From: Candidatus Roizmanbacteria bacterium
GTDB taxonomy: Bacteria; Patescibacteriota; Microgenomatia; UBA1406; GWC2-37-13
DNA: 64,000 nt
Assembly (NCBI GenBank): GCA_012798265.1
Contig: JAAZNM010000005.1
Location: 62,001-126,000 of the forward strand
Direction: 5' to 3'
Made by a program: the position numbers and the translations under genes. Position 1 is the stretch's first letter, and each line of letters opens with the position of its first letter. The notes below the pieces were generated by a model. That model was not told the origin of the DNA. It did not search any database and saw only the letters and a list, made by a program, of their open reading frames with translations. Below are positions 1-64,000 of this stretch, in pieces.

Positions 1-831
1 TCCCAAAATCCAGTCTCCTAGCCATCTTCTTACGGAATCCTCATCACGAGTCTTTAATTCTCCCAGGGCCATCGGCGGTCTAATTAATTTCCCATCCTGC
101 ATAACTCCAACAAAACCATTATGATATTCTTGTAGTCCTGCCGAATGATAAAACATGGCATTATGATCTCTAAATCCTTGTCTGGTAACATGAGATACAA
201 AATAAGGATTTAGTCTTCTCAATAAAGATATATATTCTTGTTCGGACAAACTAGCCAATACTTCAGGTTTAAGTAAATTCCTTTTTTGTTCATTAGTTAG
301 AGGTTCCGTTGACATTCTATCGTAATAGGCCTCAAGTAACTGTCTAGAAGTAGGTATCTCTCCTTTGTGTCGATTATCTCCCAATTCACTTTCTATAGCA
401 GAAGATTGTGTTTGAAGTTCGGTCCTACGTTTTTCTATCTCATCTAATTGAGTCTGTAAATCGACTACTTCTTTATCGCTTATTCCTGCAAAACCTTTAA
501 TTTTAACAACTATTTTTTTTAATCTTTGAGTCAACTCCTCTGCTTTATGTTGTTGTTCTTGATATAAAGAGCTTGTTAGATCTGCTATCTCCTGGAGTTT
601 TTTTTCCTTTTTCGTATCTAAAATTGTCTGGACCATTTTTTTTCTTCCTTCAGGATCATTTTTTTTTGATATTACCCTTGGGTTAAGAAGTTCTTCTTTA
701 ATTTCCCTTACGTCCGATCCTATCTTGACCGTGGATGAAGATTCTGTTTTTACATTTGTCAAAATAGGCGTTGTCGGTTTAGCGACTTCAACCGGAACTG
801 CTCCTGGAATCGGCTCTCCTCCTATACCCAT
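1..831 (-). CDS. Hypothetical coiled-coil protein, N-terminal 277 residues (cut by window edge)
   Basis: An open frame runs from an ATG at 829-831 to the window edge without a stop, so only the N-terminal 277 residues are visible. The first 40 residues are rich in Pro, Val and Thr and look disordered. About residues 60-150 are Lys/Glu/Gln-rich and likely a coiled coil. The rest is mixed alpha-helical and ends in charged sequence. No signal peptide or membrane helix is seen, and I recognise no family. The Pro/Ala/Thr-rich start resembles those of the proteins at 17891-20812 and 20868-22256. A -10-like box at 839-844 lies 7 bases before the ATG. It is transcribed divergently from the next gene. 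Function unknown. Confidence 0.75.
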   Translation of the reverse strand, partial: MGIGGEPIPGAVPVEVAKPTTPILTNVKTESSSTVKIGSDVREIKEELLNPRVISKKNDPEGRKKMVQTILDTKKEKKLQEIADLTSSLYQEQQHKAEELTQRLKKIVVKIKGFAGISDKEVVDLQTQLDEIEKRRTELQTQSSAIESELGDNRHKGEIPTSRQLLEAYYDRMSTEPLTNEQKRNLLKPEVLASLSEQEYISLLRRLNPYFVSHVTRQGFRDHNAMFYHSAGLQEYHNGFVGVMQDGKLIRPPMALGELKTRDEDSVRRWLGDWILG

Positions 832-838
832 ATATTTT

Positions 839-844
839 ATATAA
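839..844 (-). promoter_or_regulatory. -10 box of the 1-831 gene
   Basis: TTATAT on the minus strand, preceded by TGG (extended -10 form), 7 bases before the ATG. It fits a leaderless transcript. No clear -35. Confidence 0.4.
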
Positions 845-891
845 CCAAAAACTAGTTAAAAATGCAATTAAAATGTATCAATTCTGTTATG

Positions 892-897
892 TATAAT
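892..897 (+). promoter_or_regulatory. -10 box of the 908-2515 gene
   Basis: Perfect TATAAT ending 10 bases before the ATG at 908. The predicted transcription start falls within about 4 bases of the start codon. No Shine-Dalgarno sequence is present. Confidence 0.6.
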
Positions 898-907
898 CAA
901 AATATAG

Positions 908-2515
908 ATGGATAACATTGACAACCAACCGCCAGGGTTTAAAAAGCCCGATTACGACCGCTTGCCCGGATTTGGCGACGGTTTTTTCAAAAACGGTAAT
1001 TTACCGGACTCGGTTTATCTGAAAAAAATTTTTTATCAGATCATTGCCGCTTTTCTTTTCATCCTTATCTTTGTCCTGATCGCCTATTTCTTGAGAAAAG
1101 CCTATATAGACAATCAGCTGCGGCTTGAAAAGGAAAAAAACGACTCCTATTACCGTTCCAACCTGAAGCTTACCCCCACCTCAACCGTCGGAGACCAGAA
1201 TACCCTTAATCCCGATCTCAATCTTAACTTCCAGCAGATACTGACAAAATACTGTCTTCCCGAAGCCAGTTCTTCGCCAAAGATCAGCCGCCAAAAAACA
1301 CCGGTCATTATCGATAAAGATCTTTTGGATGAATCTGTGAAGGATATTGACTGTTACGGCGAAGATAAAACCCGTTATCTGGGTTTTACCGACAAAAACC
1401 AACAGACGTTCTATATCTACGATAAAAGTTCCAAGGAAGTCGGCCATGGTAGAGTTGGTTTTTTCGGCCTGCCCGGTATCGAGGTGGAAAAAAAAGATCC
1501 GGTTATCGTCAATGGCTATCTTTCCCAATCCGACGGTCCGCTTTTAAACGAAGAAATCGCCCTTTTTCTCCGCGGTGAAAAAACCATATATTTAAGCAAA
1601 AGCGAAAAAGTTTACGTGGATGTAGGCCTGAAAGCAGTCGCTGAAAACTTTCCCGAACTTATCGGCATTCTCAATAAATATTCTGTCAACGACAACCAGA
1701 CCGGCAAGCAGCGTCTGCAGAATACGGCTCCAGCCGAAATCGAGGCGATCAAGTATTTTTACGGCAATCTTTACAGCCTAAAAAAAGAGCAGGAAGAAGC
1801 CTTAAACAAAATAAAAAACCTTTTGTCGAAAATAAGCGGAGATCCCTTAAGACAGGATAAGGAGTATATTACGCCAACCGGCCCGACTCCCGTACCGGGA
1901 GCACCGTCAGAGACGGAAATAAAAAAAATGTTTCCCGACAGCGTTACCGCCGACGGCTATCTGGCTGAGGAGCTTTCCTTATCAAGCAACAACCGGATTC
2001 TTCTTCTTAAAGCCACTCTTGATGATCATGGCGTCTCGACCGTCCCCTATTTCCTGATATACGATCTGACCAACAAAAAAATCATTTACAAACCTGACAG
2101 CAGTCTTTATTTTAATTCCAGACTGAAAAATCTGACTGTTATAGACAATAAAGAAATCAAGATAAGCATGCTTTACGGATTTTATGATTACTGCCAAGAG
2201 TGTGGTTATAATCTGACTGAGTTTATCGGCTATGAACCGACCATAAACCAGTTTGTCACGAAAAATAAAAACCATGTTGACGAAATAAAAAAAATACTGG
2301 TCGACCTGCAAAAAAATAGTGCCTGTAGCGTGGAATCCGGCGGGCAAAAGCTGCTTTTTGACGAGATCAAGCAGAAATACGGCGAAGACCAAGCCTGCCA
2401 ATCTTCAAATAAAAGCGCCTACATAAGCCAAGGGATCACGCCTAAAACATATTTTCAGATAAAAAACACCGTCGAGGAAATAATCAAAGGCAAAGACCTC
2501 TCACTTCTTTTTTAG
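908..2515 (+). CDS. Hypothetical membrane-anchored protein (535 aa)
   Basis: A charged 40-residue N-terminus is followed by one membrane helix at about residues 41-62. A large presumably extracytoplasmic region follows. It holds a Pro/Thr/Gly linker near residues 320-340 and scattered cysteines, including a CxxC at about residue 437. I recognise no family. The single anchor and the Pro/Thr linker are shared with the surface proteins at 5279-17165, so an outward-facing role is plausible but inferred. The ATG at 908 is chosen because a perfect TATAAT sits just upstream. The last 15 bases overlap the end of the convergent glycosyltransferase gene. Confidence 0.7.
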   Translation: MDNIDNQPPGFKKPDYDRLPGFGDGFFKNGNLPDSVYLKKIFYQIIAAFLFILIFVLIAYFLRKAYIDNQLRLEKEKNDSYYRSNLKLTPTSTVGDQNTLNPDLNLNFQQILTKYCLPEASSSPKISRQKTPVIIDKDLLDESVKDIDCYGEDKTRYLGFTDKNQQTFYIYDKSSKEVGHGRVGFFGLPGIEVEKKDPVIVNGYLSQSDGPLLNEEIALFLRGEKTIYLSKSEKVYVDVGLKAVAENFPELIGILNKYSVNDNQTGKQRLQNTAPAEIEAIKYFYGNLYSLKKEQEEALNKIKNLLSKISGDPLRQDKEYITPTGPTPVPGAPSETEIKKMFPDSVTADGYLAEELSLSSNNRILLLKATLDDHGVSTVPYFLIYDLTNKKIIYKPDSSLYFNSRLKNLTVIDNKEIKISMLYGFYDYCQECGYNLTEFIGYEPTINQFVTKNKNHVDEIKKILVDLQKNSACSVESGGQKLLFDEIKQKYGEDQACQSSNKSAYISQGITPKTYFQIKNTVEEIIKGKDLSLLF

Positions 2516-3364
2516 GTAAGCCAGATAAGCCTTGGGGAACCTTAGGGCGGAATAAAACGAAAAAACCACTCCTCGCCAACCGTCAAGTATCCCTTTGTGG
2601 CGAAGCTGAGTTAAAAAAAACCAGCCCAAAGGTTTTATCAGACAGTAATCGATGAAATTGGCCGGAGTTTTTGTAACCGCCTTCTTTTCCATTTCCTTAA
2701 CCATCAGGGCGACGTATCTTCGGTTGCGCTCCAAATAACGCTTGAACGTCGGCGAATCATAGTGATAAAGAGGATTTTGAAGCCACCCTACTCTGCCGTC
2801 AACCGCCATTACTTCGTGGATATCGCGGCAGGGAAAACGGGCTTGGCCTTTTTTGACGAGCCTTATGGCTCCGTCAGGATAAACGCCGCCATACCTGAGA
2901 AACCGACCCAAAAAAAAATTAAGCCGGGGAACGTAAAAGGCGACATAATCGCCTTGACCAATGTCCTCGCTTCCTGTCTTTTCGGAAACCAGTCGCTGGT
3001 GGCGCAAAAAAAGTTTTTTTTCGACCAGGCTGTTTTCGTAACTTTCCAACTGCTTCCTATCCATCCCGATAACCGCTTTTATTTCCTCTTTAAGCGCGGA
3101 GGTAAGCTCTTCATCGGCGTCAAGCTGCAGGATCCAATCCCCTGACGCCTTATCAAGAGCTTTTTGCTTATTAATATGGAACATCGTTTCGTGTTTTTCC
3201 CTAAAAACCTTTACTTTCCCTCCGTAAGATTTGGCTATTTTGACCGTACTGTCAGTTGAAGCCCCATCTATGATGATAATTTCATCAACCAGATCATAGG
3301 ATGAATCAAGCGGATAATGGAGATTGTTTTCTTCGTTGCGGACGGCCAGGCAAAGGGATAACAT
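2501..3364 (-). CDS. Family 2 glycosyltransferase
   Basis: A GT-A fold transferase for a sugar from a nucleotide-sugar donor. The sequence opens with the typical first strand SLCLAVRNEENN, has IIDGASTD at 31-38, and carries the metal-binding DxD as LDADEE at 81-86. The remainder resembles the WaaE/KdtX-like GT2 subgroup, which adds sugars to cell-envelope glycans. The acceptor cannot be read from sequence. At 287 residues it is full length, with no membrane helix at the C-terminus. It ends convergently with the 908-2515 gene, overlapping by 15 bases. Confidence 0.85.
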   Translation of the reverse strand: MLSLCLAVRNEENNLHYPLDSSYDLVDEIIIIDGASTDSTVKIAKSYGGKVKVFREKHETMFHINKQKALDKASGDWILQLDADEELTSALKEEIKAVIGMDRKQLESYENSLVEKKLFLRHQRLVSEKTGSEDIGQGDYVAFYVPRLNFFLGRFLRYGGVYPDGAIRLVKKGQARFPCRDIHEVMAVDGRVGWLQNPLYHYDSPTFKRYLERNRRYVALMVKEMEKKAVTKTPANFIDYCLIKPLGWFFLTQLRHKGILDGWRGVVFSFYSALRFPKAYLAYLKKK

Positions 3365-3513
3365 AATAAAAATTACAAATTACAAAGCGCAAATTACAAG
3401 AAAAATTCAAAAGGCAAAACTATTAAATTTTTAGTTGTATTTTTGAATTTTGACTTTTAACTTTTGAGCTTATACTGTGGATTTATAATTTGTGATTTTG
3501 ACTTATTAAATTA
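3365..3513. repeat. AT-rich dispersed repeat copy, inverted arrangement
   Basis: The left half is made of words such as AAATTACAA and ACAAGAAAAATTCAAAAG. The right half holds the complementary style of words (TTTTGAATTTTGACTTTTAAC). The two halves can pair through ATTCAAAA/TTTTGAAT. The ACAAGAAAAATTCAAAAG word recurs exactly at 4086-4103. This fills the gap between two divergent genes. No small gene is seen. Confidence 0.5.
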
Positions 3514-3519
3514 TATAAT
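3514..3519 (+). promoter_or_regulatory. -10 box of def
   Basis: TATAAT ending 6 bases before the ATG at 3526. A weak -35 candidate TTGTGA lies at 3490-3495, spacing 18. Leaderless arrangement. Confidence 0.6.
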
Positions 3520-3525
3520 ATCCTC

Positions 3526-4074
3526 ATGTTAAAAATCGTCCTCGTACCGAATAAAGTCCTGACTACACCTGTTTTACCGGTTGAAACAATCGATAAAAAA
3601 ATCGTCAATCTTGTGGAAGAAATGAAGCTTACCTTGCTGTCACAACATGATCCACAGGGAGTCGGCCTGGCCGCCCCCCAAGTCGGAGTAAACTTAGCCA
3701 TCTTCATAATCAAGCCTACCCAGAAATCAAAGATTGAAGTTTTTATCAATCCGAAGATTATCGATCAGATAAGATTAAAGCCTTTTGTGTCAAACACAAG
3801 TTCGAAACCGATTGTCAAAAAAGGGACACCGCTTGAAGGTTGTCTTTCCATCCCTCGGATCTGGTCACCGGTTAAACGGGACAAAAAAATCCTCCTGGAA
3901 TACCAGACCATGAACGGCGAGAAAAAAACCGAGTGGTTTAAGGGCTTTAAAGCCGTTATTATCCAACACGAGGTCGACCACCTTGACGGAATCCTTTTTA
4001 CCCAGCGCTCGCTTGAACAAAATTCGCCGCTTTTTGAGGAGAAAGATGGAGAACTGGAAAAACTCAAATATTAA
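3526..4074 (+). CDS. def: Peptide deformylase
   Basis: Removes the N-formyl group from the initiator methionine of new proteins, a metal-dependent cytoplasmic step. All three family motifs are present: GVGLAAPQ at 45-52, EGCLS at 104-108 with the metal-binding Cys, and HEVDH at 148-152 with two metal-binding His and the catalytic Glu. The 182-residue length is normal. A perfect TATAAT sits 6 bases before the ATG, so the mRNA is probably leaderless. It is convergent with the bL28 gene, with an AT-rich repeat copy between them. Confidence 0.96.
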   Translation: MLKIVLVPNKVLTTPVLPVETIDKKIVNLVEEMKLTLLSQHDPQGVGLAAPQVGVNLAIFIIKPTQKSKIEVFINPKIIDQIRLKPFVSNTSSKPIVKKGTPLEGCLSIPRIWSPVKRDKKILLEYQTMNGEKKTEWFKGFKAVIIQHEVDHLDGILFTQRSLEQNSPLFEEKDGELEKLKY

Positions 4075-4131
4075 AATCACAAATCACAAGAAAAATTCAA
4101 AAGTTTTGAGTTTGAATCGTGGATCTGATGT
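4075..4131. repeat. AT-rich dispersed repeat copy between convergent genes
   Basis: Contains ACAAGAAAAATTCAAAAG, shared exactly with the copy near 3396. A short inverted repeat ATTCAAA/TTTGAAT has a 9-base loop. The right half (TTTGAGTTTGAATCGTGGAT) resembles 5220-5245. It might act as a bidirectional terminator, but it lacks a GC-rich stem. Confidence 0.45.
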
Positions 4132-4431
4132 TTACTTTTCGGAGGTTTTTGTTTTTTTCTCTTCAGTCTTAACTTTAGGTTGAGCAACAGCTAAAGTCAG
4201 AAACGGTTTTTTGCCTTCAGCAGTATCTTTTTTGATTCTTTTAAGGCATTTCGTGCACAGCTTGACTCTCTGAACCTCACCCTTTTCTACGATATCGATC
4301 CTTTGGAGATTGGGCTCAAATACCCTTTGGGTCTTAGGAGCTCTTTTTTTCCAACGTCCACCGGCCACTCCCCGATGGTGAGTATGGGAACGTCCGTAAA
4401 GCAAACCTTTATGGCAATAAAAACAAGGCAT
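4132..4431 (-). CDS. rpmB: 50S ribosomal protein L28 (bL28), zinc-ribbon form
   Basis: Small basic large-subunit protein. N-terminal CFYC (Cys3, Cys6) and CTKC (Cys59, Cys62) make a four-Cys zinc site. The core GRWKKRAPKTQRVFEPNLQ matches the conserved bL28 segment RRxxPNLQ. At 99 residues it is longer than typical bL28 (60-80) because of a Lys/Glu/Thr-rich tail after residue 80, likely disordered. Convergent with def. The region upstream of the start (4432-4544, 113 bases) holds the promoter of the opposite gene and no evident small gene. Confidence 0.88.
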   Translation of the reverse strand: MPCFYCHKGLLYGRSHTHHRGVAGGRWKKRAPKTQRVFEPNLQRIDIVEKGEVQRVKLCTKCLKRIKKDTAEGKKPFLTLAVAQPKVKTEEKKTKTSEK

Positions 4432-4532
4432 ATGTCAGCGATTATTGATAAAAATATTTTCTCCTTCGTGAAACTCAGGAAACTTTATGATAACATATAA
4501 AATTGGTAATTTCAAATTTTAAATTAACAATT

Positions 4533-4538
4533 TATAAT
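4533..4538 (+). promoter_or_regulatory. -10 box of the M50 protease gene
   Basis: TATAAT ending 6 bases before the ATG at 4545. A weak TTCAAA lies at 4511-4516, spacing 16. Leaderless arrangement. Confidence 0.55.
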
Positions 4539-4544
4539 TAGAAT

Positions 4545-5201
4545 ATGATTAACTACCTGTTTTCCAACCCGTTGATGTTTTTGGCTTATACTGTCGCTTT
4601 GTTAGTCTCTCTTTCGGTCCATGAGTTCTGTCATGCTTGGGTGGCCGACTATCTGGGCGATCCGACGGCAAGGCTTGCCGGCAGGCTAAAACTCAATCCG
4701 CTTGTCCATATAGACAGGCTCGGTTTGATTTTTTTACTCTTCTTCGGCTTTGGCTGGGGCAAACCGGTTGAGTTCGATCCTTTTAACCTGAAAAATCCGA
4801 GAAAGGATGCTGCCCTCATCTCTTTAGCCGGTCCTTTGTCAAATTTTGTTTTGGCTCTGTTATTTTCTTTATTGCTAAAATTGTTAATTTTTTTTAAACT
4901 AAAAATTCTTTATATTATAGGTATATTTTTTTTCCTGCCACTGATCAACCTCAACATCGTCTGGGGACTTTTCAACCTGATCCCGATCCATCCGCTTGAT
5001 GGCTTCAAAGTAGTCGGCGGCATTCTCCCGGAGGAAAAAGCCAGAGAATGGTATGGCCTGCAAAGATATGGAATGCTGTTTCTTATACTAATGATCTTTC
5101 CCCTAAACAAAAACGGATCGATGCTCGATATCATAATCAGGCCCCTTTCCGCCTGGATACTCAATCTCCTTATTCCGGGAAACCTGGGAGGAATCATATA
5201 A
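4545..5201 (+). CDS. Site-2 protease family (M50) membrane zinc protease
   Basis: Integral membrane metalloprotease of the SpoIVFB/S2P type, which cuts substrates inside or near the membrane. HEFCH at residues 26-30 is the HExxH zinc motif inside the first helix pair. NLIPIHPLDG at about 144-153 is the second conserved motif (NxxPxxxLDG), bringing the third zinc ligand. Several hydrophobic segments give about five to six membrane helices. The 218-residue length fits the minimal bacterial S2P group without a PDZ domain. The substrate is unknown. It is monocistronic, with its own TATAAT box. Confidence 0.9.
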   Translation: MINYLFSNPLMFLAYTVALLVSLSVHEFCHAWVADYLGDPTARLAGRLKLNPLVHIDRLGLIFLLFFGFGWGKPVEFDPFNLKNPRKDAALISLAGPLSNFVLALLFSLLLKLLIFFKLKILYIIGIFFFLPLINLNIVWGLFNLIPIHPLDGFKVVGGILPEEKAREWYGLQRYGMLFLILMIFPLNKNGSMLDIIIRPLSAWILNLLIPGNLGGII

Positions 5202-5204
5202 AAA

Positions 5205-5270
5205 TCACATGAATTTTGAGTTTTGAGTTTAAATTGTGGATTTGACGTTTGTGACTTAAGTTTACCTTAC
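5205..5270. repeat. AT-rich dispersed repeat copy
   Basis: Tandem TTTTGAG words, then TTTAAATTGTGGATTTGACG and TTTGTGAC, similar to 4110-4130 and 3460-3505. It lies between two convergent genes. Confidence 0.4.
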
Positions 5271-5278
5271 TATCTACG

Positions 5279-5914
5279 TCACGGGGTCGGAGTCAGTGTG
5301 GTCGTAACCGTCGTAGTTATTTTTTTCAAGCATTTCATATAGTCCTGGGTCGAGCATCCCTTACCCAATTTTAACTTGATTTTTTGGCAGTCGGTTTCGT
5401 TACATTCGTAAATCACGTTGCGATCGCCGACTATCGGACTGATGGCGATGGTTTGAATCGGTTTAGGCAGATTGGTAGTATCGGCCGGAGTTTTGGTCGG
5501 CAAAGCCGTCGGAACAACCGTCTTTTTTTCGACGCCTTTTGTCGTAAACGTCCACGGTACCCCACCGTTATCATACTTCTTCTCGCCGATCCTTATCTGA
5601 AAATAATAGGTGGTATTGGGCGAAAGTAAAGTCAGATCGACCGAATGGCTTTTGGACCGTTGCACCTCTGGAGCGAAAAAATTAAGGGCCGTTGGCGAAT
5701 TGCCGTATTCGATTACCCCCTGGGTATCTATGCCCGAACTCCATGTGACTTTAACGCTGTTTTGACTGATATCGGAGATGATTACGTCCCGCGGTTCAAT
5801 GTCGGCCGCCCGAGTCAACACGCCGGCCATCAATCGGTACCCCATCACCAAAATAACAACCGCCACAATCGTTCCGATAATGATTGCCGCTATCTTGGTA
5901 ATTTTTTTGTCCAT
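5279..5914 (-). CDS. Membrane-anchored fibronectin type III protein
   Basis: A short cytoplasmic tail, one membrane helix at about residues 7-27, then one FN3-like domain at about 38-126. That domain shows VKVTWSS, GVIEYG and NTTYYFQIRI, all typical FN3 strands. A Thr/Pro-rich linker and a small Cys-containing tail (CNETDC, then CST, CLKK) follow. FN3 domains serve as spacers or binding modules in extracellular enzymes. The ATG at 5914 is preferred to an upstream TTG. This is the last gene of the nine-gene surface locus. Confidence 0.75.
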   Translation of the reverse strand: MDKKITKIAAIIIGTIVAVVILVMGYRLMAGVLTRAADIEPRDVIISDISQNSVKVTWSSGIDTQGVIEYGNSPTALNFFAPEVQRSKSHSVDLTLLSPNTTYYFQIRIGEKKYDNGGVPWTFTTKGVEKKTVVPTALPTKTPADTTNLPKPIQTIAISPIVGDRNVIYECNETDCQKIKLKLGKGCSTQDYMKCLKKITTTVTTTLTPTP

Positions 5915-5926
5915 AATTTCATGCAA

Positions 5927-5932
5927 ATTATA
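5927..5932 (-). promoter_or_regulatory. Possible internal -10 box for the FN3 gene
   Basis: TATAAT on the minus strand, 12 bases before the ATG at 5914. It overlaps the end of the preceding gene. Confidence 0.35.
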
Positions 5933-6578
5933 ACAATAAAAATCTTACCATTGTTCCTAAAAATAATAAGATCATTCCCGGAACGGCCAGTTTCGGAACT
6001 TCGTCAAAGTATCCGGTTTTCGGTAAAGCGGTCGGAGTCGGGCTGCCGTTATATGTACCCGGCGTCGGCGTGGCAGTAGCACTACTGCTTCCACCAACCG
6101 ATACGGCCGAAGTTCCGTTTTTGCTGCAAACCATAACGTTACTGGCGTTGATGTCGTTTTTAATTATTTTTGATGACTGACAGTCAAACGCCGCCGTCGC
6201 CGATCCGCTTTTTAGGGCTTTGAAGGTGATTGTCGCCAAAGTTCCGCTGCCAGTCTTTGAAGTAGCGGCATCATCGACCATGCCGGCGATATAAATTTTT
6301 CCAGAGGTGATGTTGTTGGTCACCGTCGGGAAAAAACTGCCGTTGGCGACAGACTGGGCCTCAAGGACCGATGAATCATATATTATATAAGAGTCGGCCG
6401 AGGACAACTGGTCGGATTCGGCGTCAATAACGACCGCCAGTTGAAAAGTATCGTTGGCGTTTGCCGAAACCGTTGTTTTGTCGAATTTGAAGTAAGCCGC
6501 TTTTACCTGGCCAAAAACAACCGGAGCGATAAACATCCCGGTTATAAGAAGCGAAAAAAATGATATCTTTAATCTCAT
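5928..6578 (-). CDS. Cohesin-like surface protein with LPKTG tail
   Basis: An N-terminal signal peptide (about residues 1-27) is followed by one cohesin-like beta-sandwich at about 28-160. It shows the family pattern: regular strands, YDSSVLEAQSV, and SGTLATITFKALKSG. A Ser/Thr/Pro linker leads to LPKTG, about ten residues, and a hydrophobic C-terminal helix with one Arg. That is the layout of a sortase sorting signal, although the positive tail is weak. Known cohesins bind dockerin domains, and two dockerin-bearing proteins are encoded just upstream. The start codon overlaps the preceding stop by one base. Confidence 0.8.
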   Translation of the reverse strand: MRLKISFFSLLITGMFIAPVVFGQVKAAYFKFDKTTVSANANDTFQLAVVIDAESDQLSSADSYIIYDSSVLEAQSVANGSFFPTVTNNITSGKIYIAGMVDDAATSKTGSGTLATITFKALKSGSATAAFDCQSSKIIKNDINASNVMVCSKNGTSAVSVGGSSSATATPTPGTYNGSPTPTALPKTGYFDEVPKLAVPGMILLFLGTMVRFLLL

Positions 6579-7168
6579 TATTCGACTTTAATTTGTATCT
6601 GATTTAAGTCCGGATAAACTATCTTGCTTTCGGCGTTGACCATCTGGGTTTTCTCCTTGTCAGAAGTCGTCAACAGAGTAAAACTGTACTGGCCTTTTTT
6701 TAAGCAGGCCAGATTGACCTCGACTATATCTTCACCTTTCAAAACAGAGTTGCTGTTTACCTGAAGTTTTTTCGTACCGGTGACTATCAACAGGTTATTT
6801 TTCTTTAAAGGATAAGATTTGAACATGGTTGACAGATCGCTTACACCGGTCAAACTAAAAGCATCCTGGCTGTAACCGATCAGGATATCAAAACCGCTGA
6901 CATCGTTGCCTAAGGAATCGGCCTTTACCAATAAACTTAAGGTGTCGCCAACTTTATAACTAAAACCGTTCCTGGGGTTAATTTTTATATAACCCGTCTT
7001 TTTTTTGGAAACAATAGCCACCTTGGCAACGTCACTTTGTTTGTCGCTTACTGTATTTTTTTGATCTTTGGTTTGGTTGAAAGATCTAAAAACCATTACT
7101 ACGACAATAAGAATACCTATTCCCAACAACAAAAAAATCGCCCGGTAATCTACTCTCTCCTCCTCCAT
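6578..7168 (-). CDS. Membrane-anchored cohesin-like protein
   Basis: One N-terminal membrane helix (about residues 10-27) precedes a single cohesin-like domain at about 58-190. The visible pattern is VGDTLSLLVKADS, VSGFDILIGYSQDAF and VEVNLACLKKGQYSFTLL, which matches the strand order of cohesin (PF00963)-like folds seen in the neighbouring genes. No catalytic residues are apparent. It probably presents the domain on the cell surface, anchored by its N-terminus. Similarity to the family is weak, so the assignment rests partly on the locus. Confidence 0.65.
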   Translation of the reverse strand: MEEERVDYRAIFLLLGIGILIVVVMVFRSFNQTKDQKNTVSDKQSDVAKVAIVSKKKTGYIKINPRNGFSYKVGDTLSLLVKADSLGNDVSGFDILIGYSQDAFSLTGVSDLSTMFKSYPLKKNNLLIVTGTKKLQVNSNSVLKGEDIVEVNLACLKKGQYSFTLLTTSDKEKTQMVNAESKIVYPDLNQIQIKVE

Positions 7169-7206
7169 AATTTATATGGTAACTGATTTGCCGAAAAAAG
7201 ACAATA

Positions 7207-9603
7207 TTATTCCTCGTCAAACCTCACCGACAAAGCGGCGATTATAAGCGAATAGTCCTGAGTGTCGACGACGCCGTCCATATTAAGGTCGGCTTTCCAT
7301 AGAGACTGATCGTCTTTTTTACCGAGATTGTTCGTCACCAAAGAGGTGTCGTACGAATTGACGACGCCATCCTGCTCCGGCAGATCGCCGACCAAGAGAG
7401 TGATTCCGGAGAAATCAAAGGCGTTTTGGCCTTTTTTTAAAGTAATCTTTCCTTCATCGCATCGATAACTGCCGGACAAAGTCTCGACAGGAGCGTTTTC
7501 GCAAATTTTTTTCTGGATATGGCGAAAACCCTTTATAAATAACCTGTAAGTATCATTTAAATATTGATCCTTAATATCAAGGTACACGTTACCCGTCCAC
7601 AGACCGTTGTCATTGGAGGTAAGATCGCCGCAACCGGTAGCCTTTGCCCCTTGGTTTGACAAAGCCTGGAGATTAACCCTGATCGTTTTGGCCGATGCCG
7701 GTTTTTTCGATATGCCTTGAAATTTAAGTTTCAAGCTCAAAACGACACTGCCGCTACTGCTGCAGGTCGGCATCGGTGTCGGAGACGGCGTTGCCGTTGG
7801 GGTTGGGGTTGCCGTCGGGATCGGGGTTTTGGTTGGGACCGCCGTTGGTGTTGGTGTTTTGGTGGGGGTCACGCTGGTTGACGGCGTCGGGGTTTTGGTG
7901 GGGGTTACGGTCACCGTCACCGACTGGGTCACGGTTGGCGTCGTTATGTTGCACTGAGGTGTCTTTTCGCCGATACCGCTGCAGGTCGGTCCCTGCTGGG
8001 TTCCGGCCGGCTGCTGGTCGATCTCAACCGCCCGCATCGCCTTATCGACCTCCACACAATAACTTGGGTTTGACGACCCGTAAAGATCGCTGCAAGCGCG
8101 AAGAACCGCATTATACATCGTCAAAAAGTTGGCCGATTGCGACAGATAATAAGTCAGGGCCCGATAGATTATCGGATGAGCCTTGGCTCTGGAGATACCG
8201 CTAATACTGCATCCGTTAAATGATCCGCCTGTCGCCATCAGATAAAAGGCTTTGTTTATAATGCCTTCATTGGCGTGTACTCCACCGTCGTCGCTGCTGC
8301 CGCAGGAATAGGAACCGGAAAAAAGTTTGTCCGGCTGGCTGTATTTGGTCGGATCGTCCATTCTTCTGATTACGCCGACGGTCGAACCCTCGCCCATCGT
8401 CCAGTTGTCATCAAGGGCATTGGCAAAGATATCGGAGATCGACTCGGCTAAGGCGCCGCTTTGGTAAGTGTAACTGAGACTGTCCCCCTCGACCCCATGG
8501 GTATATTCATGAGTAACGATATCGGTCATCGCCATACCGGAGCATAACACCAACACCTCGTCTTCAGGCAACCAAAAAGCGTTCGGACAGCTGTTGCCGT
8601 TATAATAAGCGTAGGCGACAATTTGCGAACCTTTGTTATCGTAACTGTCACGGCTGTATGTCTGTTTGTAATAGTTATAAACGCTACCTAAAATCGCATA
8701 GGTATTATCGACATCGGCTTTACCGTAAGACGCTCCTCCTTCCTGCCGACCCTTACAGGTGTTACCGCTGCAGGTCGGGTAATCGGCAACCGCCCGGTTA
8801 AGTACCGATCTTGTCAAGCTTTCGCTGTGGACGACCGTCCCGTTGACAAGATCGACAAAGTATCTCTTACCGAAAAAAGTTCCCGTTTTATAATCGCCGG
8901 TGACCGAGACCGCCAAAACCAGACGGTTACTCTCATCATCCCCCAACCCGACAACTCTTTTGTTGAAAATATACCGATCGGCTCGCACCACCTTAAGGAA
9001 AGCTTGACTACCCGCTTCTTCCCGGCTTTTTTTAACGGCTATCTCCTTGGCTTGATCGTCAGTAAGCTGGGCTTTTATCTCGTTAAAACCTTTTATTATG
9101 TTTCCTTCTATACCTGTCAGATCGTTGCCGTCTTTAAAATGGACAAAAACCTGTCCGGCATAAACCGGTATGCCGTTGAAATTCTGGTTGTAAAAAAAAT
9201 GCTCCCCTTTCAGACTAAAACCATGAGATTTAAGATAAGGATCTTCGCTGTCGGACTTTTTTGCCACCAAAGACAGTTGGCTGAAGTTTTCCCTGGGGAT
9301 GATCGTGTCCAAACTGACGCCGTTTTTTACCTTTAGATCGCGTCCCGCCAAAGAAACTATACCTAAAGAAGGTTGGCTAACGTTAATAAGCGTTGTGTCG
9401 TCCTTGCTATAAAGGGAAAACGAAACTACATTGTCCAGATCCTGATAGCGGGACGCTTTGACGGTTTTATCAAAATCAATCACCATCACCTCGGAATCGG
9501 CCCGACTTTTCTTGCTAAGAGAGTTATAAGATCGCTTAATGATAAATCCGAAGATCAAAAGACCGACTAACACTATGACTATTAACCGTTTATTTACTTT
9601 CAT
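7207..9603 (-). CDS. Thermolysin-family (M4) metallopeptidase with C-terminal dockerin
   Basis: Secreted or membrane-anchored zinc protease. Order of parts: N-terminal membrane helix; FTP/PepSY-like propeptide (about 70-200); M4 catalytic domain with HEYTH at about 363 (zinc His pair and catalytic Glu) and ALAESISD near 384 with the third zinc ligand Glu; Thr/Pro linker (about 545-615); a beta-rich module starting SLKLKFQGISKKPAS (about 623-730); then a type I dockerin (about 734-793) with DLNMDGVVDTQDY calcium loops. The ATG at 9603 overlaps the preceding gene by 14 bases. The dockerin suggests docking to a cohesin, probably one of the four encoded here. Confidence 0.9.
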   Translation of the reverse strand: MKVNKRLIVIVLVGLLIFGFIIKRSYNSLSKKSRADSEVMVIDFDKTVKASRYQDLDNVVSFSLYSKDDTTLINVSQPSLGIVSLAGRDLKVKNGVSLDTIIPRENFSQLSLVAKKSDSEDPYLKSHGFSLKGEHFFYNQNFNGIPVYAGQVFVHFKDGNDLTGIEGNIIKGFNEIKAQLTDDQAKEIAVKKSREEAGSQAFLKVVRADRYIFNKRVVGLGDDESNRLVLAVSVTGDYKTGTFFGKRYFVDLVNGTVVHSESLTRSVLNRAVADYPTCSGNTCKGRQEGGASYGKADVDNTYAILGSVYNYYKQTYSRDSYDNKGSQIVAYAYYNGNSCPNAFWLPEDEVLVLCSGMAMTDIVTHEYTHGVEGDSLSYTYQSGALAESISDIFANALDDNWTMGEGSTVGVIRRMDDPTKYSQPDKLFSGSYSCGSSDDGGVHANEGIINKAFYLMATGGSFNGCSISGISRAKAHPIIYRALTYYLSQSANFLTMYNAVLRACSDLYGSSNPSYCVEVDKAMRAVEIDQQPAGTQQGPTCSGIGEKTPQCNITTPTVTQSVTVTVTPTKTPTPSTSVTPTKTPTPTAVPTKTPIPTATPTPTATPSPTPMPTCSSSGSVVLSLKLKFQGISKKPASAKTIRVNLQALSNQGAKATGCGDLTSNDNGLWTGNVYLDIKDQYLNDTYRLFIKGFRHIQKKICENAPVETLSGSYRCDEGKITLKKGQNAFDFSGITLLVGDLPEQDGVVNSYDTSLVTNNLGKKDDQSLWKADLNMDGVVDTQDYSLIIAALSVRFDEE

Positions 9604-10420
9604 AATAAACCAGAGTAACCGTCCGATCACTACTAACCTCGCTCAATACGAAATTATAACCGAAAGAGGAAAAATTATCCTGTTTCAACCCCATAATCCC
9701 GCCTTCTTTAAAAAAAGACTCCTGTTTTTTTCCGTCCTTCATAACCCTGACGGTAATAACCGTCATGCAGTCCCGGCATCTGACATCGGGTTTTTCGACA
9801 CTTATAAGTTCTGCCGATAACCCCTTGGCCAAAGAGACGGGTTTGCCCAGATCAAGAGTTATTTTTTCCCCCGAACCGACACGAATATCCTCGGCTCGGC
9901 CAAGAATGTTAACGCTGTTGTCGTCGATCAGGTTAGTCTTGTTTCTCGTTCCCGCCTGCCAATCGATCTTAAAATCGATCATACCCTCTGCCTTCGTTTT
10001 GAATTTGATCTCGATCAACACAGTATTATCAAAAACAATATTGTTTTTTACCTCCGGTTTTTTCACTCCGGTGATGATTATCCTGTTTTTGAGCTGTTTT
10101 TTAAAGTATGAAAAGTCTGCCAACTGACGGCCCAAGCTCAACAGTATTACCTTATCTTCTGGATAATTGATGACTACGTCAAAACCGACGATGGGTTTTT
10201 TAACCGAATCGGCCACGACTATTATATTGCCTTCTTCTCCCGACACCAAAGACCGGCTACCTGATTGCAGTTTGATCGAGGCTTTCTGTTCTTTCACCGG
10301 TGCCGGTGTCACTGTAACAAGAGTACTTCCGCCTTTTAAGCGATTCAGTTGAATACTCCTCAAAAACAAAACAACCAAAAACAGGACGACGGTCACCACT
10401 AAGAAAACGGTTTTTTTCAT
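9590..10420 (-). CDS. Membrane-anchored cohesin-like protein with extra C-terminal domain
   Basis: An N-terminal membrane helix at about residues 3-20, a cohesin-like domain at about 45-170 (strands such as VGFDVVINYPEDKVILLSL and VLIEIKFKTKAEGMIDFKI), then a second beta-rich domain of about 100 residues with a CRDC motif. The second domain is unassigned. The ATG at 10420 lies 2 bases after the previous stop. An in-frame upstream start at 10486 would extend into that gene and gives no signal-like sequence. It overlaps the M4 peptidase start by 14 bases, so translation is likely coupled. Confidence 0.7.
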   Translation of the reverse strand: MKKTVFLVVTVVLFLVVLFLRSIQLNRLKGGSTLVTVTPAPVKEQKASIKLQSGSRSLVSGEEGNIIVVADSVKKPIVGFDVVINYPEDKVILLSLGRQLADFSYFKKQLKNRIIITGVKKPEVKNNIVFDNTVLIEIKFKTKAEGMIDFKIDWQAGTRNKTNLIDDNSVNILGRAEDIRVGSGEKITLDLGKPVSLAKGLSAELISVEKPDVRCRDCMTVITVRVMKDGKKQESFFKEGGIMGLKQDNFSSFGYNFVLSEVSSDRTVTLVYYESK

Positions 10421-10421
10421 T

Positions 10422-13400
10422 TTAAAGGTCGGGGCAAACGGCAATGTTTTTAAGAAGCAGGAATTTTTTCCCTTGAAGCTGGGCATCGGTCACCCCGGAA
10501 CAACCGTTACTGTTGCTGCAAAACTCAAAAGAATCGGCTATGACTTCGTCCAAGGCCGAAGAGTAGTTTATCTGCGGAGTTGATTGTTTTTTTATCGTCA
10601 AACCGGCGTTGGGATTGAAACTTAAGTTATCGGCGTTGCACGGAGAACAGTCCTTGGTAATTATGTTATTTATATTAAAGTCACCTATATACAGATTGGG
10701 GGTGTTTTTTGAGGAGTCGAGCGTCACGTTGGTATGGGTTTTGGAAGTGGATATTAGAGACATCAACAAGCTGTCTACCGGACTCGATATGCCTTGGCAG
10801 TTATTTAAATAATTTGAGGCATAAAAACCGTAAGTGGTCCCGTCCCGCATTAAACTGGTCGATGAAGGGGTCGGCGAAACGGTCGGACTGACCGTAACTT
10901 TAACGGTCGGCGAAACGGTAACGGTTATAGTCAAGGTCGGGATCTTGGTTGGGGTCAGGGTGATTGAAGGGGTCGGCGTCTTGGTCGGTGTCGATGTCGG
11001 GGTCAGGGTGATTGTTTTTTGCTCGCCTTCATCGGATCTTATTGATAATGCGTTAATCACCAATGAATAGTCCTGGGTGTCAACCACTTTATCGAGATTG
11101 ATGTCGGCCAGTTTTATCGACTCGCCGTCGGTTTTGCCGATGTTGTTACGAACTAATGAAGTATCGTACGAGTTCACTATACCGTCCTGGCTGGGAAGAT
11201 CACCGCTTAGCAAATAAATGTTGGTGAAGTCCAAGTTGTTGCTGCCGGCCTGAAGGGTAATCCGTCCGTCCTCGCAGTGATAAGTGCCGGCATAAGACTC
11301 CGCCGGCAAAGCATCACAGATTTTTTTCTGAACGTGTTTCGGACCTTTTATGAAAAACTTGTAGCCTGAACCGGGTTTGACATTGGTCAACGTCAACGAA
11401 CCCGTCCAGATACCCTTATCGTCAGAGGTGAAAGAAACATCGTCAAGCGACTGGGAGTAGGTCGCATTTTCCACCTTCGCCTTTACCGTCATTTTTTCCA
11501 AACCGGAGGCCGGTTTTTTAGTAATCCCCTGGAACTTCAACTTTAAGCTAACGATAACTGGAGCCGGACTGGTTGAAAGGTAGGGGGTTATCGTCGTTGT
11601 CGGCGTCACGGCTGATGTGACGGTAATAGTTGGCGTCAAAGTTGTCGCTGCTTGGCAACCACTTGCCTGGCTGTCCAAATCGCAGACTCCCGGACCGCCA
11701 AAAGCACCGACATCGGAGACCGATCCGTCGGGATTAAGTATGTCCGGACTGCCTTTTTTCCTGGCCGGAGAGTCGGACTTAAGATGAAAATCGGCCCCGT
11801 CTTTATTTATGAACTTCGGATCGGCATTGTTCAAAGACGACTGAATCACACACCATAGCGAGTCCGTTGCGCAACCGCTGGCATTGTTCCAAAAAAGGTT
11901 ATAAGCCAAAGTAAGATTCGCCTCCAGCTCTTTGGGAATATCGATACCCAACCCCTTTTTCCCGTCGCTTATGTTTTCGGCAAAGATGTTGTTTGATAAG
12001 TAGATGGTTCCGTCGCCGGTTTCGGGATTAGCGTCGATTACCGTATCGGAGTTGGTATCTTCGGTAACCGAACCATAAGCGGGATTGGCCGTTCCTGATA
12101 TATTGGTTTTATAGTAACAGGCGATCCGACCACTGCCCCCGGCCCCACCGACATAAGAGTTTGACCAACCGCTACCCCCGGCTCCACCGACAGCATTAAC
12201 CGAGTTAGTTCCCAGATTTACGGTATTGCCTATCAACTTTATTGAACCGCCGGCGCCGCCACCCCCGCCGCCGCCATACGAACCATTACTTGCTCCCGCC
12301 CCACCGTTACTATAGATAAATCCCCCTGAAGCGTTGATAGTGTCTGAGGCAATATAGACGATCCCGCCGCCGGCGCCGCCGTTGCTTCCCGTATAGGATG
12401 ACTGACTCACTTCGCCGGCGCCGCCACCCCCGCCACCCGAACCAAAATACAGTTTGGTCAAATTGGCGTTGGTCGTGGCAAAAACACCGCCGCCACCGCC
12501 GCCGCCGGCCCGACCGTGCCAATCCCAACCATAACTCCCTGTCCCGCCGGCACCACTACCTGACACGCCGCCGCTAACTCCTGGGTTATTGGATCCGTAT
12601 CCGCCTTGACCGCCGGCACCAGGACTACCGTATCCGCCGCCGCCGCCGCTACCCGGCAACCCATGGTAACTGCTGTGTCCGGCATACGCTCCGCCGCCGC
12701 CGCCGCCGGCACCGCCTTTACCCGAAGTACCGGACGAACCGTTATAGGCGCCGTAAGTTGAACCATAACCATATCCGCCACCACCCCCGCCGCCGCCGCA
12801 GTTATTGTTACTGTACCCGTTAGTACCGTACTGTCCGCCTGAAGCACCACCTGATGTCGACGGTTGCAAAGAATTACCGGCACAGAATGACTCGCCGCCG
12901 GCACCGCCGGCAAAGCTGGTTCCACCGGAACCCCCACGCCAACCACTGTCTGAAGTGTTTATCGTCCCAAAGTTATCGACCCTGTCGCTGGCCCTGAAAA
13001 ACATCACTCCTCCCCGGGCCCCGTCCCATTTGGATACGGTAAAAACAGCACTGCCGTTTACAGTCACTCTTTTATAATTCGGGACCCTTTGCAGCATTAC
13101 TCTTTGGGTATTGTTGGTCGTCCCCAAATTGGTGTCGTCATTGCTGTTTTCTCCATAGTACTTGACCTTATTGGTCGTAAAAGTAATCTTATCTCCGCTT
13201 ATGCTCTTTATTCTCAGGGCTTCGTAGTTACCCGTATTTACCCAGGATGAAGTCGTCCCTTCAAGGTTAATCAAAAGCACCTCGTCGTTATTGACTAGAC
13301 AGTTGGCAGCCGGCGTCGGTTTAACCCTGGCGTAGTCTGCTCCCAGTTCAAATACCGAAAAGTTGACGGCATCCCCCTGCTGGCTTTTGTCGGCGCAGCT

Positions 13401-14795
13401 CGTAGACCTTTGGCTAATCAAAGGTTGGGTATTGATATTAACCGTTCCCGTAACGGCGATATCTCCGTCAGAACCGCTACCCGGGTAGACCTTGACCGAT
13501 GCCGATGACGTACCCAAAACCGAACTGTCAGATAATGCCCTAGCCAGACTTAAGGTCTTTACCGCCTTCAAACCGGCCGTCTTATTGGCTACAAATGTGT
13601 TGTTTATCGCCTTTAGACTGCCACCGTTACCGGAGACCACCCCAGGCCGTTCGTTTTTGTAAAAAATACTGTTTTTTATGACCGCCTGAGCTCCCTGACT
13701 GACCAAAACACCTACTCCTCCATTCTCTTTAAAAACGTTTCCCGTGATGTTGGCAACGGCGCTGTCATAGAGATTGACTCCGGCACTGTCAAAACAGGTT
13801 TCGGTCGGAGTCTGGCTAAGACAGGTAACGCCATCAACCCGGCTAAATCCCGTGAACAAGATTTTTTTTATGTTTATGGTTCCGGCTCCGGCACAGACGC
13901 CGAACTGGGGTTTGGCTTTACTGTTTTTTCCGTCAAGTTTGGTGGTATTTTCTCCGACCAGATTAAGGTATTTGTTTTTCGTATCGATAAAACAGTTTAA
14001 AGTCGTTCCTGTTTTTGTAGTCACTTTGGAGACAGTGTCTTTTAAATAGTCTCCGGATTTAACCGTGATCGTCGAAGACAGGTTGCTGACTCCGGTCGTA
14101 TCTATCTTGACCGGCAAGACATTAACGGCTTTCTGTATACCTTCACCGCCGACAAAGGCACATTTGTCTTTGACAACCGTACCGCTTGGACAGACCGTAA
14201 GATTAAGGGCTTGGGTCGGATTGACTACAGTGTCAAAGACAGCGACCGGTTGGACACTGATCACCGTATCACCGCTAATTTTATAAACCGAGGAAAGACT
14301 CTCCTGGATGGGAATGATGCTTGAATCCGACTTCAGTTTTTTAATAGAGATGACAACCGCCTCTGCCGGCTGGCCGGCTGCCAACACCTTGCCGGTCGAC
14401 TCGACTATCTGACTCGACAAATCTATATAACCGTTACTGTTGACTTTTTGCAGATTACTACCATCATCCCCGTCCGATCTGACCGAGCCGATCTTGTAGT
14501 CGATTCCCGTTACTTCGATCCGGGTCTTATCGAAGTTGATCCTTGAGGTAAAAGCCCGCAGATTGACGGCCGATTCGGGATCGATCATCAAACTGAGGCT
14601 GGCCGTACCGTTACCGCTGTTTAATGAAACAGCCGCCTGACTGAAGTATAAAGATATTGTCTCTCCGGCAGCCCGACTTTTCTTTTGGGTATTTTGGTTA
14701 AAGTAAACGTAGCGGAAAACGGCGTAGGCAAAAACCAGGGTGACCGCCGATATAAAAAGAATGTTAGTTAATTTTTTTTTTAACGGTAAATCCAC
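10422..14795 (-). CDS. Giant surface protein: cohesin-like, beta-helix, Gly-rich and dockerin modules
   Basis: 1457 residues. Order of parts: N-terminal membrane helix (about 12-29); cohesin-like domain (about 45-170); right-handed beta-helix segment (about 298-415); a very Gly-rich stretch (about 612-892); a second beta-helix-like segment with a DxGAFGGPG ending (about 935-1040); Thr/Pro linker; a beta module SLKLKFQGITKKPAS (about 1079-1190) and type I dockerin (about 1194-1253, DINLDKVVDTQDY) like those of the M4 peptidase; a second Thr/Pro linker; and a C-terminal Cys-containing domain (1311-1457). The beta-helix suggests polysaccharide or surface binding, but no catalytic residues are recognised. 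Start is GTG. It carries both cohesin-like and dockerin domains. Confidence 0.8.
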   Translation of the reverse strand: MDLPLKKKLTNILFISAVTLVFAYAVFRYVYFNQNTQKKSRAAGETISLYFSQAAVSLNSGNGTASLSLMIDPESAVNLRAFTSRINFDKTRIEVTGIDYKIGSVRSDGDDGSNLQKVNSNGYIDLSSQIVESTGKVLAAGQPAEAVVISIKKLKSDSSIIPIQESLSSVYKISGDTVISVQPVAVFDTVVNPTQALNLTVCPSGTVVKDKCAFVGGEGIQKAVNVLPVKIDTTGVSNLSSTITVKSGDYLKDTVSKVTTKTGTTLNCFIDTKNKYLNLVGENTTKLDGKNSKAKPQFGVCAGAGTINIKKILFTGFSRVDGVTCLSQTPTETCFDSAGVNLYDSAVANITGNVFKENGGVGVLVSQGAQAVIKNSIFYKNERPGVVSGNGGSLKAINNTFVANKTAGLKAVKTLSLARALSDSSVLGTSSASVKVYPGSGSDGDIAVTGTVNINTQPLISQRSTSCADKSQQGDAVNFSVFELGADYARVKPTPAANCLVNNDEVLLINLEGTTSSWVNTGNYEALRIKSISGDKITFTTNKVKYYGENSNDDTNLGTTNNTQRVMLQRVPNYKRVTVNGSAVFTVSKWDGARGGVMFFRASDRVDNFGTINTSDSGWRGGSGGTSFAGGAGGESFCAGNSLQPSTSGGASGGQYGTNGYSNNNCGGGGGGGGYGYGSTYGAYNGSSGTSGKGGAGGGGGGAYAGHSSYHGLPGSGGGGGYGSPGAGGQGGYGSNNPGVSGGVSGSGAGGTGSYGWDWHGRAGGGGGGGVFATTNANLTKLYFGSGGGGGGAGEVSQSSYTGSNGGAGGGIVYIASDTINASGGFIYSNGGAGASNGSYGGGGGGGAGGSIKLIGNTVNLGTNSVNAVGGAGGSGWSNSYVGGAGGSGRIACYYKTNISGTANPAYGSVTEDTNSDTVIDANPETGDGTIYLSNNIFAENISDGKKGLGIDIPKELEANLTLAYNLFWNNASGCATDSLWCVIQSSLNNADPKFINKDGADFHLKSDSPARKKGSPDILNPDGSVSDVGAFGGPGVCDLDSQASGCQAATTLTPTITVTSAVTPTTTITPYLSTSPAPVIVSLKLKFQGITKKPASGLEKMTVKAKVENATYSQSLDDVSFTSDDKGIWTGSLTLTNVKPGSGYKFFIKGPKHVQKKICDALPAESYAGTYHCEDGRITLQAGSNNLDFTNIYLLSGDLPSQDGIVNSYDTSLVRNNIGKTDGESIKLADINLDKVVDTQDYSLVINALSIRSDEGEQKTITLTPTSTPTKTPTPSITLTPTKIPTLTITVTVSPTVKVTVSPTVSPTPSSTSLMRDGTTYGFYASNYLNNCQGISSPVDSLLMSLISTSKTHTNVTLDSSKNTPNLYIGDFNINNIITKDCSPCNADNLSFNPNAGLTIKKQSTPQINYSSALDEVIADSFEFCSNSNGCSGVTDAQLQGKKFLLLKNIAVCPDL

Positions 14796-14810
14796 GCCTG
14801 TATTTTTTAC

Positions 14811-15107
14811 TTATATTACTTTCAACAATCTGAAAAGCAAAAAGCTTATGAAATAAAAAAGTACTACTTGAAAAACCGGAATATACAAAGTCAAGAAGAT
14901 CGTCACTATCGCCAAAACAAAAAAGGCTTCGTTATGGATCGCCGGAAGCAGACCTTTGGTAATAAGCATAAGGATAACAATTGTCAAAAGTACTCGTTTA
15001 TCAAACCACCATAAAGACCAACCAAAAGCCCAAGCCAGTCCCAACAATACCGCGGCAAGAATAAGGAAGATCTCTTTTGTGTCAAAATAAAACGGTCCTA
15101 TATACAT
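14811..15107 (-). CDS. Small integral membrane protein, unknown function
   Basis: 98 residues, almost entirely hydrophobic, with about three to four membrane helices (near 12-30, 32-50, 55-72 and 75-95). No charged active-site pattern is recognised. It sits within the surface locus, 15 bases before the giant protein gene, and may help in its export or anchoring. That idea rests on position only. A -10-like box TACACT lies at 15115-15120, 7 bases before the ATG. Confidence 0.65.
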   Translation of the reverse strand: MYIGPFYFDTKEIFLILAAVLLGLAWAFGWSLWWFDKRVLLTIVILMLITKGLLPAIHNEAFFVLAIVTIFLTLYIPVFQVVLFYFISFLLFRLLKVI

Positions 15108-15114
15108 AAAATTA

Positions 15115-15120
15115 AGTGTA
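15115..15120 (-). promoter_or_regulatory. Possible internal -10 box, surface locus
   Basis: TACACT on the minus strand ending 7 bases before the ATG at 15107. It may start a sub-operon running from here to 5279. Confidence 0.4.
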
Positions 15121-15147
15121 AATTATTAAAAAATAAAAAACAAGCTG

Positions 15148-15579
15148 TTATTGGGTCTCAGGCTCCAGTACCGTGACTATCTGACCGTTAGGGTACTTCA
15201 GCTGACTGACCTTCATCTTTGTTCCCTGCTTGATGTTGATAAACGTTTTTTTTGACTTTGAGTCTTCGGCAGCCGATACGCCTTTGGCAACCGGTACAAA
15301 GACCAGGGCCGATTGGGGTTTGACGGTCGGTATGACTACCGACGAGGCCGTCTGACCGGAACCGGTTGGTTTTTGACTATTTTTCAAAGACGCGATAAAC
15401 CTGCCCGGCAACGAAGCAAAATACGAAGGGGCATTGATAACCCTATAGACGAAAAAGGGGTTGACCCTTGGAGTGTTGGCGACAAAAACCTGAGGAGCAA
15501 ATAACTTCACGGCCGCTACGCTAAAAAGCATGACCGCCAGTATTTTTATCTTTTTTGCCAAAAAATCGTTATTGTTCAT
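15148..15579 (-). CDS. Hypothetical membrane-anchored protein (143 aa)
   Basis: One N-terminal membrane helix (about residues 11-28), then a Ser/Thr/Pro/Val-rich stretch with no obvious fold. The C-terminus is Lys-rich (KTFINIKQGTKMKVSQL) and then ends VTVLEPETQ. No family recognised. The ATG at 15579 lies 9 bases after the stop of the Cys-rich gene and begins a good anchor sequence; the in-frame upstream extension has no support. It probably takes part in the same surface system. Confidence 0.6.
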   Translation of the reverse strand: MNNNDFLAKKIKILAVMLFSVAAVKLFAPQVFVANTPRVNPFFVYRVINAPSYFASLPGRFIASLKNSQKPTGSGQTASSVVIPTVKPQSALVFVPVAKGVSAAEDSKSKKTFINIKQGTKMKVSQLKYPNGQIVTVLEPETQ

Positions 15580-15587
15580 AAAATAAA

Positions 15588-17165
15588 TCAAAGACTTATA
15601 ACCAGACACGTATTCCCTCCCTGCAACATCTGGCATTTTTTGCCGTTAGGCAAACTTATTACGTTGACTACCTCCGAGGTCGTCTCCGCCTGGGTAACCG
15701 TATCGCCAATCGCCGTAAAGGAAGGATTTTGGGTACTGCAGCCACAATAAGTCTTCATATACTCTTTATCGGTAGTCTGCAAACATCTATTATTCTCATT
15801 TTTATAATAATAAGTGCCACCTGACTGGTCATATCTTTTTCCGTTAGAAAAAGTTGTCCCTGCATTATTTGTACAAAACTCGTCACAACCATTTGTTTGC
15901 GAAGAACATCTGCTACTGCATAGGCAATGAGATGATAATTCTGTTTGACCTCCTATATACGTACAAGCTCCATCGTTTTTGTAGTATTTATCGTTACCGC
16001 CATCGTAATAACTTGCTCCGCTATTGGTACTCTCTCCCACATAATTTTGGCAATAAGTGGTACAGGCAATGGGATTGCTGCCACATACTGCCGAAGGAGT
16101 TGGAGAGTATGGATTAGAGGTGCTGCACCCACAATGGGTTTTTATATACTCTTTGTCGGCGGTTTTGAAACACTTGCCATTATTGTAGTAATAATTTCCT
16201 CCATCTGTTTTTATTGAGTTGGTATTGGAATATACATAGCCTTCATTCTGGCAAAAAACATTACAATACATGTTTACTGGATCACACTTGGTCTGACAGT
16301 TACAATAAGCGCCCAACCCTCCTGATATTAAAGAACAACTTCCGTCAGCCTTGTAATAGTTGCCTCCACCGCCGTCATAATAACTGTAACCCGAGTTGGT
16401 AGATTCTCCCACTATATTGGTACAGTAAGTAGAACACGAGGTTTTGTTCGATTCCAAACACCTTTGGCCTGAGGGCAAAGGGGTTGTGATCGGCGTCGGA
16501 TTCTGACCTCCGGGCGTAGGATTGTTTGGGGCGGTAGTCGGATTGGAAGCTCCTCCGTAATATCCGCTCGGACAAGAGCTGTTTTCGCATCTCAGTTTGT
16601 TGTTTGGGCCCATATCAGAACATTGGATAACCTGTTGTCCCGAAACATTAATGGTCGAACAGTTATTACCAGTGCAATCATATGAATGCCATCTTATCCT
16701 CAACTGGCTGTAACCGCATTTGTTGCCGTTGCCGTCTGCCGGTGCATTGCACTTTATATCTTTTACGCAACACTTGGCACAACCTTCATACCCTGAGATA
16801 TCTCCTCCCGGACGCGGAGTCGGTGTCGGTGTCTTTGTCGGACCAGAAGTCGGAGCTGATGACGGAATTTTTGTCGGGGTTGGTGTTGGAGCCGCACAAC
16901 TGGTTCCGCATTTATCAAGATGGTTATAGTTGTAACATCTTTCTCCCTGTTTCGGTCCGAAACAACAATAACCGCCGGAAACAGTACTTCCTACCGCATA
17001 ACATTTACCATTGGTTTCACATCCGGCACAAGCTGCTTTTGATCCGGTCGTCTGTTTTGTTTTATTTATGAAGGTAGAAGAAACTAAAGTGGTTACCCCA
17101 AGGATAATTAAGCTACCGATGGTAATGACGGTCGCGATTTCTCCACGTTCATGAAGTCTTTTCAT
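15588..17165 (-). CDS. Cys-rich tandem-repeat surface protein with pilin-like N-terminus
   Basis: 525 residues. The N-terminus RGEIATVITIGSLII followed by a helix to about 30 resembles a type III (prepilin-like) signal, although the canonical Gly-Phe cleavage site is missing. Then come a Cys-rich segment (45-90), a Thr/Pro linker (91-120), another Cys-rich part (128-205), and two tandem copies of a two-module unit (236-358 and 361-489). Each unit has about a dozen cysteines and the words VGESTNSG, YYDGG and ADKEY or TDKEY followed by a CGCST turn. Many disulfides are likely, so it should act outside the cell. First gene of the surface locus. A -10 box lies at 17175-17180. Confidence 0.7.
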   Translation of the reverse strand: MKRLHERGEIATVITIGSLIILGVTTLVSSTFINKTKQTTGSKAACAGCETNGKCYAVGSTVSGGYCCFGPKQGERCYNYNHLDKCGTSCAAPTPTPTKIPSSAPTSGPTKTPTPTPRPGGDISGYEGCAKCCVKDIKCNAPADGNGNKCGYSQLRIRWHSYDCTGNNCSTINVSGQQVIQCSDMGPNNKLRCENSSCPSGYYGGASNPTTAPNNPTPGGQNPTPITTPLPSGQRCLESNKTSCSTYCTNIVGESTNSGYSYYDGGGGNYYKADGSCSLISGGLGAYCNCQTKCDPVNMYCNVFCQNEGYVYSNTNSIKTDGGNYYYNNGKCFKTADKEYIKTHCGCSTSNPYSPTPSAVCGSNPIACTTYCQNYVGESTNSGASYYDGGNDKYYKNDGACTYIGGQTELSSHCLCSSRCSSQTNGCDEFCTNNAGTTFSNGKRYDQSGGTYYYKNENNRCLQTTDKEYMKTYCGCSTQNPSFTAIGDTVTQAETTSEVVNVISLPNGKKCQMLQGGNTCLVISL

Positions 17166-17174
17166 TTTGTATTA

Positions 17175-17180
17175 ATAATA
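17175..17180 (-). promoter_or_regulatory. -10 box at the head of the surface locus
   Basis: TATTAT on the minus strand, 9 bases before the ATG at 17165. Probably the main promoter for the genes down to 5279. Confidence 0.45.
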
Positions 17181-17232
17181 CAATATATAATATTTCAAAA
17201 AATTACAAGAGGTTTTGGCCACCGTCGATACC

Positions 17233-17251
17233 GTCGACCTGCGAGGTCGAC
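17233..17251. promoter_or_regulatory. Perfect 8+8 palindrome, candidate operator
   Basis: GTCGACCT, a 3-base spacer GCG, then AGGTCGAC. It lies 15 bases upstream of the -35 box of the HTH gene and about 53 bases from the -10 box of the surface locus. Its position suits an operator read by the HTH protein. No U-tract follows, so it is not a typical terminator. Confidence 0.45.
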
Positions 17252-17266
17252 AAGGACAAGGATGAC

Positions 17267-17294
17267 TTGACGTTGACGTTTTTTTGTCTATAAT
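17267..17294 (+). promoter_or_regulatory. Strong sigma70-like promoter of the HTH gene
   Basis: -35 TTGACG at 17267-17272 (a second TTGACG follows directly), 16-base spacer, -10 TATAAT at 17289-17294, then 8 bases to the ATG. One of the best promoters in the window. Confidence 0.7.
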
Positions 17295-17302
17295 ATAGAA
17301 AT

Positions 17303-17521
17303 ATGACAAAGGATGTCATAAGTAATAAAAAAATATCGCTCGATGACTTACCTGATCTTTTGACTATCCGCGAAGTGGCCGAAATCTTACGAGTCTCTCC
17401 TTTAACTATCAAACGTTGGGGCAAACGCGGCAAACTGCCGGCTATCAGAATCAACTCCCGCGGCGACAGACGCTACAAAAAAAACGTCGTTTTAAAACTC
17501 CTGGGAGAAGCCGTAGAGTAA
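17303..17521 (+). CDS. Excisionase/MerR-type helix-turn-helix DNA-binding protein
   Basis: 72 residues. The part LTIREVAEILRVSPLTIKRW followed by a Gly-Lys wing and YKKNVVLKLL is the HTH_17/excisionase winged-helix pattern: helix-turn-helix, a short wing, then an aromatic-basic strand. There is no sensor domain. Such proteins are small repressors or architectural factors. A strong promoter and a GTCGAC palindrome lie directly upstream, between it and the divergent surface locus. It may control either side; this is inference. No integrase is near, so a phage excisionase role is unlikely. Confidence 0.8.
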   Translation: MTKDVISNKKISLDDLPDLLTIREVAEILRVSPLTIKRWGKRGKLPAIRINSRGDRRYKKNVVLKLLGEAVE

Positions 17522-17530
17522 TAACTTCTT

Positions 17531-17875
17531 TTAATTTCTGTTTATGAGCGATTGGATTTTCTGGCGAATATTTTTGAGCTCCGCTTCGGTAGTTGAACCG
17601 AGAAGGTATTTGGCCATTTCTTTTTCTGTCTGAACCTTGACCCTGGCATAGAACTCGGGATCAAGACTCTCCTTGTTCTCCTTAGCTTCCAACAAAGCCA
17701 GATCCAAATTCTCCTGAAGCTTTAGGTTATAAATCGCCTCATAAGCATCCCACATAACCTGTTCCAAATCAAACTTTTGATCAGGGGTAAATGTATCAAA
17801 TTTTTCCAATAAGGTATTTTTTGTTTTGTCCTCAAGCGGCAGATTTTTAATGATATCCTTGGTCGTCATCGTCAT
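17531..17875 (-). CDS. Hypothetical alpha-helical protein (114 aa)
   Basis: A small, charged, helix-rich protein without Cys, signal peptide or membrane helix. LENLPL- and TFTPDQKFDLEQVMWDAYEAI-like helices suggest a small helical bundle. I recognise no family. The start lies 15 bases after the stop of the 973-residue protein gene, so the two are probably one operon and may work together. The second Met (codon 4) is an equally possible start. Confidence 0.65.
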   Translation of the reverse strand: MTMTTKDIIKNLPLEDKTKNTLLEKFDTFTPDQKFDLEQVMWDAYEAIYNLKLQENLDLALLEAKENKESLDPEFYARVKVQTEKEMAKYLLGSTTEAELKNIRQKIQSLINRN

Positions 17876-17890
17876 GATTATAAATTTAAT

Positions 17891-20812
17891 TTATATTGCC
17901 TTTGCCCGGTCGCGAAAATCATTAATGATATTCCTAAACATTCCCCTTAACTCAACATTACTCAATGTATTATTGTTTAAACGAGTTCTCAACCTCGTTA
18001 ATGCGGTATTCAAATCCGCATAAGGTTGATTGCGACCTAATAATACGCTTATTCTTCTGTTTAGCTCGTCAGGCGGTAAGATCCTAAGTATCTTGCCGGC
18101 ATACTCGGCTCGATCGGTTCGCCCCTGATAATCGAAAACCGCGTTCATTAACTGCCAGTAACCAACCGGTAAAGGATTGCCGTTATGTGTTTTTTCCGAG
18201 TTACTGTAGTTTTGGTCATTCGGATCTATTGCGGTTCTGTCGGTATATCTTCCGGCGTTAGCCGCCACCTCAAAAGAAAACTCAAATATCTTTCCTTGTC
18301 TGACCATAACATCTCTTATCATCCGTAAATCTTCTGTCTCCCGATCGAAATTGACTGCGCTGATCGCGGCTTCTTCGGATTTGATCATCTGATCATAACT
18401 GTCTACAGCGGTGTTGATCACTCCGTTATGACGTAAAATCATCCGGTTGCGGGCTTCGGCAATGGCATTATCAAGCTGGGCGGGAGTAATTCCTAAAGGA
18501 GCGGTCAAAGCGGCTAATCTTGTTCTCGGTAAAGTCCTTAGCTGATCGGCGGTAATCGGTGGCGTAAGAACTAAGGCTATAACCGCATTATAATCGGCAT
18601 CCCGAACCGGTTTAGCCGTATCGAACTGCTCTTCATATCTGGCTTTAGCCTCAGATATGGCATCAATAAGTATGGCTCTATTGGTAGGATTATTGTTTTG
18701 ATCGGCCGACCAACCATAACCGGCATTTGCTCCACTTAAAGCGTTTACCCTGGCTAATAATTGATCTATTGTCAAAGATCGCAGTTCCATATCGGTTAAT
18801 GCGGGCGCTCCCCCCGGCAATGACGTCAAAGCGTTGAAGTTATTTTCAACGGTAGCCAAATTTTCAGTTGCCTCGGCTATTATCGTATCTCCTTTTTGTC
18901 TTAAAGCCGCCTCGACCTGTCTTTGTTTGGCTATGATATTATCCACTTGGGCAAGCTGTCCCTCAATAGTTGATTTCAGATCATTAATAGCCTGATCTTC
19001 GGCCTGATACTGAATCATGGCCGCCTCGACATATGACCTTTCAATGGCTTTTCTTTCGTCTTGCGATACCGAGTTTATATTGGCTCCGGCAGGCAAACGC
19101 GCTTGAATTTCTGCTACCGCTTGAGCGATAGCCGCAACTCTGGATGCATTTTTGTTATTTTGCAAAGCCGTTCTTCTTGAGGCAACGGAGTTAGGATTGC
19201 TTGCACTGTCGTTCAACTCGTTTAACAACCTTTGTTTTTCAAGATTAATGTCGGGATTTGCTCCGTTTACTTCCCTTTGGTATCTGTCATATTCTTCCGC
19301 AGCCATCCCAGTCTCTCTCCTTGCTTGCTCATAACTGTCAACATTGGCTTTTCGGCCCGCAAATCCTTGTTTTTCTCTTTCCAGACGAGTTTTATTCTCC
19401 GACATTGATTTGGTTCGCCTTGCCCTTTCAGCTCCGCTTTCACCTCGATCGGATATTTTTTGGTCAATCGAACTGATCGTCTGAGTGCTTTGTTTGCCGT
19501 CTATCAACCTTATCGCCATCTCCTCAACCATCTCATTTATCACCTTAACTCTGGCTTCGTTATACCGCCTTAAGTTACCGGGAATATCGTTGGGAACTAT
19601 CCCGACTCCGTTGGGATTAAACAACTCCAATACCCTTTTTTGCCAACGGGCGCCGGTCTGTTCCGACTGATTGCCGGTAAGGGCTACCTGATGGTAAAGA
19701 TGCTGTTCGGGCAAAGCATCCATCATCTCCCTCGGCACGCCAAGCTGACGGTAAAACTCCTCGCGGACAAACAATCCCTGAAGCAGCTCTTCCTGGGTCT
19801 GGCGCGGATTGACGCTTTCCACAGCCACCCGGGCTCCCGTTCTCCTTTGAACCTGACCGCCATTAACAACATAATCTCCGACATCTATTCCCAAGACCGA
19901 CTTTAAATAGGCGGCTTCGGCTCTCTGCTGAGGATTCTGTCCTTGAAAGTAATTAAGGGTATCCGCACATTGGCGAAGATCAAGAGTCAGACCGTTACGC
20001 AAGATATGGGCCAAACCATAACCGGCAGCCTCAAGACCGGCCACTCCAGAAGAAGCGATTAATTCTCCTGCCAAAGCCCCTTCTGTACCGCCTAATAAAG
20101 CTCCGACACCGCCTCCAACCCCTCCGGCAACTATAGTACTGGCTCCGGTACCCAAAAGAAGATGCCACCTTCTAAGTCGCGATAAAGGCCCTCTCCTTCC
20201 GTCAACCTCTCCATATCTATGGGTCAAAAAGGGAACAACTCGATCGTGTATGAATCTGTTTAAAGCTCCTTGATCTATGCCGTAACGAATCGTCTGAGGA
20301 TGATCTATATCCATATCCCTATTGCCATCGGGATTGATCGAGGCGTTTAAACCTAAGGCAAACATCTTCAACGCCGTCTGCCTTTCTATGATCTGGGTGG
20401 CGATCATCCAACCTTCAGGTTGATTCAAAAAGCTCTTTATTTTTTCCTGATCCGGTCTGCCGTCGGTAACCAACATCTGTATCAGTCTCTTTTCGTAACT
20501 GTGCGACGGATTATCCAGTATCTGAGGATTGGGAAGTTTCAACAGATTGACAACATGGCTGCTTAAAAAATTTTCGTATTGGGTGCTTAGTTCGGCCGAC
20601 AGGGCAACCTTTTCTTGACCTATCTCTTTACCTTTGTTGCCGCGGCGATCAACCTCCCGACCGGTACTTTCGCTGACGATAAATTCGTTGCGATTGAACG
20701 TCCGCGATTGCCCGGTTGGTTCTCCTGTTTTTGGAGTGGTGGCTGGAGCTCCGGTTTCAGCGGTTTTAGCTGCATTTATTTGGGCGGCCGCATCTACTGC
20801 ATCAAGTGCCAT
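17891..20812 (-). CDS. Large alpha-helical protein of unknown function (973 aa)
   Basis: The N-terminal 50 residues are Ala/Thr/Pro-rich and likely disordered. At about 213-270 there is a Gly/Ala-rich hydrophobic stretch (GGVGGGVGALLGG) that could form one or two membrane helices. Residues about 420-700 are long charged helices, probably coiled coil. The C-terminal third is helical, rich in Asn/Arg/Asp, and ends FRNIINDFRDRAKAI. No signal peptide and no catalytic motif. A -10 box TAATAT lies 9 bases before the ATG. Divergent from the 20868-22256 gene, with which it shares the Ala/Pro/Thr-rich N-terminus. Function unknown. Confidence 0.75.
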   Translation of the reverse strand: MALDAVDAAAQINAAKTAETGAPATTPKTGEPTGQSRTFNRNEFIVSESTGREVDRRGNKGKEIGQEKVALSAELSTQYENFLSSHVVNLLKLPNPQILDNPSHSYEKRLIQMLVTDGRPDQEKIKSFLNQPEGWMIATQIIERQTALKMFALGLNASINPDGNRDMDIDHPQTIRYGIDQGALNRFIHDRVVPFLTHRYGEVDGRRGPLSRLRRWHLLLGTGASTIVAGGVGGGVGALLGGTEGALAGELIASSGVAGLEAAGYGLAHILRNGLTLDLRQCADTLNYFQGQNPQQRAEAAYLKSVLGIDVGDYVVNGGQVQRRTGARVAVESVNPRQTQEELLQGLFVREEFYRQLGVPREMMDALPEQHLYHQVALTGNQSEQTGARWQKRVLELFNPNGVGIVPNDIPGNLRRYNEARVKVINEMVEEMAIRLIDGKQSTQTISSIDQKISDRGESGAERARRTKSMSENKTRLEREKQGFAGRKANVDSYEQARRETGMAAEEYDRYQREVNGANPDINLEKQRLLNELNDSASNPNSVASRRTALQNNKNASRVAAIAQAVAEIQARLPAGANINSVSQDERKAIERSYVEAAMIQYQAEDQAINDLKSTIEGQLAQVDNIIAKQRQVEAALRQKGDTIIAEATENLATVENNFNALTSLPGGAPALTDMELRSLTIDQLLARVNALSGANAGYGWSADQNNNPTNRAILIDAISEAKARYEEQFDTAKPVRDADYNAVIALVLTPPITADQLRTLPRTRLAALTAPLGITPAQLDNAIAEARNRMILRHNGVINTAVDSYDQMIKSEEAAISAVNFDRETEDLRMIRDVMVRQGKIFEFSFEVAANAGRYTDRTAIDPNDQNYSNSEKTHNGNPLPVGYWQLMNAVFDYQGRTDRAEYAGKILRILPPDELNRRISVLLGRNQPYADLNTALTRLRTRLNNNTLSNVELRGMFRNIINDFRDRAKAI

Positions 20813-20821
20813 ATAATGTTC

Positions 20822-20827
20822 ATATTA
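20822..20827 (-). promoter_or_regulatory. -10 box of the 973-aa protein gene
   Basis: TAATAT on the minus strand, 9 bases before the ATG at 20812. Leaderless arrangement. Confidence 0.45.
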
Positions 20828-20851
20828 TTTGATTTTTGTTTTAAATTCAAC

Positions 20852-20857
20852 TATTAT
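20852..20857 (+). promoter_or_regulatory. -10 box of the 20868 gene
   Basis: TATTAT ending 10 bases before the ATG at 20868. This decides against an in-frame start at 20829, which would lie upstream of the promoter. Confidence 0.5.
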
Positions 20858-20867
20858 TTTGGTAATT

Positions 20868-22256
20868 ATGGAAGGATCACCACCGCCTCTGCCGTCAGTG
20901 GCCGAAAAACCCGCTACGGTTGCCGCTCAAACTCAAACTCCTGCCGTCGCTGAAAAACCCGCCGATATCGTAACCGGTGACGAGATTAAACCGCAGGAAG
21001 CCGAAAATCGCTCAAAAACCGATAGCCGGGAAAAACAAGCTCAACTGGCACAGGAACTTGGAGCCAGGGTGATTACCCAGGCTTCGGAAAAGGCACTTGA
21101 ACAACTACAAAAAGCTAAAACCCAAGAAGACAAAGACAGAATAAAGTCAGACCCCGGAAACAATGCCTTGTTATCCTTGTATACTCTCCAAAACCTTGAC
21201 CAGGATACCTGTCAGCGCCTTGGCGGAGTTTCCATTGCCGAAAACAGTCGGCCGACCGTCAATGTCGACGGCCAAGATTACCGAATCGTCTCCATTGACT
21301 CCGTAGACGGCGATGGCTTTAGGGTCAGGGCGATTGACAACCGAGGCAGCGAGGTACCGCTTGCTCAACCGGTCCCCCGAGACCAACTTGTTTTGTCCCA
21401 TATTGAACATATGGTTATTCCGAATTTAACCAGTCTTGGCGAAACCCAAAAAAAACTGGCCGAATATTACCTTGTCAGCAAAAAAGGCCAGAACCAAACC
21501 GCTGAAACACCGAACTTTTCAGAACTCCAACAGGTAGCCAGATCAATGGGAATGGTCGTGTCAAGCGATATTGGCGCGGTTGCCGCAAAGCTCGGAATAG
21601 TCAAATCCCAACCCGAGATCGATGCTTTGCTTGGCCAAACCTCTCAGGAAAGTAAGACCGTTGAGCTTTCGGAACAGGCGACCAAACTCCAAGAATTACT
21701 CAGCGATAATCCCGTATTGACCAATGACCAGATTAAACACGCTTTTTCAATTATGGATATACCCTACGACCAACCAAGCCTGTTTGTCAGTATGTCAAAA
21801 AACAGTGCCCTTCTCCAAGAAAAACAAACGCTACTTGAGACGGCTGAAAAATCAAATCAGGGCCAGGATGCCATACGCCTTAAAAAAGAGATCGAAGATC
21901 TGACTAAAAAACTTGAGGCTTATAAAGGTTTGCACGAAAAACTTAGCCATTATGCCGGCGCCGAATGGAACGCCGTTGACTCTCTTGTCAATCTGGCCAA
22001 CTCAGACACGCTGCCTGAAGGAATAAATTTGGGGGATCTTATCGTCAGACTTTCGGGAGACCTCACCGACGGCAATATCGACGCCGTTCTTAATCAGGTA
22101 ATCGGCAAAGAAAATATGGACAAACAAGATGAAAAAGACCAAGCCAAAAAATTCTGGAAAGACGTGGAAAGATATTCCCTATATGGCGGGGGGGGAGTTT
22201 TTGGTCTGTTTGCTTTGATGGCTTATCTTGGTTCGAAAAACAAACAGCAGCAATAA
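20868..22256 (+). CDS. Tail-anchored hypothetical protein (462 aa)
   Basis: A Pro/Ala/Thr-rich disordered N-terminus (1-60) is followed by a charged helix (about 65-105). A compact mixed domain (about 115-190) holds NVDGQDYRIVSIDSVDGDG, then come helical repeats and a charged coiled coil (about 300-360). One hydrophobic helix lies near the C-terminus (about 437-455) before a short Lys/Gln tail. The layout suggests a cytoplasmic protein anchored by its tail. No family recognised. Divergent from the 973-residue protein. The next gene starts 17 bases after its stop. Confidence 0.75.
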   Translation: MEGSPPPLPSVAEKPATVAAQTQTPAVAEKPADIVTGDEIKPQEAENRSKTDSREKQAQLAQELGARVITQASEKALEQLQKAKTQEDKDRIKSDPGNNALLSLYTLQNLDQDTCQRLGGVSIAENSRPTVNVDGQDYRIVSIDSVDGDGFRVRAIDNRGSEVPLAQPVPRDQLVLSHIEHMVIPNLTSLGETQKKLAEYYLVSKKGQNQTAETPNFSELQQVARSMGMVVSSDIGAVAAKLGIVKSQPEIDALLGQTSQESKTVELSEQATKLQELLSDNPVLTNDQIKHAFSIMDIPYDQPSLFVSMSKNSALLQEKQTLLETAEKSNQGQDAIRLKKEIEDLTKKLEAYKGLHEKLSHYAGAEWNAVDSLVNLANSDTLPEGINLGDLIVRLSGDLTDGNIDAVLNQVIGKENMDKQDEKDQAKKFWKDVERYSLYGGGGVFGLFALMAYLGSKNKQQQ

Positions 22257-22273
22257 ATTAACCTAGTGTTTAT

Positions 22274-23017
22274 ATGCAATGTCCCAACTGTCACCAATCT
22301 CTTAATCTCATCAGTCTGGATAACCAACCGATCCTCCACTGTTCAAACTGTGGTGCCAGTTTTTTCGCCGAAAACAGCATTAACCGGATTACCTTAAAGT
22401 CGGCTGAGGCTTTGCTACGCGATAAAAAATACGAGACCATCTCCGGAGAGGAAAAAAAATGCCCTAAGGACGGCTCCCGACTGGCTCCCATAAATAACGA
22501 GGAAACCGTTCCCCAATCGGTTGTCCTTCTCCGTTGTTCCAAATGCCACGGAATCTTTGTCTTTCCCGACGATCTTATTCAATTCAAAAAAGCCCAGGGG
22601 GCAAAGATCGATTTTTTCAAACTCTGGGGTAAACCGCTCCCCGCCTTAAAAACAATTCTTGTTTTGTCTTTTATTTTTGCCCTGTCTTTGTCAGTTGCCT
22701 CAAACTTCAATACCCTGATGAAAGACAGTTCTCCATCCATTCAGGCGGCCGACCTGGTCAAGAAAGTTTACTTTTCCCAAGACAACGGTTATCTTTTCAT
22801 CTATTTCAAAACACAAATGCCGGTAAGATCGGAGATCATCTTGAACGAAGTCATGACCGGAAAAAAAATCACAAAAACCGTCTCATCCACTCCAAAAACC
22901 GTCCATCAAATAACCACCCGCGAACTAAATCTGAATACAAAAATTTATTACCAGATAATCGTTTATCGCGACGATAACCAAACTTCCCGCACCAAATGGA
23001 AGCTAATAACTTTTTAG
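22274..23017 (+). CDS. Zinc-ribbon membrane protein with extracellular beta domain
   Basis: 247 residues. Two zinc ribbons of the TFIIB-like type lie at the N-terminus: CPNCHQ with CSNCGA (about 3-27), and CPKDGS with CSKCHG (about 57-96). A membrane helix at about 117-137 follows, then a beta-rich domain (about 150-245) with FN3-like features such as LNTKIYYQIIVYRDD. Zinc ribbons of this kind bind nucleic acid or protein, and here they would face the cytoplasm. Role unknown. The ATG lies 17 bases downstream of the previous gene. Its last 15 bases overlap the convergent galT gene. Confidence 0.75.
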   Translation: MQCPNCHQSLNLISLDNQPILHCSNCGASFFAENSINRITLKSAEALLRDKKYETISGEEKKCPKDGSRLAPINNEETVPQSVVLLRCSKCHGIFVFPDDLIQFKKAQGAKIDFFKLWGKPLPALKTILVLSFIFALSLSVASNFNTLMKDSSPSIQAADLVKKVYFSQDNGYLFIYFKTQMPVRSEIILNEVMTGKKITKTVSSTPKTVHQITTRELNLNTKIYYQIIVYRDDNQTSRTKWKLITF

Positions 23018-23890
23018 TTTTTTCAATACTCCCATTACCTCCAAACCCACCCCTTTAAGTTCAAGCGAAGCTTGATACGGATCTATTACGTTGACCGAAA
23101 GACCGGTACCAAGCTCAAAGCCGGCCCGGTGGACAAACCTGGGGATTATCCTCATATACCAGTTTTCTTTTGGATAAATATAAAAATTATAGCCGAAAGG
23201 CAGATGAAAGATTTTGTTTTTCTTATGGATCATCTCAAGTTGCTTGATAATCTTCTGTATTATCTGAGCCAGGTCACCCAACTCCAGATCGTTGATATCG
23301 CCAAAAAAACCGCCTTCTTTTTTTGGTACCACCCAAGCCTCATAAGGCCATTGGGAAAATTCAGGACAGTAAACATTATAAAATTTATTATTGTCAACCA
23401 CATTATTCAGAGGTTCACGAACCAGAGTATCAAGGTTTATCTGCCAGGGAAGGACTACCAGTTGCGAATGGGGATGGGAAAGCGAAGCGCCGGCATGTTC
23501 ACCATGGTTGCAGAAGATAAGCACCTGGCCGTTTTTCCGGTAAAAATTAAACCTTTCCCTATAGGCTTTGAGAATCATCTCGACATGGGACAGGGGAAGA
23601 TTTTCGATATCTTTATCGCAATGAGGCGAGTGAATGATCACTTCATGCAGATCGGTGATCGGATATTTGTTGGCGACCACTCTTACTTCCCAACCTTTTT
23701 CGTCCTTGGCCCCTTTACCTATTCGGAAAACTTCGGGAGGAGTACCCTTTTCACCGCCGGGACAAAAAGGACAACCGGTTTTTTTCGTATGGGCTTTATG
23801 GTCTTCATCGGTATTTTCCGGACGGCTCGATCTTTTTGTTGAAATGATCACCCACCGACGCGACTGGATATCGGGAACATATTTTGCCAT
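23003..23890 (-). CDS. galT: Galactose-1-phosphate uridylyltransferase (HIT superfamily)
   Basis: Swaps UMP between UDP-glucose and galactose-1-phosphate (Leloir pathway), or acts as a related nucleotidylyltransferase. CPFCPG at about 38-43 is the first zinc-binding pair. SHPHSQ at about 142-147 contains the catalytic His of the HPHxQ motif. The C-terminal half has a second pseudo-HIT domain. The length of 295 residues is slightly short against about 330 in typical enzymes, as in archaeal and Thermotoga-like forms. The start at 23890 lies 6 bases after a TATACT box; an upstream in-frame start would overlap the divergent pth promoter. It could supply UDP-sugars for the nearby glycosyltransferases. 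Confidence 0.88.
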   Translation of the reverse strand: MAKYVPDIQSRRWVIISTKRSSRPENTDEDHKAHTKKTGCPFCPGGEKGTPPEVFRIGKGAKDEKGWEVRVVANKYPITDLHEVIIHSPHCDKDIENLPLSHVEMILKAYRERFNFYRKNGQVLIFCNHGEHAGASLSHPHSQLVVLPWQINLDTLVREPLNNVVDNNKFYNVYCPEFSQWPYEAWVVPKKEGGFFGDINDLELGDLAQIIQKIIKQLEMIHKKNKIFHLPFGYNFYIYPKENWYMRIIPRFVHRAGFELGTGLSVNVIDPYQASLELKGVGLEVMGVLKKLKSY

Positions 23891-23896
23891 ATTTTC

Positions 23897-23926
23897 AGTA
23901 TAAGGAATATTTTTGTCAAAAATCAA
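23897..23926 (-). promoter_or_regulatory. Promoter of galT
   Basis: -10 TATACT at 23897-23902 and -35 TTGATT at 23921-23926 (18-base spacer). The -10 box ends 6 bases before the ATG. It is face to face with the pth -10 box. Confidence 0.55.
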
Positions 23927-23927
23927 T

Positions 23928-23933
23928 TATAAT
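23928..23933 (+). promoter_or_regulatory. -10 box of pth
   Basis: TATAAT ending 6 bases before the ATG at 23940. Confidence 0.6.
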
Positions 23934-23939
23934 TTCGGT

Positions 23940-24473
23940 ATGAGGGCTATTATCGGTTTAGGCAATCCCGGCGACGAATACAAGAACAACCGCCATAACG
24001 TCGGGTTCATGTTCTTGGACTTTTTGACCAAGGAAACAAACGATTTGTCTGACAAAAATTTCAAATACGACAAATATCTTAAATCCGCAATCTGCCATTT
24101 GCATCACGATTCTGTTTTCATAAAGCCTCAAACCTTTATGAATCGGTCCGGAGAAGCCGTCAATCGACTAATTAAAAATTTTAAATTAAAAATTTCTGAT
24201 TTAACCGTCGTCCATGACGACTTGGATATTCCCTTGGGTAAGTTCCATATTCAAAAAACCGGCCCCAAGCTTCATAACGGAATTGAGTCTATAGAAAACA
24301 CTCTCGGCTCTAAGGATTTTTTACGAATAAGAGTCGGGGTCGATAATCGAAAGGCCGATAACAGAATCGATGGCGAAACTTACGTCCTGCAGGACTTTCT
24401 TCCAGATGAGAAGTCCATCATCCTGACACGAGTTTTCCCCGACATCTTGTCTCAAATTACCCTCGTTAAGTGA
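23940..24473 (+). CDS. pth: Peptidyl-tRNA hydrolase
   Basis: Releases tRNA from prematurely dropped peptidyl-tRNAs in the cytoplasm. GLGNPG at 6-11, the catalytic His19 in RHN, MNRSG at 67-71, HDDLDIPLGK at about 92-101 and HNGIES at 112-117 are the family motifs. The 177-residue length is at the short end. The stop codon TGA lies inside a palindrome that also flanks the adjacent transposase gene, so the C-terminus may have been set by that insertion. The ATG at 23940 is chosen over an upstream in-frame start, because a TATAAT box lies 6 bases before it. Confidence 0.95.
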   Translation: MRAIIGLGNPGDEYKNNRHNVGFMFLDFLTKETNDLSDKNFKYDKYLKSAICHLHHDSVFIKPQTFMNRSGEAVNRLIKNFKLKISDLTVVHDDLDIPLGKFHIQKTGPKLHNGIESIENTLGSKDFLRIRVGVDNRKADNRIDGETYVLQDFLPDEKSIILTRVFPDILSQITLVK

Positions 24474-24484
24474 GTCACTTGACA
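24468..24484. repeat. REP-like palindrome, left copy, includes pth stop codon
   Basis: AAGTGAGTCACTTGACA, with arms AAGTGA/TCACTT around a central G. It is identical over 17 bases to 25248-25264. The TGA of pth lies at 24471-24473, inside the palindrome. Confidence 0.7.
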
Positions 24485-24502
24485 GTAGGTTAATGCAACA
24501 AT

Positions 24503-25153
24503 CTAGTCAATAAGGAATTTCTTGATAATTTTTAATTTGATTTGATAATCAATATTGTCTTCTACAAATTTTTTGTAAATTGTTTTATCATTTATGGAAA
24601 TTTCTTTAATCGATTGTAAAAAATCGTCGTTATTAATAAACAATTTATAAGATGAATATTCCCATCGTTCTGGCTTATCGACCAATTTTGCCGTAGTCGG
24701 ATTAAGATGTATATATCTGCTTACATGAAGTAATTGTTCATTATTTTTTATTTTTATAGAACGATAAGAAGATTGCCATAAGGGCCCTTTTCTTTTATAT
24801 TTGAGATTGAAATATCTTGTGTAACTTGTCTCAATCGTATCTATAAATCTATATATATTTTTATAGTGATTGACCCTAATTAAAAAATGGTAGTGATCGG
24901 GCATAAGACAGTAACATATTACTTTGACATACTGATTATTATTTTCGAATATATTTAGAGAGTCGCCTTTATTTTTATAATCTCTTAAATACTTTGAGTA
25001 TGATATTTTATTTTCCGGATTGTTATAAAAAGCTATTGTTTGGATAAATCTTTCACAATTACTCCCGCTGGTAAAAATATTAAAATTCGCAATACTTTTA
25101 TTAAAAATGTGATAAATACAATTATTGTAAAATTTAGCTTTTCGTTTTATCAT
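24503..25153 (-). CDS. REP-associated tyrosine transposase (Y1_Tnp family)
   Basis: A single-strand DNA transposase of the IS200/RAYT type, which cuts and rejoins palindromic ends through one tyrosine. The HUH motif is visible as MPDHYHFLIR (about 86-95), preceded by ICYC. WQSSYRSI and VSRYIHLNP are further family words; the latter includes the candidate catalytic Tyr region. At 216 residues it is full length for a RAYT and is uninterrupted, so probably active or recently so. Palindromes lie on both sides. The gene is more AT-rich than its neighbours, which fits horizontal origin. The upstream gap 25154-25243 has no other gene. Confidence 0.88.
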   Translation of the reverse strand: MIKRKAKFYNNCIYHIFNKSIANFNIFTSGSNCERFIQTIAFYNNPENKISYSKYLRDYKNKGDSLNIFENNNQYVKVICYCLMPDHYHFLIRVNHYKNIYRFIDTIETSYTRYFNLKYKRKGPLWQSSYRSIKIKNNEQLLHVSRYIHLNPTTAKLVDKPERWEYSSYKLFINNDDFLQSIKEISINDKTIYKKFVEDNIDYQIKLKIIKKFLID

Positions 25154-25243
25154 AAAACAATCTACAGATTCCCAAATGAATAAATTGGAGTCAATGGATT
25201 ATATGCGACAAAATATATTATTTGTCTTATTGTTACAACCTAA

Positions 25244-25264
25244 TGTCAAGTGAGTCACTTGACA
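25244..25264. repeat. REP-like palindrome, right copy, perfect 10+10
   Basis: A perfect palindrome with 10-base arms (TGTCAAGTGA and TCACTTGACA) around a single central G at 25254. The left copy lacks perfect outer arms. Confidence 0.75.
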
Positions 25265-25301
25265 AGGAAAATGGTTTTTTTATAAGAAATTTTGGCCGAA
25301 A

Positions 25302-25310
25302 TGATATAAT
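25302..25310 (+). promoter_or_regulatory. Extended -10 box of the glycosyltransferase operon
   Basis: TGA followed by TATAAT at 25305-25310. It ends 9 bases before the ATG at 25320. An in-frame ATG at 25311 directly abuts the box and would lie upstream of the expected transcription start. Confidence 0.6.
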
Positions 25311-25319
25311 ATGAAAACT

Positions 25320-26528
25320 ATGAAGGTGCTTTATCTATATATGTTTCCCTTGTGGGGAAACGGTTCCGGAGCCTGGCTCAGAAGATTGATACTTAATTTG
25401 AAAAGCAAATACGGTCATGATTTTCAGGCGGCTATCGTTGCTCCTGAAAATCGTGTCTTTAATGCGGCAAAAATATTTCGCCTCAAACCGCCGATCATGG
25501 GAGTCTTTGTTGGCAACCCCGAGCTTCCCGGCGTCCGGAAATATTCAAAGATGTCGAACGTCGAACATACCCAGATCTTCAATTATTACCTTTTGCGTAC
25601 GGCTAAAGCCATCAGCAAGTTCAAGCCCGACGTTATCCATGTTTTTCATACCGCTTTTTTACCACCAATTGGACGGCAACTTGCCAATCTTTATAAAAAA
25701 CCCTATATCATTTCCACTCATGGCAGTGATCTTTATTATTTTAAAGAAGATCCACGTTGGCGGTCCCTTGTCCGTGACGCTTCCTCAAGGGCCAAGTTTA
25801 TAACCGCCAACAGCAACTTTACCCGCGATTGGTATCTGAAAATGTTCGGTACCGATCTTTCAAAAAAAACCAAGACCATTCCTGCCGGCGTAGATAATAA
25901 CATTGACTTTAACAAAGACGTCAGTTGGATCGATAAAAAATACAACTTTAAATTCGATAAAATGGTTCTCTTTACCGGCCGGCTAACCCTGCATAAAGGA
26001 GTCGAGTACCTTATTAAAGCCGCCCGCCAAATCCAAGCCGAAATAGTTATTCTTGGAGACGGCCCGGAGAGAAAATACTTGGAGAACCTCATCGTCAAAT
26101 ACAAGCTTAACAATGTCCATATGCTGGGCTATTTTTCCCAAAGGTTGGGAGAGATAAACGATTTTTATCTTCGTTCGGATGTTTATGTGGCTCCCAGCGT
26201 CTGGAACGAACCTTTGGGACTGGTTATCCTTGAGGCTATGGTTCACAAAACCCCGGTTGTCGTCAGCCGCAAAGGCGGAGTCACCACGATAGTCAAGGAT
26301 GAAGTAAACGGCTTTTTGGTCCGCCCGAAAAGCGCCAAGATGATAGCTGAAAAAGTCAACTATCTGCTCCAGAACGATGACATCTGTACCAAAATGGGTG
26401 AACGGGCTTACAAAAGCGTTATCGAAAGGTTCAGTTGGGAAAAAATTGCCACCAAATTTTATAATCTCTATACAAAAAGCCTTCTCCCCCCTCAGAAACC
26501 CAACGGCAAAAACGGCAACAAAAAATAG
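25320..26528 (+). CDS. Family 4 glycosyltransferase
   Basis: A GT-B fold retaining glycosyltransferase using a nucleotide-sugar donor. The N-terminal domain starts MKVLYLYMFPLWGNGSGAW, with the Gly-rich acceptor loop. The C-terminal donor domain has LFTGRLTLHKGVEYLI, ILGDGPERKYLE and the conserved EPLGLVILEAM (ExxxxxxxE) near 295-305. The 402-residue length is normal. First gene of a five-gene operon with two more GT4 enzymes, pointing to envelope glycan or glycolipid assembly. No membrane helix, so it works at the cytoplasmic side. The acceptor is unknown. Confidence 0.9.
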   Translation: MKVLYLYMFPLWGNGSGAWLRRLILNLKSKYGHDFQAAIVAPENRVFNAAKIFRLKPPIMGVFVGNPELPGVRKYSKMSNVEHTQIFNYYLLRTAKAISKFKPDVIHVFHTAFLPPIGRQLANLYKKPYIISTHGSDLYYFKEDPRWRSLVRDASSRAKFITANSNFTRDWYLKMFGTDLSKKTKTIPAGVDNNIDFNKDVSWIDKKYNFKFDKMVLFTGRLTLHKGVEYLIKAARQIQAEIVILGDGPERKYLENLIVKYKLNNVHMLGYFSQRLGEINDFYLRSDVYVAPSVWNEPLGLVILEAMVHKTPVVVSRKGGVTTIVKDEVNGFLVRPKSAKMIAEKVNYLLQNDDICTKMGERAYKSVIERFSWEKIATKFYNLYTKSLLPPQKPNGKNGNKK

Positions 26529-26533
26529 AATAA

Positions 26534-26542
26534 TGGTATAAA
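26534..26542 (+). promoter_or_regulatory. Extended -10 box before the DUF218 gene
   Basis: TGG followed by TATAAA at 26537-26542, ending 6 bases before the ATG at 26549. It may give extra transcription within the glycosyltransferase operon. Confidence 0.45.
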
Positions 26543-26548
26543 TATAGT

Positions 26549-27700
26549 ATGAACGAGGGAGGAGAAATTCTTGTGTTGTCTAAACCCATCGAACAACCGA
26601 GACAAAATATATCTGTTAACGAGGTGAAACCGTCACATCCTGGCGCTTTGAGGGACTGTCTTTCGGAAAAAGAAAAAAAACCCAGCCAAAAAGTCGACTA
26701 TCTCATGGTCTTTGGTCAAGGACCGGTTTTGGATAAAGAAACAATGGACAAACCCGATCCCAATAAAAAAAAAGTTGATAATGAAGCAATCCCATGGATG
26801 AAGACGATTGCCCGCGCCGCCGGAGAGCTTAAACTGGCGGATGCCTGCGACAAAATCATCCTTACCGGCGGAAAAACTGGCGGTGAAAATTCCAAGTCAG
26901 AGGCGGAGCTGATGAAAGAAATCCTAGTCAGTGAATACCATATTCCGGAAAACGATATTCTTCTTGAAGATAAAGCCACCAATACCCTTACTAACTTCGC
27001 TTTTACTCTAAACACGATGGATTCATATGCTAAAACATTTGATCAAAATTCAAAGGTTGGTTTTTTGGGAACCGATTTCCATCTTGCTCGCATAAGACTT
27101 CTGGCAAAACAGTTTGGAATGAATGATTTTAGTGCCTTTTCAGCCGAACAGATTTTTAAGTTGATTGCCCAACGCACCGGTGATGCAGAACTGCTTGATT
27201 TGATCAATATCCGCCTTAATCCGAACGAAGACCTTGTTCCCGATGACAGCCGCATTGATTGGCCAGCTTTTCAAACCTTATCGACCGAAGAAAAATCAGA
27301 ACAACCTTCCAGATCGGCTATGAAGGCTCCGTCATATTACGAAAAACAACCAGGACTGGAAGCCGGGTCGAAAGATATTCTTTCTATGTTTGGCGGAGAA
27401 AACCGTTGGACCGCCGGTTTAATCGATATCCCCGAATACTGGATCGGTTACGTTGGACAGATAAACAATAACGAAAGAATGATGTTGATTCTGACTAATC
27501 CAAAGATTGTCAAACCCGAAGAGTTGCAAAGACTGGGAGTATCATTGCAAGAATCACCCGACGAAATCCGCAAAAAATTACTGTTTTATACGAGTGAAAA
27601 AAGAAAGATGCCGGAAGAAAAATACTTTGACGCTGCAAGCTGGACTAATCTCACCCGAGAAAAACTTGAGGAAATCAATCGAAATGAAGTATCATATTAG
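26549..27700 (+). CDS. YdcF/ElyC-type DUF218 protein with C-terminal extension
   Basis: A DUF218 core lies at about residues 45-210: LMVFGQGPV, KIILTGGKTGGEN, SEAELMKEIL, DILLEDKATNTLTNF, and VGFLGTDFHLARI. These are the Gly-rich loops and the TxTxxN segment of the family. ElyC in E. coli influences envelope polysaccharide and peptidoglycan precursor use. Here there is no N-terminal membrane helix, so it should be cytoplasmic. Residues about 250-383 form an extension I do not recognise. It sits inside a glycosyltransferase operon, 20 bases after the first enzyme and 2 bases before the next. Confidence 0.8.
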   Translation: MNEGGEILVLSKPIEQPRQNISVNEVKPSHPGALRDCLSEKEKKPSQKVDYLMVFGQGPVLDKETMDKPDPNKKKVDNEAIPWMKTIARAAGELKLADACDKIILTGGKTGGENSKSEAELMKEILVSEYHIPENDILLEDKATNTLTNFAFTLNTMDSYAKTFDQNSKVGFLGTDFHLARIRLLAKQFGMNDFSAFSAEQIFKLIAQRTGDAELLDLINIRLNPNEDLVPDDSRIDWPAFQTLSTEEKSEQPSRSAMKAPSYYEKQPGLEAGSKDILSMFGGENRWTAGLIDIPEYWIGYVGQINNNERMMLILTNPKIVKPEELQRLGVSLQESPDEIRKKLLFYTSEKRKMPEEKYFDAASWTNLTREKLEEINRNEVSY

Positions 27701-27702
27701 GT

Positions 27703-28821
27703 ATGAGAATACTTATTCTGGCTCCATTAAAAAGGAAAATCGTGCCGGAAATCACCGCTTCAAGATCCAGAGTCGTCTATGAACTGATTCAAGGCCTGAT
27801 CAAAAAAGGACATAAGATAACGGTCCTAGGCACTCAAGACAGCTTCATTCCTGGAGCCGATATTGTTCCGGTAACACCTAAAGGCTTTGTGGATATGCCG
27901 CCTTTTGAAAATCCTTTTTATGGCGAGACGTCATACCTCGTCCAACTGGCAAAAAAAACCGAACTCTTGGCTAAGGATTTCGACATAATCCACAATCATA
28001 CTTACCCGGAGTTTATTAACCTGATGATCGACGACCGGATAAAAACACCCATGGTAACCACCCTGCATGCTCAAGGGACACCGGAGTTTGACGAGGTTTT
28101 AAACCTTTTTCCCGGCGCTTATCTGATTTCCATCTCCAAAGCCCACCGGCGGTTGTTTAAAAAAACCAATATCTTCAAAATTGTTTATAACGGCGTTGAT
28201 ACCGATTTTTATTCTTTTGAAGAAAAAAAGGGGGATTATCTTTTATGGCTTGGTCGTCTATCCAAAGCCAAAGACCTGCAGGGAAGATTTATGGATCCAA
28301 AAGGGATCGGTTGGGCGATAAGTTTGGCTAAAGCAACCGGCAGTAAACTGTTGCTCTCCGGAAGCGTTGAAGACATGAAATTTTACGAAAGCGAAGTGAA
28401 ACCCCACCTTAATGATAAGATAAAGTGGATCGGACCGGTTTCCTCCGAACAGATGTTGTCCAAACTTCAAGTTAAGGAACTTATGCAAAAAGCCAGGGCA
28501 TTTTTAATGACAATCAATTGGTATGAACCTTTCGGTTTAGTGATGGCTGAGGCCATGGCCTGCGGCACTCCGGTGATCGGATTTGACCGCGGATCGGTGA
28601 ACGAGCTTATCGAAGACAACAAAACCGGTTTTGTTGTTAATCCGGAAAAAGGCCTGGAGGGGCTGAAAGAATCTCTATCCAAACTGCCGAACATAAAACC
28701 AGATGACTGCCGCCAACGCGTTTTGGACAATTTTTCCTTAAAAAGCATGGTGGACAACTACGAAAAAACTTACCTTGAGGTTATCAATTTATACCGGCAG
28801 AAAAATCAGGCAAACCTATGA
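27703..28821 (+). CDS. Family 4 glycosyltransferase
   Basis: A GT-B enzyme of 372 residues. IIHNHTYPEFI and PMVTTLHAQGTPEF lie in the N-terminal acceptor domain. LLWLGRLSKAKD, EPFGLVMAEAMACGTPVIGF (the ExxxxxxxE donor motif) and GSVNELIEDNKTGFVV lie in the donor domain. This last pattern is the classic GT4 signature. It starts 2 bases after the DUF218 gene and ends with a 4-base ATGA overlap into the next glycosyltransferase, so translation is coupled. The sugar and acceptor are unknown. Confidence 0.9.
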   Translation: MRILILAPLKRKIVPEITASRSRVVYELIQGLIKKGHKITVLGTQDSFIPGADIVPVTPKGFVDMPPFENPFYGETSYLVQLAKKTELLAKDFDIIHNHTYPEFINLMIDDRIKTPMVTTLHAQGTPEFDEVLNLFPGAYLISISKAHRRLFKKTNIFKIVYNGVDTDFYSFEEKKGDYLLWLGRLSKAKDLQGRFMDPKGIGWAISLAKATGSKLLLSGSVEDMKFYESEVKPHLNDKIKWIGPVSSEQMLSKLQVKELMQKARAFLMTINWYEPFGLVMAEAMACGTPVIGFDRGSVNELIEDNKTGFVVNPEKGLEGLKESLSKLPNIKPDDCRQRVLDNFSLKSMVDNYEKTYLEVINLYRQKNQANL

Positions 28822-30050
28822 AAAAAGTCGCCATCCTCCATTATGCTTACCCTCCAAATATCGGCGGAGTCGAAAGACTTATTAAAGAGCAAGCTATGAT
28901 TCTGGCCGACCTTGATTATGAGATAACGGTTCTCACCGGTTCCGGAGAAGAAAACGACAGCCGGGTAAAGATCGTTACGGCCGACGTACTTCAATCCGTC
29001 CTTAACTTTAACCCTAACCTATACAAAAAGATCGTCGAAGAAGGAATAATCGATACCGACTTCTACGATCTGTCTTCAAAAATAGAAACCGTCCTGGAAA
29101 TGAATCTTGAAGACAAGCAAACCGTCATTATCCATAACATGTTGACCCTGGTGCATAATCTTCCTTTTATTTACGCTTTCAAAAAATATGCCAAAAATCA
29201 CCCTGAAAAAAATATTATTGTTTGGGCCCATGACCAAACCTATATCCATGAAGAGAAAGTCCTTGATGACAAACCCGGAGTTAATTTGTCGCCCGAAGGG
29301 CGGATGATCCTTATCGAACCCTTGGAAAAAGCAAAATACGTGGTTATCTCAAACCAGTTCAAACAACTGTTCTGTCAAGCAATAAACATCGATAAGGAAA
29401 AAGTCATCGTCATTCCCGACGGCATCAATATTAAAAATTTTTTGGAGATCGATCCGATTGTTTGGGAAGTGGTCAACAAGGAGAAACTGTTAGACTGTTT
29501 TCCGGTTGTCTTGTCTCCTGTAAACATCCTTCCAAGAAAGAACATCGAATTCAATATTGAAGTGGTCCATTATCTGAAAAAAAACTACCCCGATATCAAG
29601 CTCATTATAACCGGAAAAATCTCCACCCACAGAAAAATAGGCAACTATCCTGAAGAAATCGACAGAATAGTCAAAAAACTTTCTCTTGAAAAAAATGTCA
29701 TTTATATGAGCCGATATCTTGATCGGGCTCTTTATGCCTCCGAACTTCATGATCTTTACGCTTTGGCCGATGCCGTTTTTTATTTTTCAAAAAGCGAAAA
29801 TTTCGGACTGCCGATAATCGAATCGGCTTTGGTAAAAACACCGGTTTTCGCCTCCAAACTAAAGATTTTCCGGGAAATAGCTGAAAATAAGCTTATCGAG
29901 ATCGACCTTGCTAAAAACAGTGCCGAACAAACAGCCCGAATAATCGCCGATTATATGGAAAACGACAATCTGATAAAGATCAATCGCCTTGTCAGACAAA
30001 GATACAACCAGGAAGAGATCATTAAACGTCAGTTAGTTCCTTTACTTTAA
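28818..30050 (+). CDS. Family 4 glycosyltransferase (third in operon)
   Basis: 410 residues. Opens KKVAILHYAYPPNIGGVERL, the Gly-rich loop of GT4 enzymes. The donor domain shows VVLSPVNILPRKNIEF, IITGKISTHRK, and SENFGLPIIESALVKTPVFA, where the donor motif is ENFGLPIIE. The variant of the first Glu is common in distant GT4 members. ATGA overlap with the previous gene, and a one-base TAATG overlap with the next. With the two other GT4 genes it suggests stepwise assembly of a surface glycan. Confidence 0.85.
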   Translation: MKKVAILHYAYPPNIGGVERLIKEQAMILADLDYEITVLTGSGEENDSRVKIVTADVLQSVLNFNPNLYKKIVEEGIIDTDFYDLSSKIETVLEMNLEDKQTVIIHNMLTLVHNLPFIYAFKKYAKNHPEKNIIVWAHDQTYIHEEKVLDDKPGVNLSPEGRMILIEPLEKAKYVVISNQFKQLFCQAINIDKEKVIVIPDGINIKNFLEIDPIVWEVVNKEKLLDCFPVVLSPVNILPRKNIEFNIEVVHYLKKNYPDIKLIITGKISTHRKIGNYPEEIDRIVKKLSLEKNVIYMSRYLDRALYASELHDLYALADAVFYFSKSENFGLPIIESALVKTPVFASKLKIFREIAENKLIEIDLAKNSAEQTARIIADYMENDNLIKINRLVRQRYNQEEIIKRQLVPLL

Positions 30051-30337
30051 TGCATTCGATCAAAGACGTCCTGGAAAAATTCAATCCTTTCGAAGATAAA
30101 TACGTCTCCCGCGAATTCCAGTCGTTCGGGGTCCATCTGTCGGAAAAACTCCAAGACACAAGACATAAGAGCCTTTATATCAAACTGGCAAAAACTATTC
30201 CCCGCCCCGTTCTCGAACAGGCCCTCCGTTTTGTCATCGACTCGAAAGCTAAAAAAAAAGGGGCACTTTTCATGTGGAAACTTAAAGAACTCGGAGCCTT
30301 TAAGAAAGATCAAAAAGTAAAAAGTTTTAAGTTTTAA
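30050..30337 (+). CDS. Small conserved-looking protein, unknown (95 aa)
   Basis: A basic, helical protein without Cys, signal peptide or membrane helix. The start overlaps the previous stop by one base, which argues that it is real and part of the glycosyltransferase operon. RPVLEQALRFVIDSKAKKKG suggests one long amphipathic helix followed by a basic patch, so it might bind RNA or the membrane surface. No family recognised. It ends in a Lys/Phe tail that runs into the AT-rich repeat region. Confidence 0.6.
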   Translation: MHSIKDVLEKFNPFEDKYVSREFQSFGVHLSEKLQDTRHKSLYIKLAKTIPRPVLEQALRFVIDSKAKKKGALFMWKLKELGAFKKDQKVKSFKF

Positions 30338-30420
30338 CTTGTAATTTTAAATTCCTACTTTTAACTTTTGAGTTAAATTGATGTTTGCACTTTGTGATTT
30401 GTGTTTTGTAATTTGTTATT
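30338..30420. repeat. AT-rich dispersed repeat copy between convergent genes
   Basis: Words CTTTTAACTTTTGAGTTAAATTG and CTTTGTGATTTGTGTTTTGTAATTTG match copies near 3440-3500 and 61520-61545. It lies between two convergent genes. Confidence 0.45.
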
Positions 30421-31488
30421 TTAAAAATACCCGTACCCCCAATACGCCACCTTACCTATCCCTTTTTCTCTTAAATACTCTGTCTTTGCCTTAACCGACT
30501 CAATGTCCTCAAACCAAACGATATGGTACTCCATTCCCATTACTCCGTCTTCCATCTTATAAGGAACAACGTAATCGACCTCGGTTTCTTTTGAAAGGCT
30601 ATCGCGGCTGACCAAACAGTTTTTCCACTGACAACTGTCCAGGAATTTTTGCTTAACTTGATTAAGAGTTAAGGCTTCAGCTGGCTTTATCGGCCGTTTC
30701 TTTTCATCTACCGTCCAATCATAACCGTACATGCCGAAGATAACGGTTATTTTTTCCCTTGGAACGAAACGCAAGTAATCTTCTATCATCTGTTGAAAAT
30801 CATAATCATATTTGTCTTTACCTCCGAACTGAAAATTGGGACCGGGTTCGCCCGAGGCTTTATGGAAATCGTACGCCATGATCATTATTTCGTCGGCGTA
30901 TTCGTTTAGATAAGACAGATCGTAACCGCGTTTGCGATAGAAGATGTCTCCGTAAAGTATCAAGGAGAATGACTTATAATTTTGTTTTGTCTCTGTATAA
31001 AATTGTTTAACGAATTCATTGATTTGTTGCTTATTTTTATCGCCAAATACAATGGGAATTTCCAGATCAAGCACGATCCCTTTAAGGTTATTTTTTTTAA
31101 CAATAGTAATGGCTCTGTTTTTTGTTTCCTCCTTTAAATCCTCCTGATCGGATACTTTAATCGCCAAGTATTTTTCGTATTCGCGTTGTTTTGTCCGGTC
31201 GGAAAAATCATCGATACTCCGCATGTCCGGATCAAAAAAAATCACTCGATCATATGTATTATCCAAAACAAACTCGTTCCCGTACTGCCAATAGGGAAGA
31301 AAAATTGAACGCGAGACAATCTCGGTTTTTATTGAAGTGGGGGTGTTTATCTTTAAGTTAGACGCTTCCTTGTCCGTCCTGGCCGGTAAACTGATCCTTT
31401 GATTTTTATTGCCGGGAAATCGGGATACATAAATAGCCGATATTCCTAACGCAACTACAAGAGCCGTTATAAAAACTGTTTTTTTCAT
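30421..31488 (-). CDS. Glycoside hydrolase family 18-like protein, N-terminally anchored
   Basis: A signal anchor (about residues 4-22) is followed by a TIM-barrel-like domain. GIVLDLE at about 136-142 matches the end of the GH18 catalytic motif DxxDxDxE, keeping the catalytic Glu. YGDIFY, ADEIMIMAYDFH (the GH18 MxYD segment), ITVIFGMYGYDW and KVAYWGYGYF follow the usual barrel order. Related proteins include spore cortex and chitin-type hydrolases such as YdhD/YaaH. The substrate may be peptidoglycan or another GlcNAc polymer; this cannot be read from sequence. It faces away from the glycosyltransferase operon. Confidence 0.82.
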   Translation of the reverse strand: MKKTVFITALVVALGISAIYVSRFPGNKNQRISLPARTDKEASNLKINTPTSIKTEIVSRSIFLPYWQYGNEFVLDNTYDRVIFFDPDMRSIDDFSDRTKQREYEKYLAIKVSDQEDLKEETKNRAITIVKKNNLKGIVLDLEIPIVFGDKNKQQINEFVKQFYTETKQNYKSFSLILYGDIFYRKRGYDLSYLNEYADEIMIMAYDFHKASGEPGPNFQFGGKDKYDYDFQQMIEDYLRFVPREKITVIFGMYGYDWTVDEKKRPIKPAEALTLNQVKQKFLDSCQWKNCLVSRDSLSKETEVDYVVPYKMEDGVMGMEYHIVWFEDIESVKAKTEYLREKGIGKVAYWGYGYF

Positions 31489-31550
31489 CTCCTTATTTTA
31501 TAACAAAAACATGAAAAAATCGGAATACGGTGGCTTATAAAAAAATATAG

Positions 31551-31579
31551 TTGACAAAGTTTTTTTTTTAATCCATAAT
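31551..31579 (+). promoter_or_regulatory. Promoter of the glutaredoxin-like gene
   Basis: Perfect -35 TTGACA (31551-31556), 17-base spacer that is mostly T, -10 CATAAT (31574-31579). The ATG at 31592 is 12 bases further on. Confidence 0.7.
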
Positions 31580-31591
31580 GAAATTTATATT

Positions 31592-32188
31592 ATGAAAATC
31601 ATTATTTACACCGTCAATGACTGCCCGTTTTGTAAGCAAGAAAAAGACTATCTAACCGCTGGTAAACTTCAGTTCGAGGAAAAGAATCTTGAGACCAATA
31701 AAGAGTTTTTGACGGAGATGTTGGCCGTTTCAAATAATTTTGCCGGAACTCCAGTAACCAAAATCGAGAAGGACGACGGATCAATTGTCGTCCTCAAGGG
31801 CTTTACCAAAGAAGAGTTTGATAAAGCCCTTGGTCTCGGGGCAACCGATAAAGCCCAGGTTGCCGAAACCAACTCCCAAATCAACGTTCCGAAACCGACA
31901 CCCGTTCCAACTCCACCAGCAGCTCCTCAACCGGTTAGTCCGCCAAAAGTAGAACCGGTTATACCTGAAGTCAAACCCGTAGCGCCACCAAGCTCCTCCG
32001 AATCTAAGCCGGATGAACTTAACTCCATTTTAAATAGTCTAAAAGAAAAATCAGAAGACGCTCCGGAAAAAACACCGACTGGCATTAAGCCTCCACCTCC
32101 AGCCGTATCCGCACCAGTAAATCCCACCCCTAGTCCTTCCCAAGTAAGCGGCGCCTTGCCGAATATCCCCGACTTCCAGGCAAAGTAG
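31592..32188 (+). CDS. Glutaredoxin-like protein with Pro-rich C-terminal tail
   Basis: Thioredoxin-fold domain at residues 1-82, with the redox motif CPFC (Cys11, Cys14) and the cis-proline GTPV segment near 54-57. These mark a glutaredoxin/NrdH-like thiol reductase. The following 115 residues are Pro/Ala/Ser/Val-rich with Lys/Glu patches, and look disordered. No signal peptide, so cytoplasmic. A Pro-rich tail is unusual for this family and could bind a partner. A strong TTGACA/CATAAT promoter suggests good expression. Confidence 0.8.
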   Translation: MKIIIYTVNDCPFCKQEKDYLTAGKLQFEEKNLETNKEFLTEMLAVSNNFAGTPVTKIEKDDGSIVVLKGFTKEEFDKALGLGATDKAQVAETNSQINVPKPTPVPTPPAAPQPVSPPKVEPVIPEVKPVAPPSSSESKPDELNSILNSLKEKSEDAPEKTPTGIKPPPPAVSAPVNPTPSPSQVSGALPNIPDFQAK

Positions 32189-32301
32189 TATTAGTTTTTC
32201 GATGTCTTTTATTATCTGACGAACGATTTCGTGTAGTTTTGCGTATACGACTGTTGTACAATCGTGAAACAGTCATAGTTACCAAACGATTACAATAATT
32301 C
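32189..32301. other. Intergenic stretch without recognised feature
   Basis: Between the glutaredoxin gene and the tRNA pair. I see three scattered ACGATT or AATCGT words but no open frame or clear structure. A hairpin follows at 32302. Confidence 0.4.
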
Positions 32302-32324
32302 CTCGTTCCTCGGAAAGAGTTTTT
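32302..32324 (+). terminator. Candidate rho-independent terminator
   Basis: CTCGTTC, loop CTCG, GAAAGAG (one mismatch), then TTTTT. It lies 113 bases after the glutaredoxin gene and ends 4 bases before the tRNA-Trp 3' end on the other strand. Confidence 0.4.
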
Positions 32325-32328
32325 AATG

Positions 32329-32399
32329 CAGGGGCAGAGGGAATCGAACCCCCATCAAAGGTTTTGGAGACCTCTATTCTGCCGTTGAACTATGCCCCT
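32329..32399 (-). tRNA. tRNA-Trp (anticodon CCA)
   Basis: Seven-base-pair acceptor stem AGGGGCA/TGCCCCT, anticodon loop CTCCAAA with CCA, T-arm GGGGG-TTCGATT-CCCTC. The discriminator base is G. The 3' CCA is not encoded. It lies 79 bases downstream of the Arg tRNA on the same strand. Confidence 0.92.
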
Positions 32400-32478
32400 T
32401 TGGCTTTACCTGCCAGAAATTGCTCCGTGAGCCGTTTCCAAATATAGCTTAAAAAGGCGAACGGGAAAATTCGGCGGG

Positions 32479-32550
32479 TGCACCCACCCAGAATTGAACT
32501 GGGATCAGTGGTTCCGCAAACCACTACTCTATCCGTTAAGCTATGGGTGC
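32479..32550 (-). tRNA. tRNA-Arg (anticodon GCG)
   Basis: Acceptor GCACCCA/TGGGTGC, anticodon stem GTGGT/ACCAC with loop TTGCGGA, T-arm CCCAG-TTCAATT-CTGGG. GCG at position 34-36 reads CGC and, by wobble, CGU. Most bacteria use ACG (inosine-modified) instead. The 3' end reads ACCC, so CCA is not encoded. Confidence 0.9.
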
Positions 32551-32562
32551 GTTAATAAGATA

Positions 32563-32571
32563 ATTTTACCA
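32563..32571 (-). promoter_or_regulatory. Extended -10 box for the Arg/Trp tRNA pair
   Basis: TGG followed by TAAAAT on the minus strand, 12 bases before the mature 5' end of tRNA-Arg. No good -35. Confidence 0.45.
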
Positions 32572-32592
32572 TATGAAGACAATTACCTTCCC

Positions 32593-33777
32593 CTACATCA
32601 CCCGATACCGGCCTCTGATCAGTGAGGCTATAAACCCGTCAAGACGAGCGAAGTTTTTCTCGGCTATTTTTTCCGCTTCGTTTTTGTCCTTTTTGGTCAT
32701 TCCGTCTATCTCGACGGAAACTACAGAAGGCCTATCGATCGATTGGCCTATCTGACTAACCAACCACACATAGTTTTTTTTGCCGGTCTTTCTGTAGATC
32801 TCGTCGGACATCTTGAAAGCCAGAAGATTGTATATCTTTCCCACATGAGAAACGCAGTTTTTGCCGGCGCCGGCTTCCGACCCGGCGGCCCGATTCAGGG
32901 AGATGAGACCGTTGGCCCGATTACCCCGTCCCACTTCGCCCGAATCGCCGGAGTCGGCCGATGTACCGTAAACGCTCAAATAACAACCGTTCACTCCCCG
33001 ACCCTGTTTATCAAGAGTATTAATCAGAATCTCGACGGGCATCCGGAAATTTTTGTCGATAAAAGCCTTTATTAGATTGATTACCCGTTCTTTTTTTTCG
33101 TAATAGTCGGCTTCCGATTTTATGAATCGATCTATAAAAGCTATGGCGATCGTCAGATAATATTTTTTTCCTTCCCGACGGCCCATGACCTTAATATCTT
33201 CCCCTATCTCAGGGTATCTTGCCTTTATCGCTGTGGAGTTCAAATGACGCTCAACACCCATAACCAGCCTTTCCAGGGTCGACAAGGGAGCAAATCCGAC
33301 CAAAGCGCTGGTATCGTTGGCGGGCAAAAACTTTTTTTTACCCCGATTGAAAATATCCTGGAGAGAACTTGATCCGGGCTTGATCTCATCTTGTATGATG
33401 AAGTTTTTCTCGTTCAAAAACCGGTAGTTGTTTTTAAGAAACGCATATATTTCCTGCCTGATAATTTTTTTGATATCGATTCTCTTTTTGCCGACCTGCG
33501 AGGTGGCCCGGTCACCGATTACAAAAAGCATCGGCGAAGTCATCTTGCCGCCGCCGAATTTATTTTCGGTCGAACCGGCCGCCAAAAATGCCTTATCGAT
33601 ATTAAAATGGGGTATCAAGTCAAATTCTTTCTTGTATATTTGGGAAAGCCTTATTGACAGATTATCGACTATAAGATCGCAAATGGTATCGGGGTGACCC
33701 AGACCTTTTCTTTCGACTATCTCGATTTCTTCTTTTGAGGATGCTAGTTTGTGAATATGGATATTCAAATCAATCAT
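32593..33777 (-). CDS. S-adenosylmethionine synthetase, archaeal type (PF01941)
   Basis: Makes S-adenosylmethionine from ATP and methionine. The sequence matches the archaeal MAT family, not bacterial MetK: GLGHPDTICD at 25-34, FGGGKMTSPMLFVIGDRAT, a GSSSLQDIF segment, and GAGKNCVSHVGKIYN are its conserved blocks. The 394-residue length equals the archaeal norm of about 400. It is followed on the same strand by the Arg and Trp tRNA genes. Its product supplies methyl groups for enzymes such as the methyltransferase at 57650-58567. An archaeal-type MAT in a bacterial setting indicates replacement or ancient transfer. Confidence 0.93.
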   Translation of the reverse strand: MIDLNIHIHKLASSKEEIEIVERKGLGHPDTICDLIVDNLSIRLSQIYKKEFDLIPHFNIDKAFLAAGSTENKFGGGKMTSPMLFVIGDRATSQVGKKRIDIKKIIRQEIYAFLKNNYRFLNEKNFIIQDEIKPGSSSLQDIFNRGKKKFLPANDTSALVGFAPLSTLERLVMGVERHLNSTAIKARYPEIGEDIKVMGRREGKKYYLTIAIAFIDRFIKSEADYYEKKERVINLIKAFIDKNFRMPVEILINTLDKQGRGVNGCYLSVYGTSADSGDSGEVGRGNRANGLISLNRAAGSEAGAGKNCVSHVGKIYNLLAFKMSDEIYRKTGKKNYVWLVSQIGQSIDRPSVVSVEIDGMTKKDKNEAEKIAEKNFARLDGFIASLIRGRYRVM

Positions 33778-33817
33778 TGATTTTAAATTTTTAATTTTTA
33801 ATTAAAAATTAACCAAG

Positions 33818-35497
33818 TCACCAGCTGCCGCCACCGCCTCCACCGCTGCCGCCACCGGAAAAACCGCCGGAAAAACCCGAGGAGAACCCTGTACTTGATT
33901 GGGTTGGAGTAGCTACGGAACGAAAACTCGAAAGGGATGAATCAAGGCTATTTACGAACAAAACGCTGTTAAAAGCCCGACCGTCATAACCGTTGTACCA
34001 GTCCGGAGATTTGATATCGAGACTACTGAATCTTTTGGCCCATATCCGCTCAACTCCAAAGGCGACGGCAAACGGCAGCAGTTTTTCGAACATCATCTGT
34101 TTTTTTGCCTGGAACTCCAGTTGCCTTTCCTGACTGGAAAGAAAATTTTTCAGTGACTTGCCTACAGTAGCGGCATCTATTCCCGCCTGGGTTTTTCTTG
34201 GCATAGCCCGACCGAAGATCAGGGCGACGATAAACAAAAATATATTGCCGGTCATCAGCCCCAAAAAGGCGATCACCGTATAAAAAGTCCTTATCGATTG
34301 GGGATTTTTAGGAAAGAGCTTGTCCGTCACCAGCTTCTCGTAAACCATCTTTTTTACTTTTTCTATTTCGGCGCTCAAGTTTTCATCCTTCAACCTTATT
34401 TCCTTTTTATTGTCAAAGATCTCTTGCAAGATTTTTTGTTCAAAGGACAGAAGGGTTTTGTCCTGGGAATATTCTTTCTTTTTTACAAAATAAAAATCGT
34501 TTTTTTTCCGCTCTTCGATCATCAGATAGCCCCGTCTGGCCAGATCGACTATCAAAGCGGAAATATCCCGCAGATCCACCGATTCGTCAACCAAAGCCCC
34601 AACCTCAACCGGGGTCATAGACCGGCTGCCGACCTTGGGCGCTTCAAACCATGCCCTAGCCTCTCCCGTACTCGGTTTGGGATCGCGACCGGTCTTCCAC
34701 CACTTGATAATAATGTATATAGGGTAAACCAAAAACCAACCGATAAAACCGATAAACAACAAAAACGAAACTATCTTGCCGGCAAAGGTGCTAAAAAACG
34801 AAACTTTTTCTTTAGCCTCAAGAGTGGCGACGATATTTTTTGGAAAACCGAAAACTACCGTCAAATTGCCTCCGGCAAACAAGGATTTGGTCGTACTGAA
34901 AAAGACTTTGTTGTCCTTTATGTCGGACTGGCAGGCAGATTCGCGACTGCCGAAGCCGCCGCTGTAGCAAGCAGTCCGGTAACCAACGTCGGTGATTTTT
35001 TCCGGAAAACTGATGATTGCATCCACTTTCTCTATCGGCACCTCCCATTTGTTGCCGGTTATATTCCGGTTAAGCTCATCGTGGTCGGAAAAATAAGTAA
35101 TTGCCCCGCCGACTCTGTAATTAATTACGTAGGTATGGATACCGCTGACGGTCTTTGCCGGATCCCCTATCTTAAGCTGCAAACTATCATCAACATATGA
35201 TTTGACATACCGATAAGGCTTTCCGTTTTCATCGACCACGGAAAGAAGAATATGATCAAGGGAGTATGTTTTTCCGGCCGTATTGGTCCAGACTACCGGA
35301 ATATCCCTATATATTCCGTGCCGTGAGTTTAAACCAAAATCGTAGACGATTTTTTCACTGACATCTATCCAAGCATCTTTATTTATGGTTATTTCGGTTG
35401 AGAATTCATTAATCTTTTCGGCTTTGACCGGAAAAGGAAGCGCCAAGAAGAAAAAAAAAGTCGCTGCCAGCAAAATTATTTTTTTTGCATTCGGCAT
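33818..35497 (-). CDS. DUF2207 membrane protein (YciQ-like)
   Basis: 559 residues from the ATG at 35497. Signal peptide at about 1-24. Extracytoplasmic DUF2207 domain at about 25-235, with HGIYRDIPV and YVINYRVGGAI. A membrane helix lies at about 240-263, a cytoplasmic helical domain follows, a second membrane region is at about 405-428, and the C-terminus is a Gly/Ser-rich tail ending GGGGGGSW, which is typical of the family. The function of DUF2207 proteins is unknown; some are stress- or envelope-linked. The start is set by an extended TATATT box 10 bases upstream. Confidence 0.88.
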   Translation of the reverse strand: MPNAKKIILLAATFFFFLALPFPVKAEKINEFSTEITINKDAWIDVSEKIVYDFGLNSRHGIYRDIPVVWTNTAGKTYSLDHILLSVVDENGKPYRYVKSYVDDSLQLKIGDPAKTVSGIHTYVINYRVGGAITYFSDHDELNRNITGNKWEVPIEKVDAIISFPEKITDVGYRTACYSGGFGSRESACQSDIKDNKVFFSTTKSLFAGGNLTVVFGFPKNIVATLEAKEKVSFFSTFAGKIVSFLLFIGFIGWFLVYPIYIIIKWWKTGRDPKPSTGEARAWFEAPKVGSRSMTPVEVGALVDESVDLRDISALIVDLARRGYLMIEERKKNDFYFVKKKEYSQDKTLLSFEQKILQEIFDNKKEIRLKDENLSAEIEKVKKMVYEKLVTDKLFPKNPQSIRTFYTVIAFLGLMTGNIFLFIVALIFGRAMPRKTQAGIDAATVGKSLKNFLSSQERQLEFQAKKQMMFEKLLPFAVAFGVERIWAKRFSSLDIKSPDWYNGYDGRAFNSVLFVNSLDSSLSSFRSVATPTQSSTGFSSGFSGGFSGGGSGGGGGGSW

Positions 35498-35507
35498 ATT
35501 TCCTAAT

Positions 35508-35516
35508 AATATAGCA
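35508..35516 (-). promoter_or_regulatory. Extended -10 box of the DUF2207 gene
   Basis: TGC followed by TATATT on the minus strand, ending 10 bases before the ATG at 35497. The identical nonamer TGCTATATT precedes pgi at 44215-44223. Confidence 0.55.
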
Positions 35517-35525
35517 TATCCTGGT

Positions 35526-35553
35526 TTGTTAGTGTTGGACAAAAAAGTATAAT
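35526..35553 (+). promoter_or_regulatory. Promoter of the 35560 metallopeptidase gene
   Basis: -35-like TTGTTA (35526-35531), 16-base spacer, -10 TATAAT (35548-35553), then 6 bases to the ATG. Confidence 0.6.
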
Positions 35554-35559
35554 AAGAAA

Positions 35560-35928
35560 ATGCAGTACCAAAAAGCGCCGGAAATAAAGATACAGATCGA
35601 TATTTTAGTGAAAAGACTGCGTTTCGACCACATAAATACGGAAAGGGTCCATTGTATTCGCAGTTTCGATGCCAAAACCCGAGCCGTTGCCCGTATCTGG
35701 GGTATGTCACGTCTGTTTAAGGAAGTGGCCGGAATCGAACCCCATTATATTATTGAGGTTAATGCTAAAAGATTTGATAAGCTTACCGACCGTGAAAAAA
35801 CAAAAACCCTTATCCATGAGTTGATGCATATACCGAAAACTTTCTCCGGAGCGCTTCTACCCCATCGATCCCGATATCACCGGATAAACGATCGGGAGGT
35901 AGAAAAAGCGATCAGCCAACTTTATTGA
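35560..35928 (+). CDS. Predicted archaeal-type metallopeptidase (COG4900-like)
   Basis: 122 residues. HELMH at 86-90 is a zinc-binding HExxH, followed by IPKTFSGAL and PHRSRYH at 101-107, which could provide the third ligand. The remainder (HINTERVHCIRS, ARIWGMSRLF, PHYIIEV) is strongly like the small predicted metallopeptidases I know from archaea and thermophiles. No signal peptide, so cytoplasmic. Biochemical role unknown. Its last 17 bases overlap the convergent phosphatase gene. Family naming is from memory of the motif set. Confidence 0.78.
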   Translation: MQYQKAPEIKIQIDILVKRLRFDHINTERVHCIRSFDAKTRAVARIWGMSRLFKEVAGIEPHYIIEVNAKRFDKLTDREKTKTLIHELMHIPKTFSGALLPHRSRYHRINDREVEKAISQLY

Positions 35929-36562
35929 CCCCTTCGGTTCTTTCGACGATAAAATCAACCCCGTCTGACAGAAGTTTAACCACGGCGGTATTTTCTATTG
36001 AGTTGAAAGGCAACGCCTTATTGTCACCAAAACCTATGTGGATCAGGAATGTCCTCAACACCCCTCCATGAGTCACTATCAAAACATTTTTATTCGTAAA
36101 TCCGACCGAGATCTCCCTCAAAAAATTTATGAACCGACCCATTAACCTGTCGTTTGTCTCTATTCCCGACCGGGAACTGAGTTCGCGCGCCTGTTCTTCG
36201 CTTAACCTATTCAGCATCTCCAGTTCCTCATGTACGATCTTTCCTATCTCCAAACCCGATTTACCGTCATACCGGCCGAAACTTCGTTCCCTAAGCGCCT
36301 GGCTCGTCTGCACCGCCAGCTTTTTTTCCAGAATTATCATCTCGGCCGTCCTTTTTGCCCGCATCAGGTCGGAAGAAAAGACAGCGGCAAAATCTATGTG
36401 ATTGAGTTTTTTTCCCAGCGTCCTCGCCTGATCCTCTCCCTCCTTTGTTAAGGGTGAATCTTTATGGCCCTGGAATCTCTTTTCCAAATTCCAAACCGTC
36501 TGTCCGTGCCTAACCAGATACAACGTGCAGTATTTTTTTTTATCTAAGTCTGTCGGATTCAT
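35912..36562 (-). CDS. Histidine phosphatase family protein (phosphoglycerate mutase-like)
   Basis: YLVRHGQT at 15-22 has the RHG motif with the phospho-accepting His19. NLEKRFQGHKDSPLTKEG, LRERSFGRYDG and VTHGGVLRTF complete the active site. These fit the cofactor-dependent mutase/phosphatase superfamily; the substrate (sugar phosphate, nucleotide or adenosylcobalamin intermediate) cannot be told. 216 residues is typical. Its ATG overlaps the preceding nucleotidase stop by 4 bases, so the two phosphohydrolases are translated together. Confidence 0.9.
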   Translation of the reverse strand: MNPTDLDKKKYCTLYLVRHGQTVWNLEKRFQGHKDSPLTKEGEDQARTLGKKLNHIDFAAVFSSDLMRAKRTAEMIILEKKLAVQTSQALRERSFGRYDGKSGLEIGKIVHEELEMLNRLSEEQARELSSRSGIETNDRLMGRFINFLREISVGFTNKNVLIVTHGGVLRTFLIHIGFGDNKALPFNSIENTAVVKLLSDGVDFIVERTEGVNKVG

Positions 36563-38022
36563 AAATAGGTCAGTCGCCCCTCAATGGCGCTTTTTAAATT
36601 TTGATTCGATCTGAGATGCTCTTTAAGCATCTCGAAGGCCGAGGTGGTCACGATCTTCGCCCCGCCCGATTTTAGCAACTCTTCTTGGCTAACGTTAAGA
36701 TAACTGCGGCAGTTGTTAAAGTGATATCCCTGAAGGCAGATCGTATAAAAACGGTCATCTTCGACCTGTCTGCCGTTGACGCTAAGCGACACAAGTTTTT
36801 TCCTTTTGTCCTCATACACCGCTTTCACTTTGCTGTTAACCTGGTAACATTCACCTTCGCCGTCGCGGTTTTCCGGTCTCATTATATGGCCAAATATCCT
36901 TCTCAACTCGTACCCTCTTACGCTGTAACGGCCAAGCGAATCATCATAGGGAAAACACGACATGAGATCTTTAAGGGTAACTACCGGCCCAAGTTCTTTT
37001 ACCCTGATCGAACCGCTTCCGATAAGAATTACGTCGGTATCGGCACCTGAGGCGAAAACATCAGCGACAAGATTGCCCAAAGTCGTCTCGGTCTCCCGTT
37101 TCGGATGGGTAAGTTTTCGGGTAAATTTAGTTAATATTATATTATATTTTCGGTCAACCTCTTTTTTGAACGAGTCGATATATTCAACCAGCTTTTTGTC
37201 CGGCTGAACCAATTGATTGGTTATCGTTATCGCCTGCCATTTATAATCGACTATGCTGTTGGTATCGTCATCGACGACGATATCGAAACGGCCGACCTGA
37301 TTGGTTCCGGTCCCGGCTTGAGCTATCAAAATACCGTTAATTTTTTCCGGTCTGTCAAGAATGGTATGGGAATGACCGCCGATAATCATATCGACTCCCC
37401 ATTCCGGCTTCAACACCGCAGCTAGTTTTTTGTCGGAATCAAAGCCAATATGGGTCAACAGTATCGTCAAGTCGATATCGCTGTTTTTATAGGCATCGGT
37501 AATCTTTCCCACTTCTTTACCGGCTTCCTCGATACTGACGAAACTGCCGACCAGCTTATCCATAGCCAAGGAATCGATCACCTTTTCGGTAAGGATTCCG
37601 GTAAACAATATGTCAAAACCGGCCATCTTAATGATATGATGCGACTTCATCAATCTCCGGTTGTATTTTTTTATGTAAAGATTGGCATTGACTATCGGGA
37701 AGTTAGCCATTTTTTCCAAAAACAAAAGATGGGGCAAACCATAATCGAACTCATGGTTACCTAAAGCTACTACGTCTGGTCCGAGATAGTTCATAATCTC
37801 AATCGTCGAAATTCCCTTGTACTCTGAATCGATTATCGAACCTTGGACCATATCTCCCGATATGACATACAGAACGTTTTCCTCTTCCCGCCGAACTTTA
37901 TTTATGTATCCGGAAAGAAGGGCCAATCCGCCGATCAACTCCCCCGGCCGACCGCTTATTTCGGCAAAAAAATCACCGTGCATGTCATTGGAATGGAGTA
38001 TGGTGAATTTTTTCCTTTTCAT
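36559..38022 (-). CDS. 5'-nucleotidase / 2',3'-cyclic phosphodiesterase-like metallophosphatase (UshA family), no signal peptide
   Basis: 487 residues. The two-metal phosphoesterase core has SNDMHGDF (11-18), [25 protein letters not shown] and GGHSHT in the standard order. The C-terminal substrate-binding domain of UshA-like enzymes follows ([27 protein letters not shown]). UshA proteins are normally exported, but here the first residues MKRKKFTIL show no signal peptide, so it probably acts in the cytoplasm. It may salvage nucleotides with the overlapping phosphatase. The start at 38022 follows TATAAT by 8 bases. Confidence 0.88.
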
Positions 38023-38030
38023 ATCCAAAT

Positions 38031-38036
38031 ATTATA
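38031..38036 (-). promoter_or_regulatory. -10 box of the nucleotidase operon
   Basis: TATAAT on the minus strand, 8 bases before the ATG at 38022. Confidence 0.55.
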
Positions 38037-38069
38037 CTCAATATAAAACTTTTTAAGATGATTTGCGGT

Positions 38070-38075
38070 TATAAT
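38070..38075 (+). promoter_or_regulatory. -10 box of the ABC exporter operon
   Basis: TATAAT ending 6 bases before the ATG at 38082. An upstream in-frame start (38058) lies before the box and is therefore unlikely. Confidence 0.6.
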
Positions 38076-38081
38076 TATAGA

Positions 38082-39185
38082 ATGGACGAAAAACCCTTGC
38101 CTTTCATCCAGATGAGAGATATCAAAAAAGCTTTTAAAAACGAGGCTCAGGTTTTTTATGCCCTGAAAGGAATAAACCTCGGTATTGACAAAGGTGAGTT
38201 TGTTGCCGTCATCGGCAAATCCGGCAGCGGTAAATCAACCCTTATCAATATGATCGCCGGAATCGACAGACCGACGAGCGGCGAGATCGAAATCGGTAAA
38301 GTCCATACCCATATCCTTAACGAAAATCAGATGGCCAAATGGCGCGGAAAAAATATGGGGGTTGTTTTTCAGTTTTTTCAGCTGTTGCCGACTCTGACGA
38401 CAGTCGAGAACGTCATGCTGCCGATGGATTTTTGCAATGTTTATCCCGCTTCCCAAAGAAGGAAAAAGGCTTTGGAGTTGCTTGACCTTGTCGGAGTCAA
38501 AGAACAGGCCGACAAACTTCCCTCGATGCTTTCCGGCGGCCAACAACAGCGGGTAGCCATTGCCCGGGCCTTGGCTAACGACCCGCCGATCATCGTCGCC
38601 GATGAGCCGACGGGTAATCTTGACTCAAAAACCGCCGACCAAGTCTTTGATCTTTTTTCCACACTGGTAAAAAAAGGCAAAACCATTCTCATGGTCACCC
38701 ATGACAACGATCTGGCTAAAAGAGCGTCCAGAATATTGATCATTTCTGACGGAGAGATAATCGAAGAGTATTTGAGCCAAGTCTTTCCGTCCCTTTCCCG
38801 GGATCAACTGATATGGATCACCCCCAAGTTGAAGATCAAAAAATACCGTTCCGGACAAACTATTATCCATAAGGGAGAAGATCATAACAAGCTTTTTATC
38901 ATCACCAAAGGAAAGGTTGAAGTGGTTCTCCATACTTCGACCGACCAGGAGCTGGTTGTTTCAAACTTTTCCAAAGGCAATTATTTTGGTGAAATTGAAC
39001 TTCTTCGCGGCGGTTCAAAAAGTATCGCCACCATAAAGGTCTGTCCGGGTCAAGAGGTGGAAGCGGCCGAGATAGATATAAAAACCTTCGAAGAACTTAT
39101 TAAAAACTCTCCCCAAACGAAAAAACAGATTGAAAATACTGCTAAAGATCGCCTCAAGGAACATTATTCTTCGATAAAAAAATGA
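38082..39185 (+). CDS. MacB/LolD-type ABC ATPase fused to a cyclic-nucleotide-binding-like domain
   Basis: 367 residues. The ATPase domain (about 1-230) is complete: Walker [10 protein letters not shown] at about 46-54, Q-loop, signature LSGGQQQR, Walker [14 protein letters not shown] and the VTHD His loop. It is of the MacB/LolD/FtsE subgroup. At about 243-360 comes a cNMP-binding/CAP_ED fold ([37 protein letters not shown]). The Glu of the phosphate cassette is kept, but the usual Arg is not visible, so cyclic nucleotide binding is uncertain. The gene ends with an ATGA overlap into the permease. The fusion suggests gating of export by a ligand. Confidence 0.92.
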
Positions 39186-41554
39186 ATATACCGACCCGCT
39201 GGTACAAAATAATAAGGGATCTTTGGAAAGACAAGGGGAGGACGGTACTGGTCGTCTTGTCGATTACGGTTGGCGTCGTTGCCTTCGGTGGCGTCTTTAT
39301 AACCCAACAGGTGCTTATCGCCGACATGAACAAACAGTATCGGGCTATACGTCCGGCCATGATCACTCTGGGAATAGATCAGGCTGACGAAGGTTTGCTC
39401 AAATGGTTGGAGTCGTTTCCCGAGGTAATTAAAACCCAAGGACGGATGGTCTACCAAGTGAAACTGGTCACCGACAAAAAAACTTACAATCTTGACATTT
39501 ATGCCTATCAAAAAGACAACTTCAAAATAAACAAAATAAATGTCTATAACGGCAGATGGCCGCTTAAACGCGACGAGATTGTTTTTGAACGGACGACTGC
39601 CGCTCTACTCAATATAAAACCGGGCGAACGGATTACCATCGAACTCAAGGACGGTAAAAGGCGAAAATTGACCTATGTCGGACAGGCTCATGATCTTCAA
39701 GTGGTTCCGGCCAGTATGTTTCCCCAACTCTCGGGATATATTTCTTATCTTACTTTGGCCTCTTTTGACTATTCTTTGAAACCGAATACTGTCGATGTGG
39801 TTTTGAACCGGTCCTTCAACACCAAACAAAAGATAGAAAAGTTCGCCGACCGGCTTAAGGATACCTTAAAAGCCCGCGACCTAAACAACATCTCCGTTAC
39901 CTCATTTAAACCCGATCAGCACTGGGGAGCTGACGTCACCCGGACATTCACGACTATCCTTGCCGTCATGGGAGTGTTTTCCCTGCTTCTCAGCGGCCTT
40001 TTGGTCATAAATACCATCTCCGCCCTGTTAATGCAGCAAAAAAAACAGATAGGTATTTTAAAAACAATCGGAGCCAACCGTTCCCAAATAATCTGGTTAT
40101 ATCTGGTTCTGATCTCCTGTTTCGGGTTGCTTTCCTTTCTCTTGGCTATTCCCGTAAGCCTTGGTCTAGGTTATGTTTTTACGGCAATCGTCGCCATATT
40201 TTTGAACATAGACGTTATCAACTTTCATATTCCTTTTGACGTGCTTGTTCTTGAGTTTATATCGTCATTTTGCGTTCCCCTTATAGCCGGCCTTGTTCCG
40301 GTAATCACCGGAACAGCTATTACCATAAGAGAGGCGATCAGCGATATCAACACTGCCGTAAAAAGAAAAGGTTTGGTCGACACGATACTTCTTCATATCC
40401 GTTTTTTTTCGAGACCGATTCTTCTTTCGATGCGCAATACCTTTCGCCGTAAAGGCCGGCTGGCAATGACTATCGGAACCTTGGTCGTCGCCGGCATGCT
40501 GTTTATCAGCGTTACCAGTAGCCGTGGATCAATGATGCTTGAGTTGGATCGCATTTTAAAAATGTACAAATACGACGTATCCTTGTTACTTAACGGTTCG
40601 TTTGATGCCAACATGTTGTCAAACAAAGCCAAACAGGAAAACGGAGTAACCGATGCCGAATGTTGGAGTATGTCTTACAGCCAGATAATAAAGAACGACG
40701 GGTCAAAGGCTCCAGCCATTCCCCTTCTCGGTATTCCTTCGGGTTCCCAGTTTGTCAGTCCGACCATTCTGTCCGGCCGATGGTTTAAGCCGGGAGATAA
40801 GGACGTCCTGATCGCCGGCAGCGAGCTTGTCCGGGAATACCCTGAGATTAAAGTTGGCCGCCGGATAACCGTTGAGATCAATCAGGAAAAACATAGTTTT
40901 GAAGTTGTCGGAATAATACTTTTGGTCGGCGAAAAACACGCTTATGTCGATTTCGATTACCATACCCAACTGCTCAAAGAACCGGGCAAAGGCTCTTATC
41001 TTTTTATAAAAACCGTCAATAAAGACGGTGAATATCAGCAAAAAATGATAGATCGACTGACGAAAAGATTCAAACAATCTGATATTAACGTCGGCCAAGC
41101 ATACACTATGGCTACGATAATTAAAACCAGCGTCAGCCAGTTCGATTTCATGATCGGTTTTTTGCTGGCGATGGCCGTAATGGTGGCAATCGTCGGCGGC
41201 CTTGGTTTAGCCGGAACTATGAGTTTAAATGTTCTTGAACGAACGCGCGAAATAGGTATAATGCGCTCTATCGGTGCCGATAACGGTGCCATAAGAAAGA
41301 TTGTCATTATAGAAGGGGTATTCATCGGTTTTGTCAGCTGGTTGATAGCCGTACCCTTAAGCATTCCAACCTGTATAGTTTTGAACACGGTTGTCGGTAA
41401 AGCTTTTTTCGAACGACCATTAGAATTTACTTTTTCTTTCTTCGGAACTTTTGTTTGGCTTTTTTTGATAAGCGTGATATCGCTTGTCGCCAGTGTCCTG
41501 CCTGCCAACAGGGCGACAAGAATGTCCGTCAGAGAAACTCTTTCTTATGAATAG
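39182..41554 (+). CDS. ABC transporter permease, two FtsX domains (MacB-like)
   Basis: 790 residues. Two similar halves, each with an N-terminal membrane helix, an extracytoplasmic MacB-like domain and an FtsX bundle of three helices: helices near 25-45, 260-285, 305-335 and 350-375 in the first half, and near 430, 650-675, 700-725 and 750-780 in the second. [17 protein letters not shown]-like and [13 protein letters not shown] words are the coupling segments of FtsX permeases. It works with the overlapping ATPase and the adaptor downstream. Substrate unknown: lipid, peptide or lipoprotein. Confidence 0.9.
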
Positions 41555-41561
41555 CCCTATA

Positions 41562-41570
41562 TGTTAAAAT
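41562..41570 (+). promoter_or_regulatory. Extended -10 box before the adaptor gene
   Basis: TGT followed by TAAAAT at 41565-41570, 11 bases before the ATG at 41582. It allows separate expression of the adaptor. Confidence 0.4.
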
Positions 41571-41581
41571 TAAATTTTGAT

Positions 41582-42637
41582 ATGAAAAAAATAATGCCAG
41601 TCTTCAAAAAGAGGTGGAAACTTATACTTGTCATCCTGATTGCGTTAGGCATAGCTTTAACGATATTCCTTACTTTCAGTCAACCTAATAAAAAGACGGA
41701 GACGGTAACGGTTAAAAAAGGGACGCTCGTACAAAATGTCGTTGCTTCAGGTCAAATAAAAGCTAAAGAAAGTGTCGACCTCAAATTTTCAACCGCAAGC
41801 AAACTTATCTGGCTCGGAGTAAAAAAAGGAGATACGGTAAAAAGATATCAGGCGGTCGCCACTCTCGATCGAGCCCAGCTTGAAAAAAATCTTAAACAGA
41901 AACTGTTGGACTATATGGGGGAACGCTGGGACTTTGAACAGGCCAGAGCCGACAAAAACGTCAAAACCGACCGACTTAACGATTACACTTTGACCGATGC
42001 GGAAAAACGTATTATCGAAAAAGCCCAGTTTACCCTTGACCGATCGGTTCTTGATGTTGAGATAAGCGATCTAGCTCTTAAACAGTCTGTCCTTTATTCT
42101 CCGATCGAAGGCACCGTCACCGATATCGGCGATCTGGTCGTGGGAACCCAACTTAGCCCAACCGACATTACAACCAAAATCATAAGAATAGTTAACTTTT
42201 CTACCCTTTATTTTGAAGCTAAAGTGAGCGAGATGGATTACGGTCGGATTAATACAGGCCAGAATGCTTATATCTCTATCGATGCTTTTGCTGGTAAAGA
42301 GTATCCGGCTGTGGTAGCTTACATCGGAAAAGAGGGGATAAAATCATCGGGCGGCAGCGTTAACATCTTGACCGAACTGACCCTCGAGCCATTTTTTGAC
42401 GCCATTGTCCCGGGATTAAGCGGTGAGGCCAAAATCACAACCAGCAAAAAGGATAACGTCTTTATTATTCCTAAAGAGACCCTGCTTACTGAAAAAGAAA
42501 AACAATACGTCGAAGTTATGAAAGGTGATAAACCGGTAAAAAAAGAGGTTAAAATAGGTTTAACCGCCTCCGATGAAGTTGAGATAGTTTCGGGTTTGTC
42601 TGAGGGCGACCTGATAATCGTTCCTTCGGTCAAATAG
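41582..42637 (+). CDS. Efflux adaptor of the HlyD/MacA (RND periplasmic adaptor) family
   Basis: 351 residues. N-terminal membrane helix at about 14-34. A biotinyl/lipoyl-like half with TVKKGTLVQNVVASGQIKAKESVDL and a matching YSPIEGTVTDIG half flank a short helical part (about 110-175). Beta-barrel and membrane-proximal domains with VSEMDYGRINTGQNAYI and PGLSGEAKI complete the fold. It bridges the exporter and the outside in MacAB-like systems. Its helical hairpin is short, which fits a cell with no distant outer membrane. It lies 27 bases after the permease, with its own -10 box, and overlaps pgi by 8 bases. Confidence 0.88.
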   Translation: MKKIMPVFKKRWKLILVILIALGIALTIFLTFSQPNKKTETVTVKKGTLVQNVVASGQIKAKESVDLKFSTASKLIWLGVKKGDTVKRYQAVATLDRAQLEKNLKQKLLDYMGERWDFEQARADKNVKTDRLNDYTLTDAEKRIIEKAQFTLDRSVLDVEISDLALKQSVLYSPIEGTVTDIGDLVVGTQLSPTDITTKIIRIVNFSTLYFEAKVSEMDYGRINTGQNAYISIDAFAGKEYPAVVAYIGKEGIKSSGGSVNILTELTLEPFFDAIVPGLSGEAKITTSKKDNVFIIPKETLLTEKEKQYVEVMKGDKPVKKEVKIGLTASDEVEIVSGLSEGDLIIVPSVK

Positions 42638-44207
42638 AACCGATCTGCTTAAGGAGATTTTTTGTCGAGGAGTCATAAGGGATTAGGCCGGGAGTTCCTT
42701 TCATCTGGTTTAATATCGACCTGGCGGCAGTCTTACCATACTGAACTCCTGGTTGGTCGAAACAGTTTATTCCCAACACCGTCCCCCAAACGTAGACGAT
42801 ATGTTCGTATAAAGAAACCAGCTCTCCTATGGTTTTTGGGGTAAGACGGTCGGCCAGAATCACCGTCGACGGCCTGTTGCCCGACAGGTTTGAACGGTTA
42901 TCAGACGTTATGTTGCCAAAAGCCAAAGCCTGGGACTGAGCTAACATGTTGGCCAAAAGGTAATCGTGTTGACTACCCAAAGGATCAATCGCCCTGCCAA
43001 AACCTATAAAATCCACCGGCGAGATAATCGTCCCCTGATGAAGAAGCTGGAAAAACGAATGCTGGACATCGGTTCCTACTCCTCCCCAGATAATCGCCCC
43101 GGTTTCATAGTCTGTTTTCTCTCCCGTCTCCGTCACTCCTTTACCCAAACTTTCCATAAGAAGTTGCTGCAGGTAGTCGGCAAAAAAATTCAAATACCGG
43201 CTATAGGGAATAACCGCATGAGTCTGCATCCGAAGAAAATCTGTATACCAAACATTAAGCAATCCCAATAATACCGGTTTATTCTCTTCAAAAGGAGCCG
43301 TAGCAAAATGATTATCCATAAGATGAAAACCTTCAAGCATCTCAAAAAAATTAGGAGCTCCGATAGCCAGCATCAATGACAACCCGATAGCGCTGCTTAA
43401 AGAAAACCGTCCCCCGACCCAATCCCAAAACTCAAAACAGTTTTTTTCGTCAATGCCGAATTTTTTCACTTCGGCAACATTGGCGGAAACGGCCACAAAA
43501 TGTTTGGCTACCGCCGTTTCGTCTTTTAATCTATCGATCAACCACGACCGGGCCGATCTGGCGTTAATCATCGTCTCCTCGGTAGTAAAACTTTTTGAAG
43601 AAACGACAAATAAGGTTTCTTCGGGATTAATGCGGTTTAGGATTAAGGTTATGTCGGTCGGATCGATATTGGAAACGAAATAAACCTTCATCTTGTCGCA
43701 ACGATAGTTACGTAAAGCAGAATAGGCCATCTTCGGGCCGAGATCCGATCCTCCGATTCCGATATTAACGATGGAACGGATCGGCCTGCCGGTTGACCCA
43801 AGCCATATCCTGTCATGGATCTTTCTCGTAAATTCGGCCATTGAATCAAGTACTTTGTATACCTCAACGGCAACGTTCTTTCCATCAAAAAATACCGCCT
43901 TCCCCCTCGGTATCCTTAAAGCAGTGTGCAAAGCCGCCCGTCTTTCGCTTTTATTAACGATCTCGCCTTCGAACAAGGCTTTGATCGCTTTATCAAGATT
44001 AACTTCTCTGGCCAAATCAAAGAGTAAATTCAGAATCTCCGGAGTGATTAAGTTCTTCGAGTAATCGATAAAAAGATCGGCTGCCTTTCCGCTCATCTGG
44101 ACTCCCCTGTCGGGATTTTTTTTAAATAAATCCGTGAGATTGAGGTTTTTTTCTCCGGCGATTTTTTTAAGTCTTGCCCAAGGCCGAGTTGAAGAAATAA
44201 GGCTCAT
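42630..44207 (-). CDS. pgi: Glucose-6-phosphate isomerase
   Basis: Interconverts glucose-6-phosphate and fructose-6-phosphate. Family blocks are present: VNIGIGGSDLGP (about 147-158), the phosphate-binding SKSFTTEETM, GGRFSLSSAIGLS, and GVGTDVQHSFFQLLHQG with the active-site His region. NCFDQPGVQYGK at the C-terminus is the other conserved signature. 525 residues is close to the usual 540-550. An extended TATATT box ends 7 bases before the ATG, so it can be expressed apart from the peptidase gene upstream. Convergent with the adaptor gene. Confidence 0.96.
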   Translation of the reverse strand: MSLISSTRPWARLKKIAGEKNLNLTDLFKKNPDRGVQMSGKAADLFIDYSKNLITPEILNLLFDLAREVNLDKAIKALFEGEIVNKSERRAALHTALRIPRGKAVFFDGKNVAVEVYKVLDSMAEFTRKIHDRIWLGSTGRPIRSIVNIGIGGSDLGPKMAYSALRNYRCDKMKVYFVSNIDPTDITLILNRINPEETLFVVSSKSFTTEETMINARSARSWLIDRLKDETAVAKHFVAVSANVAEVKKFGIDEKNCFEFWDWVGGRFSLSSAIGLSLMLAIGAPNFFEMLEGFHLMDNHFATAPFEENKPVLLGLLNVWYTDFLRMQTHAVIPYSRYLNFFADYLQQLLMESLGKGVTETGEKTDYETGAIIWGGVGTDVQHSFFQLLHQGTIISPVDFIGFGRAIDPLGSQHDYLLANMLAQSQALAFGNITSDNRSNLSGNRPSTVILADRLTPKTIGELVSLYEHIVYVWGTVLGINCFDQPGVQYGKTAARSILNQMKGTPGLIPYDSSTKNLLKQIGSI

Positions 44208-44214
44208 ACTAATA

Positions 44215-44223
44215 AATATAGCA
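44215..44223 (-). promoter_or_regulatory. Extended -10 box of pgi
   Basis: TGC followed by TATATT on the minus strand, ending 7 bases before the ATG at 44207. Same nonamer as at 35508-35516. Confidence 0.55.
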
Positions 44224-44225
44224 TA

Positions 44226-45308
44226 TTAGCCGGATACTAAAACCAGCATCAGTTTGACGAGGTTTTCCATCTCGGTTATCTTCATCCGTTCATTTTCCGA
44301 ATGACTGAATTCGCTGCCGTCACCCATATTCAAACAAAACAAACCACGGTTATTGAATATATTGGCATCGGATACTCCCCAGGTAACGACAGTTTTCGCT
44401 TGCAGTCCGGCTTCGGTTATCTTTTTCTTGACTTCGTCGATGTATCGAGTAGTCCGCGAACCGGCAAAATTATAGCCTGGATTCTCTTTGACAAATTTAA
44501 TCTCGTATCTGGCCTTATATTGTTTGATAACTTTTTTTATGTTCTCTTCAAAAAAAAATTTGTTTGCGGATAGTTTTTTTTGCGACAGACTTCTTATTTC
44601 TCCTTTGACGGTAATCTCTCCAGGTATGGTATTTCTTACCTTGCCGCCGTTTACGACCCCGACATTAAAGATGGTATCTTCATCAAGTTTTCCTATTTTT
44701 ATCGTTCCCAGAAGATCTTTCAAAATCAACAAGGCGTTTATTGCCTCGCTATGTCTTGAAGCATGGGCGGCTCTCCCTATCAAACTAAGGTCAAATCGTT
44801 CATAATGGGGAGAGGCGGTGACGATTGTCCCGACCGGATTTGATGAATCAAAACAAAAGCCTTTTTTTGACTTCAACAGCGAATAATCGAAGTTCACAGC
44901 TCCATAGTTGCCTATCTCTTCCGACCGTGTAAAAATTATCTCCAACGGTCGGTGATCCAACTTTTTTTCCCTTAATATAAGGACCGCTTCAAAAATACAG
45001 GCTATAGTTGCCTTATTATCGGCTCCCAATATGGTAGGCCCACCCGACACGATATACTGACCGTTTATTTTCGGTTTGATATTCCGTCCCGGTTCCACCG
45101 TATCCATATGGGCGCAAAAAAATACCGGTTCGGTGTCTTTCTTGCCGGATATACGAACGTAAAGGTTACCGTAAAGATCTTCTTTTATCGCCAATCCGCA
45201 GTTAGTAAACCAATCGGCAATAAAGGCCTTTATACGCTCTTCTTCTCCTGTCGGAGAGTCTATTTTTACAAGTTTAAAAAAATTGTCTATAGTCCTGTCG
45301 ATATTCAT
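44226..45308 (-). CDS. M20-family metallopeptidase, peptidase T/PepV-like
   Basis: 360 residues. Two-zinc exopeptidase of the M20 family. Visible active-site parts: FFCAHMDTVEPG with the first zinc His and catalytic Asp (about 67-78), GADNKATIA with the bridging Asp (about 94-102), and RSEEIGNYG with the catalytic Glu pair (about 126-134). The dimerisation domain and the final zinc His (SEFSHSENE) are present. It resembles PepT and related di/tripeptidases. It starts 2 bases after the stop of an ATP-grasp ligase, so they likely form one operon and could act on the same peptide. Confidence 0.9.
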   Translation of the reverse strand: MNIDRTIDNFFKLVKIDSPTGEEERIKAFIADWFTNCGLAIKEDLYGNLYVRISGKKDTEPVFFCAHMDTVEPGRNIKPKINGQYIVSGGPTILGADNKATIACIFEAVLILREKKLDHRPLEIIFTRSEEIGNYGAVNFDYSLLKSKKGFCFDSSNPVGTIVTASPHYERFDLSLIGRAAHASRHSEAINALLILKDLLGTIKIGKLDEDTIFNVGVVNGGKVRNTIPGEITVKGEIRSLSQKKLSANKFFFEENIKKVIKQYKARYEIKFVKENPGYNFAGSRTTRYIDEVKKKITEAGLQAKTVVTWGVSDANIFNNRGLFCLNMGDGSEFSHSENERMKITEMENLVKLMLVLVSG

Positions 45309-45310
45309 AT

Positions 45311-46645
45311 TTATTTTAGGTAACCTTTTTTAGCCATCTGTCCGTATGCCAAATCCAACATATCCTCGACCTGCGATACGTTATCTCCCGTCGCCCACAG
45401 CATACCGCTTCCCGGCAGCCAAACTATTGGAAAAACGCCTTTGCGGGTACTCGGATCATATTGAATACAGTTGTCGGAAAGAACCGACCATAGATCTTTT
45501 AATTCGCAGTCGGGTTCTCCCGGCGATTTTTTTGACATATAAGGACCTGTTACTCCCAAACCTTCAGCCAAGGCTATCGCCGGATGGGCTCCGGTCAAAC
45601 GCCGACCGTTATGCTCTATGACAATAACCTTTTCTTGACCGTTTTCCTTAAATGAAGCCATATCGAGGCCGCCCCAACCGACAAGTCTTCCGTCTATGTC
45701 TTTGATTCCTTTTATGAAGCGCTGAAAAATATCTAAAGCCTGATCTTTGACCTCAAAATTGACGCCGTTATTGAATATATTTCCCTGCCAGTTACTCCCC
45801 TCGATTATCTGTTCGGTTATCCCTTTAGGGCTGATTATTCGTTCCCCTTCATACTGGATTGAAAAAAAACCGGTGATGTCCGGAATAAAAGATTGAATCT
45901 CCACCGGAGTCTCCTGACCCAAGATATCCAGGGCTCCTTGCTCTTTAAGACGGTTATAATGGTCGACCAATTCCGACTGGTTACCGATTTTTTTTAGGGT
46001 AAAACCTCCCGATGAAAATACCGGCTTAAAAAAAACCTCGGCTTTTTCCTTACTGGTGCTGACCAAATCATAAGCCTCAAGAATTTCTCCAAGTCCGGTT
46101 CCGTTAAAGGCGACCGGATAAGGGATGTCGTATGTTTCGGGAAAAGAAAGCACCTCCGGGGCATTCACGTTTCTTCCCCAACCTGAACGGTTGGCCGGAT
46201 GATCCAATCTTTCATAATATAGTTTTGGCGGCAAAGCAACATCTATATTAATCCCCCGTTGTTTGAGAATATTTGTCCATTCGTATAAGGGCTCTGTCGC
46301 CGCATAAGGATAAACCGTATACTTTGAATTTCGGTCAAACACTTCCTTGGCCAAACTGGCGGTAAAGGCGCCTATGGCCACATCAAGCAGATAATCTTGA
46401 TCGGGCACGAACACCGGCCGACCGATCTGGCCGTTTGATTTGTCCATAGATCCGGTAATCTGACCAAGCTGATAATAATATTTTTTTAACTCTTGGTTAT
46501 CCGGCATCATGAATATGCCTTCGGGATTTTTTATGCCAAAACATAATGATCGTCCCGGGATATACCACCGGTCATAGTTGTCGCCGTCATTACGGTATTC
46601 GGGGATACTACCCTGGGCGTATACGGATATCGGTCTTTTTTCCAT
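45311..46645 (-). CDS. ATP-grasp ligase of the PGM1-like (peptide ligase) type
   Basis: 444 residues from the ATG at 46645. The C-terminal half has ATP-grasp features: FFKPVFSSGGFTLKK (Lys and Gly-rich loop, about 207-221), a mixed segment with EIQSFIP, and WGGLDMA with VIEHNGRRLTGAHPA, carrying the Mg-binding Glu/Asn/Arg cluster typical of PGM1-like enzymes. The N-terminal half is a pre-ATP-grasp domain. PGM1 relatives join carboxylates and amines, often in small peptides. The start is fixed by a TATAAT 7 bases upstream and a TTGACT -35. It leads an operon with the M20 peptidase. Confidence 0.8.
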   Translation of the reverse strand: MEKRPISVYAQGSIPEYRNDGDNYDRWYIPGRSLCFGIKNPEGIFMMPDNQELKKYYYQLGQITGSMDKSNGQIGRPVFVPDQDYLLDVAIGAFTASLAKEVFDRNSKYTVYPYAATEPLYEWTNILKQRGINIDVALPPKLYYERLDHPANRSGWGRNVNAPEVLSFPETYDIPYPVAFNGTGLGEILEAYDLVSTSKEKAEVFFKPVFSSGGFTLKKIGNQSELVDHYNRLKEQGALDILGQETPVEIQSFIPDITGFFSIQYEGERIISPKGITEQIIEGSNWQGNIFNNGVNFEVKDQALDIFQRFIKGIKDIDGRLVGWGGLDMASFKENGQEKVIVIEHNGRRLTGAHPAIALAEGLGVTGPYMSKKSPGEPDCELKDLWSVLSDNCIQYDPSTRKGVFPIVWLPGSGMLWATGDNVSQVEDMLDLAYGQMAKKGYLK

Positions 46646-46652
46646 AGCAATT

Positions 46653-46680
46653 ATTATATTGACGAAACCCAATCAGTCAA
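46653..46680 (-). promoter_or_regulatory. Strong promoter of the ATP-grasp/peptidase operon
   Basis: -35 TTGACT (46675-46680), 16-base spacer, -10 TATAAT (46653-46658) on the minus strand, then 7 bases to the ATG at 46645. Leaderless. Confidence 0.7.
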
Positions 46681-46743
46681 ATTTTTGAACATAATTTACA
46701 AAAAAAATATGAAGTGTTAAAGATTTAACAAAAGTATCTATTA

Positions 46744-47091
46744 CTACTTAGGACAAGAGGATTTTTTGTTTACGAGTTTTAACAGTTTGATTATTTGTTT
46801 TTCGTCTATAGAATCGAGAGTGGGAACTTTAATGTGCCGGGCAGTTTTTCCACTGCCTTCGAACGAACTGATCTCGTCTTTGTTTAATCCAATAATGGAA
46901 AAACCCATATTCACCTGTTTTTTCAGTGAAGCCAAATAGAATTTTCCGCCTGCGTAAATCGGCACTCCCCAAGCAAAATCTTCCTTTGCATCAGGAAGTG
47001 TCTTGAAGATAATTTCTCTAAGTTTTTTCAGGATTGCCCTATGCTCGGAACTTTGTTTATTGAGATAGTCCAATACCTTCTGGTTTACCAT
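46744..47091 (-). CDS. DUF1801 domain protein
   Basis: 115 residues. LKKLREIIFKTLPDAKEDFAWGVPIY and GGKFYLASLKKQVNMGF, then a C-terminal DEKQIIKLLKLV helix, match the DUF1801/YdhG-like fold. These are small, widely distributed proteins of uncertain role, sometimes linked to iron or stress. No signal peptide. The small intergenic spacer to the ATP-grasp gene (46681-46743) holds nothing evident. Function not inferable. Confidence 0.8.
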   Translation of the reverse strand: MVNQKVLDYLNKQSSEHRAILKKLREIIFKTLPDAKEDFAWGVPIYAGGKFYLASLKKQVNMGFSIIGLNKDEISSFEGSGKTARHIKVPTLDSIDEKQIIKLLKLVNKKSSCPK

Positions 47092-47167
47092 TGTTAATGA
47101 ATTATATATTTTTATCGATAAAAATATATAGAATCCGCCTCCGTATAAAGCTTCGGCGAGGCGAAGG

Positions 47168-47256
47168 CGGAGGAGGTGGGATTCGAACCCACGCGAGCTT
47201 TATCAGCTCAAGGGTTTAGCAAACCCTCGCAATGGACCAAGCTATGCGACTCCTCC
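47168..47256 (-). tRNA. tRNA-Ser (anticodon GCT)
   Basis: Acceptor GGAGGAG/CTCCTCC, anticodon stem AGGGT/ACCCT with loop TTGCTAA, long variable arm (GAGCT..AGCTC), T-arm GTGGG-TTCGAAT-CCCAC. Reads AGC/AGU. CCA not encoded (3' end GCCT). It lies 19 bases after tRNA-Leu on the same strand. Confidence 0.94.
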
Positions 47257-47275
47257 ATAAAAACAATTCAGCCGG

Positions 47276-47356
47276 TGCCGCAGAGAGGAGTTGAACCTCT
47301 ACGGGTTGCCCCACACGGCCCTGAACCGTGCGCGTCTGCCATTCCGCCACTGCGGC
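47276..47356 (-). tRNA. tRNA-Leu (anticodon CAG)
   Basis: Acceptor GCCGCAG/CTGCGGC, anticodon stem CACGG/CCGTG with loop TTCAGGG, long variable arm (TGGGGCAACCC), T-arm AGAGG-TTCAACT-CCTCT. Reads CUG. CCA not encoded (3' ACCG). Confidence 0.94.
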
Positions 47357-47370
47357 TACTTTGTTTTTAA

Positions 47371-47379
47371 ATTATATCA
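47371..47379 (-). promoter_or_regulatory. Extended -10 box of the tRNA-Leu/tRNA-Ser pair
   Basis: TGA followed by TATAAT on the minus strand, 14 bases before the mature tRNA-Leu 5' end. It fits between the tRNA and the end of the nucleotidyltransferase gene. Confidence 0.55.
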
Positions 47380-47380
47380 T

Positions 47381-48328
47381 CTAGACCGCTTGAAGAGCGT
47401 TTAATTTACCTTCAAAATCGTCAGGGAAAAACCAAAGTTGGGTATTGGTAATAATCTCCGTAGTGCGGTGATGATTAATAAGTATCAGCTGGGCTTGTTT
47501 TAATAACCACTCTACAACATCACCAACAAAATTCCAAATTCCAAGTAACGACCGTGATCTGTTTGCAATTTGTAACTTGTTTGTGATTTTGGCGTTTGGG
47601 AATAGGTCATAAATCCACTTGTTAGCTTCCAAAAACCTTTCGTACGTCTGATTTTTATTAATAAGCGGTTTCATTTGTAAAATTTCGTGGGCGATATAGA
47701 GGTTTTTTTTGTGCTCCGGGACAGTGAGATCGTTCTCGTCAAAAAACAGATTGAGGCAGACTTTATCTTTAAATCCGACTCTTAAGCTTTTGCGGGCTGT
47801 CGACTGACGTTTTCTCCTTATCCCGAGTACTTGACCCAATAACAAGGCTATAAACCTACCCGAAAACAGCCTGTTTTTAGCGGTGATAATAAAAAGGTCG
47901 ATATCGTCATCGTATCCGGCATTCATCATCGCCATGCTTCCGGAAAGGCCGATTAGTTTAATCTGGGGAAACATCGAAAGCGATTTGATATAAAACCGTA
48001 TTTTTTTCAGTTTGTTCTTTGATTCGGCCTGTCTTCTAGCCAAATTTTGTAATTTGTAATTTTTTGTTTGTGATTTTACAATACCATACTCCCCTACAGT
48101 ATATTTTTCGGAAAAACCCACTCTTTTTGAGTGTTTGTCGAAATATAAGATCTTTTTTTCAGACAATCTGTTTATTTCCTTAAGCAAACGGTCTTTTGAA
48201 GTTTCCCCAGGCAAAAAAATATGGAGTTCCCCAAGGAAGGGTCGGTAAGAGAAACGCCTGAAGTAACGAATTGTTTTTATGATACCTTCTTCCAGAAATC
48301 GGTTATCTTTTGTTTTATTATCAACCAT
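47381..48328 (-). CDS. Nucleotidyltransferase-domain protein with N-terminal winged helix
   Basis: 315 residues. GLSGSMAMMNAGYDDDIDLFI (about 123-143) is the GS..DxD motif of the polymerase-beta-like nucleotidyltransferase fold, with Asp ligands for metal. The first 75 residues look like a winged-helix domain (RRFSYRPFLGELHIFL). The ATG at 48328 overlaps the upstream gene by 52 bases; a start further upstream would overlap more. Two segments of the protein are encoded by AT-rich repeat words (around 47523-47600 and 48038-48090), so it may have been expanded. The substrate is unknown. Confidence 0.75.
   Translation of the reverse strand: MVDNKTKDNRFLEEGIIKTIRYFRRFSYRPFLGELHIFLPGETSKDRLLKEINRLSEKKILYFDKHSKRVGFSEKYTVGEYGIVKSQTKNYKLQNLARRQAESKNKLKKIRFYIKSLSMFPQIKLIGLSGSMAMMNAGYDDDIDLFIITAKNRLFSGRFIALLLGQVLGIRRKRQSTARKSLRVGFKDKVCLNLFFDENDLTVPEHKKNLYIAHEILQMKPLINKNQTYERFLEANKWIYDLFPNAKITNKLQIANRSRSLLGIWNFVGDVVEWLLKQAQLILINHHRTTEIITNTQLWFFPDDFEGKLNALQAV
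47523..47600. repeat. AT-rich repeat copy inside the nucleotidyltransferase gene
   Basis: AATTCCAAATTCCAAG, then TTTGCAATTTGTAACTTGTTTGTGATTTTGG. It resembles 61466-61557 in leuS and the intergenic copies. Translated in frame as ITNKLQIANRSRSLLGIWNF. Confidence 0.5.
48038..48090. repeat. AT-rich repeat copy inside the nucleotidyltransferase gene
   Basis: AATTTTGTAATTTGTAATTTTTTG and TTTGTGATTTT, the same words as at 30385-30420. Translated in frame as VKSQTKNYKLQNLA. Confidence 0.5.
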
Positions 48329-49038
48329 AAAAAAACTATCAATCTTAACTGCCGACGTAGGCGCCACGGTTGACGAACCAGCCTATAAGTCCATTCGAAC
48401 CCAAAGCTTCTTACCAATTCAGGCGCCCGGCTGATTCTACCACTTAAATAATCAAAAGCTCCTCCGACCCCCATAACAACGCAGTTTTGAAAATGATCCT
48501 GATGTTCCCATAACCAAAGCTCCTGGTAGGGCGACCCGAAAGCAACAAATATCAGATGTGGCTTGTAATCAAGCACTATTGAAAAGATCTCCGCTTCTTC
48601 CTCCTTTTTTGGCTGTCTTATATTTTTTATCCCTGATAGCCCCAAAAATTTAGCTTCAGGAAATTTACGTTGATAGCAATCAGCTAAGGTAACTGCTAAA
48701 TTTCCGTCTCCGCCGATTAACAGCACTCTAAAGCATGATCTGTTGGCCTGCCTTATAAGTTCCGACATCAAGTCGACACCCGTTAACCTTTCTCCGATCT
48801 CGATATTCAACAATCGGGCCGCCAGAACAATCCCTACACCGTCAATTATTTTCATCTGGGCTGTCTCGACAACCTTTTTAAAAATGGCATTCGATTGAGC
48901 GATAACCAGATTTTCCGGGTTTATGGACACTATATGATAAAAACCGTCTGGTTTTTCAGTGTATTTTATAATTTTCTCTAGGATGTTTTTTTTAGTCTGT
49001 GGTAAAACCGTGATTCCAAGTATTTTTTTCACAATCAT
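48277..49038 (-). CDS. WecG/TagA/CpsF family glycosyltransferase (GT26)
   Basis: 253 residues. IIDGVGIVLAARLL, GERLTGVDLM, FGSPYQELWLW and GVGGAFDYLSGRISRAPE are the conserved GT26 blocks, with the catalytic Asp in the IDG segment. Family members transfer ManNAc-type sugars to lipid-linked acceptors in enterobacterial common antigen or wall teichoic acid synthesis. The C-terminal helix carries the basic/aromatic membrane-binding segment (WRLRRQLRLIVFLW). It overlaps the nucleotidyltransferase gene downstream by 52 bases. Confidence 0.93.
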   Translation of the reverse strand: MIVKKILGITVLPQTKKNILEKIIKYTEKPDGFYHIVSINPENLVIAQSNAIFKKVVETAQMKIIDGVGIVLAARLLNIEIGERLTGVDLMSELIRQANRSCFRVLLIGGDGNLAVTLADCYQRKFPEAKFLGLSGIKNIRQPKKEEEAEIFSIVLDYKPHLIFVAFGSPYQELWLWEHQDHFQNCVVMGVGGAFDYLSGRISRAPELVRSFGFEWTYRLVRQPWRLRRQLRLIVFLWLIIKQKITDFWKKVS

Positions 49039-49266
49039 TTTGTTAGAATTACTATAAGTAAATATTTATTTTAAAATATTATATTATTATTAAGTTTTTG
49101 TTCAATTGTTTTGAACTAAATAAATCTTAATTTGATAATAAAAATTAAGATTATTCGTGAAAATACCTGATGCCCTTATATATAATACTATATATAGTAC
49201 AGTTTCTCTTATTAACTTTTGACTTTTTACTTTTTACTTTTGACTTTATATAAATATAGGTTAAAT
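49039..49266. repeat. AT-rich intergenic region with repeat words
   Basis: 228 bases between the mreB end and the GT26 start. It holds several TTTTGACTTTTTACTTTT words (49206-49250) and a 14-base palindrome TACTATATATAGTA (49186-49199). I see no gene. A promoter for the GT26 gene is not clear. Confidence 0.4.
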
Positions 49267-50268
49267 TTAACGTATAGCATCTTTAAAACTATCTAAGTTC
49301 TCTATTGCCATGCCCACCCCCCTAATGACCGCAAACAACGGCTCCTCGATTACAAAAGAGGCGACGCCGGTATAATGAGTGATATATTTGTCTATGTTTG
49401 TAAGAAGAGCCGTCCCTCCGGACATGACTATTCCTTTGTCGACTATATCGGCGGCAAGCTCGGGCGGAGATTTTGACAGGACCTCTTTTATCCCTTCGAG
49501 AATAAATTTTAAAGGCTTTTGGATGGCTTCGTTAATACTTTTTTCACCTACCTCAAATATCTTGGGAAGACCGGATTGAAAATCGCGGCCCTTGACCTCC
49601 ATGGTTTTTTCCTTTTCGCCGGTGACGAAAGCATTACCAACCTTCATCTTTATATCCTCGGCCGTCCGCTCACCCACGATCAGGTTGTGTTTTTTTCGCA
49701 TATGACTGAGTATCGCTTCGTCGAGCTTTGTGCCGGCCGTCCTTATCGTTTTATAGACAACCAACTGACCTAAGGATATGATAGCCACTTCGGTTGTCCC
49801 TCCTCCGAGATTAACAATCATGTGCCCTGAAGCCTGCGATATTGGGATCTTGGCTCCAATAGCCGCCGCAAGCGGCTCTTCTATCAAATAGACTTCGGAG
49901 GCGCCGGCCTGTTTGCAGGCTGAGACGATCGCTCTTTTTTCTACCTGTGAAGCTCCTCCGGGAATCGATATCATCACCTGAGGCCATAATATCCTCCCTT
50001 TGAGAGCTTTTTTTAGAAAGTACGTGATCATTGCCGAAGTGGTCCGATAATCGGCGATCACGCCTTCCTTCATCGGTCTTGATGCGACAATCGAACCGGG
50101 AGTACGACCGAGCATCTCTCGGGCGTCGTCACCTACCGCCAGTATTCTTTTGTCCTCTAGCGAATAAGCGACGACGGTCGGTTCATTCAGAACTATTCCC
50201 TGGCCGGCCACGTAAACCAAGGTATTGGCCGTTCCCAAATCAATACCGACTTTCTTGCTAAAAAACAT
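49267..50268 (-). CDS. mreB: Rod shape-determining protein MreB
   Basis: A bacterial actin that forms filaments under the membrane and guides side-wall growth. GIDLGTANTLVYV at 8-20 is the first phosphate loop, and the second has IVNLGGGTTEVAI near 155-167. The conserved VYLIEEPLAAAIGA and VMSGGTALL are also present. 333 residues is the usual length. It sits alone between divergent genes, with mreC and mreD not adjacent. A TATACT box ends 7 bases before the ATG. Confidence 0.97.
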   Translation of the reverse strand: MFFSKKVGIDLGTANTLVYVAGQGIVLNEPTVVAYSLEDKRILAVGDDAREMLGRTPGSIVASRPMKEGVIADYRTTSAMITYFLKKALKGRILWPQVMISIPGGASQVEKRAIVSACKQAGASEVYLIEEPLAAAIGAKIPISQASGHMIVNLGGGTTEVAIISLGQLVVYKTIRTAGTKLDEAILSHMRKKHNLIVGERTAEDIKMKVGNAFVTGEKEKTMEVKGRDFQSGLPKIFEVGEKSINEAIQKPLKFILEGIKEVLSKSPPELAADIVDKGIVMSGGTALLTNIDKYITHYTGVASFVIEEPLFAVIRGVGMAIENLDSFKDAIR

Positions 50269-50275
50269 ATAAAAT

Positions 50276-50281
50276 AGTATA
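50276..50281 (-). promoter_or_regulatory. -10 box of mreB
   Basis: TATACT on the minus strand, 7 bases before the ATG. It lies 16 bases from the divergent TATAAT box at 50298. Confidence 0.55.
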
Positions 50282-50297
50282 CTACAATCTCAGAATA

Positions 50298-50303
50298 TAT
50301 AAT
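50298..50303 (+). promoter_or_regulatory. -10 box of the PEGA-domain gene
   Basis: TATAAT ending 10 bases before the ATG at 50314. Confidence 0.6.
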
Positions 50304-50313
50304 CATTTTGTAT

Positions 50314-51531
50314 ATGAAAATATTGCAACGGTTGTTTCTTTTGGCGCTCCTGGCCGGCGTTTCCCTGTTGGTTATCGCCTATGCCCGCGGCTACCGTTTT
50401 GACATAGAAAAAAAGTCGGTTACCTCAACCGGTATCTTGTCCCTAAACTCGTTCCCGACCGCCGCCAAAGTTTATATCAATGATGAACTGAAAGGCGCCA
50501 CTAACGCTAACCTTACCCTACCTCCCGGAAGATACAAAGTTGAGATAAAAAAAGACGGTTATACCAGCTGGAACAAGGAAATCGCCGTCAAAGGCGAACT
50601 TGTCGTTACTCTTGATGCTTTGCTTTTTCCCCTTAATCCGTCGTTATCTCCTCAAACCAACTTGGGGATAATAAAGGCTGTTCCGATCGACCAAACCGGT
50701 AAAGTGATCGTCTTTAGCCAAAACGGCAATGACGAAAAGGATGGTATATATTTATTTGATTCTTCCAATAAGCCTTTATCGTTCTTGCCTCCCCTCAAAC
50801 CCATAATTCTGAAAAAAAACATAACCGACTCCCAAGAAATCAACTTCAATAACGTTCAGGTGTATTTTTCTCCCGATTACAAACAAGGTATATTTGAGTT
50901 TGAAAAAAATAATACAGAATCCCTACTAAAGACATCAAAAGATATCAAAGAAACCTCGGCCTATCTTTTTTCCCTTGATGAAGAAAATAAAAACGCCTTC
51001 GAGATCACCAACTCAAAAAAAGTTCTTCTTGAAGCTTGGGCCAAAGAAAAAGAAAAGGATGACCTGAAAATACTTGAAACTCTGCCCAAACAGATAGTGA
51101 AGACGGCCAGTGACTCTTTTTCCATCATCTCGCTCTCCCCTGATGAAAACAAGATCCTTTACCGAGCCAAGAATAGTCTCGTTCTGCCCTTGGCCATAAA
51201 TCCACCATTAATCGCCTCCAACCAAACACAGGAAGAGAGAAACTTAAAAAAAGATGGACTGTACGTCTATGACAAAAAAGAGGATAAAAATTTTTCCCTA
51301 CCGGCGGAAAACTCTATCCAGTGGCATCCGGATTCAAAACACCTGATAATGATTGAGGATAAAAAAATTGTTGCCGTCGATTATGACAACACAAATAAAC
51401 AGACTGTCTACTCGGGCCCATTTGAAAACTACTTCTTTATCACAACCAGTGACGGCAAGATTATTGTCTTGTCAAATCTTAATCCTGAGGCCAATAAATA
51501 CTCCGATCTCTATCTTGTCGGTATAAAATAA
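50314..51531 (+). CDS. Membrane-anchored PEGA-domain protein
   Basis: 405 residues. A membrane helix at about 5-23 precedes a PEGA domain (about 38-98): GILSLNSFPTAAKVYINDE, GATNANLTLPPGRYKVEI, then KDGYTSWNKEIAV. PEGA domains are small beta-sandwiches found in surface-exposed proteins. The remaining region (about 110-405) has repeated beta-strand blocks with IIVFSQNGNDEKDGIYLFD and SLSPDENKILYRA, like a WD40/TolB-type propeller. It probably sits on the outer face of the membrane. The ATG at 50314 is preferred over an upstream TTG because of the TATAAT position. Confidence 0.85.
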   Translation: MKILQRLFLLALLAGVSLLVIAYARGYRFDIEKKSVTSTGILSLNSFPTAAKVYINDELKGATNANLTLPPGRYKVEIKKDGYTSWNKEIAVKGELVVTLDALLFPLNPSLSPQTNLGIIKAVPIDQTGKVIVFSQNGNDEKDGIYLFDSSNKPLSFLPPLKPIILKKNITDSQEINFNNVQVYFSPDYKQGIFEFEKNNTESLLKTSKDIKETSAYLFSLDEENKNAFEITNSKKVLLEAWAKEKEKDDLKILETLPKQIVKTASDSFSIISLSPDENKILYRAKNSLVLPLAINPPLIASNQTQEERNLKKDGLYVYDKKEDKNFSLPAENSIQWHPDSKHLIMIEDKKIVAVDYDNTNKQTVYSGPFENYFFITTSDGKIIVLSNLNPEANKYSDLYLVGIK

Positions 51532-52275
51532 TTATTCTTTAAGCCTGACGGCAAATACAAGCAGTCTTTTAAGGGTGGTACCGGGTGGCCAACATGTCTG
51601 AAGGGTAAGAAACTCCTTGTTTGTTTTTCTGGTCATATACTCCACCCTGTCGGGATCAACCACTTCCCGTCCGATTACCTTGTATATGTAACGTTGACCT
51701 TTATAAAAAAGATCTATTTCGTCATTTTTTTCCAACTTGTTCAGCAGATAAAAAACGGCGTTATAGGTACCGACGTTCCAAAAATAGTCTGTCGAATGGG
51801 CAAAAAGAAAGATGTGGCCGCCTTCTCCTGGGAAAGCCGTTCCCAAAGTATGGGCCACGCCTTTAGATAAGGCGGTAAGATAAACGCCGTCATTGGAGGC
51901 ATCCACATTGGCAAGAATCCTGGCGTTGGCTCCGATTTTGGGAATGACTATACTGAATTCAGGATCCTCGGGAGTGAGTATCTCCACCTGTTTGAAATTA
52001 ATGGTTTTGGCCAACAGTCCTTTTTGGATCGGAGCCTCAACGGTACTCTTGACCGGTTCTTTGCCCTTTATCAGATACTGTTTTTTCAAAAGGCTGTTGG
52101 TGTAGTATCTGATCTCTTCCCTAACCGGTAGGTAAAAAGTCTTACCGATTATAAACAAAGATGACAATATCAAAAAATTACCAAAAGTCCTGATCGTAAG
52201 AATCTTCAGATATTCCGGAGTTTTTACCTTGTTTTTGATATGGTGATGAAAGGCCTTCAGCTTTGACTTTGGCAT
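51532..52275 (-). CDS. Sortase (class D/E-like transpeptidase)
   Basis: 247 residues. One N-terminal membrane helix at about 32-50. The sortase fold has IPKIGANARIL, the catalytic His in LFAHSTDYF (about 157), and TLQTCWPPGTTLKR with the catalytic Cys (about 226) and Arg (about 235). It joins LPxTG-type proteins to a cell-surface amine. A candidate substrate with LPKTG is encoded at 5928-6578. The ATG at 52275 lies 21 bases after a tRNA-Arg gene on the same strand, so it may be made from a tRNA-mRNA transcript. An upstream in-frame start would overlap the tRNA. Confidence 0.93.
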   Translation of the reverse strand: MPKSKLKAFHHHIKNKVKTPEYLKILTIRTFGNFLILSSLFIIGKTFYLPVREEIRYYTNSLLKKQYLIKGKEPVKSTVEAPIQKGLLAKTINFKQVEILTPEDPEFSIVIPKIGANARILANVDASNDGVYLTALSKGVAHTLGTAFPGEGGHIFLFAHSTDYFWNVGTYNAVFYLLNKLEKNDEIDLFYKGQRYIYKVIGREVVDPDRVEYMTRKTNKEFLTLQTCWPPGTTLKRLLVFAVRLKE

Positions 52276-52296
52276 TATTTTTATTTTAAACTTAGG

Positions 52297-52368
52297 TGTC
52301 CCTAGAGGGAATTGAACCCCCATCTTACCCTTAGGACGGGTCTGCTCTATCCGTTGAGCTATAGAGAC
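52297..52368 (-). tRNA. tRNA-Arg (anticodon CCT)
   Basis: Acceptor GTCTCTA/TAGGGAC with one G-U, anticodon loop GTCCTAA with CCT, T-arm GGGGG-TTCAATT-CCCTC. Reads AGG. The outermost pair of the anticodon stem (position 27-43) is G-A. CCA not encoded. The sortase gene follows on the same strand. Confidence 0.9.
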
Positions 52369-52373
52369 TTTTT

Positions 52374-52379
52374 CTTATA
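52374..52379 (-). promoter_or_regulatory. -10 box of the tRNA-Arg(CCT)/sortase transcript
   Basis: TATAAG on the minus strand, 5 bases before the mature tRNA 5' end. TTTTGA lies 16 bases further upstream. Confidence 0.35.
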
Positions 52380-52437
52380 TATTCTAACAAATTCGTCAAA
52401 ACTATTCTTTATTGTCATTGCCATCATGATTTTGATA

Positions 52438-52443
52438 TATAAT
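52438..52443 (+). promoter_or_regulatory. -10 box of the tmk/ndk operon
   Basis: TATAAT ending 9 bases before the ATG at 52453. It rules out an upstream start at 52312 that would overlap the tRNA-Arg gene. Confidence 0.6.
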
Positions 52444-52452
52444 AGTATACTT

Positions 52453-53046
52453 ATGTTCATTGTTATCGAGGGCATAGACGGAGCCGGCTGCGAAACTCAG
52501 GCCAAGCTTGTCTCCAACAAACTGAGCCAGGCCGGACACGCCAATTTTGTTCAAAAATATCCTCATTATGATACACCTGTCGGTAAAAAAATAAAAGAGT
52601 TCCTTTACGAAAGTAAAGAAATGTCTGCTGAAGAACAGTTCTTAAACTACACAATACAGTTTATTGATGACAAAGCGATGATCGAGGCTAAAAGCAAAGA
52701 TTTGATCTTTATAGCCGACCGTTATTTTACCACCACTCTCTGTTTTCAGACACTTGAAGGCTATAACGAGAAAAAAGCTTTGGAGTACGCCGATAACCAT
52801 CGGATAATCAAACCAAAATATATTTTTTACCTGGATGTCCCACCGACGATCGCCGCCCACAGAAAGTTTGGGGAGAACAAGATCCTGAACTTTAGGGAAA
52901 AAGATCTTGCTTTTATGGAGAAAACTTATGTAAAATATGACGATCTGGTCAAAAGGCAAGTTTGGGCCAAATGGATAAGAGTAAACGGCAAAAGAAAACC
53001 GGATGAGATAGCTGATGAAATCGTAAATACTATAACTAGTGATTAA
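52453..53046 (+). CDS. Thymidylate kinase-like protein with altered P-loop
   Basis: 197 residues. Opens MFIVIEGIDGAG and continues GCETQAK, so the Walker A Lys is replaced by Cys (Cys13) and the Ser/Thr by Glu, while other dTMP kinase features are kept: ADRYFTTTLCFQ (the DRY/DRF segment), KYIFYLDVPPTIAAHR (LID base), and FREKDLAFMEKTYVKYDDL. Normal function would phosphorylate dTMP for DNA synthesis. The base codons read cleanly with no frameshift. It heads an operon with two NDK genes. Either another lysine takes the role or activity differs. Confidence 0.82.
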   Translation: MFIVIEGIDGAGCETQAKLVSNKLSQAGHANFVQKYPHYDTPVGKKIKEFLYESKEMSAEEQFLNYTIQFIDDKAMIEAKSKDLIFIADRYFTTTLCFQTLEGYNEKKALEYADNHRIIKPKYIFYLDVPPTIAAHRKFGENKILNFREKDLAFMEKTYVKYDDLVKRQVWAKWIRVNGKRKPDEIADEIVNTITSD

Positions 53047-53102
53047 AAATTTTTGACTTTTAAGTTGTACTTTTGGATTTTGAATATTGAGTTAACTAAA
53101 CT
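53047..53102. repeat. AT-rich dispersed repeat copy
   Basis: TTTTTGACTTTTAAGTTG and ACTTTTGGATTTTGAATATTGAG. Resembles 3430-3470. It lies between co-directional genes. Confidence 0.4.
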
Positions 53103-53696
53103 ATGTCCGACCATTTAATCGAAAAAACCTTGATAATCCTAAAGCCCGATGCCGTTCAACGCGGTCTTGTCGGAGAGGTATTGGAATGTTTCGAAGACGT
53201 CGGACTAAAGCTACTGGCGGCCAAAATGCTCAAACCCGATACCGAAGTAATAAAAAACCATTATCCGGGTACCAAAGAGTGGATAGCCGAGATGGGACAA
53301 AAAACGCTGGCCAGCTTTAAACAATCAAGCCTTGACGTAAAAAAAACCATGGGAACGGATGATCCCAACGAGCTTGGTCAGTTTGTTTACGAACGTTTGA
53401 TAAAATACTGGCAAGAGGGCCCGATTATAGTTACCGTCTGGGAAGGAGCTCATGCCGTCGCCTTGGCCAGAAAAATAAGAGGTCATACCATTCCGTTACT
53501 GGCCGATCCGGGAACGATTCATGCCCGTCGCTCCCACGATTCTTCACCTTTGTCGTCAAGTCTTAACAGGGTCGTAAAAACCTTTGTCCATGCCTCAGGC
53601 AGTGTTGACGAAGCTGAAAGGGAAATCCTTTACTGGTTCGGGAAAGACGATTTCAAAAGTTATGAAAGAGATATAGATAGTTTGTACCTTAAATAA
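53103..53696 (+). CDS. Nucleoside-diphosphate kinase paralog, divergent active site
   Basis: 197 residues. KTLIILKPDAVQRGLVGEVL (KPD motif), EGPIIVTVWEGAHAV, and FVHASGSVDEAEREI with the catalytic His are the NDK landmarks. It is about 50 residues longer than classic NDK because of an insertion at about 55-90. Several conserved neighbours are changed: the NxxHxSD segment reads TFVHASGS (Asn to Thr, Asp to Gly), and GTIR reads GTIH. It may be less active or regulatory. The next gene is a canonical copy, so the two are likely a tandem duplication or complementary pair. Confidence 0.85.
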   Translation: MSDHLIEKTLIILKPDAVQRGLVGEVLECFEDVGLKLLAAKMLKPDTEVIKNHYPGTKEWIAEMGQKTLASFKQSSLDVKKTMGTDDPNELGQFVYERLIKYWQEGPIIVTVWEGAHAVALARKIRGHTIPLLADPGTIHARRSHDSSPLSSSLNRVVKTFVHASGSVDEAEREILYWFGKDDFKSYERDIDSLYLK

Positions 53697-53720
53697 ATTC
53701 ACTTGTGATTTTAAAAAAAT

Positions 53721-54311
53721 ATGACTAAACAACGGGCTTTACTGATAATAAAACCTGACGGTGTCCAACGAGGCCTTATCGGGAAAATACTTTCCCGCTT
53801 TGAACGGGTTGGTTTAAAAATAATCGGACTCAAGTTCATCTGGGCTAACGAAAAACAGATCAAAGATCATTATCCATCAACCGAAGCTTGGTTCAAAAAA
53901 GTCGGAGAACGGACGTTAACAAATTATGCTAAGAAAGGTCTTGACGCCAAAAAAATCTTTAAAACCGACGATGCTGTTTCCATCGGAAAAACGGTTAAAC
54001 AGTGGTTGGTGGATTATATGCAGCAGTCACCGGTTTTTCTTGTGGTCGTTGAAAGTTTTGACGTTATCGAAATCGTCCGCAAACTCTCCGGAAACACCAT
54101 CCCCGTTTTAGCGGCTCCCGGAACTATCAGAGGTGATTTTTCCCACGACACTATCGATCTGGCTAATGAACAGAGTCGCCCGCTAAGGAATATTATCCAT
54201 GCTTCTGATTCGGTTGAAGACGGAGAAAAAGAGATCAAAGTTTGGTTTAAAGAAGATGAACTTTTCGAGTATCCTCGTTGCGACGAAAAGTTTATGTTCG
54301 GTCGACAATGA
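53721..54311 (+). CDS. ndk: Nucleoside-diphosphate kinase (canonical active site)
   Basis: 196 residues. Transfers the terminal phosphate from ATP to nucleoside diphosphates. IIKPDGVQRGLIGKIL, LSGNTIP, GTIRGDFSHD and NIIHASDSVEDGEKEI are all kept, with the phospho-His in HASDS. It shares the same central insertion as the preceding paralog (about 56-92), so both derive from a long NDK form. It ends in a convergent 20-base overlap with the kinase gene. Confidence 0.93.
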   Translation: MTKQRALLIIKPDGVQRGLIGKILSRFERVGLKIIGLKFIWANEKQIKDHYPSTEAWFKKVGERTLTNYAKKGLDAKKIFKTDDAVSIGKTVKQWLVDYMQQSPVFLVVVESFDVIEIVRKLSGNTIPVLAAPGTIRGDFSHDTIDLANEQSRPLRNIIHASDSVEDGEKEIKVWFKEDELFEYPRCDEKFMFGRQ

Positions 54312-54864
54312 TCTTTCCGATGACTGTTTTTATTTTTTTGTAAAAAACATCCAAGGTCGAGTTATTGCATATAATATAATCGGCAGCCGCTATGCATCGT
54401 CTGACCTGTTGACCAGAAATTACCTGTCCCAATCCGATATCTCGTCGATCGATCTTAATAAAATCCGACCATGTTTTAGGATCCCAGGGTTTTGAACGCT
54501 TGATAAGACGGCGATAGCGGACTTCTTTCTTTGCCTTTACGGCGATTAAGACAAAATCGGGCTGTTTTTTAAGATACTCTATCTCCGCCGGATTTCTTAT
54601 GCCGGTAATCACCAACCGTCTGTCTTGTCTCTTATCCAATAAAGCCAAGGTTTTTTTTGCCAGAATCTCGTTGCCCTCTTTCCTCCTTAGCTCGTCTCCG
54701 AGATCTTGAAGAGTTTTCCTGGTAAATCTGTTTACTCCTTTTTCGTTGAGCTCCTTATGAATAACGGTCGATAAGGAAAAGGATTTGAAGCCATGTTCGT
54801 ATACCAAATAATCCGCCAGAACTTCTTTCCCGGAAGCTATTGTTCCGACTATTCCGATTAACAT
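54292..54864 (-). CDS. P-loop kinase of the dephospho-CoA/dNMP kinase-like fold
   Basis: 190 residues. The P-loop IVGTIASGKEVLADYL (Walker A with the essential Lys), LQDLGDELRR, then RRLVITGIRNPAEIEYL and an RRLIKRSKP LID-like segment. This resembles nucleoside-monophosphate kinases and the AAA_18/CoaE-like group. CoA kinase activity seems unlikely to be needed, as a DUF359-type enzyme is present at 63273-64000, so a nucleotide kinase is my favoured but unproved reading. It is the last gene of the M16, prepilin peptidase, kinase operon (13-base gap). Confidence 0.78.
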   Translation of the reverse strand: MLIGIVGTIASGKEVLADYLVYEHGFKSFSLSTVIHKELNEKGVNRFTRKTLQDLGDELRRKEGNEILAKKTLALLDKRQDRRLVITGIRNPAEIEYLKKQPDFVLIAVKAKKEVRYRRLIKRSKPWDPKTWSDFIKIDRRDIGLGQVISGQQVRRCIAAADYIICNNSTLDVFYKKIKTVIGKIIVDRT

Positions 54865-54877
54865 AATTGTTCAATGA

Positions 54878-55648
54878 TCATTTAAAACCATAGAAATAAA
54901 AGATCATCTTCGCCAGTTCTCTCTGCCAGATACAGGTAATGATCACCCCTAAAACCAAGAACGGCCCGAAAGCCACTTTGCTTTTTAATCTTTTCTTTTT
55001 AATGGCTATCAAAATAATCCCGACTATTGCTCCTAATACAAAAGCACTATACAAAGCCATAAAGCCTTTTAATATACCAAGAAAAAATCCTATCGTGAAA
55101 GATAGTTTGACATCGCCGAAACCCATACCTCGTCCTTTCGTAAACAGATATATAAATAATATCGGAGCCATGACAATCAAGCTATCGCGAAATCCATAAA
55201 TCAAACTTATGATTATATTTTTGTCAAAAAACTTAAGCAACAAAACCGATATGAAAAATGTAAGCTGCATCGAATCGGGTATTATCCTATATTTGGCATC
55301 GCTTAAGAATATGACTATTAGGCTCGAAGCTAAAGCTAAATATATCCCTCTATTTATGGGGTTGGCAGGGACGCATATGTATAAGGACAAAAAGACCGCT
55401 CCGGTTAACATCTCGACGACCGGATATTGCCATGAAAGTTTTTTGCGGCAATAGCGGCACCTTCTTCCGAGACAAAAAAAAGATATGACCGGAACAAGAT
55501 CAAACCAGGTAAGCTCATGATGACAAAAATCGCACTCCGACCGTCCCATAATCGATCTTTCTTTAGGAAGACGATCGATCAATACGTTCAAAAACGACCC
55601 TATCGATAAACCTAGAATGAATATAAAAAAAGCATTGAATGTTTCCAT
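54878..55648 (-). CDS. Prepilin peptidase (type IV leader peptidase, A24 family)
   Basis: 256 residues, mostly hydrophobic. GSFLNVLIDRLP at 17-28, then two Cys pairs CDFCHHEL and CRYCRKKL (about 39-75) in the N-terminal methylase-type loop. The catalytic aspartates are in LSDAKYRIIPD (about 115-125) and GRGMGFGDVKL (about 170-180, GxGD motif). Seven or eight membrane helices. It processes prepilins and pseudopilins. Presence means pilus or pilin-like proteins exist, maybe including the Cys-rich protein at 15588-17165. It sits between the M16 peptidase and a P-loop kinase. Confidence 0.93.
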   Translation of the reverse strand: METFNAFFIFILGLSIGSFLNVLIDRLPKERSIMGRSECDFCHHELTWFDLVPVISFFCLGRRCRYCRKKLSWQYPVVEMLTGAVFLSLYICVPANPINRGIYLALASSLIVIFLSDAKYRIIPDSMQLTFFISVLLLKFFDKNIIISLIYGFRDSLIVMAPILFIYLFTKGRGMGFGDVKLSFTIGFFLGILKGFMALYSAFVLGAIVGIILIAIKKKRLKSKVAFGPFLVLGVIITCIWQRELAKMIFYFYGFK

Positions 55649-55658
55649 CGATATCCGC

Positions 55659-56924
55659 TTAGATGTTTAAGTTAAGATCAATATGCTCAAACGGCCCGAT
55701 CATCGCCAGATTCATCGACTCTGGTCTGAAAATATCTTTTGCCAGGCTAACGATCTCTTCTTTGGAGGTTTTTTCGATATCGCCAATCGTTTCTTGAAGA
55801 GTCTCCGATGTATCTCTGAGGAGCTTTTTTTTACCGAAAAACGAGGCGACATTAATAGAGTCTTCAAGCGACAACAATAACCTGCCTTTGGTAAACTCCT
55901 TGGCTTTTTGAAGCTCTTCATCAGTTATCCCGTTGACAGATATCTTCTTGTGTTCGGCCAAGGTCGTCTCTATCGCTTCTTTGATCTTATCCGGATCATT
56001 ACTGACTCCCGCCTGTGTAACAAAGTTGCCGACATCGGCATATAATTCACGACCGGTAGATATATAATAACAAAGTCCCCGCCTCTCCCTAACCTGAATA
56101 AAAAGCCTCGATGACATACCTTTACCTAAAATAGTTGACAGAAGATCCAGGGCAATCCTCCTCTTGTCAAAAAATGAAAAAGCCCTAAAACCCAAACAAA
56201 AATGTGTCTGTTCGGTCTTTTTATACTTAAAATAAACTCTGGGTTTGTCTTGGTTCTCGACAACTTTGATGAAATCTGTTTGATTACCTTCACGCCATCG
56301 GGAAAACTTATCTTCTATAACCGACAGATAGTCTTTGTCGCCAAGTCCGCCGGCAATCACCAAAACCGCATTTTTAGGATGATACAATTTTTTTATGTAC
56401 TCCAAAAACATCTTCCTGGTAAAAGTACTGACGGTTTTTTTAAAGCCGGCGATTTCGTATCCGAGAGGATTATCTTTATAGAGGATCGTTTCAAAGATCT
56501 CGCCTATCTTTTGAATTGGTGTATCCTGATACATATTGATCTCTTCGATGATAACCCCCTTTTCCCTATCGATTTCCTCATCCATAAGTAAAGGATGGAG
56601 TACCATATCGGACAAAACATCAATAATGCGTGTAAAGTGCTCGTTAGTAGCTTTTATCCAATAACCTGTGTGATCTTTTGAGGTAAAGGCATTAAACACT
56701 CCTCCCAAACCCTCAACTACCGAAGATATCACGTAAGAAGATGGATATTTCCGGCTTCCCTTGAAAGCCATGTGCTCAAAAAAATGAGCTATGCCGTTGT
56801 TTTTCTCGTTTTCATAACGGGAACCGGCCCCGACAAGAAGCAAGGTCGTCAAAGTCGGAAAAGCTTTGGTATCGACCAACACTACCCGCAGACCATTTTT
56901 TAGAGTATGGTGACGAGGTAACAT
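55659..56924 (-). CDS. M16 family zinc metallopeptidase (insulinase-like)
   Basis: 421 residues. HFFEH at 47-51 is the inverted HxxEH zinc motif; the distal Glu sits in VIIEEINMYQDTP (about 119-131). A second, inactive domain follows (VFHNAF-like and GLCYYISTGREL words), as in the classic one-gene M16B form. Such proteins are common in bacteria; the physiological substrate is unclear. It has no signal peptide. First gene of the operon with prepilin peptidase and a kinase. Confidence 0.93.
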   Translation of the reverse strand: MLPRHHTLKNGLRVVLVDTKAFPTLTTLLLVGAGSRYENEKNNGIAHFFEHMAFKGSRKYPSSYVISSVVEGLGGVFNAFTSKDHTGYWIKATNEHFTRIIDVLSDMVLHPLLMDEEIDREKGVIIEEINMYQDTPIQKIGEIFETILYKDNPLGYEIAGFKKTVSTFTRKMFLEYIKKLYHPKNAVLVIAGGLGDKDYLSVIEDKFSRWREGNQTDFIKVVENQDKPRVYFKYKKTEQTHFCLGFRAFSFFDKRRIALDLLSTILGKGMSSRLFIQVRERRGLCYYISTGRELYADVGNFVTQAGVSNDPDKIKEAIETTLAEHKKISVNGITDEELQKAKEFTKGRLLLSLEDSINVASFFGKKKLLRDTSETLQETIGDIEKTSKEEIVSLAKDIFRPESMNLAMIGPFEHIDLNLNI

Positions 56925-56973
56925 AGGTATATATTCTACCTAAAAAAACTGTGAGTAACAACCTGAAGAATTC

Positions 56974-56982
56974 TGATAAAAT
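56974..56982 (+). promoter_or_regulatory. Extended -10 box of tRNA-Gln
   Basis: TGA followed by TAAAAT at 56977-56982, 11 bases before the mature tRNA 5' end. Confidence 0.45.
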
Positions 56983-56993
56983 ATATTCGATCA

Positions 56994-57064
56994 TCGGGGG
57001 TCGTCTAACGGTAGGACAACGGACTCTGAATCCGTTTATCATGGTTCAAATCCATGCCCCCGAG
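56994..57064 (+). tRNA. tRNA-Gln (anticodon CTG)
   Basis: Acceptor TCGGGGG/CCCCCGA, anticodon stem ACGGA/TCCGT with loop CTCTGAA, T-arm CATGG-TTCAAAT-CCATG. Reads CAG. Discriminator G; CCA not encoded. Confidence 0.93.
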
Positions 57065-57085
57065 CAAGCCTTAAAATAGCCTCTT

Positions 57086-57538
57086 TTATTTTCTGATCGT
57101 CCTCATATTACGATCCCTTTGGCCGGGCAAAAAAGATACCTCGATAACCGGATTTTCATAAGGGTGAACCTGCCTTATCGCTTCAACCGCTTTAGGCACT
57201 TTTTTTGTCGGACATTGCATCAGTATGCGGGCTGATGGGACCTCTTCCCTAACTCCGGTCTGACCGATTGCGGGCATAGCTCCATCAACCGGAACAAAGG
57301 TCTCTATACCACCTCTTAAGACCATTGCCACTCTTTTATAGCTTTCCCAGGTATTGCCGGCTCCGGCTTGAGCAGCCGCATCTATGATCCTGTTGATTAA
57401 TTCTGCCTTGTCCGGACAGTTTACGGCTATCTGGGATATCTCAGGAAAAACCCTTTCTTTCAGAGAAGATATCGAAAGCAGAAGATTTGTATAAAGATGT
57501 AGCAAAGATTCATCAGGCCGGGGTTTGATTTTCTCCAT
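57086..57538 (-). CDS. NIF3/YqfO-like PII/CutA-fold domain protein
   Basis: 150 residues. The C-terminal 90 residues match the PII/CutA-like insert of YqfO/NIF3 proteins: AGAGNTWESYKRVAMVLRG, GAMPAIGQTGVREEV and VEAIRQVHPYENPVIEV, where HPYE is the signature. The N-terminal 55 residues are helical and do not form the metal-binding NIF3 halves, so this is a stand-alone domain. CutA-like folds bind metal or small ligands. The ATG follows a TATAAT by 10 bases. Confidence 0.72.
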   Translation of the reverse strand: MEKIKPRPDESLLHLYTNLLLSISSLKERVFPEISQIAVNCPDKAELINRIIDAAAQAGAGNTWESYKRVAMVLRGGIETFVPVDGAMPAIGQTGVREEVPSARILMQCPTKKVPKAVEAIRQVHPYENPVIEVSFLPGQRDRNMRTIRK

Positions 57539-57548
57539 TATAGCCTAT

Positions 57549-57554
57549 ATTATA
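57549..57554 (-). promoter_or_regulatory. -10 box of the NIF3-like gene
   Basis: TATAAT on the minus strand, 10 bases before the ATG at 57538. Confidence 0.5.
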
Positions 57555-57604
57555 ATGCCATAAGGATGAAAAATCAATGTTTGTATTATCGCAATACTCC
57601 AAAC

Positions 57605-57633
57605 TTGACAAAAACCTTGAAATAAGGGATAAT
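57605..57633 (+). promoter_or_regulatory. Promoter of the methyltransferase-like gene
   Basis: -35 TTGACA (57605-57610), 17-base spacer, -10 GATAAT (57628-57633), 16 bases to the ATG. No Shine-Dalgarno follows. Confidence 0.65.
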
Positions 57634-57649
57634 ATATCTTTAAATTACT

Positions 57650-58567
57650 ATGGCTCAATCACGAATAGACTGTTGGGTACCGGGCAGAGAAAAACAACTA
57701 AGCCGACTGGCGACTGGCATTCCTTTTGCCCAGGCTATGCTTGGCATCAACACACAGACATCAATTAACCATATCGAGATGACTGAATTCCCGATCGCCG
57801 ATCCCTGGAGCCAACTGATGCAACAGGCCACCAGAAGATTGGCGGAAGCTGGCGGATGCGATTATAAAACTCTACTGGGACTTGGTATAGGAGATGGCCG
57901 CAACGAAAGAATTGCCGCAAACATCGTTAACTCCCGCGGAGCCCACCTGGAAGGAATCATCGGCGTCGATATTGACAGCCGAAAACTTGCCTTAGCTTTA
58001 AAAAATCTTCATAATGATAACTTCGACGGACTGTTGAAAAAAGGCAGCATCCGACTATATGAGGGCGATGCCACTACTTTTCTAAACAGCTGGAACAACC
58101 ATCAAGACAAACCCTTTTCCGGAGTGGCTTTTATGTGCCTGCCGCAAACCAAAGGAATGGGAACCTCTTCAGATGTTGTCAACGCAGATGAATCTCATAA
58201 ACCTTTTGAACAAGACTGGGATAAATACGGACTGTCTCTGAACGCAGCGACTCTGTCCAGCTTAAGGAATATCGCGTCTGACGAAGCAACGACTTTACTC
58301 GTACTAAGCGGCCGGTTACCGGAAAAGATCAGAAAAAAATTGATAAATGATACCGGCTGGCAGATTAATGATTCAATCAACGGTCGGGTAAAACAAGATA
58401 AAGATACTCCTTTGGACTGGATGTTGGAACTTAAAGATATAGATGACGGAACTCTGTTTTACGACGAACAAGGTCAATCACTTCCGATAACAGAGGCGGT
58501 CAACCGACATAATCAAGGACTGCCCATCTATCATGACGTCTACGTCTATCAAATCCAACCCAAATAA
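57650..58567 (+). CDS. SAM-dependent methyltransferase-like protein
   Basis: 305 residues. LLGLGIGDGRNE at 75-86 is the Gly-rich motif I of class I methyltransferases, followed by IIGVDIDSRKLALAL (motif II with acidic end) and RLYEGDATTFLNSW (motif III). AFMCLPQTKG at about 162-171 sits where the NPPY-like catalytic motif usually is, but the sequence is CLPQT. The substrate cannot be deduced. The C-terminal half has no recognised domain. It has a near-consensus TTGACA/GATAAT promoter and is followed by tRNA-Lys. Confidence 0.75.
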   Translation: MAQSRIDCWVPGREKQLSRLATGIPFAQAMLGINTQTSINHIEMTEFPIADPWSQLMQQATRRLAEAGGCDYKTLLGLGIGDGRNERIAANIVNSRGAHLEGIIGVDIDSRKLALALKNLHNDNFDGLLKKGSIRLYEGDATTFLNSWNNHQDKPFSGVAFMCLPQTKGMGTSSDVVNADESHKPFEQDWDKYGLSLNAATLSSLRNIASDEATTLLVLSGRLPEKIRKKLINDTGWQINDSINGRVKQDKDTPLDWMLELKDIDDGTLFYDEQGQSLPITEAVNRHNQGLPIYHDVYVYQIQPK

Positions 58568-58569
58568 CA

Positions 58570-58598
58570 TTGCGGTGACCGGTTTTGATTGCTATAAT
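58570..58598 (+). promoter_or_regulatory. Promoter of tRNA-Lys
   Basis: -35-like TTGCGG (58570-58575), 17-base spacer, -10 TATAAT (58593-58598), 17 bases before the mature tRNA. Confidence 0.6.
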
Positions 58599-58615
58599 TA
58601 GTACTTAATATTCTA

Positions 58616-58688
58616 GGGTCCATAGCTCAATTGGTAGAGCAGCAGCCTTTTAAGCTGTTGGTTCTGGGTTCGAGTCCCAGTGGGCTCA
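58616..58688 (+). tRNA. tRNA-Lys (anticodon TTT)
   Basis: Acceptor GGGTCCA/TGGGCTC with two G-U pairs, anticodon stem GCAGC/GCTGT with loop CTTTTAA, T-arm CTGGG-TTCGAGT-CCCAG. Reads AAA/AAG. CCA not encoded (3' ACAC). Confidence 0.93.
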
Positions 58689-58692
58689 CACT

Positions 58693-59079
58693 TTATCTAC
58701 GTGAAGTTTTGCCTCTTGAAGATAATCTCAAACTCACGCTGTCAAAAACATTGGCTCGGGGATTTTGTTTGGTGAGTCGTATGACCTCCTTATCGAGTTG
58801 ACTATAAATGACCGCCTGGTTCTGGTAATTCTGATCGTCAACCGTAAATACCGTCTGGAGACTGCCTTTTTCCATAAGAGCTATCTGGGCTGTCTCTCCA
58901 CTGGCCACGGTTAAAGTACGGCTGTTTTTTTTATCTTTCGTTTTACCGGTTTTCCCGCCGGAAAGCAGCTCTAGATAATAACCCGGATCGGCTTTTATTC
59001 TGACCAAACCCAGAAGAATAATAGGTATAAGCGGAGTTAAGTCAGCCAAAGCCTCAGACTGGCCAAGTTCGTGCAACAT
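58693..59079 (-). CDS. Hypothetical membrane-linked protein (128 aa)
   Basis: A short hydrophobic segment (about residues 14-28, LTPLIPIILLGLVRI) follows an acidic N-terminus. Residues 45-128 form a beta-rich region with basic tail RLSSRGKTSRR. Not recognised. Its ATG follows an extended TAGAAT box by 6 bases, so it has its own promoter. A hairpin with a U-tract separates it from the gene upstream on the same strand. Confidence 0.6.
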   Translation of the reverse strand: MLHELGQSEALADLTPLIPIILLGLVRIKADPGYYLELLSGGKTGKTKDKKNSRTLTVASGETAQIALMEKGSLQTVFTVDDQNYQNQAVIYSQLDKEVIRLTKQNPRANVFDSVSLRLSSRGKTSRR

Positions 59080-59085
59080 CAGTCA

Positions 59086-59094
59086 ATTCTAACA
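59086..59094 (-). promoter_or_regulatory. Extended -10 box of the 58693-59079 gene
   Basis: TGT followed by TAGAAT on the minus strand, 6 bases before the ATG at 59079. Confidence 0.45.
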
Positions 59095-59095
59095 T

Positions 59096-59133
59096 AAAAA
59101 AACCGTAGGTCAATCAAGGGACACCTTACTACG
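59096..59133 (-). terminator. Candidate terminator after the TIM-barrel gene
   Basis: On the minus strand CGTAG pairs with CTACG, with an inner AAGG/CCTT hairpin, then G and seven T. It overlaps the stop codon of the 59129-59707 gene. Confidence 0.45.
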
Positions 59134-59707
59134 ACCTTTCGTAAATATAGGTTCTTCCTTTGATAATTTTCTCGATCAGGCTTTTATTAAGTATCCGTTC
59201 GTGCAATTTTCTTTTATTTGGTTGCCAGTGCCTATCGACCTTCAGATCGTTCTCATGAATATGAAGATGTTTGACTCTTTCTGGAAATCGTTTCAAAACA
59301 ATATTTGTTACCCTTCTTCGCGCTTCCTGTTTATCTTTTGACCCGAGCATCAAATGGCCGGTATCAATACATAAATTAATGTTGCCAGGTATCTTGTCCC
59401 AATCTATCTGGCCGTATTTCAAATCCCATGTGCCGTAGTTTAAAAGCGGGGCATTCTCCCAACAAAGGTTAACTTTAAACAAACGGCTCAAAAACTCGCC
59501 GAATTTGATCAGTCTATATCCTTTATCATAGGATTTTGGGAATTGTTTTGGATGTTGAATCTCTAAGGGAAGATGTTGGGTAAGAGTTGTGTAGCGACGG
59601 ACTTTGGCTAAAAAAATACTGATAAATAAGTATGAATAATGACGCCAGGAAGTCGGCGTGAATAATGGGACGGCGTGTCCGTGATTATTTTGTACCCTTA
59701 TTTTCAT
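59129..59707 (-). CDS. Sugar phosphate isomerase/epimerase-like TIM-barrel protein, short
   Basis: 192 residues. NLCWENAP, NLCIDTGHLML, VKHLHIHEND and the C-terminal TYIYERS are the metal-binding strand ends of the xylose-isomerase-like/AP endonuclease 2 barrel, with Glu, Asp, His and His metal ligands. The family usually has 250-300 residues; here the first barrel strands look replaced by a short, less typical N-terminus, so it may be N-terminally reduced. The ATG overlaps the previous gene by 4 bases, so the two are co-translated. The substrate is unknown. Confidence 0.72.
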   Translation of the reverse strand: MKIRVQNNHGHAVPLFTPTSWRHYSYLFISIFLAKVRRYTTLTQHLPLEIQHPKQFPKSYDKGYRLIKFGEFLSRLFKVNLCWENAPLLNYGTWDLKYGQIDWDKIPGNINLCIDTGHLMLGSKDKQEARRRVTNIVLKRFPERVKHLHIHENDLKVDRHWQPNKRKLHERILNKSLIEKIIKGRTYIYERS

Positions 59708-60501
59708 GATTGAACCAGTTTTGTTAACAGAGCCGCTTGTTTGTGATAAAATCCATCCGGCCCCTCATCCAAGTATACCTGAGGAGAAGTTATATGAGCC
59801 AAGTATCGAAAACTTTGAAATTTAATAAATTCATTCAAGGTATCTTTGTCCGGAACCATACCGTAACCGCGCCAAAATTCCTCTTCCCCTCCAAAAAACC
59901 CGATAATGAACTGTTGAACGCTGACAAAATCATGATAAGGAGTGTACGGTCTTGTATATTCCCAATCGATCACCCGAGGCAATCCGCTCCGAGCATCTTT
60001 TATCAGATGCCTAAACCAAAAATCACCGTGGGTAACAGTCGTTCCTAATTCATATACCTTTTCCCAATTTACGTCAAAATCAACCGTCGATACCCCAATT
60101 AATTCCAACATCGTTTGCGCGTGTGATTTATGTGAGGCAATCTCGACTTTTTTTTCGAATGATTCCTTAAGATATTGAGGCGGATCGTTAAAACGGACGC
60201 TATGAATTTGTCTCAACACCTCACCGGCCTGTTCATGGACTTTTTCTCCTTGCTGGGATAAGACTTCAAAGCTATCACCAGGAATAAGTTCTTGGACCAT
60301 CATCAGATTATTAAAATCGGCCTCAATTAATCCTGGGGCTAAACCTGGAAATTTTTTTAAAGCGTACAACTCTCTTCTGAATCTGATTGAAGGATTGGTG
60401 GCAGAAAAAGTAGATTCTTGATATGTTTTATATACGAGACCGGATTCACGATCAACCGTAGTTCCGTTGACATAACCACCATTAAGTTTTTCCCTAGCCA
60501 T
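59704..60501 (-). CDS. Aminoglycoside phosphotransferase-fold kinase
   Basis: 265 residues of the APH/choline kinase fold. VTHGDFWFRHL at about 155-165 holds the catalytic Asp (HGD), but the usual Asn of HGDxxxxN is His here. VIDWEYTRPY (about 176-185) has the metal-binding Asp. The N-terminal lobe includes a Gly-poor loop and an expected Lys (VYKTYQES). It likely phosphorylates a small hydroxyl compound; an antibiotic role is not indicated. Its stop overlaps the TIM-barrel gene by 4 bases, so the pair may act on the same sugar or polyol. Confidence 0.8.
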   Translation of the reverse strand: MAREKLNGGYVNGTTVDRESGLVYKTYQESTFSATNPSIRFRRELYALKKFPGLAPGLIEADFNNLMMVQELIPGDSFEVLSQQGEKVHEQAGEVLRQIHSVRFNDPPQYLKESFEKKVEIASHKSHAQTMLELIGVSTVDFDVNWEKVYELGTTVTHGDFWFRHLIKDARSGLPRVIDWEYTRPYTPYHDFVSVQQFIIGFFGGEEEFWRGYGMVPDKDTLNEFIKFQSFRYLAHITSPQVYLDEGPDGFYHKQAALLTKLVQS

Positions 60502-60569
60502 TATTGATCAATAACCTATAATACTAGCTATTATATATTAAATTTTTAAAAAAACAAAAAAAGAAGGTT

Positions 60570-63239
60570 CTAGCCGGCTAAAACAATGTTCAATATCTTT
60601 CCTTTGACATAAATTGCCTTATATTTTTTGCCGCCGATGAATTTGGATACTTTTTCGTCTTTTACGGCTGATTCTATGATTTTTTTCTCGGAGAGATCTT
60701 GACGACTTAGAACTACAAATGACCTTAATCTGCCGTCTACTTGAACCGGAATCTTCAATTCTTCCTCAACCACAAGATCACCGGATTTTGGCCAGTTTGA
60801 CAGATGAATCGAGTTCTTTTCCCCAAAAACGTTAAGCCAGATCTCTTCGGTAATAAACGGGGCAAATGGCGCCAATATCTGTAAAAACTTTTTTGCCTCA
60901 TCCACGTCAAGTGACTCACTTGCCAATGGCTTGTTGAAACGCTCCCAATCATTTAAAAACTCCATCATCGCCGCAATAGCTGTATTGAACTTTGTTTGAG
61001 GAATATCGTCGGTGACTTTCTGTATGGTTTTATTCAACTTACCGATAAGTTTTTTTTTGTCATCTTCTATTTTGGATGTTATCGGATTAAATTTGAAACT
61101 GTGGTATATCTTCCAAACACGGTTTAAAAAACGATAAGCCCCCTGTAATGCGGTAGTTGACCAAGCTATTTCCTGATTGAAAGGAGCCATAAACATCTCG
61201 TAGATCCTTAGAGCATCGGCGCCGTACTCAAGTACGACATCGTCAGGATTTATGATGTTGCCAAATGATTTGCTCATTTTCCGATGATCTTCGGCGATTA
61301 CCATTCCGACGTTACGCAGTCTCAAGAAAGGTTCGGAAAAATCCAAAAGTCCCAGATCCTGCATCGCCTTAACCCAAAACCTGGAATAAAGGAGGTGAAG
61401 AACGGCATGTTCGGCTCCTCCTAAATACCAATCCACTGGCAGCCATTTTTTGATCGAAGCTCTAAATTCCAAATCCCAAGTTCCAAACAAGTTTTGTTCT
61501 TTGTTATTTGGATTCTTTTTGTAATTTGAAATTTGTGATTTGGAATTTATTTTTTGCGAAGCAAATCGCAAAAAATACCAACAACTTCCGGCCCAGTTGG
61601 GCATCGTATCGGTCTCTCTTTTTGCCGAAGCGCCACAATGTGGGCATTTTGTTTCGACCCATCCTTTTATTTTTGTCAAAGGGGATTCTCCGGTACCGGT
61701 AGGTTCGTAACTTTTTGTATACGGCAACTCCAATGGTAAAGATTGTTCAACTAATGGAAACCATCCAGCCATGTTTTTTGTTATATTTTTATCTTGTTTT
61801 GATATATTTTGATGTGATTTACTGAACCTTATTCCTTCATCTGTTTTCCACCAGGAAATATTTTGATCAGCGCAATTCTTGCAAAAAACCATCGGGATTG
61901 GTTCTCCCCAGTAACGCTGGCGGGAGAATATCCAATCACGCAAATGATAAGTAACAACTCTTTTTCCCCAACCTTTTTTTTCTATAAAATCCATTATCTT
62001 ATTTGTCGCGTCTTGGGTACCCAATTCATCCAAAAAACCAGAATTGATCATCGTTCCTCCCCCCTCTTCAACCTGTTCTTTTTTAGTTATCGGAGTTTTA
62101 TCTCCGTCTTTACCAACAACCACCCTGATTACGTCAAGACCAAACGTTTTGGCAAACTCGAAGTCACGCACATCGTGACCGGGGACACCGACGACCGCAC
62201 CGGTCCCAAATTCAGACAAAACAAAATCAGAAGTCCAGATCGGCATCAATCTATTATTTAAATTATTGACGGCATAAAAACCGGTAAAAGCACCGGTTTT
62301 TTTCCGTCTTTCATTAATCCTTTCTTGATCGGTCTTGGCCAATGATTTTTTAACGTATTCTTCCAAATCTTTTTTTATCCAGTCGTCTGTTTTTATCTTT
62401 CCGCTTATAATCTTTTTTACAAAATCATGTTCAGGGGCCAAAACTATGAAAGTTGCTCCGAAATTAGTGTCCGGCCTGGTGGTAAAAACCGTAATCTTCT
62501 CATCTATCGCCGACCGATCTTTATTACTTACTTTATAGGCAATATTTATTCCCTCTTTTTTTCCAATCCAATTTTTTTGCATTTCGAGAATCCCCTCCGG
62601 CCAATCCAGATTCTCAAGATCGTTAAGTAATCTATCGGCATAAGAAGTGATTCTGAAAATCCATTGAGGTAACTCTTTTCTGGTAATCGGCCTACCGCAT
62701 CTTTCGTGAGTACCATCTGACAAAACCTCTTCCTCTGCCAAACCGGTTTTACAAAACTCACAAAAATAAACGGGCGTATTTTTTTTATATAAAAGCCCCA
62801 TTTTGAAAAACTGGATAAAAAGCCATTGGGTTAAACGGTAATATGCGGGGTCAATCGTCGACAACTCCCTATTCCAATCGTAAGATAAACCCAACATAGA
62901 CATCTGTTTCTTAAAGTTTTTGATATTATCAGGAACCATGTCCATCGGATTTTTTTTGGCTTTTATAGCGGCATTCTCCGCCGGCAGTCCAAAAGCATCC
63001 CAACCCATCGGGTGCATAACCGCTTTTTGATTCATCCTAAAAAACCTTGCCAAAACATCCGTACCTGTATATATACGGACGTGACCAACATGTAAACCGG
63101 CGCCGGACGGATAAGGAAACATTGACAAAGCGTATATCTTTTCCTTTTTCCCATCAGGGGAAACAGTTTTGTGTACTTGGTTCTTTTCCCAGTAGGCGTT
63201 TATTTTTTTTTCAAACTCTCCCGGGATATATTTTTGCAT
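60570..63239 (-). CDS. leuS: Leucyl-tRNA synthetase
   Basis: 889 residues, a class I synthetase joining leucine to tRNA-Leu. PYPSGAGLHVGHVRIY has the HIGH motif (HVGH), RKMSKSFGN at about 655 is the KMSKS loop, and the editing domain and zinc-type Cys segments are visible (CEFCKTG; CPHCGA). Two oddities: about 25 extra residues (560-585) are encoded by AT-rich repeat words at 61466-61557, and LASESLDVDE is encoded by a REP-like palindrome at 60906-60922. The frame stays open through both. The 3' side has a T-rich run but no clear hairpin. Confidence 0.97.
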   Translation of the reverse strand: MQKYIPGEFEKKINAYWEKNQVHKTVSPDGKKEKIYALSMFPYPSGAGLHVGHVRIYTGTDVLARFFRMNQKAVMHPMGWDAFGLPAENAAIKAKKNPMDMVPDNIKNFKKQMSMLGLSYDWNRELSTIDPAYYRLTQWLFIQFFKMGLLYKKNTPVYFCEFCKTGLAEEEVLSDGTHERCGRPITRKELPQWIFRITSYADRLLNDLENLDWPEGILEMQKNWIGKKEGINIAYKVSNKDRSAIDEKITVFTTRPDTNFGATFIVLAPEHDFVKKIISGKIKTDDWIKKDLEEYVKKSLAKTDQERINERRKKTGAFTGFYAVNNLNNRLMPIWTSDFVLSEFGTGAVVGVPGHDVRDFEFAKTFGLDVIRVVVGKDGDKTPITKKEQVEEGGGTMINSGFLDELGTQDATNKIMDFIEKKGWGKRVVTYHLRDWIFSRQRYWGEPIPMVFCKNCADQNISWWKTDEGIRFSKSHQNISKQDKNITKNMAGWFPLVEQSLPLELPYTKSYEPTGTGESPLTKIKGWVETKCPHCGASAKRETDTMPNWAGSCWYFLRFASQKINSKSQISNYKKNPNNKEQNLFGTWDLEFRASIKKWLPVDWYLGGAEHAVLHLLYSRFWVKAMQDLGLLDFSEPFLRLRNVGMVIAEDHRKMSKSFGNIINPDDVVLEYGADALRIYEMFMAPFNQEIAWSTTALQGAYRFLNRVWKIYHSFKFNPITSKIEDDKKKLIGKLNKTIQKVTDDIPQTKFNTAIAAMMEFLNDWERFNKPLASESLDVDEAKKFLQILAPFAPFITEEIWLNVFGEKNSIHLSNWPKSGDLVVEEELKIPVQVDGRLRSFVVLSRQDLSEKKIIESAVKDEKVSKFIGGKKYKAIYVKGKILNIVLAG
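60906..60922. repeat. REP-like palindrome copy inside leuS
   Basis: GTCAAGTGACTCACTTG, the reverse complement of the transposase-flanking palindrome over 17 bases. It is in frame within leuS. Confidence 0.65.
61466..61557. repeat. AT-rich repeat copy inserted in leuS
   Basis: TTCCAAATCCCAAGTTCCAAAC, then TTTGTAATTTGAAATTTGTG. It encodes about 25 residues (KSQISNYKKNPNNKEQ and NLFGTWDLEF) not expected in leucyl-tRNA synthetase at this place, before KKWLPVDWYLGG. Confidence 0.55.
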
Positions 63240-63272
63240 AGAAGAAATTATAGCAGAGTTTATTTAAAAAAA

Positions 63273-64000
63273 TTAAACCCTGTCGAATTTTGATATGATT
63301 ACCGCTACTTTAGCCTTCATCTTTTCGGTAACCTCTACGACTACCGCTCCGAACTGCCAATGACCGTACAAAACAAGCGATCCGACCGGAGACAGTATAA
63401 TTGACGGAAGAACAAGAAGATCTTCCTCTCCGTCTATCGTCATAATCGTCGGACCTTTACCGTTTATAAAATCTTTTATTGTTCGATCCAGTCTGTCGAC
63501 CGCTCTTCGGTCAACTGTCCCCGGAGCATTAATAGACCTTGTTTGTCTGTAATTTGAGGGGGGTCTCATCGGAGTAAGTTTTTCCCGTTTTGTCTTATGG
63601 TCGATTATTACGATATTTGGCCGTACCCCTTGCTGCCAGAGTTTTTGAGTTATAATATCTCCGACCGTAATAATTAACTTTGATGAAGGTAATAACTTTT
63701 TGGGGAAAAAAATCGTGCCCAAAGGTATCCGCAAAAATTCACGTAGGTTATCCGGTAATATCAATTTTTTTCCGTGGAAATAAAGTTCTTTGATCAATCT
63801 CCCTTTTTCATCAATCTCCCCCGATCTTATCCTGTACGAAGAAACTGGTTTTTTGTCGTCTGACAGACGATAAGGTACGCAAATTATCCGTAGAGACGGC
63901 CATCCTTTTTTCGACCTTTTTTTATTGATGATCAAAGCATTTTTTTTTGTTTGGCTTGATACGACAATTGCCTCAATCGTTTTGTCGGTAAGACTCGTGC
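63273..64000 (-). CDS. Fused phosphopantetheine adenylyltransferase / GTP-dependent dephospho-CoA kinase, C-terminal part
   Basis: An open frame continues to the window edge, so the N-terminus is missing. The visible 12 codons before the TTG at 63933-63935 and the following 60 residues (IEAIVVSSQTKKNALIINKK, then VPYRLSDDKKPVSSYRIRSGEID) match the end of archaeal-type phosphopantetheine adenylyltransferase (CoaD2). From residue about 62 the DUF359 domain follows: VGDIITQKL, PNIVIIDHKTKRE, SINAPGTV, TIDGEEDLLVLP, VLYGHWQFGAVVVEVT. DUF359 is the GTP-dependent dephospho-CoA kinase of archaea. Together the fusion would do the last two steps of coenzyme A synthesis. Confidence 0.85.
   Translation of the reverse strand, partial: TSLTDKTIEAIVVSSQTKKNALIINKKRSKKGWPSLRIICVPYRLSDDKKPVSSYRIRSGEIDEKGRLIKELYFHGKKLILPDNLREFLRIPLGTIFFPKKLLPSSKLIITVGDIITQKLWQQGVRPNIVIIDHKTKREKLTPMRPPSNYRQTRSINAPGTVDRRAVDRLDRTIKDFINGKGPTIMTIDGEEDLLVLPSIILSPVGSLVLYGHWQFGAVVVEVTEKMKAKVAVIISKFDRV

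What the first reader, a model, noticed from the sequence alone, without database searches (positions are those of the whole stretch)
5279..17165. Cohesin/dockerin surface locus in a presumed CPR bacterium
Nine consecutive minus-strand genes encode at least four cohesin-like domains (5928, 6578, 9590 and the N-terminus of 10422-14795) and two type I dockerins (M4 peptidase and the giant protein), with FN3, Cys-rich and small membrane partners. Cohesin-dockerin pairs are established as the glue of cellulosomes, but here the enzyme is a protease and there is no cellulase. I infer a self-assembling, cell-anchored proteolytic complex.
Basis: partly seen in the sequence, partly recalled or inferred. 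Interest (0 to 1): 0.82.

Follow-up and report, generated by a model that had tools for sequence, protein, structure and literature searches.

The report
Cohesin–dockerin surface locus in Microgenomates
A tiny uncultured bacterium carries the snap-together protein connectors best known from cellulose-digesting machines, and its relatives keep the same small anchor operon while swapping what it holds, so it looks like a general surface-display system and not a dedicated protein-digesting machine.

Summary
All four proposed cohesin-like domains are supported: 5928 by Pfam, 6578 by an AlphaFold fold whose 39 best PDB matches are cohesins or cohesin-containing chains, 9590 and the giant N-terminus by profile comparison. 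Both dockerins pass Pfam cut-offs. The genome groups with Candidatus Roizmanbacteria (Microgenomates, CPR).

Cohesin is in 44 of 44 good genomes of the family and dockerin in 39 of 44. A core order, X-dockerin protein – membrane cohesin – sortase-type cohesin – FN3 protein, recurs in other families of the class. Cargo attached to the X–dockerin varies: 38 proteins form 17 unrelated groups, and M4 peptidase occurs in only 3 of 72 family genomes. The protease is one swappable load, not the purpose of the system.

Best reading: a lineage-wide, non-cellulosomal cohesin–dockerin display apparatus, resembling sortase-anchored ScaE of Ruminococcus and the Coh–X–Doc end of CipA. No cohesin–dockerin binding was shown here.

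The parts
5279..5926 (-). Membrane/secreted FN3-like protein (Pur_ac_phosph_N/fn3 domain plus conserved Cys tail); last gene of the conserved core
   Evidence: Pfam; orthologues in 19 of the 20 family operons compared, window included
5928..6578 (-). Cohesin with signal peptide and C-terminal sortase-type signal
   Evidence: Pfam Cohesin 45.3 bits; alignment A1 with invariant LP..G; relative L103 passes PF00746 Gram_pos_anchor
6012..6026 (-). LPKTG motif followed by hydrophobic segment
   Evidence: sequence; L, P and G invariant in 20 aligned sequences
6578..7168 (-). Membrane-anchored cohesin-like protein (one N-terminal TM, one cohesin fold)
   Evidence: AlphaFold and Foldseek; profile match to A1
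7207..9630 (-). M4 (thermolysin-family) peptidase with C-terminal X-dockerin
   Evidence: Pfam; HEYTH and downstream E present in the sequence
7404..7745 (-). X module of the M4 protein
   Evidence: A9 model hit
7230..7373 (-). Type I dockerin of the M4 protein
9590..10486 (-). Second membrane cohesin-like protein, paralogue of 6578, with extra C-terminal domain
   Evidence: phmmer 1e-11 to 6578; p6578 model 2e-48
10422..14795 (-). Giant Coh-(beta-helix/Gly-rich cargo)-X-Doc protein
   Evidence: Pfam beta-helix and dockerin; N-terminal cohesin by profile
14205..14657 (-). Cohesin-like domain at the giant protein's N-terminus
   Evidence: A5 vs A1 hhalign E=1.3e-15
11222..11557 (-). X module of the giant protein
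   Evidence: A9 model hit
11045..11188 (-). Type I dockerin of the giant protein
14811..15107 (-). 98-aa multi-spanning membrane protein, 77% mean column identity in the family; no Pfam or NCBIfam hit
   Evidence: often but not always linked to the cohesin operon
15148..15636 (-). Small membrane protein, partly conserved upstream neighbour
   Evidence: hits in L037-L041 and L046
15588..17165 (-). Cys-rich secreted protein with SKA motif after its TM segment
   Evidence: sequence; distant homologues in L052, L053
51532..52323 (-). Sortase, candidate enzyme for the LPKTG cohesin
   Evidence: PF04203 82.2 bits; a second sortase on G000:C8

Best explanation
The locus encodes a non-cellulosomal cohesin-dockerin display apparatus on the cell surface. 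Two kinds of cohesin anchors are fixed to the cell: an LPxTG cohesin attached by sortase and membrane-spanning cohesins. Secreted proteins that end in an X-dockerin pair are then captured by these anchors. One such protein (here the giant one) has its own N-terminal cohesin and works as an adaptor, Coh...X-Doc. The load differs between genomes; here it includes an M4 protease and a beta-helix/Gly-rich protein. Shown: domain identities, predicted folds, conserved gene order, variable cargo. Inferred: cohesin-dockerin binding, sortase cleavage, signal cleavage at the S-K/R-A motif, and the biological role (display of adhesive or degradative proteins toward substrate or host).
For: Domains. The model of the compact homologue L051 reads TM-Coh-X-Doc, and its best PDB matches are CipA Coh-X-DocII trimodules (3kcp, 4fl4; E=4.8e-13 over 357 columns). 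Family: cohesin in 44/44 and dockerin in 39/44 good genomes; gene order conserved. Class: X-Doc, membrane cohesin, LPxTG cohesin, FN3 adjacent in other families, with Pfam-level cohesins and Gram_pos_anchor in L103. Linkage seen independently of cohesin: 29 of 43 named loci found with the 98-aa protein alone carry both cohesin and X-dockerin. S/T-K/R/Q-A motif after the TM in 27/42 X-dockerin and 30/35 FN3 proteins but 0/35 membrane cohesins, as expected if the former are released. Cargo varies while anchors persist.
Against: No interface was modelled and no binding measured. The first calcium loop of many of the dockerins has a conserved insertion (GDLP.QDG) that departs from the canonical 12-residue loop, so folding or affinity may differ. 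Some genomes keep cohesin but have no detected dockerin (G023, G031, G033, G046). The LPKTG tail lacks the usual basic cluster, and the window's own protein gets no LPXTG model hit.
Confidence: 0.72

Rival explanations
1. One reading: a dedicated, self-assembling, cell-anchored proteolytic complex.
For: M4 peptidase with X-dockerin sits in the operon here and in L093; another M4-X-Doc protein is in G053.
Against: M4_C in 3 of 72 family genomes against cohesin in 68; most X-dockerin proteins have no recognisable protease.
Confidence: 0.1
2. Cohesin-fold and dockerin domains act only as structural stalk and calcium modules in separate surface adhesins; the two never bind one another.
For: The cohesin sandwich also resembles other adhesive domains (integrins and an adhesin appear lower); dockerin-like repeats occur without cohesins in other genomes (control hits).
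Against: X-Doc and cohesin genes are adjacent across families; Coh-X-Doc order equals CipA; all four cohesin-negative family genomes are also dockerin-negative (hand count, chance 4.8e-4, but those genomes are incomplete).
Confidence: 0.13
3. The anchored cohesins mainly capture dockerin proteins of other community members, or hold the cell to a host that displays dockerins.
For: CPR bacteria depend on partners (general knowledge); cohesins outlast detected dockerins in several genomes.
Against: Own X-dockerin proteins are encoded in the same operon in nearly all loci examined.
Confidence: 0.05

Closest known systems
Ruminococcus flavefaciens ScaE anchoring scaffoldin and its X-dockerin partners, including a cysteine peptidase (PMC12484212, read; structure paper PMC3573020 listed)
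   Same: Single cohesin covalently anchored by sortase; partners carry X-dockerin pairs; one partner is a peptidase
   Different: No cellulase, CBM3 or multi-cohesin scaffoldin found here; extra membrane-spanning cohesins; different cohesin sequence class; CPR host
C. thermocellum CipA C-terminal Coh-X-DocII trimodule (3kcp, 4fl4)
   Same: Same module order and overall folds in the compact scaffold
   Different: Single cohesin, N-terminal TM/signal, variable cargo between cohesin and X; X module matches no Pfam family
Non-cellulosomal cohesins (Archaeoglobus 2xdh; Clostridium perfringens glycoside hydrolase cohesins 2vo8, 2jh2)
   Same: Cohesin fold outside cellulose degradation; among the best fold matches of 6578
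   Different: Here arranged as a conserved anchor operon with X-dockerin partners
CPR surface and sortase repertoire (PMC6744442)
   Same: Sortase reported as near ubiquitous in Microgenomates
   Different: That paper's text does not mention cohesin or dockerin

Membership tests
Cohesin (PF00963) | Profile match above curated cut-off | tested here: met
   5928-6578: 45.3 bits vs 24.1; 6578, 9590 and giant-N do not reach it themselves
Cohesin (PF00963) | Cohesin beta-sandwich fold | tested here: met
   6578 model, TM-score on target up to 0.84, top 39 hits cohesins or cohesin-containing chains; giant-N tested only through homologue L051
Cohesin (PF00963) | Binds a dockerin | not testable with these tools
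   Single-chain folding only
Dockerin type I (PF00404) | Profile match above cut-off | tested here: met
   29.0 and 27.1 bits vs 22.9; alignment matches more than 20 solved dockerin chains
Dockerin type I (PF00404) | Two canonical calcium-binding loops | tested here: inconclusive
   Second loop DLNMDGVVDTQD is canonical; first loop has a conserved insertion in many members and is canonical in L037-L039
Sortase (LPXTG) substrate | Signal peptide, LPxTG, TM, basic tail; sortase in the genome | tested here: inconclusive
   LP.(S/T)G motif kept in 20 aligned sequences, two sortases, PF00746 met in L103; no model hit for the window protein
Cellulosome | Dockerin-bearing cellulases and CBM-bearing multi-cohesin scaffoldin | tested here: not met
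   No GH5 cellulase or CBM3 in genome; each window protein has one cohesin-like domain; other GH families not searched genome-wide

The most novel reading that the evidence does not exclude
The Coh-X-Doc protein binds head to tail, the dockerin of one copy in the cohesin of the next, forming a surface fibre capped at the base by the membrane and sortase-anchored cohesins and decorated with swappable dockerin proteins: a self-polymerising appendage of CPR cells.
Probability: 0.13. Interest if true: 0.85.

Novelty: new variant of a known kind. Interest (0 to 1): 0.62.

Why it matters
Cohesin-dockerin pairs are usually read as signs of plant-fibre digestion; metagenome surveys count them that way (PMC7038595). 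Here they appear as a conserved surface operon in a reduced-genome, probably host-dependent lineage without GH5 cellulase or CBM3. If true, a whole class of uncultured bacteria builds part of its outer protein layer from plug-in modules, and the partners can be tested at once with purified domains. It also gives a new source of cohesin-dockerin pairs for protein engineering.

Tried and rejected
Direct Pfam search of 6578, 9590, 14811, 15148 and the Cys-rich protein gave nothing significant, and NCBIfam gave nothing for 14811, 15148 and the Cys-rich protein. Promoter and terminator scans gave 28 vs 19.4 and 19 vs 16.8 expected, not informative. A general FN3-protein model hits most class genomes and is not specific to the locus. 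The 98-aa membrane protein was considered as part of the core but lies far from the cohesin operon in G014 and G060. Full-text searches found no paper describing cohesin-dockerin loci in Roizmanbacteria, Microgenomates or Woesebacteria; subscription journals are mostly not covered.

Full report
What is there. Nine minus-strand ORFs run from 17165 to 5279 with almost no space between them. From the 5' end of the transcript: a Cys-rich secreted protein, two small membrane proteins, the giant protein, a membrane cohesin-like protein (9590), the M4 peptidase, a second membrane cohesin-like protein (6578), a cohesin (5928) and an FN3-like protein (5279). Downstream and convergent lies an M50 peptidase gene, with ribosomal protein L28 and peptide deformylase beyond it.

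Cohesins. The 5928 protein passes Pfam Cohesin clearly and is the only PF00963 hit in the genome. Twenty aligned sequences (A1) keep an invariant LP..G motif before a C-terminal hydrophobic segment, the layout of a sortase substrate; in the relative L103 the same gene passes both Cohesin and Gram_pos_anchor. The genome has two sortases, one inside this window at 51532-52323. The 6578 and 9590 proteins are paralogues. Their family matches A1 profile to profile at E=5.5e-11, and the AlphaFold model of 6578 has a domain at pLDDT 96-99 whose 39 best PDB matches are cohesins or cohesin-containing chains. The N-terminus of the giant protein matches A1 at E=1.3e-15 through its family. All four proposed domains are therefore cohesin-like, three of them too divergent for Pfam.

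Dockerins. Both pass Pfam. Each is preceded by the same ~115-residue module with a strongly conserved KGPKH.QKK.C motif, for which Pfam gave no family. Module plus dockerin is an X-dockerin pair. The compact homologue L051, without cargo, was modelled as TM-cohesin-X-dockerin; its best PDB matches run along the CipA trimodule cohesin-X-dockerin II. The large overall rmsd means module order and fold are matched, not the relative orientation. The window's giant protein looks like such an adaptor with a beta-helix and Gly-rich load between cohesin and X.

Organism and conservation. A search with the 98-aa protein returned loci mostly labelled Candidatus Roizmanbacteria, with a few Woesebacteria and Shapirobacteria and one labelled Chloroflexi; several are the same contigs as unnamed family members (equal lengths, e.g. 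334448 and 1216931 bases). In the family, cohesin is found in 68 of 72 genomes and in 44 of 44 of good quality, dockerin in 60 of 72 and 39 of 44. Nineteen family loci chosen for carrying cohesins or dockerins, plus the window, show the same order of X-Doc, membrane cohesin, LPxTG cohesin and FN3, apart from L035 and L036 with genes inserted and L049 with no FN3 gene at its end. Of the 43 loci found with the 98-aa protein alone, 29 have both cohesin and X-dockerin within the fetched DNA. In other families of the class, 13 of 20 regions examined keep X-dockerin, cohesin and FN3 genes in that order, most with the membrane cohesin between; these regions were mostly picked because X or cohesin and FN3 hits shared a contig, so the fraction is not a frequency.

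Cargo. The parts upstream of the X-dockerin in 38 proteins fall into 17 groups without detectable similarity; the largest group of 14 is the Coh-X-Doc adaptor. By contrast all 190 pairs of the LPxTG cohesin and 197 of 210 pairs of the membrane cohesin are recognisably similar. Domains seen include M4, NHL, VWA, beta-helix and CARDB; neighbouring dockerin proteins include one with a Hint domain. M4_C is in 3 of 72 family genomes. So the protease is real and probably active (HEYTH and the downstream glutamate are present), but it is a local load.

Localisation. Just after the N-terminal hydrophobic segment, a S/T-K/R/Q-A motif is present in 27 of 42 X-dockerin proteins and 30 of 35 FN3 proteins but in none of 35 membrane cohesins. 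This fits signal cleavage and release of the former and retention of the latter. It is a pattern match, not a test of cleavage.

How it most likely works (inference from here). Membrane and sortase-linked cohesins form a fixed set of sockets; released X-dockerin proteins plug in; the Coh-X-Doc adaptor extends the chain or carries a further dockerin protein. What the display is for is not settled: adhesion to a host or substrate, or local degradation, are both possible.

Compared with what is known. A sortase-anchored single cohesin that binds X-dockerin partners, one of them a peptidase, is known from ScaE of Ruminococcus flavefaciens (PMC12484212). The present system works like that but is not a cellulosome: no GH5 cellulase or CBM3 is in the genome and no multi-cohesin scaffoldin was found in the window. 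No held paper was found that describes such loci in this lineage. Limits: binding was not tested, the X module was not searched for outside the class, and uncaptured literature may exist.

Noticed in passing
window 14811-15107 and alignment A3: A 98-aa multi-spanning membrane protein is the most conserved product of the region (77% mean column identity) yet matches no Pfam or NCBIfam family; in some genomes it lies far from the cohesin operon.
   Followed up: partly
L039:11846-13273: A dockerin protein in a relative's operon carries a Hint-type (pretoxin/intein-like) domain (Pfam E=3.4e-5, just below cut-off).
   Followed up: no
L034:7918-9312 (G000:C6, outside the window): Third X-dockerin protein of this genome, with the pair near its N-terminus and a Cys-rich tail, next to a PMT-type mannosyltransferase gene; L042 has a PMT gene inside the operon, hinting at glycosylated surface proteins.
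   Followed up: partly
window ~12000-12900: The giant protein contains a long Gly-rich stretch (GGGGGG-type repeats) between the beta-helix and the X module.
   Followed up: no
L109-L111, L117-L119: Another family of the class (f2) has a rearranged locus in which the FN3-like protein is about twice as long and LPxTG-like tails sit on other proteins.
   Followed up: no
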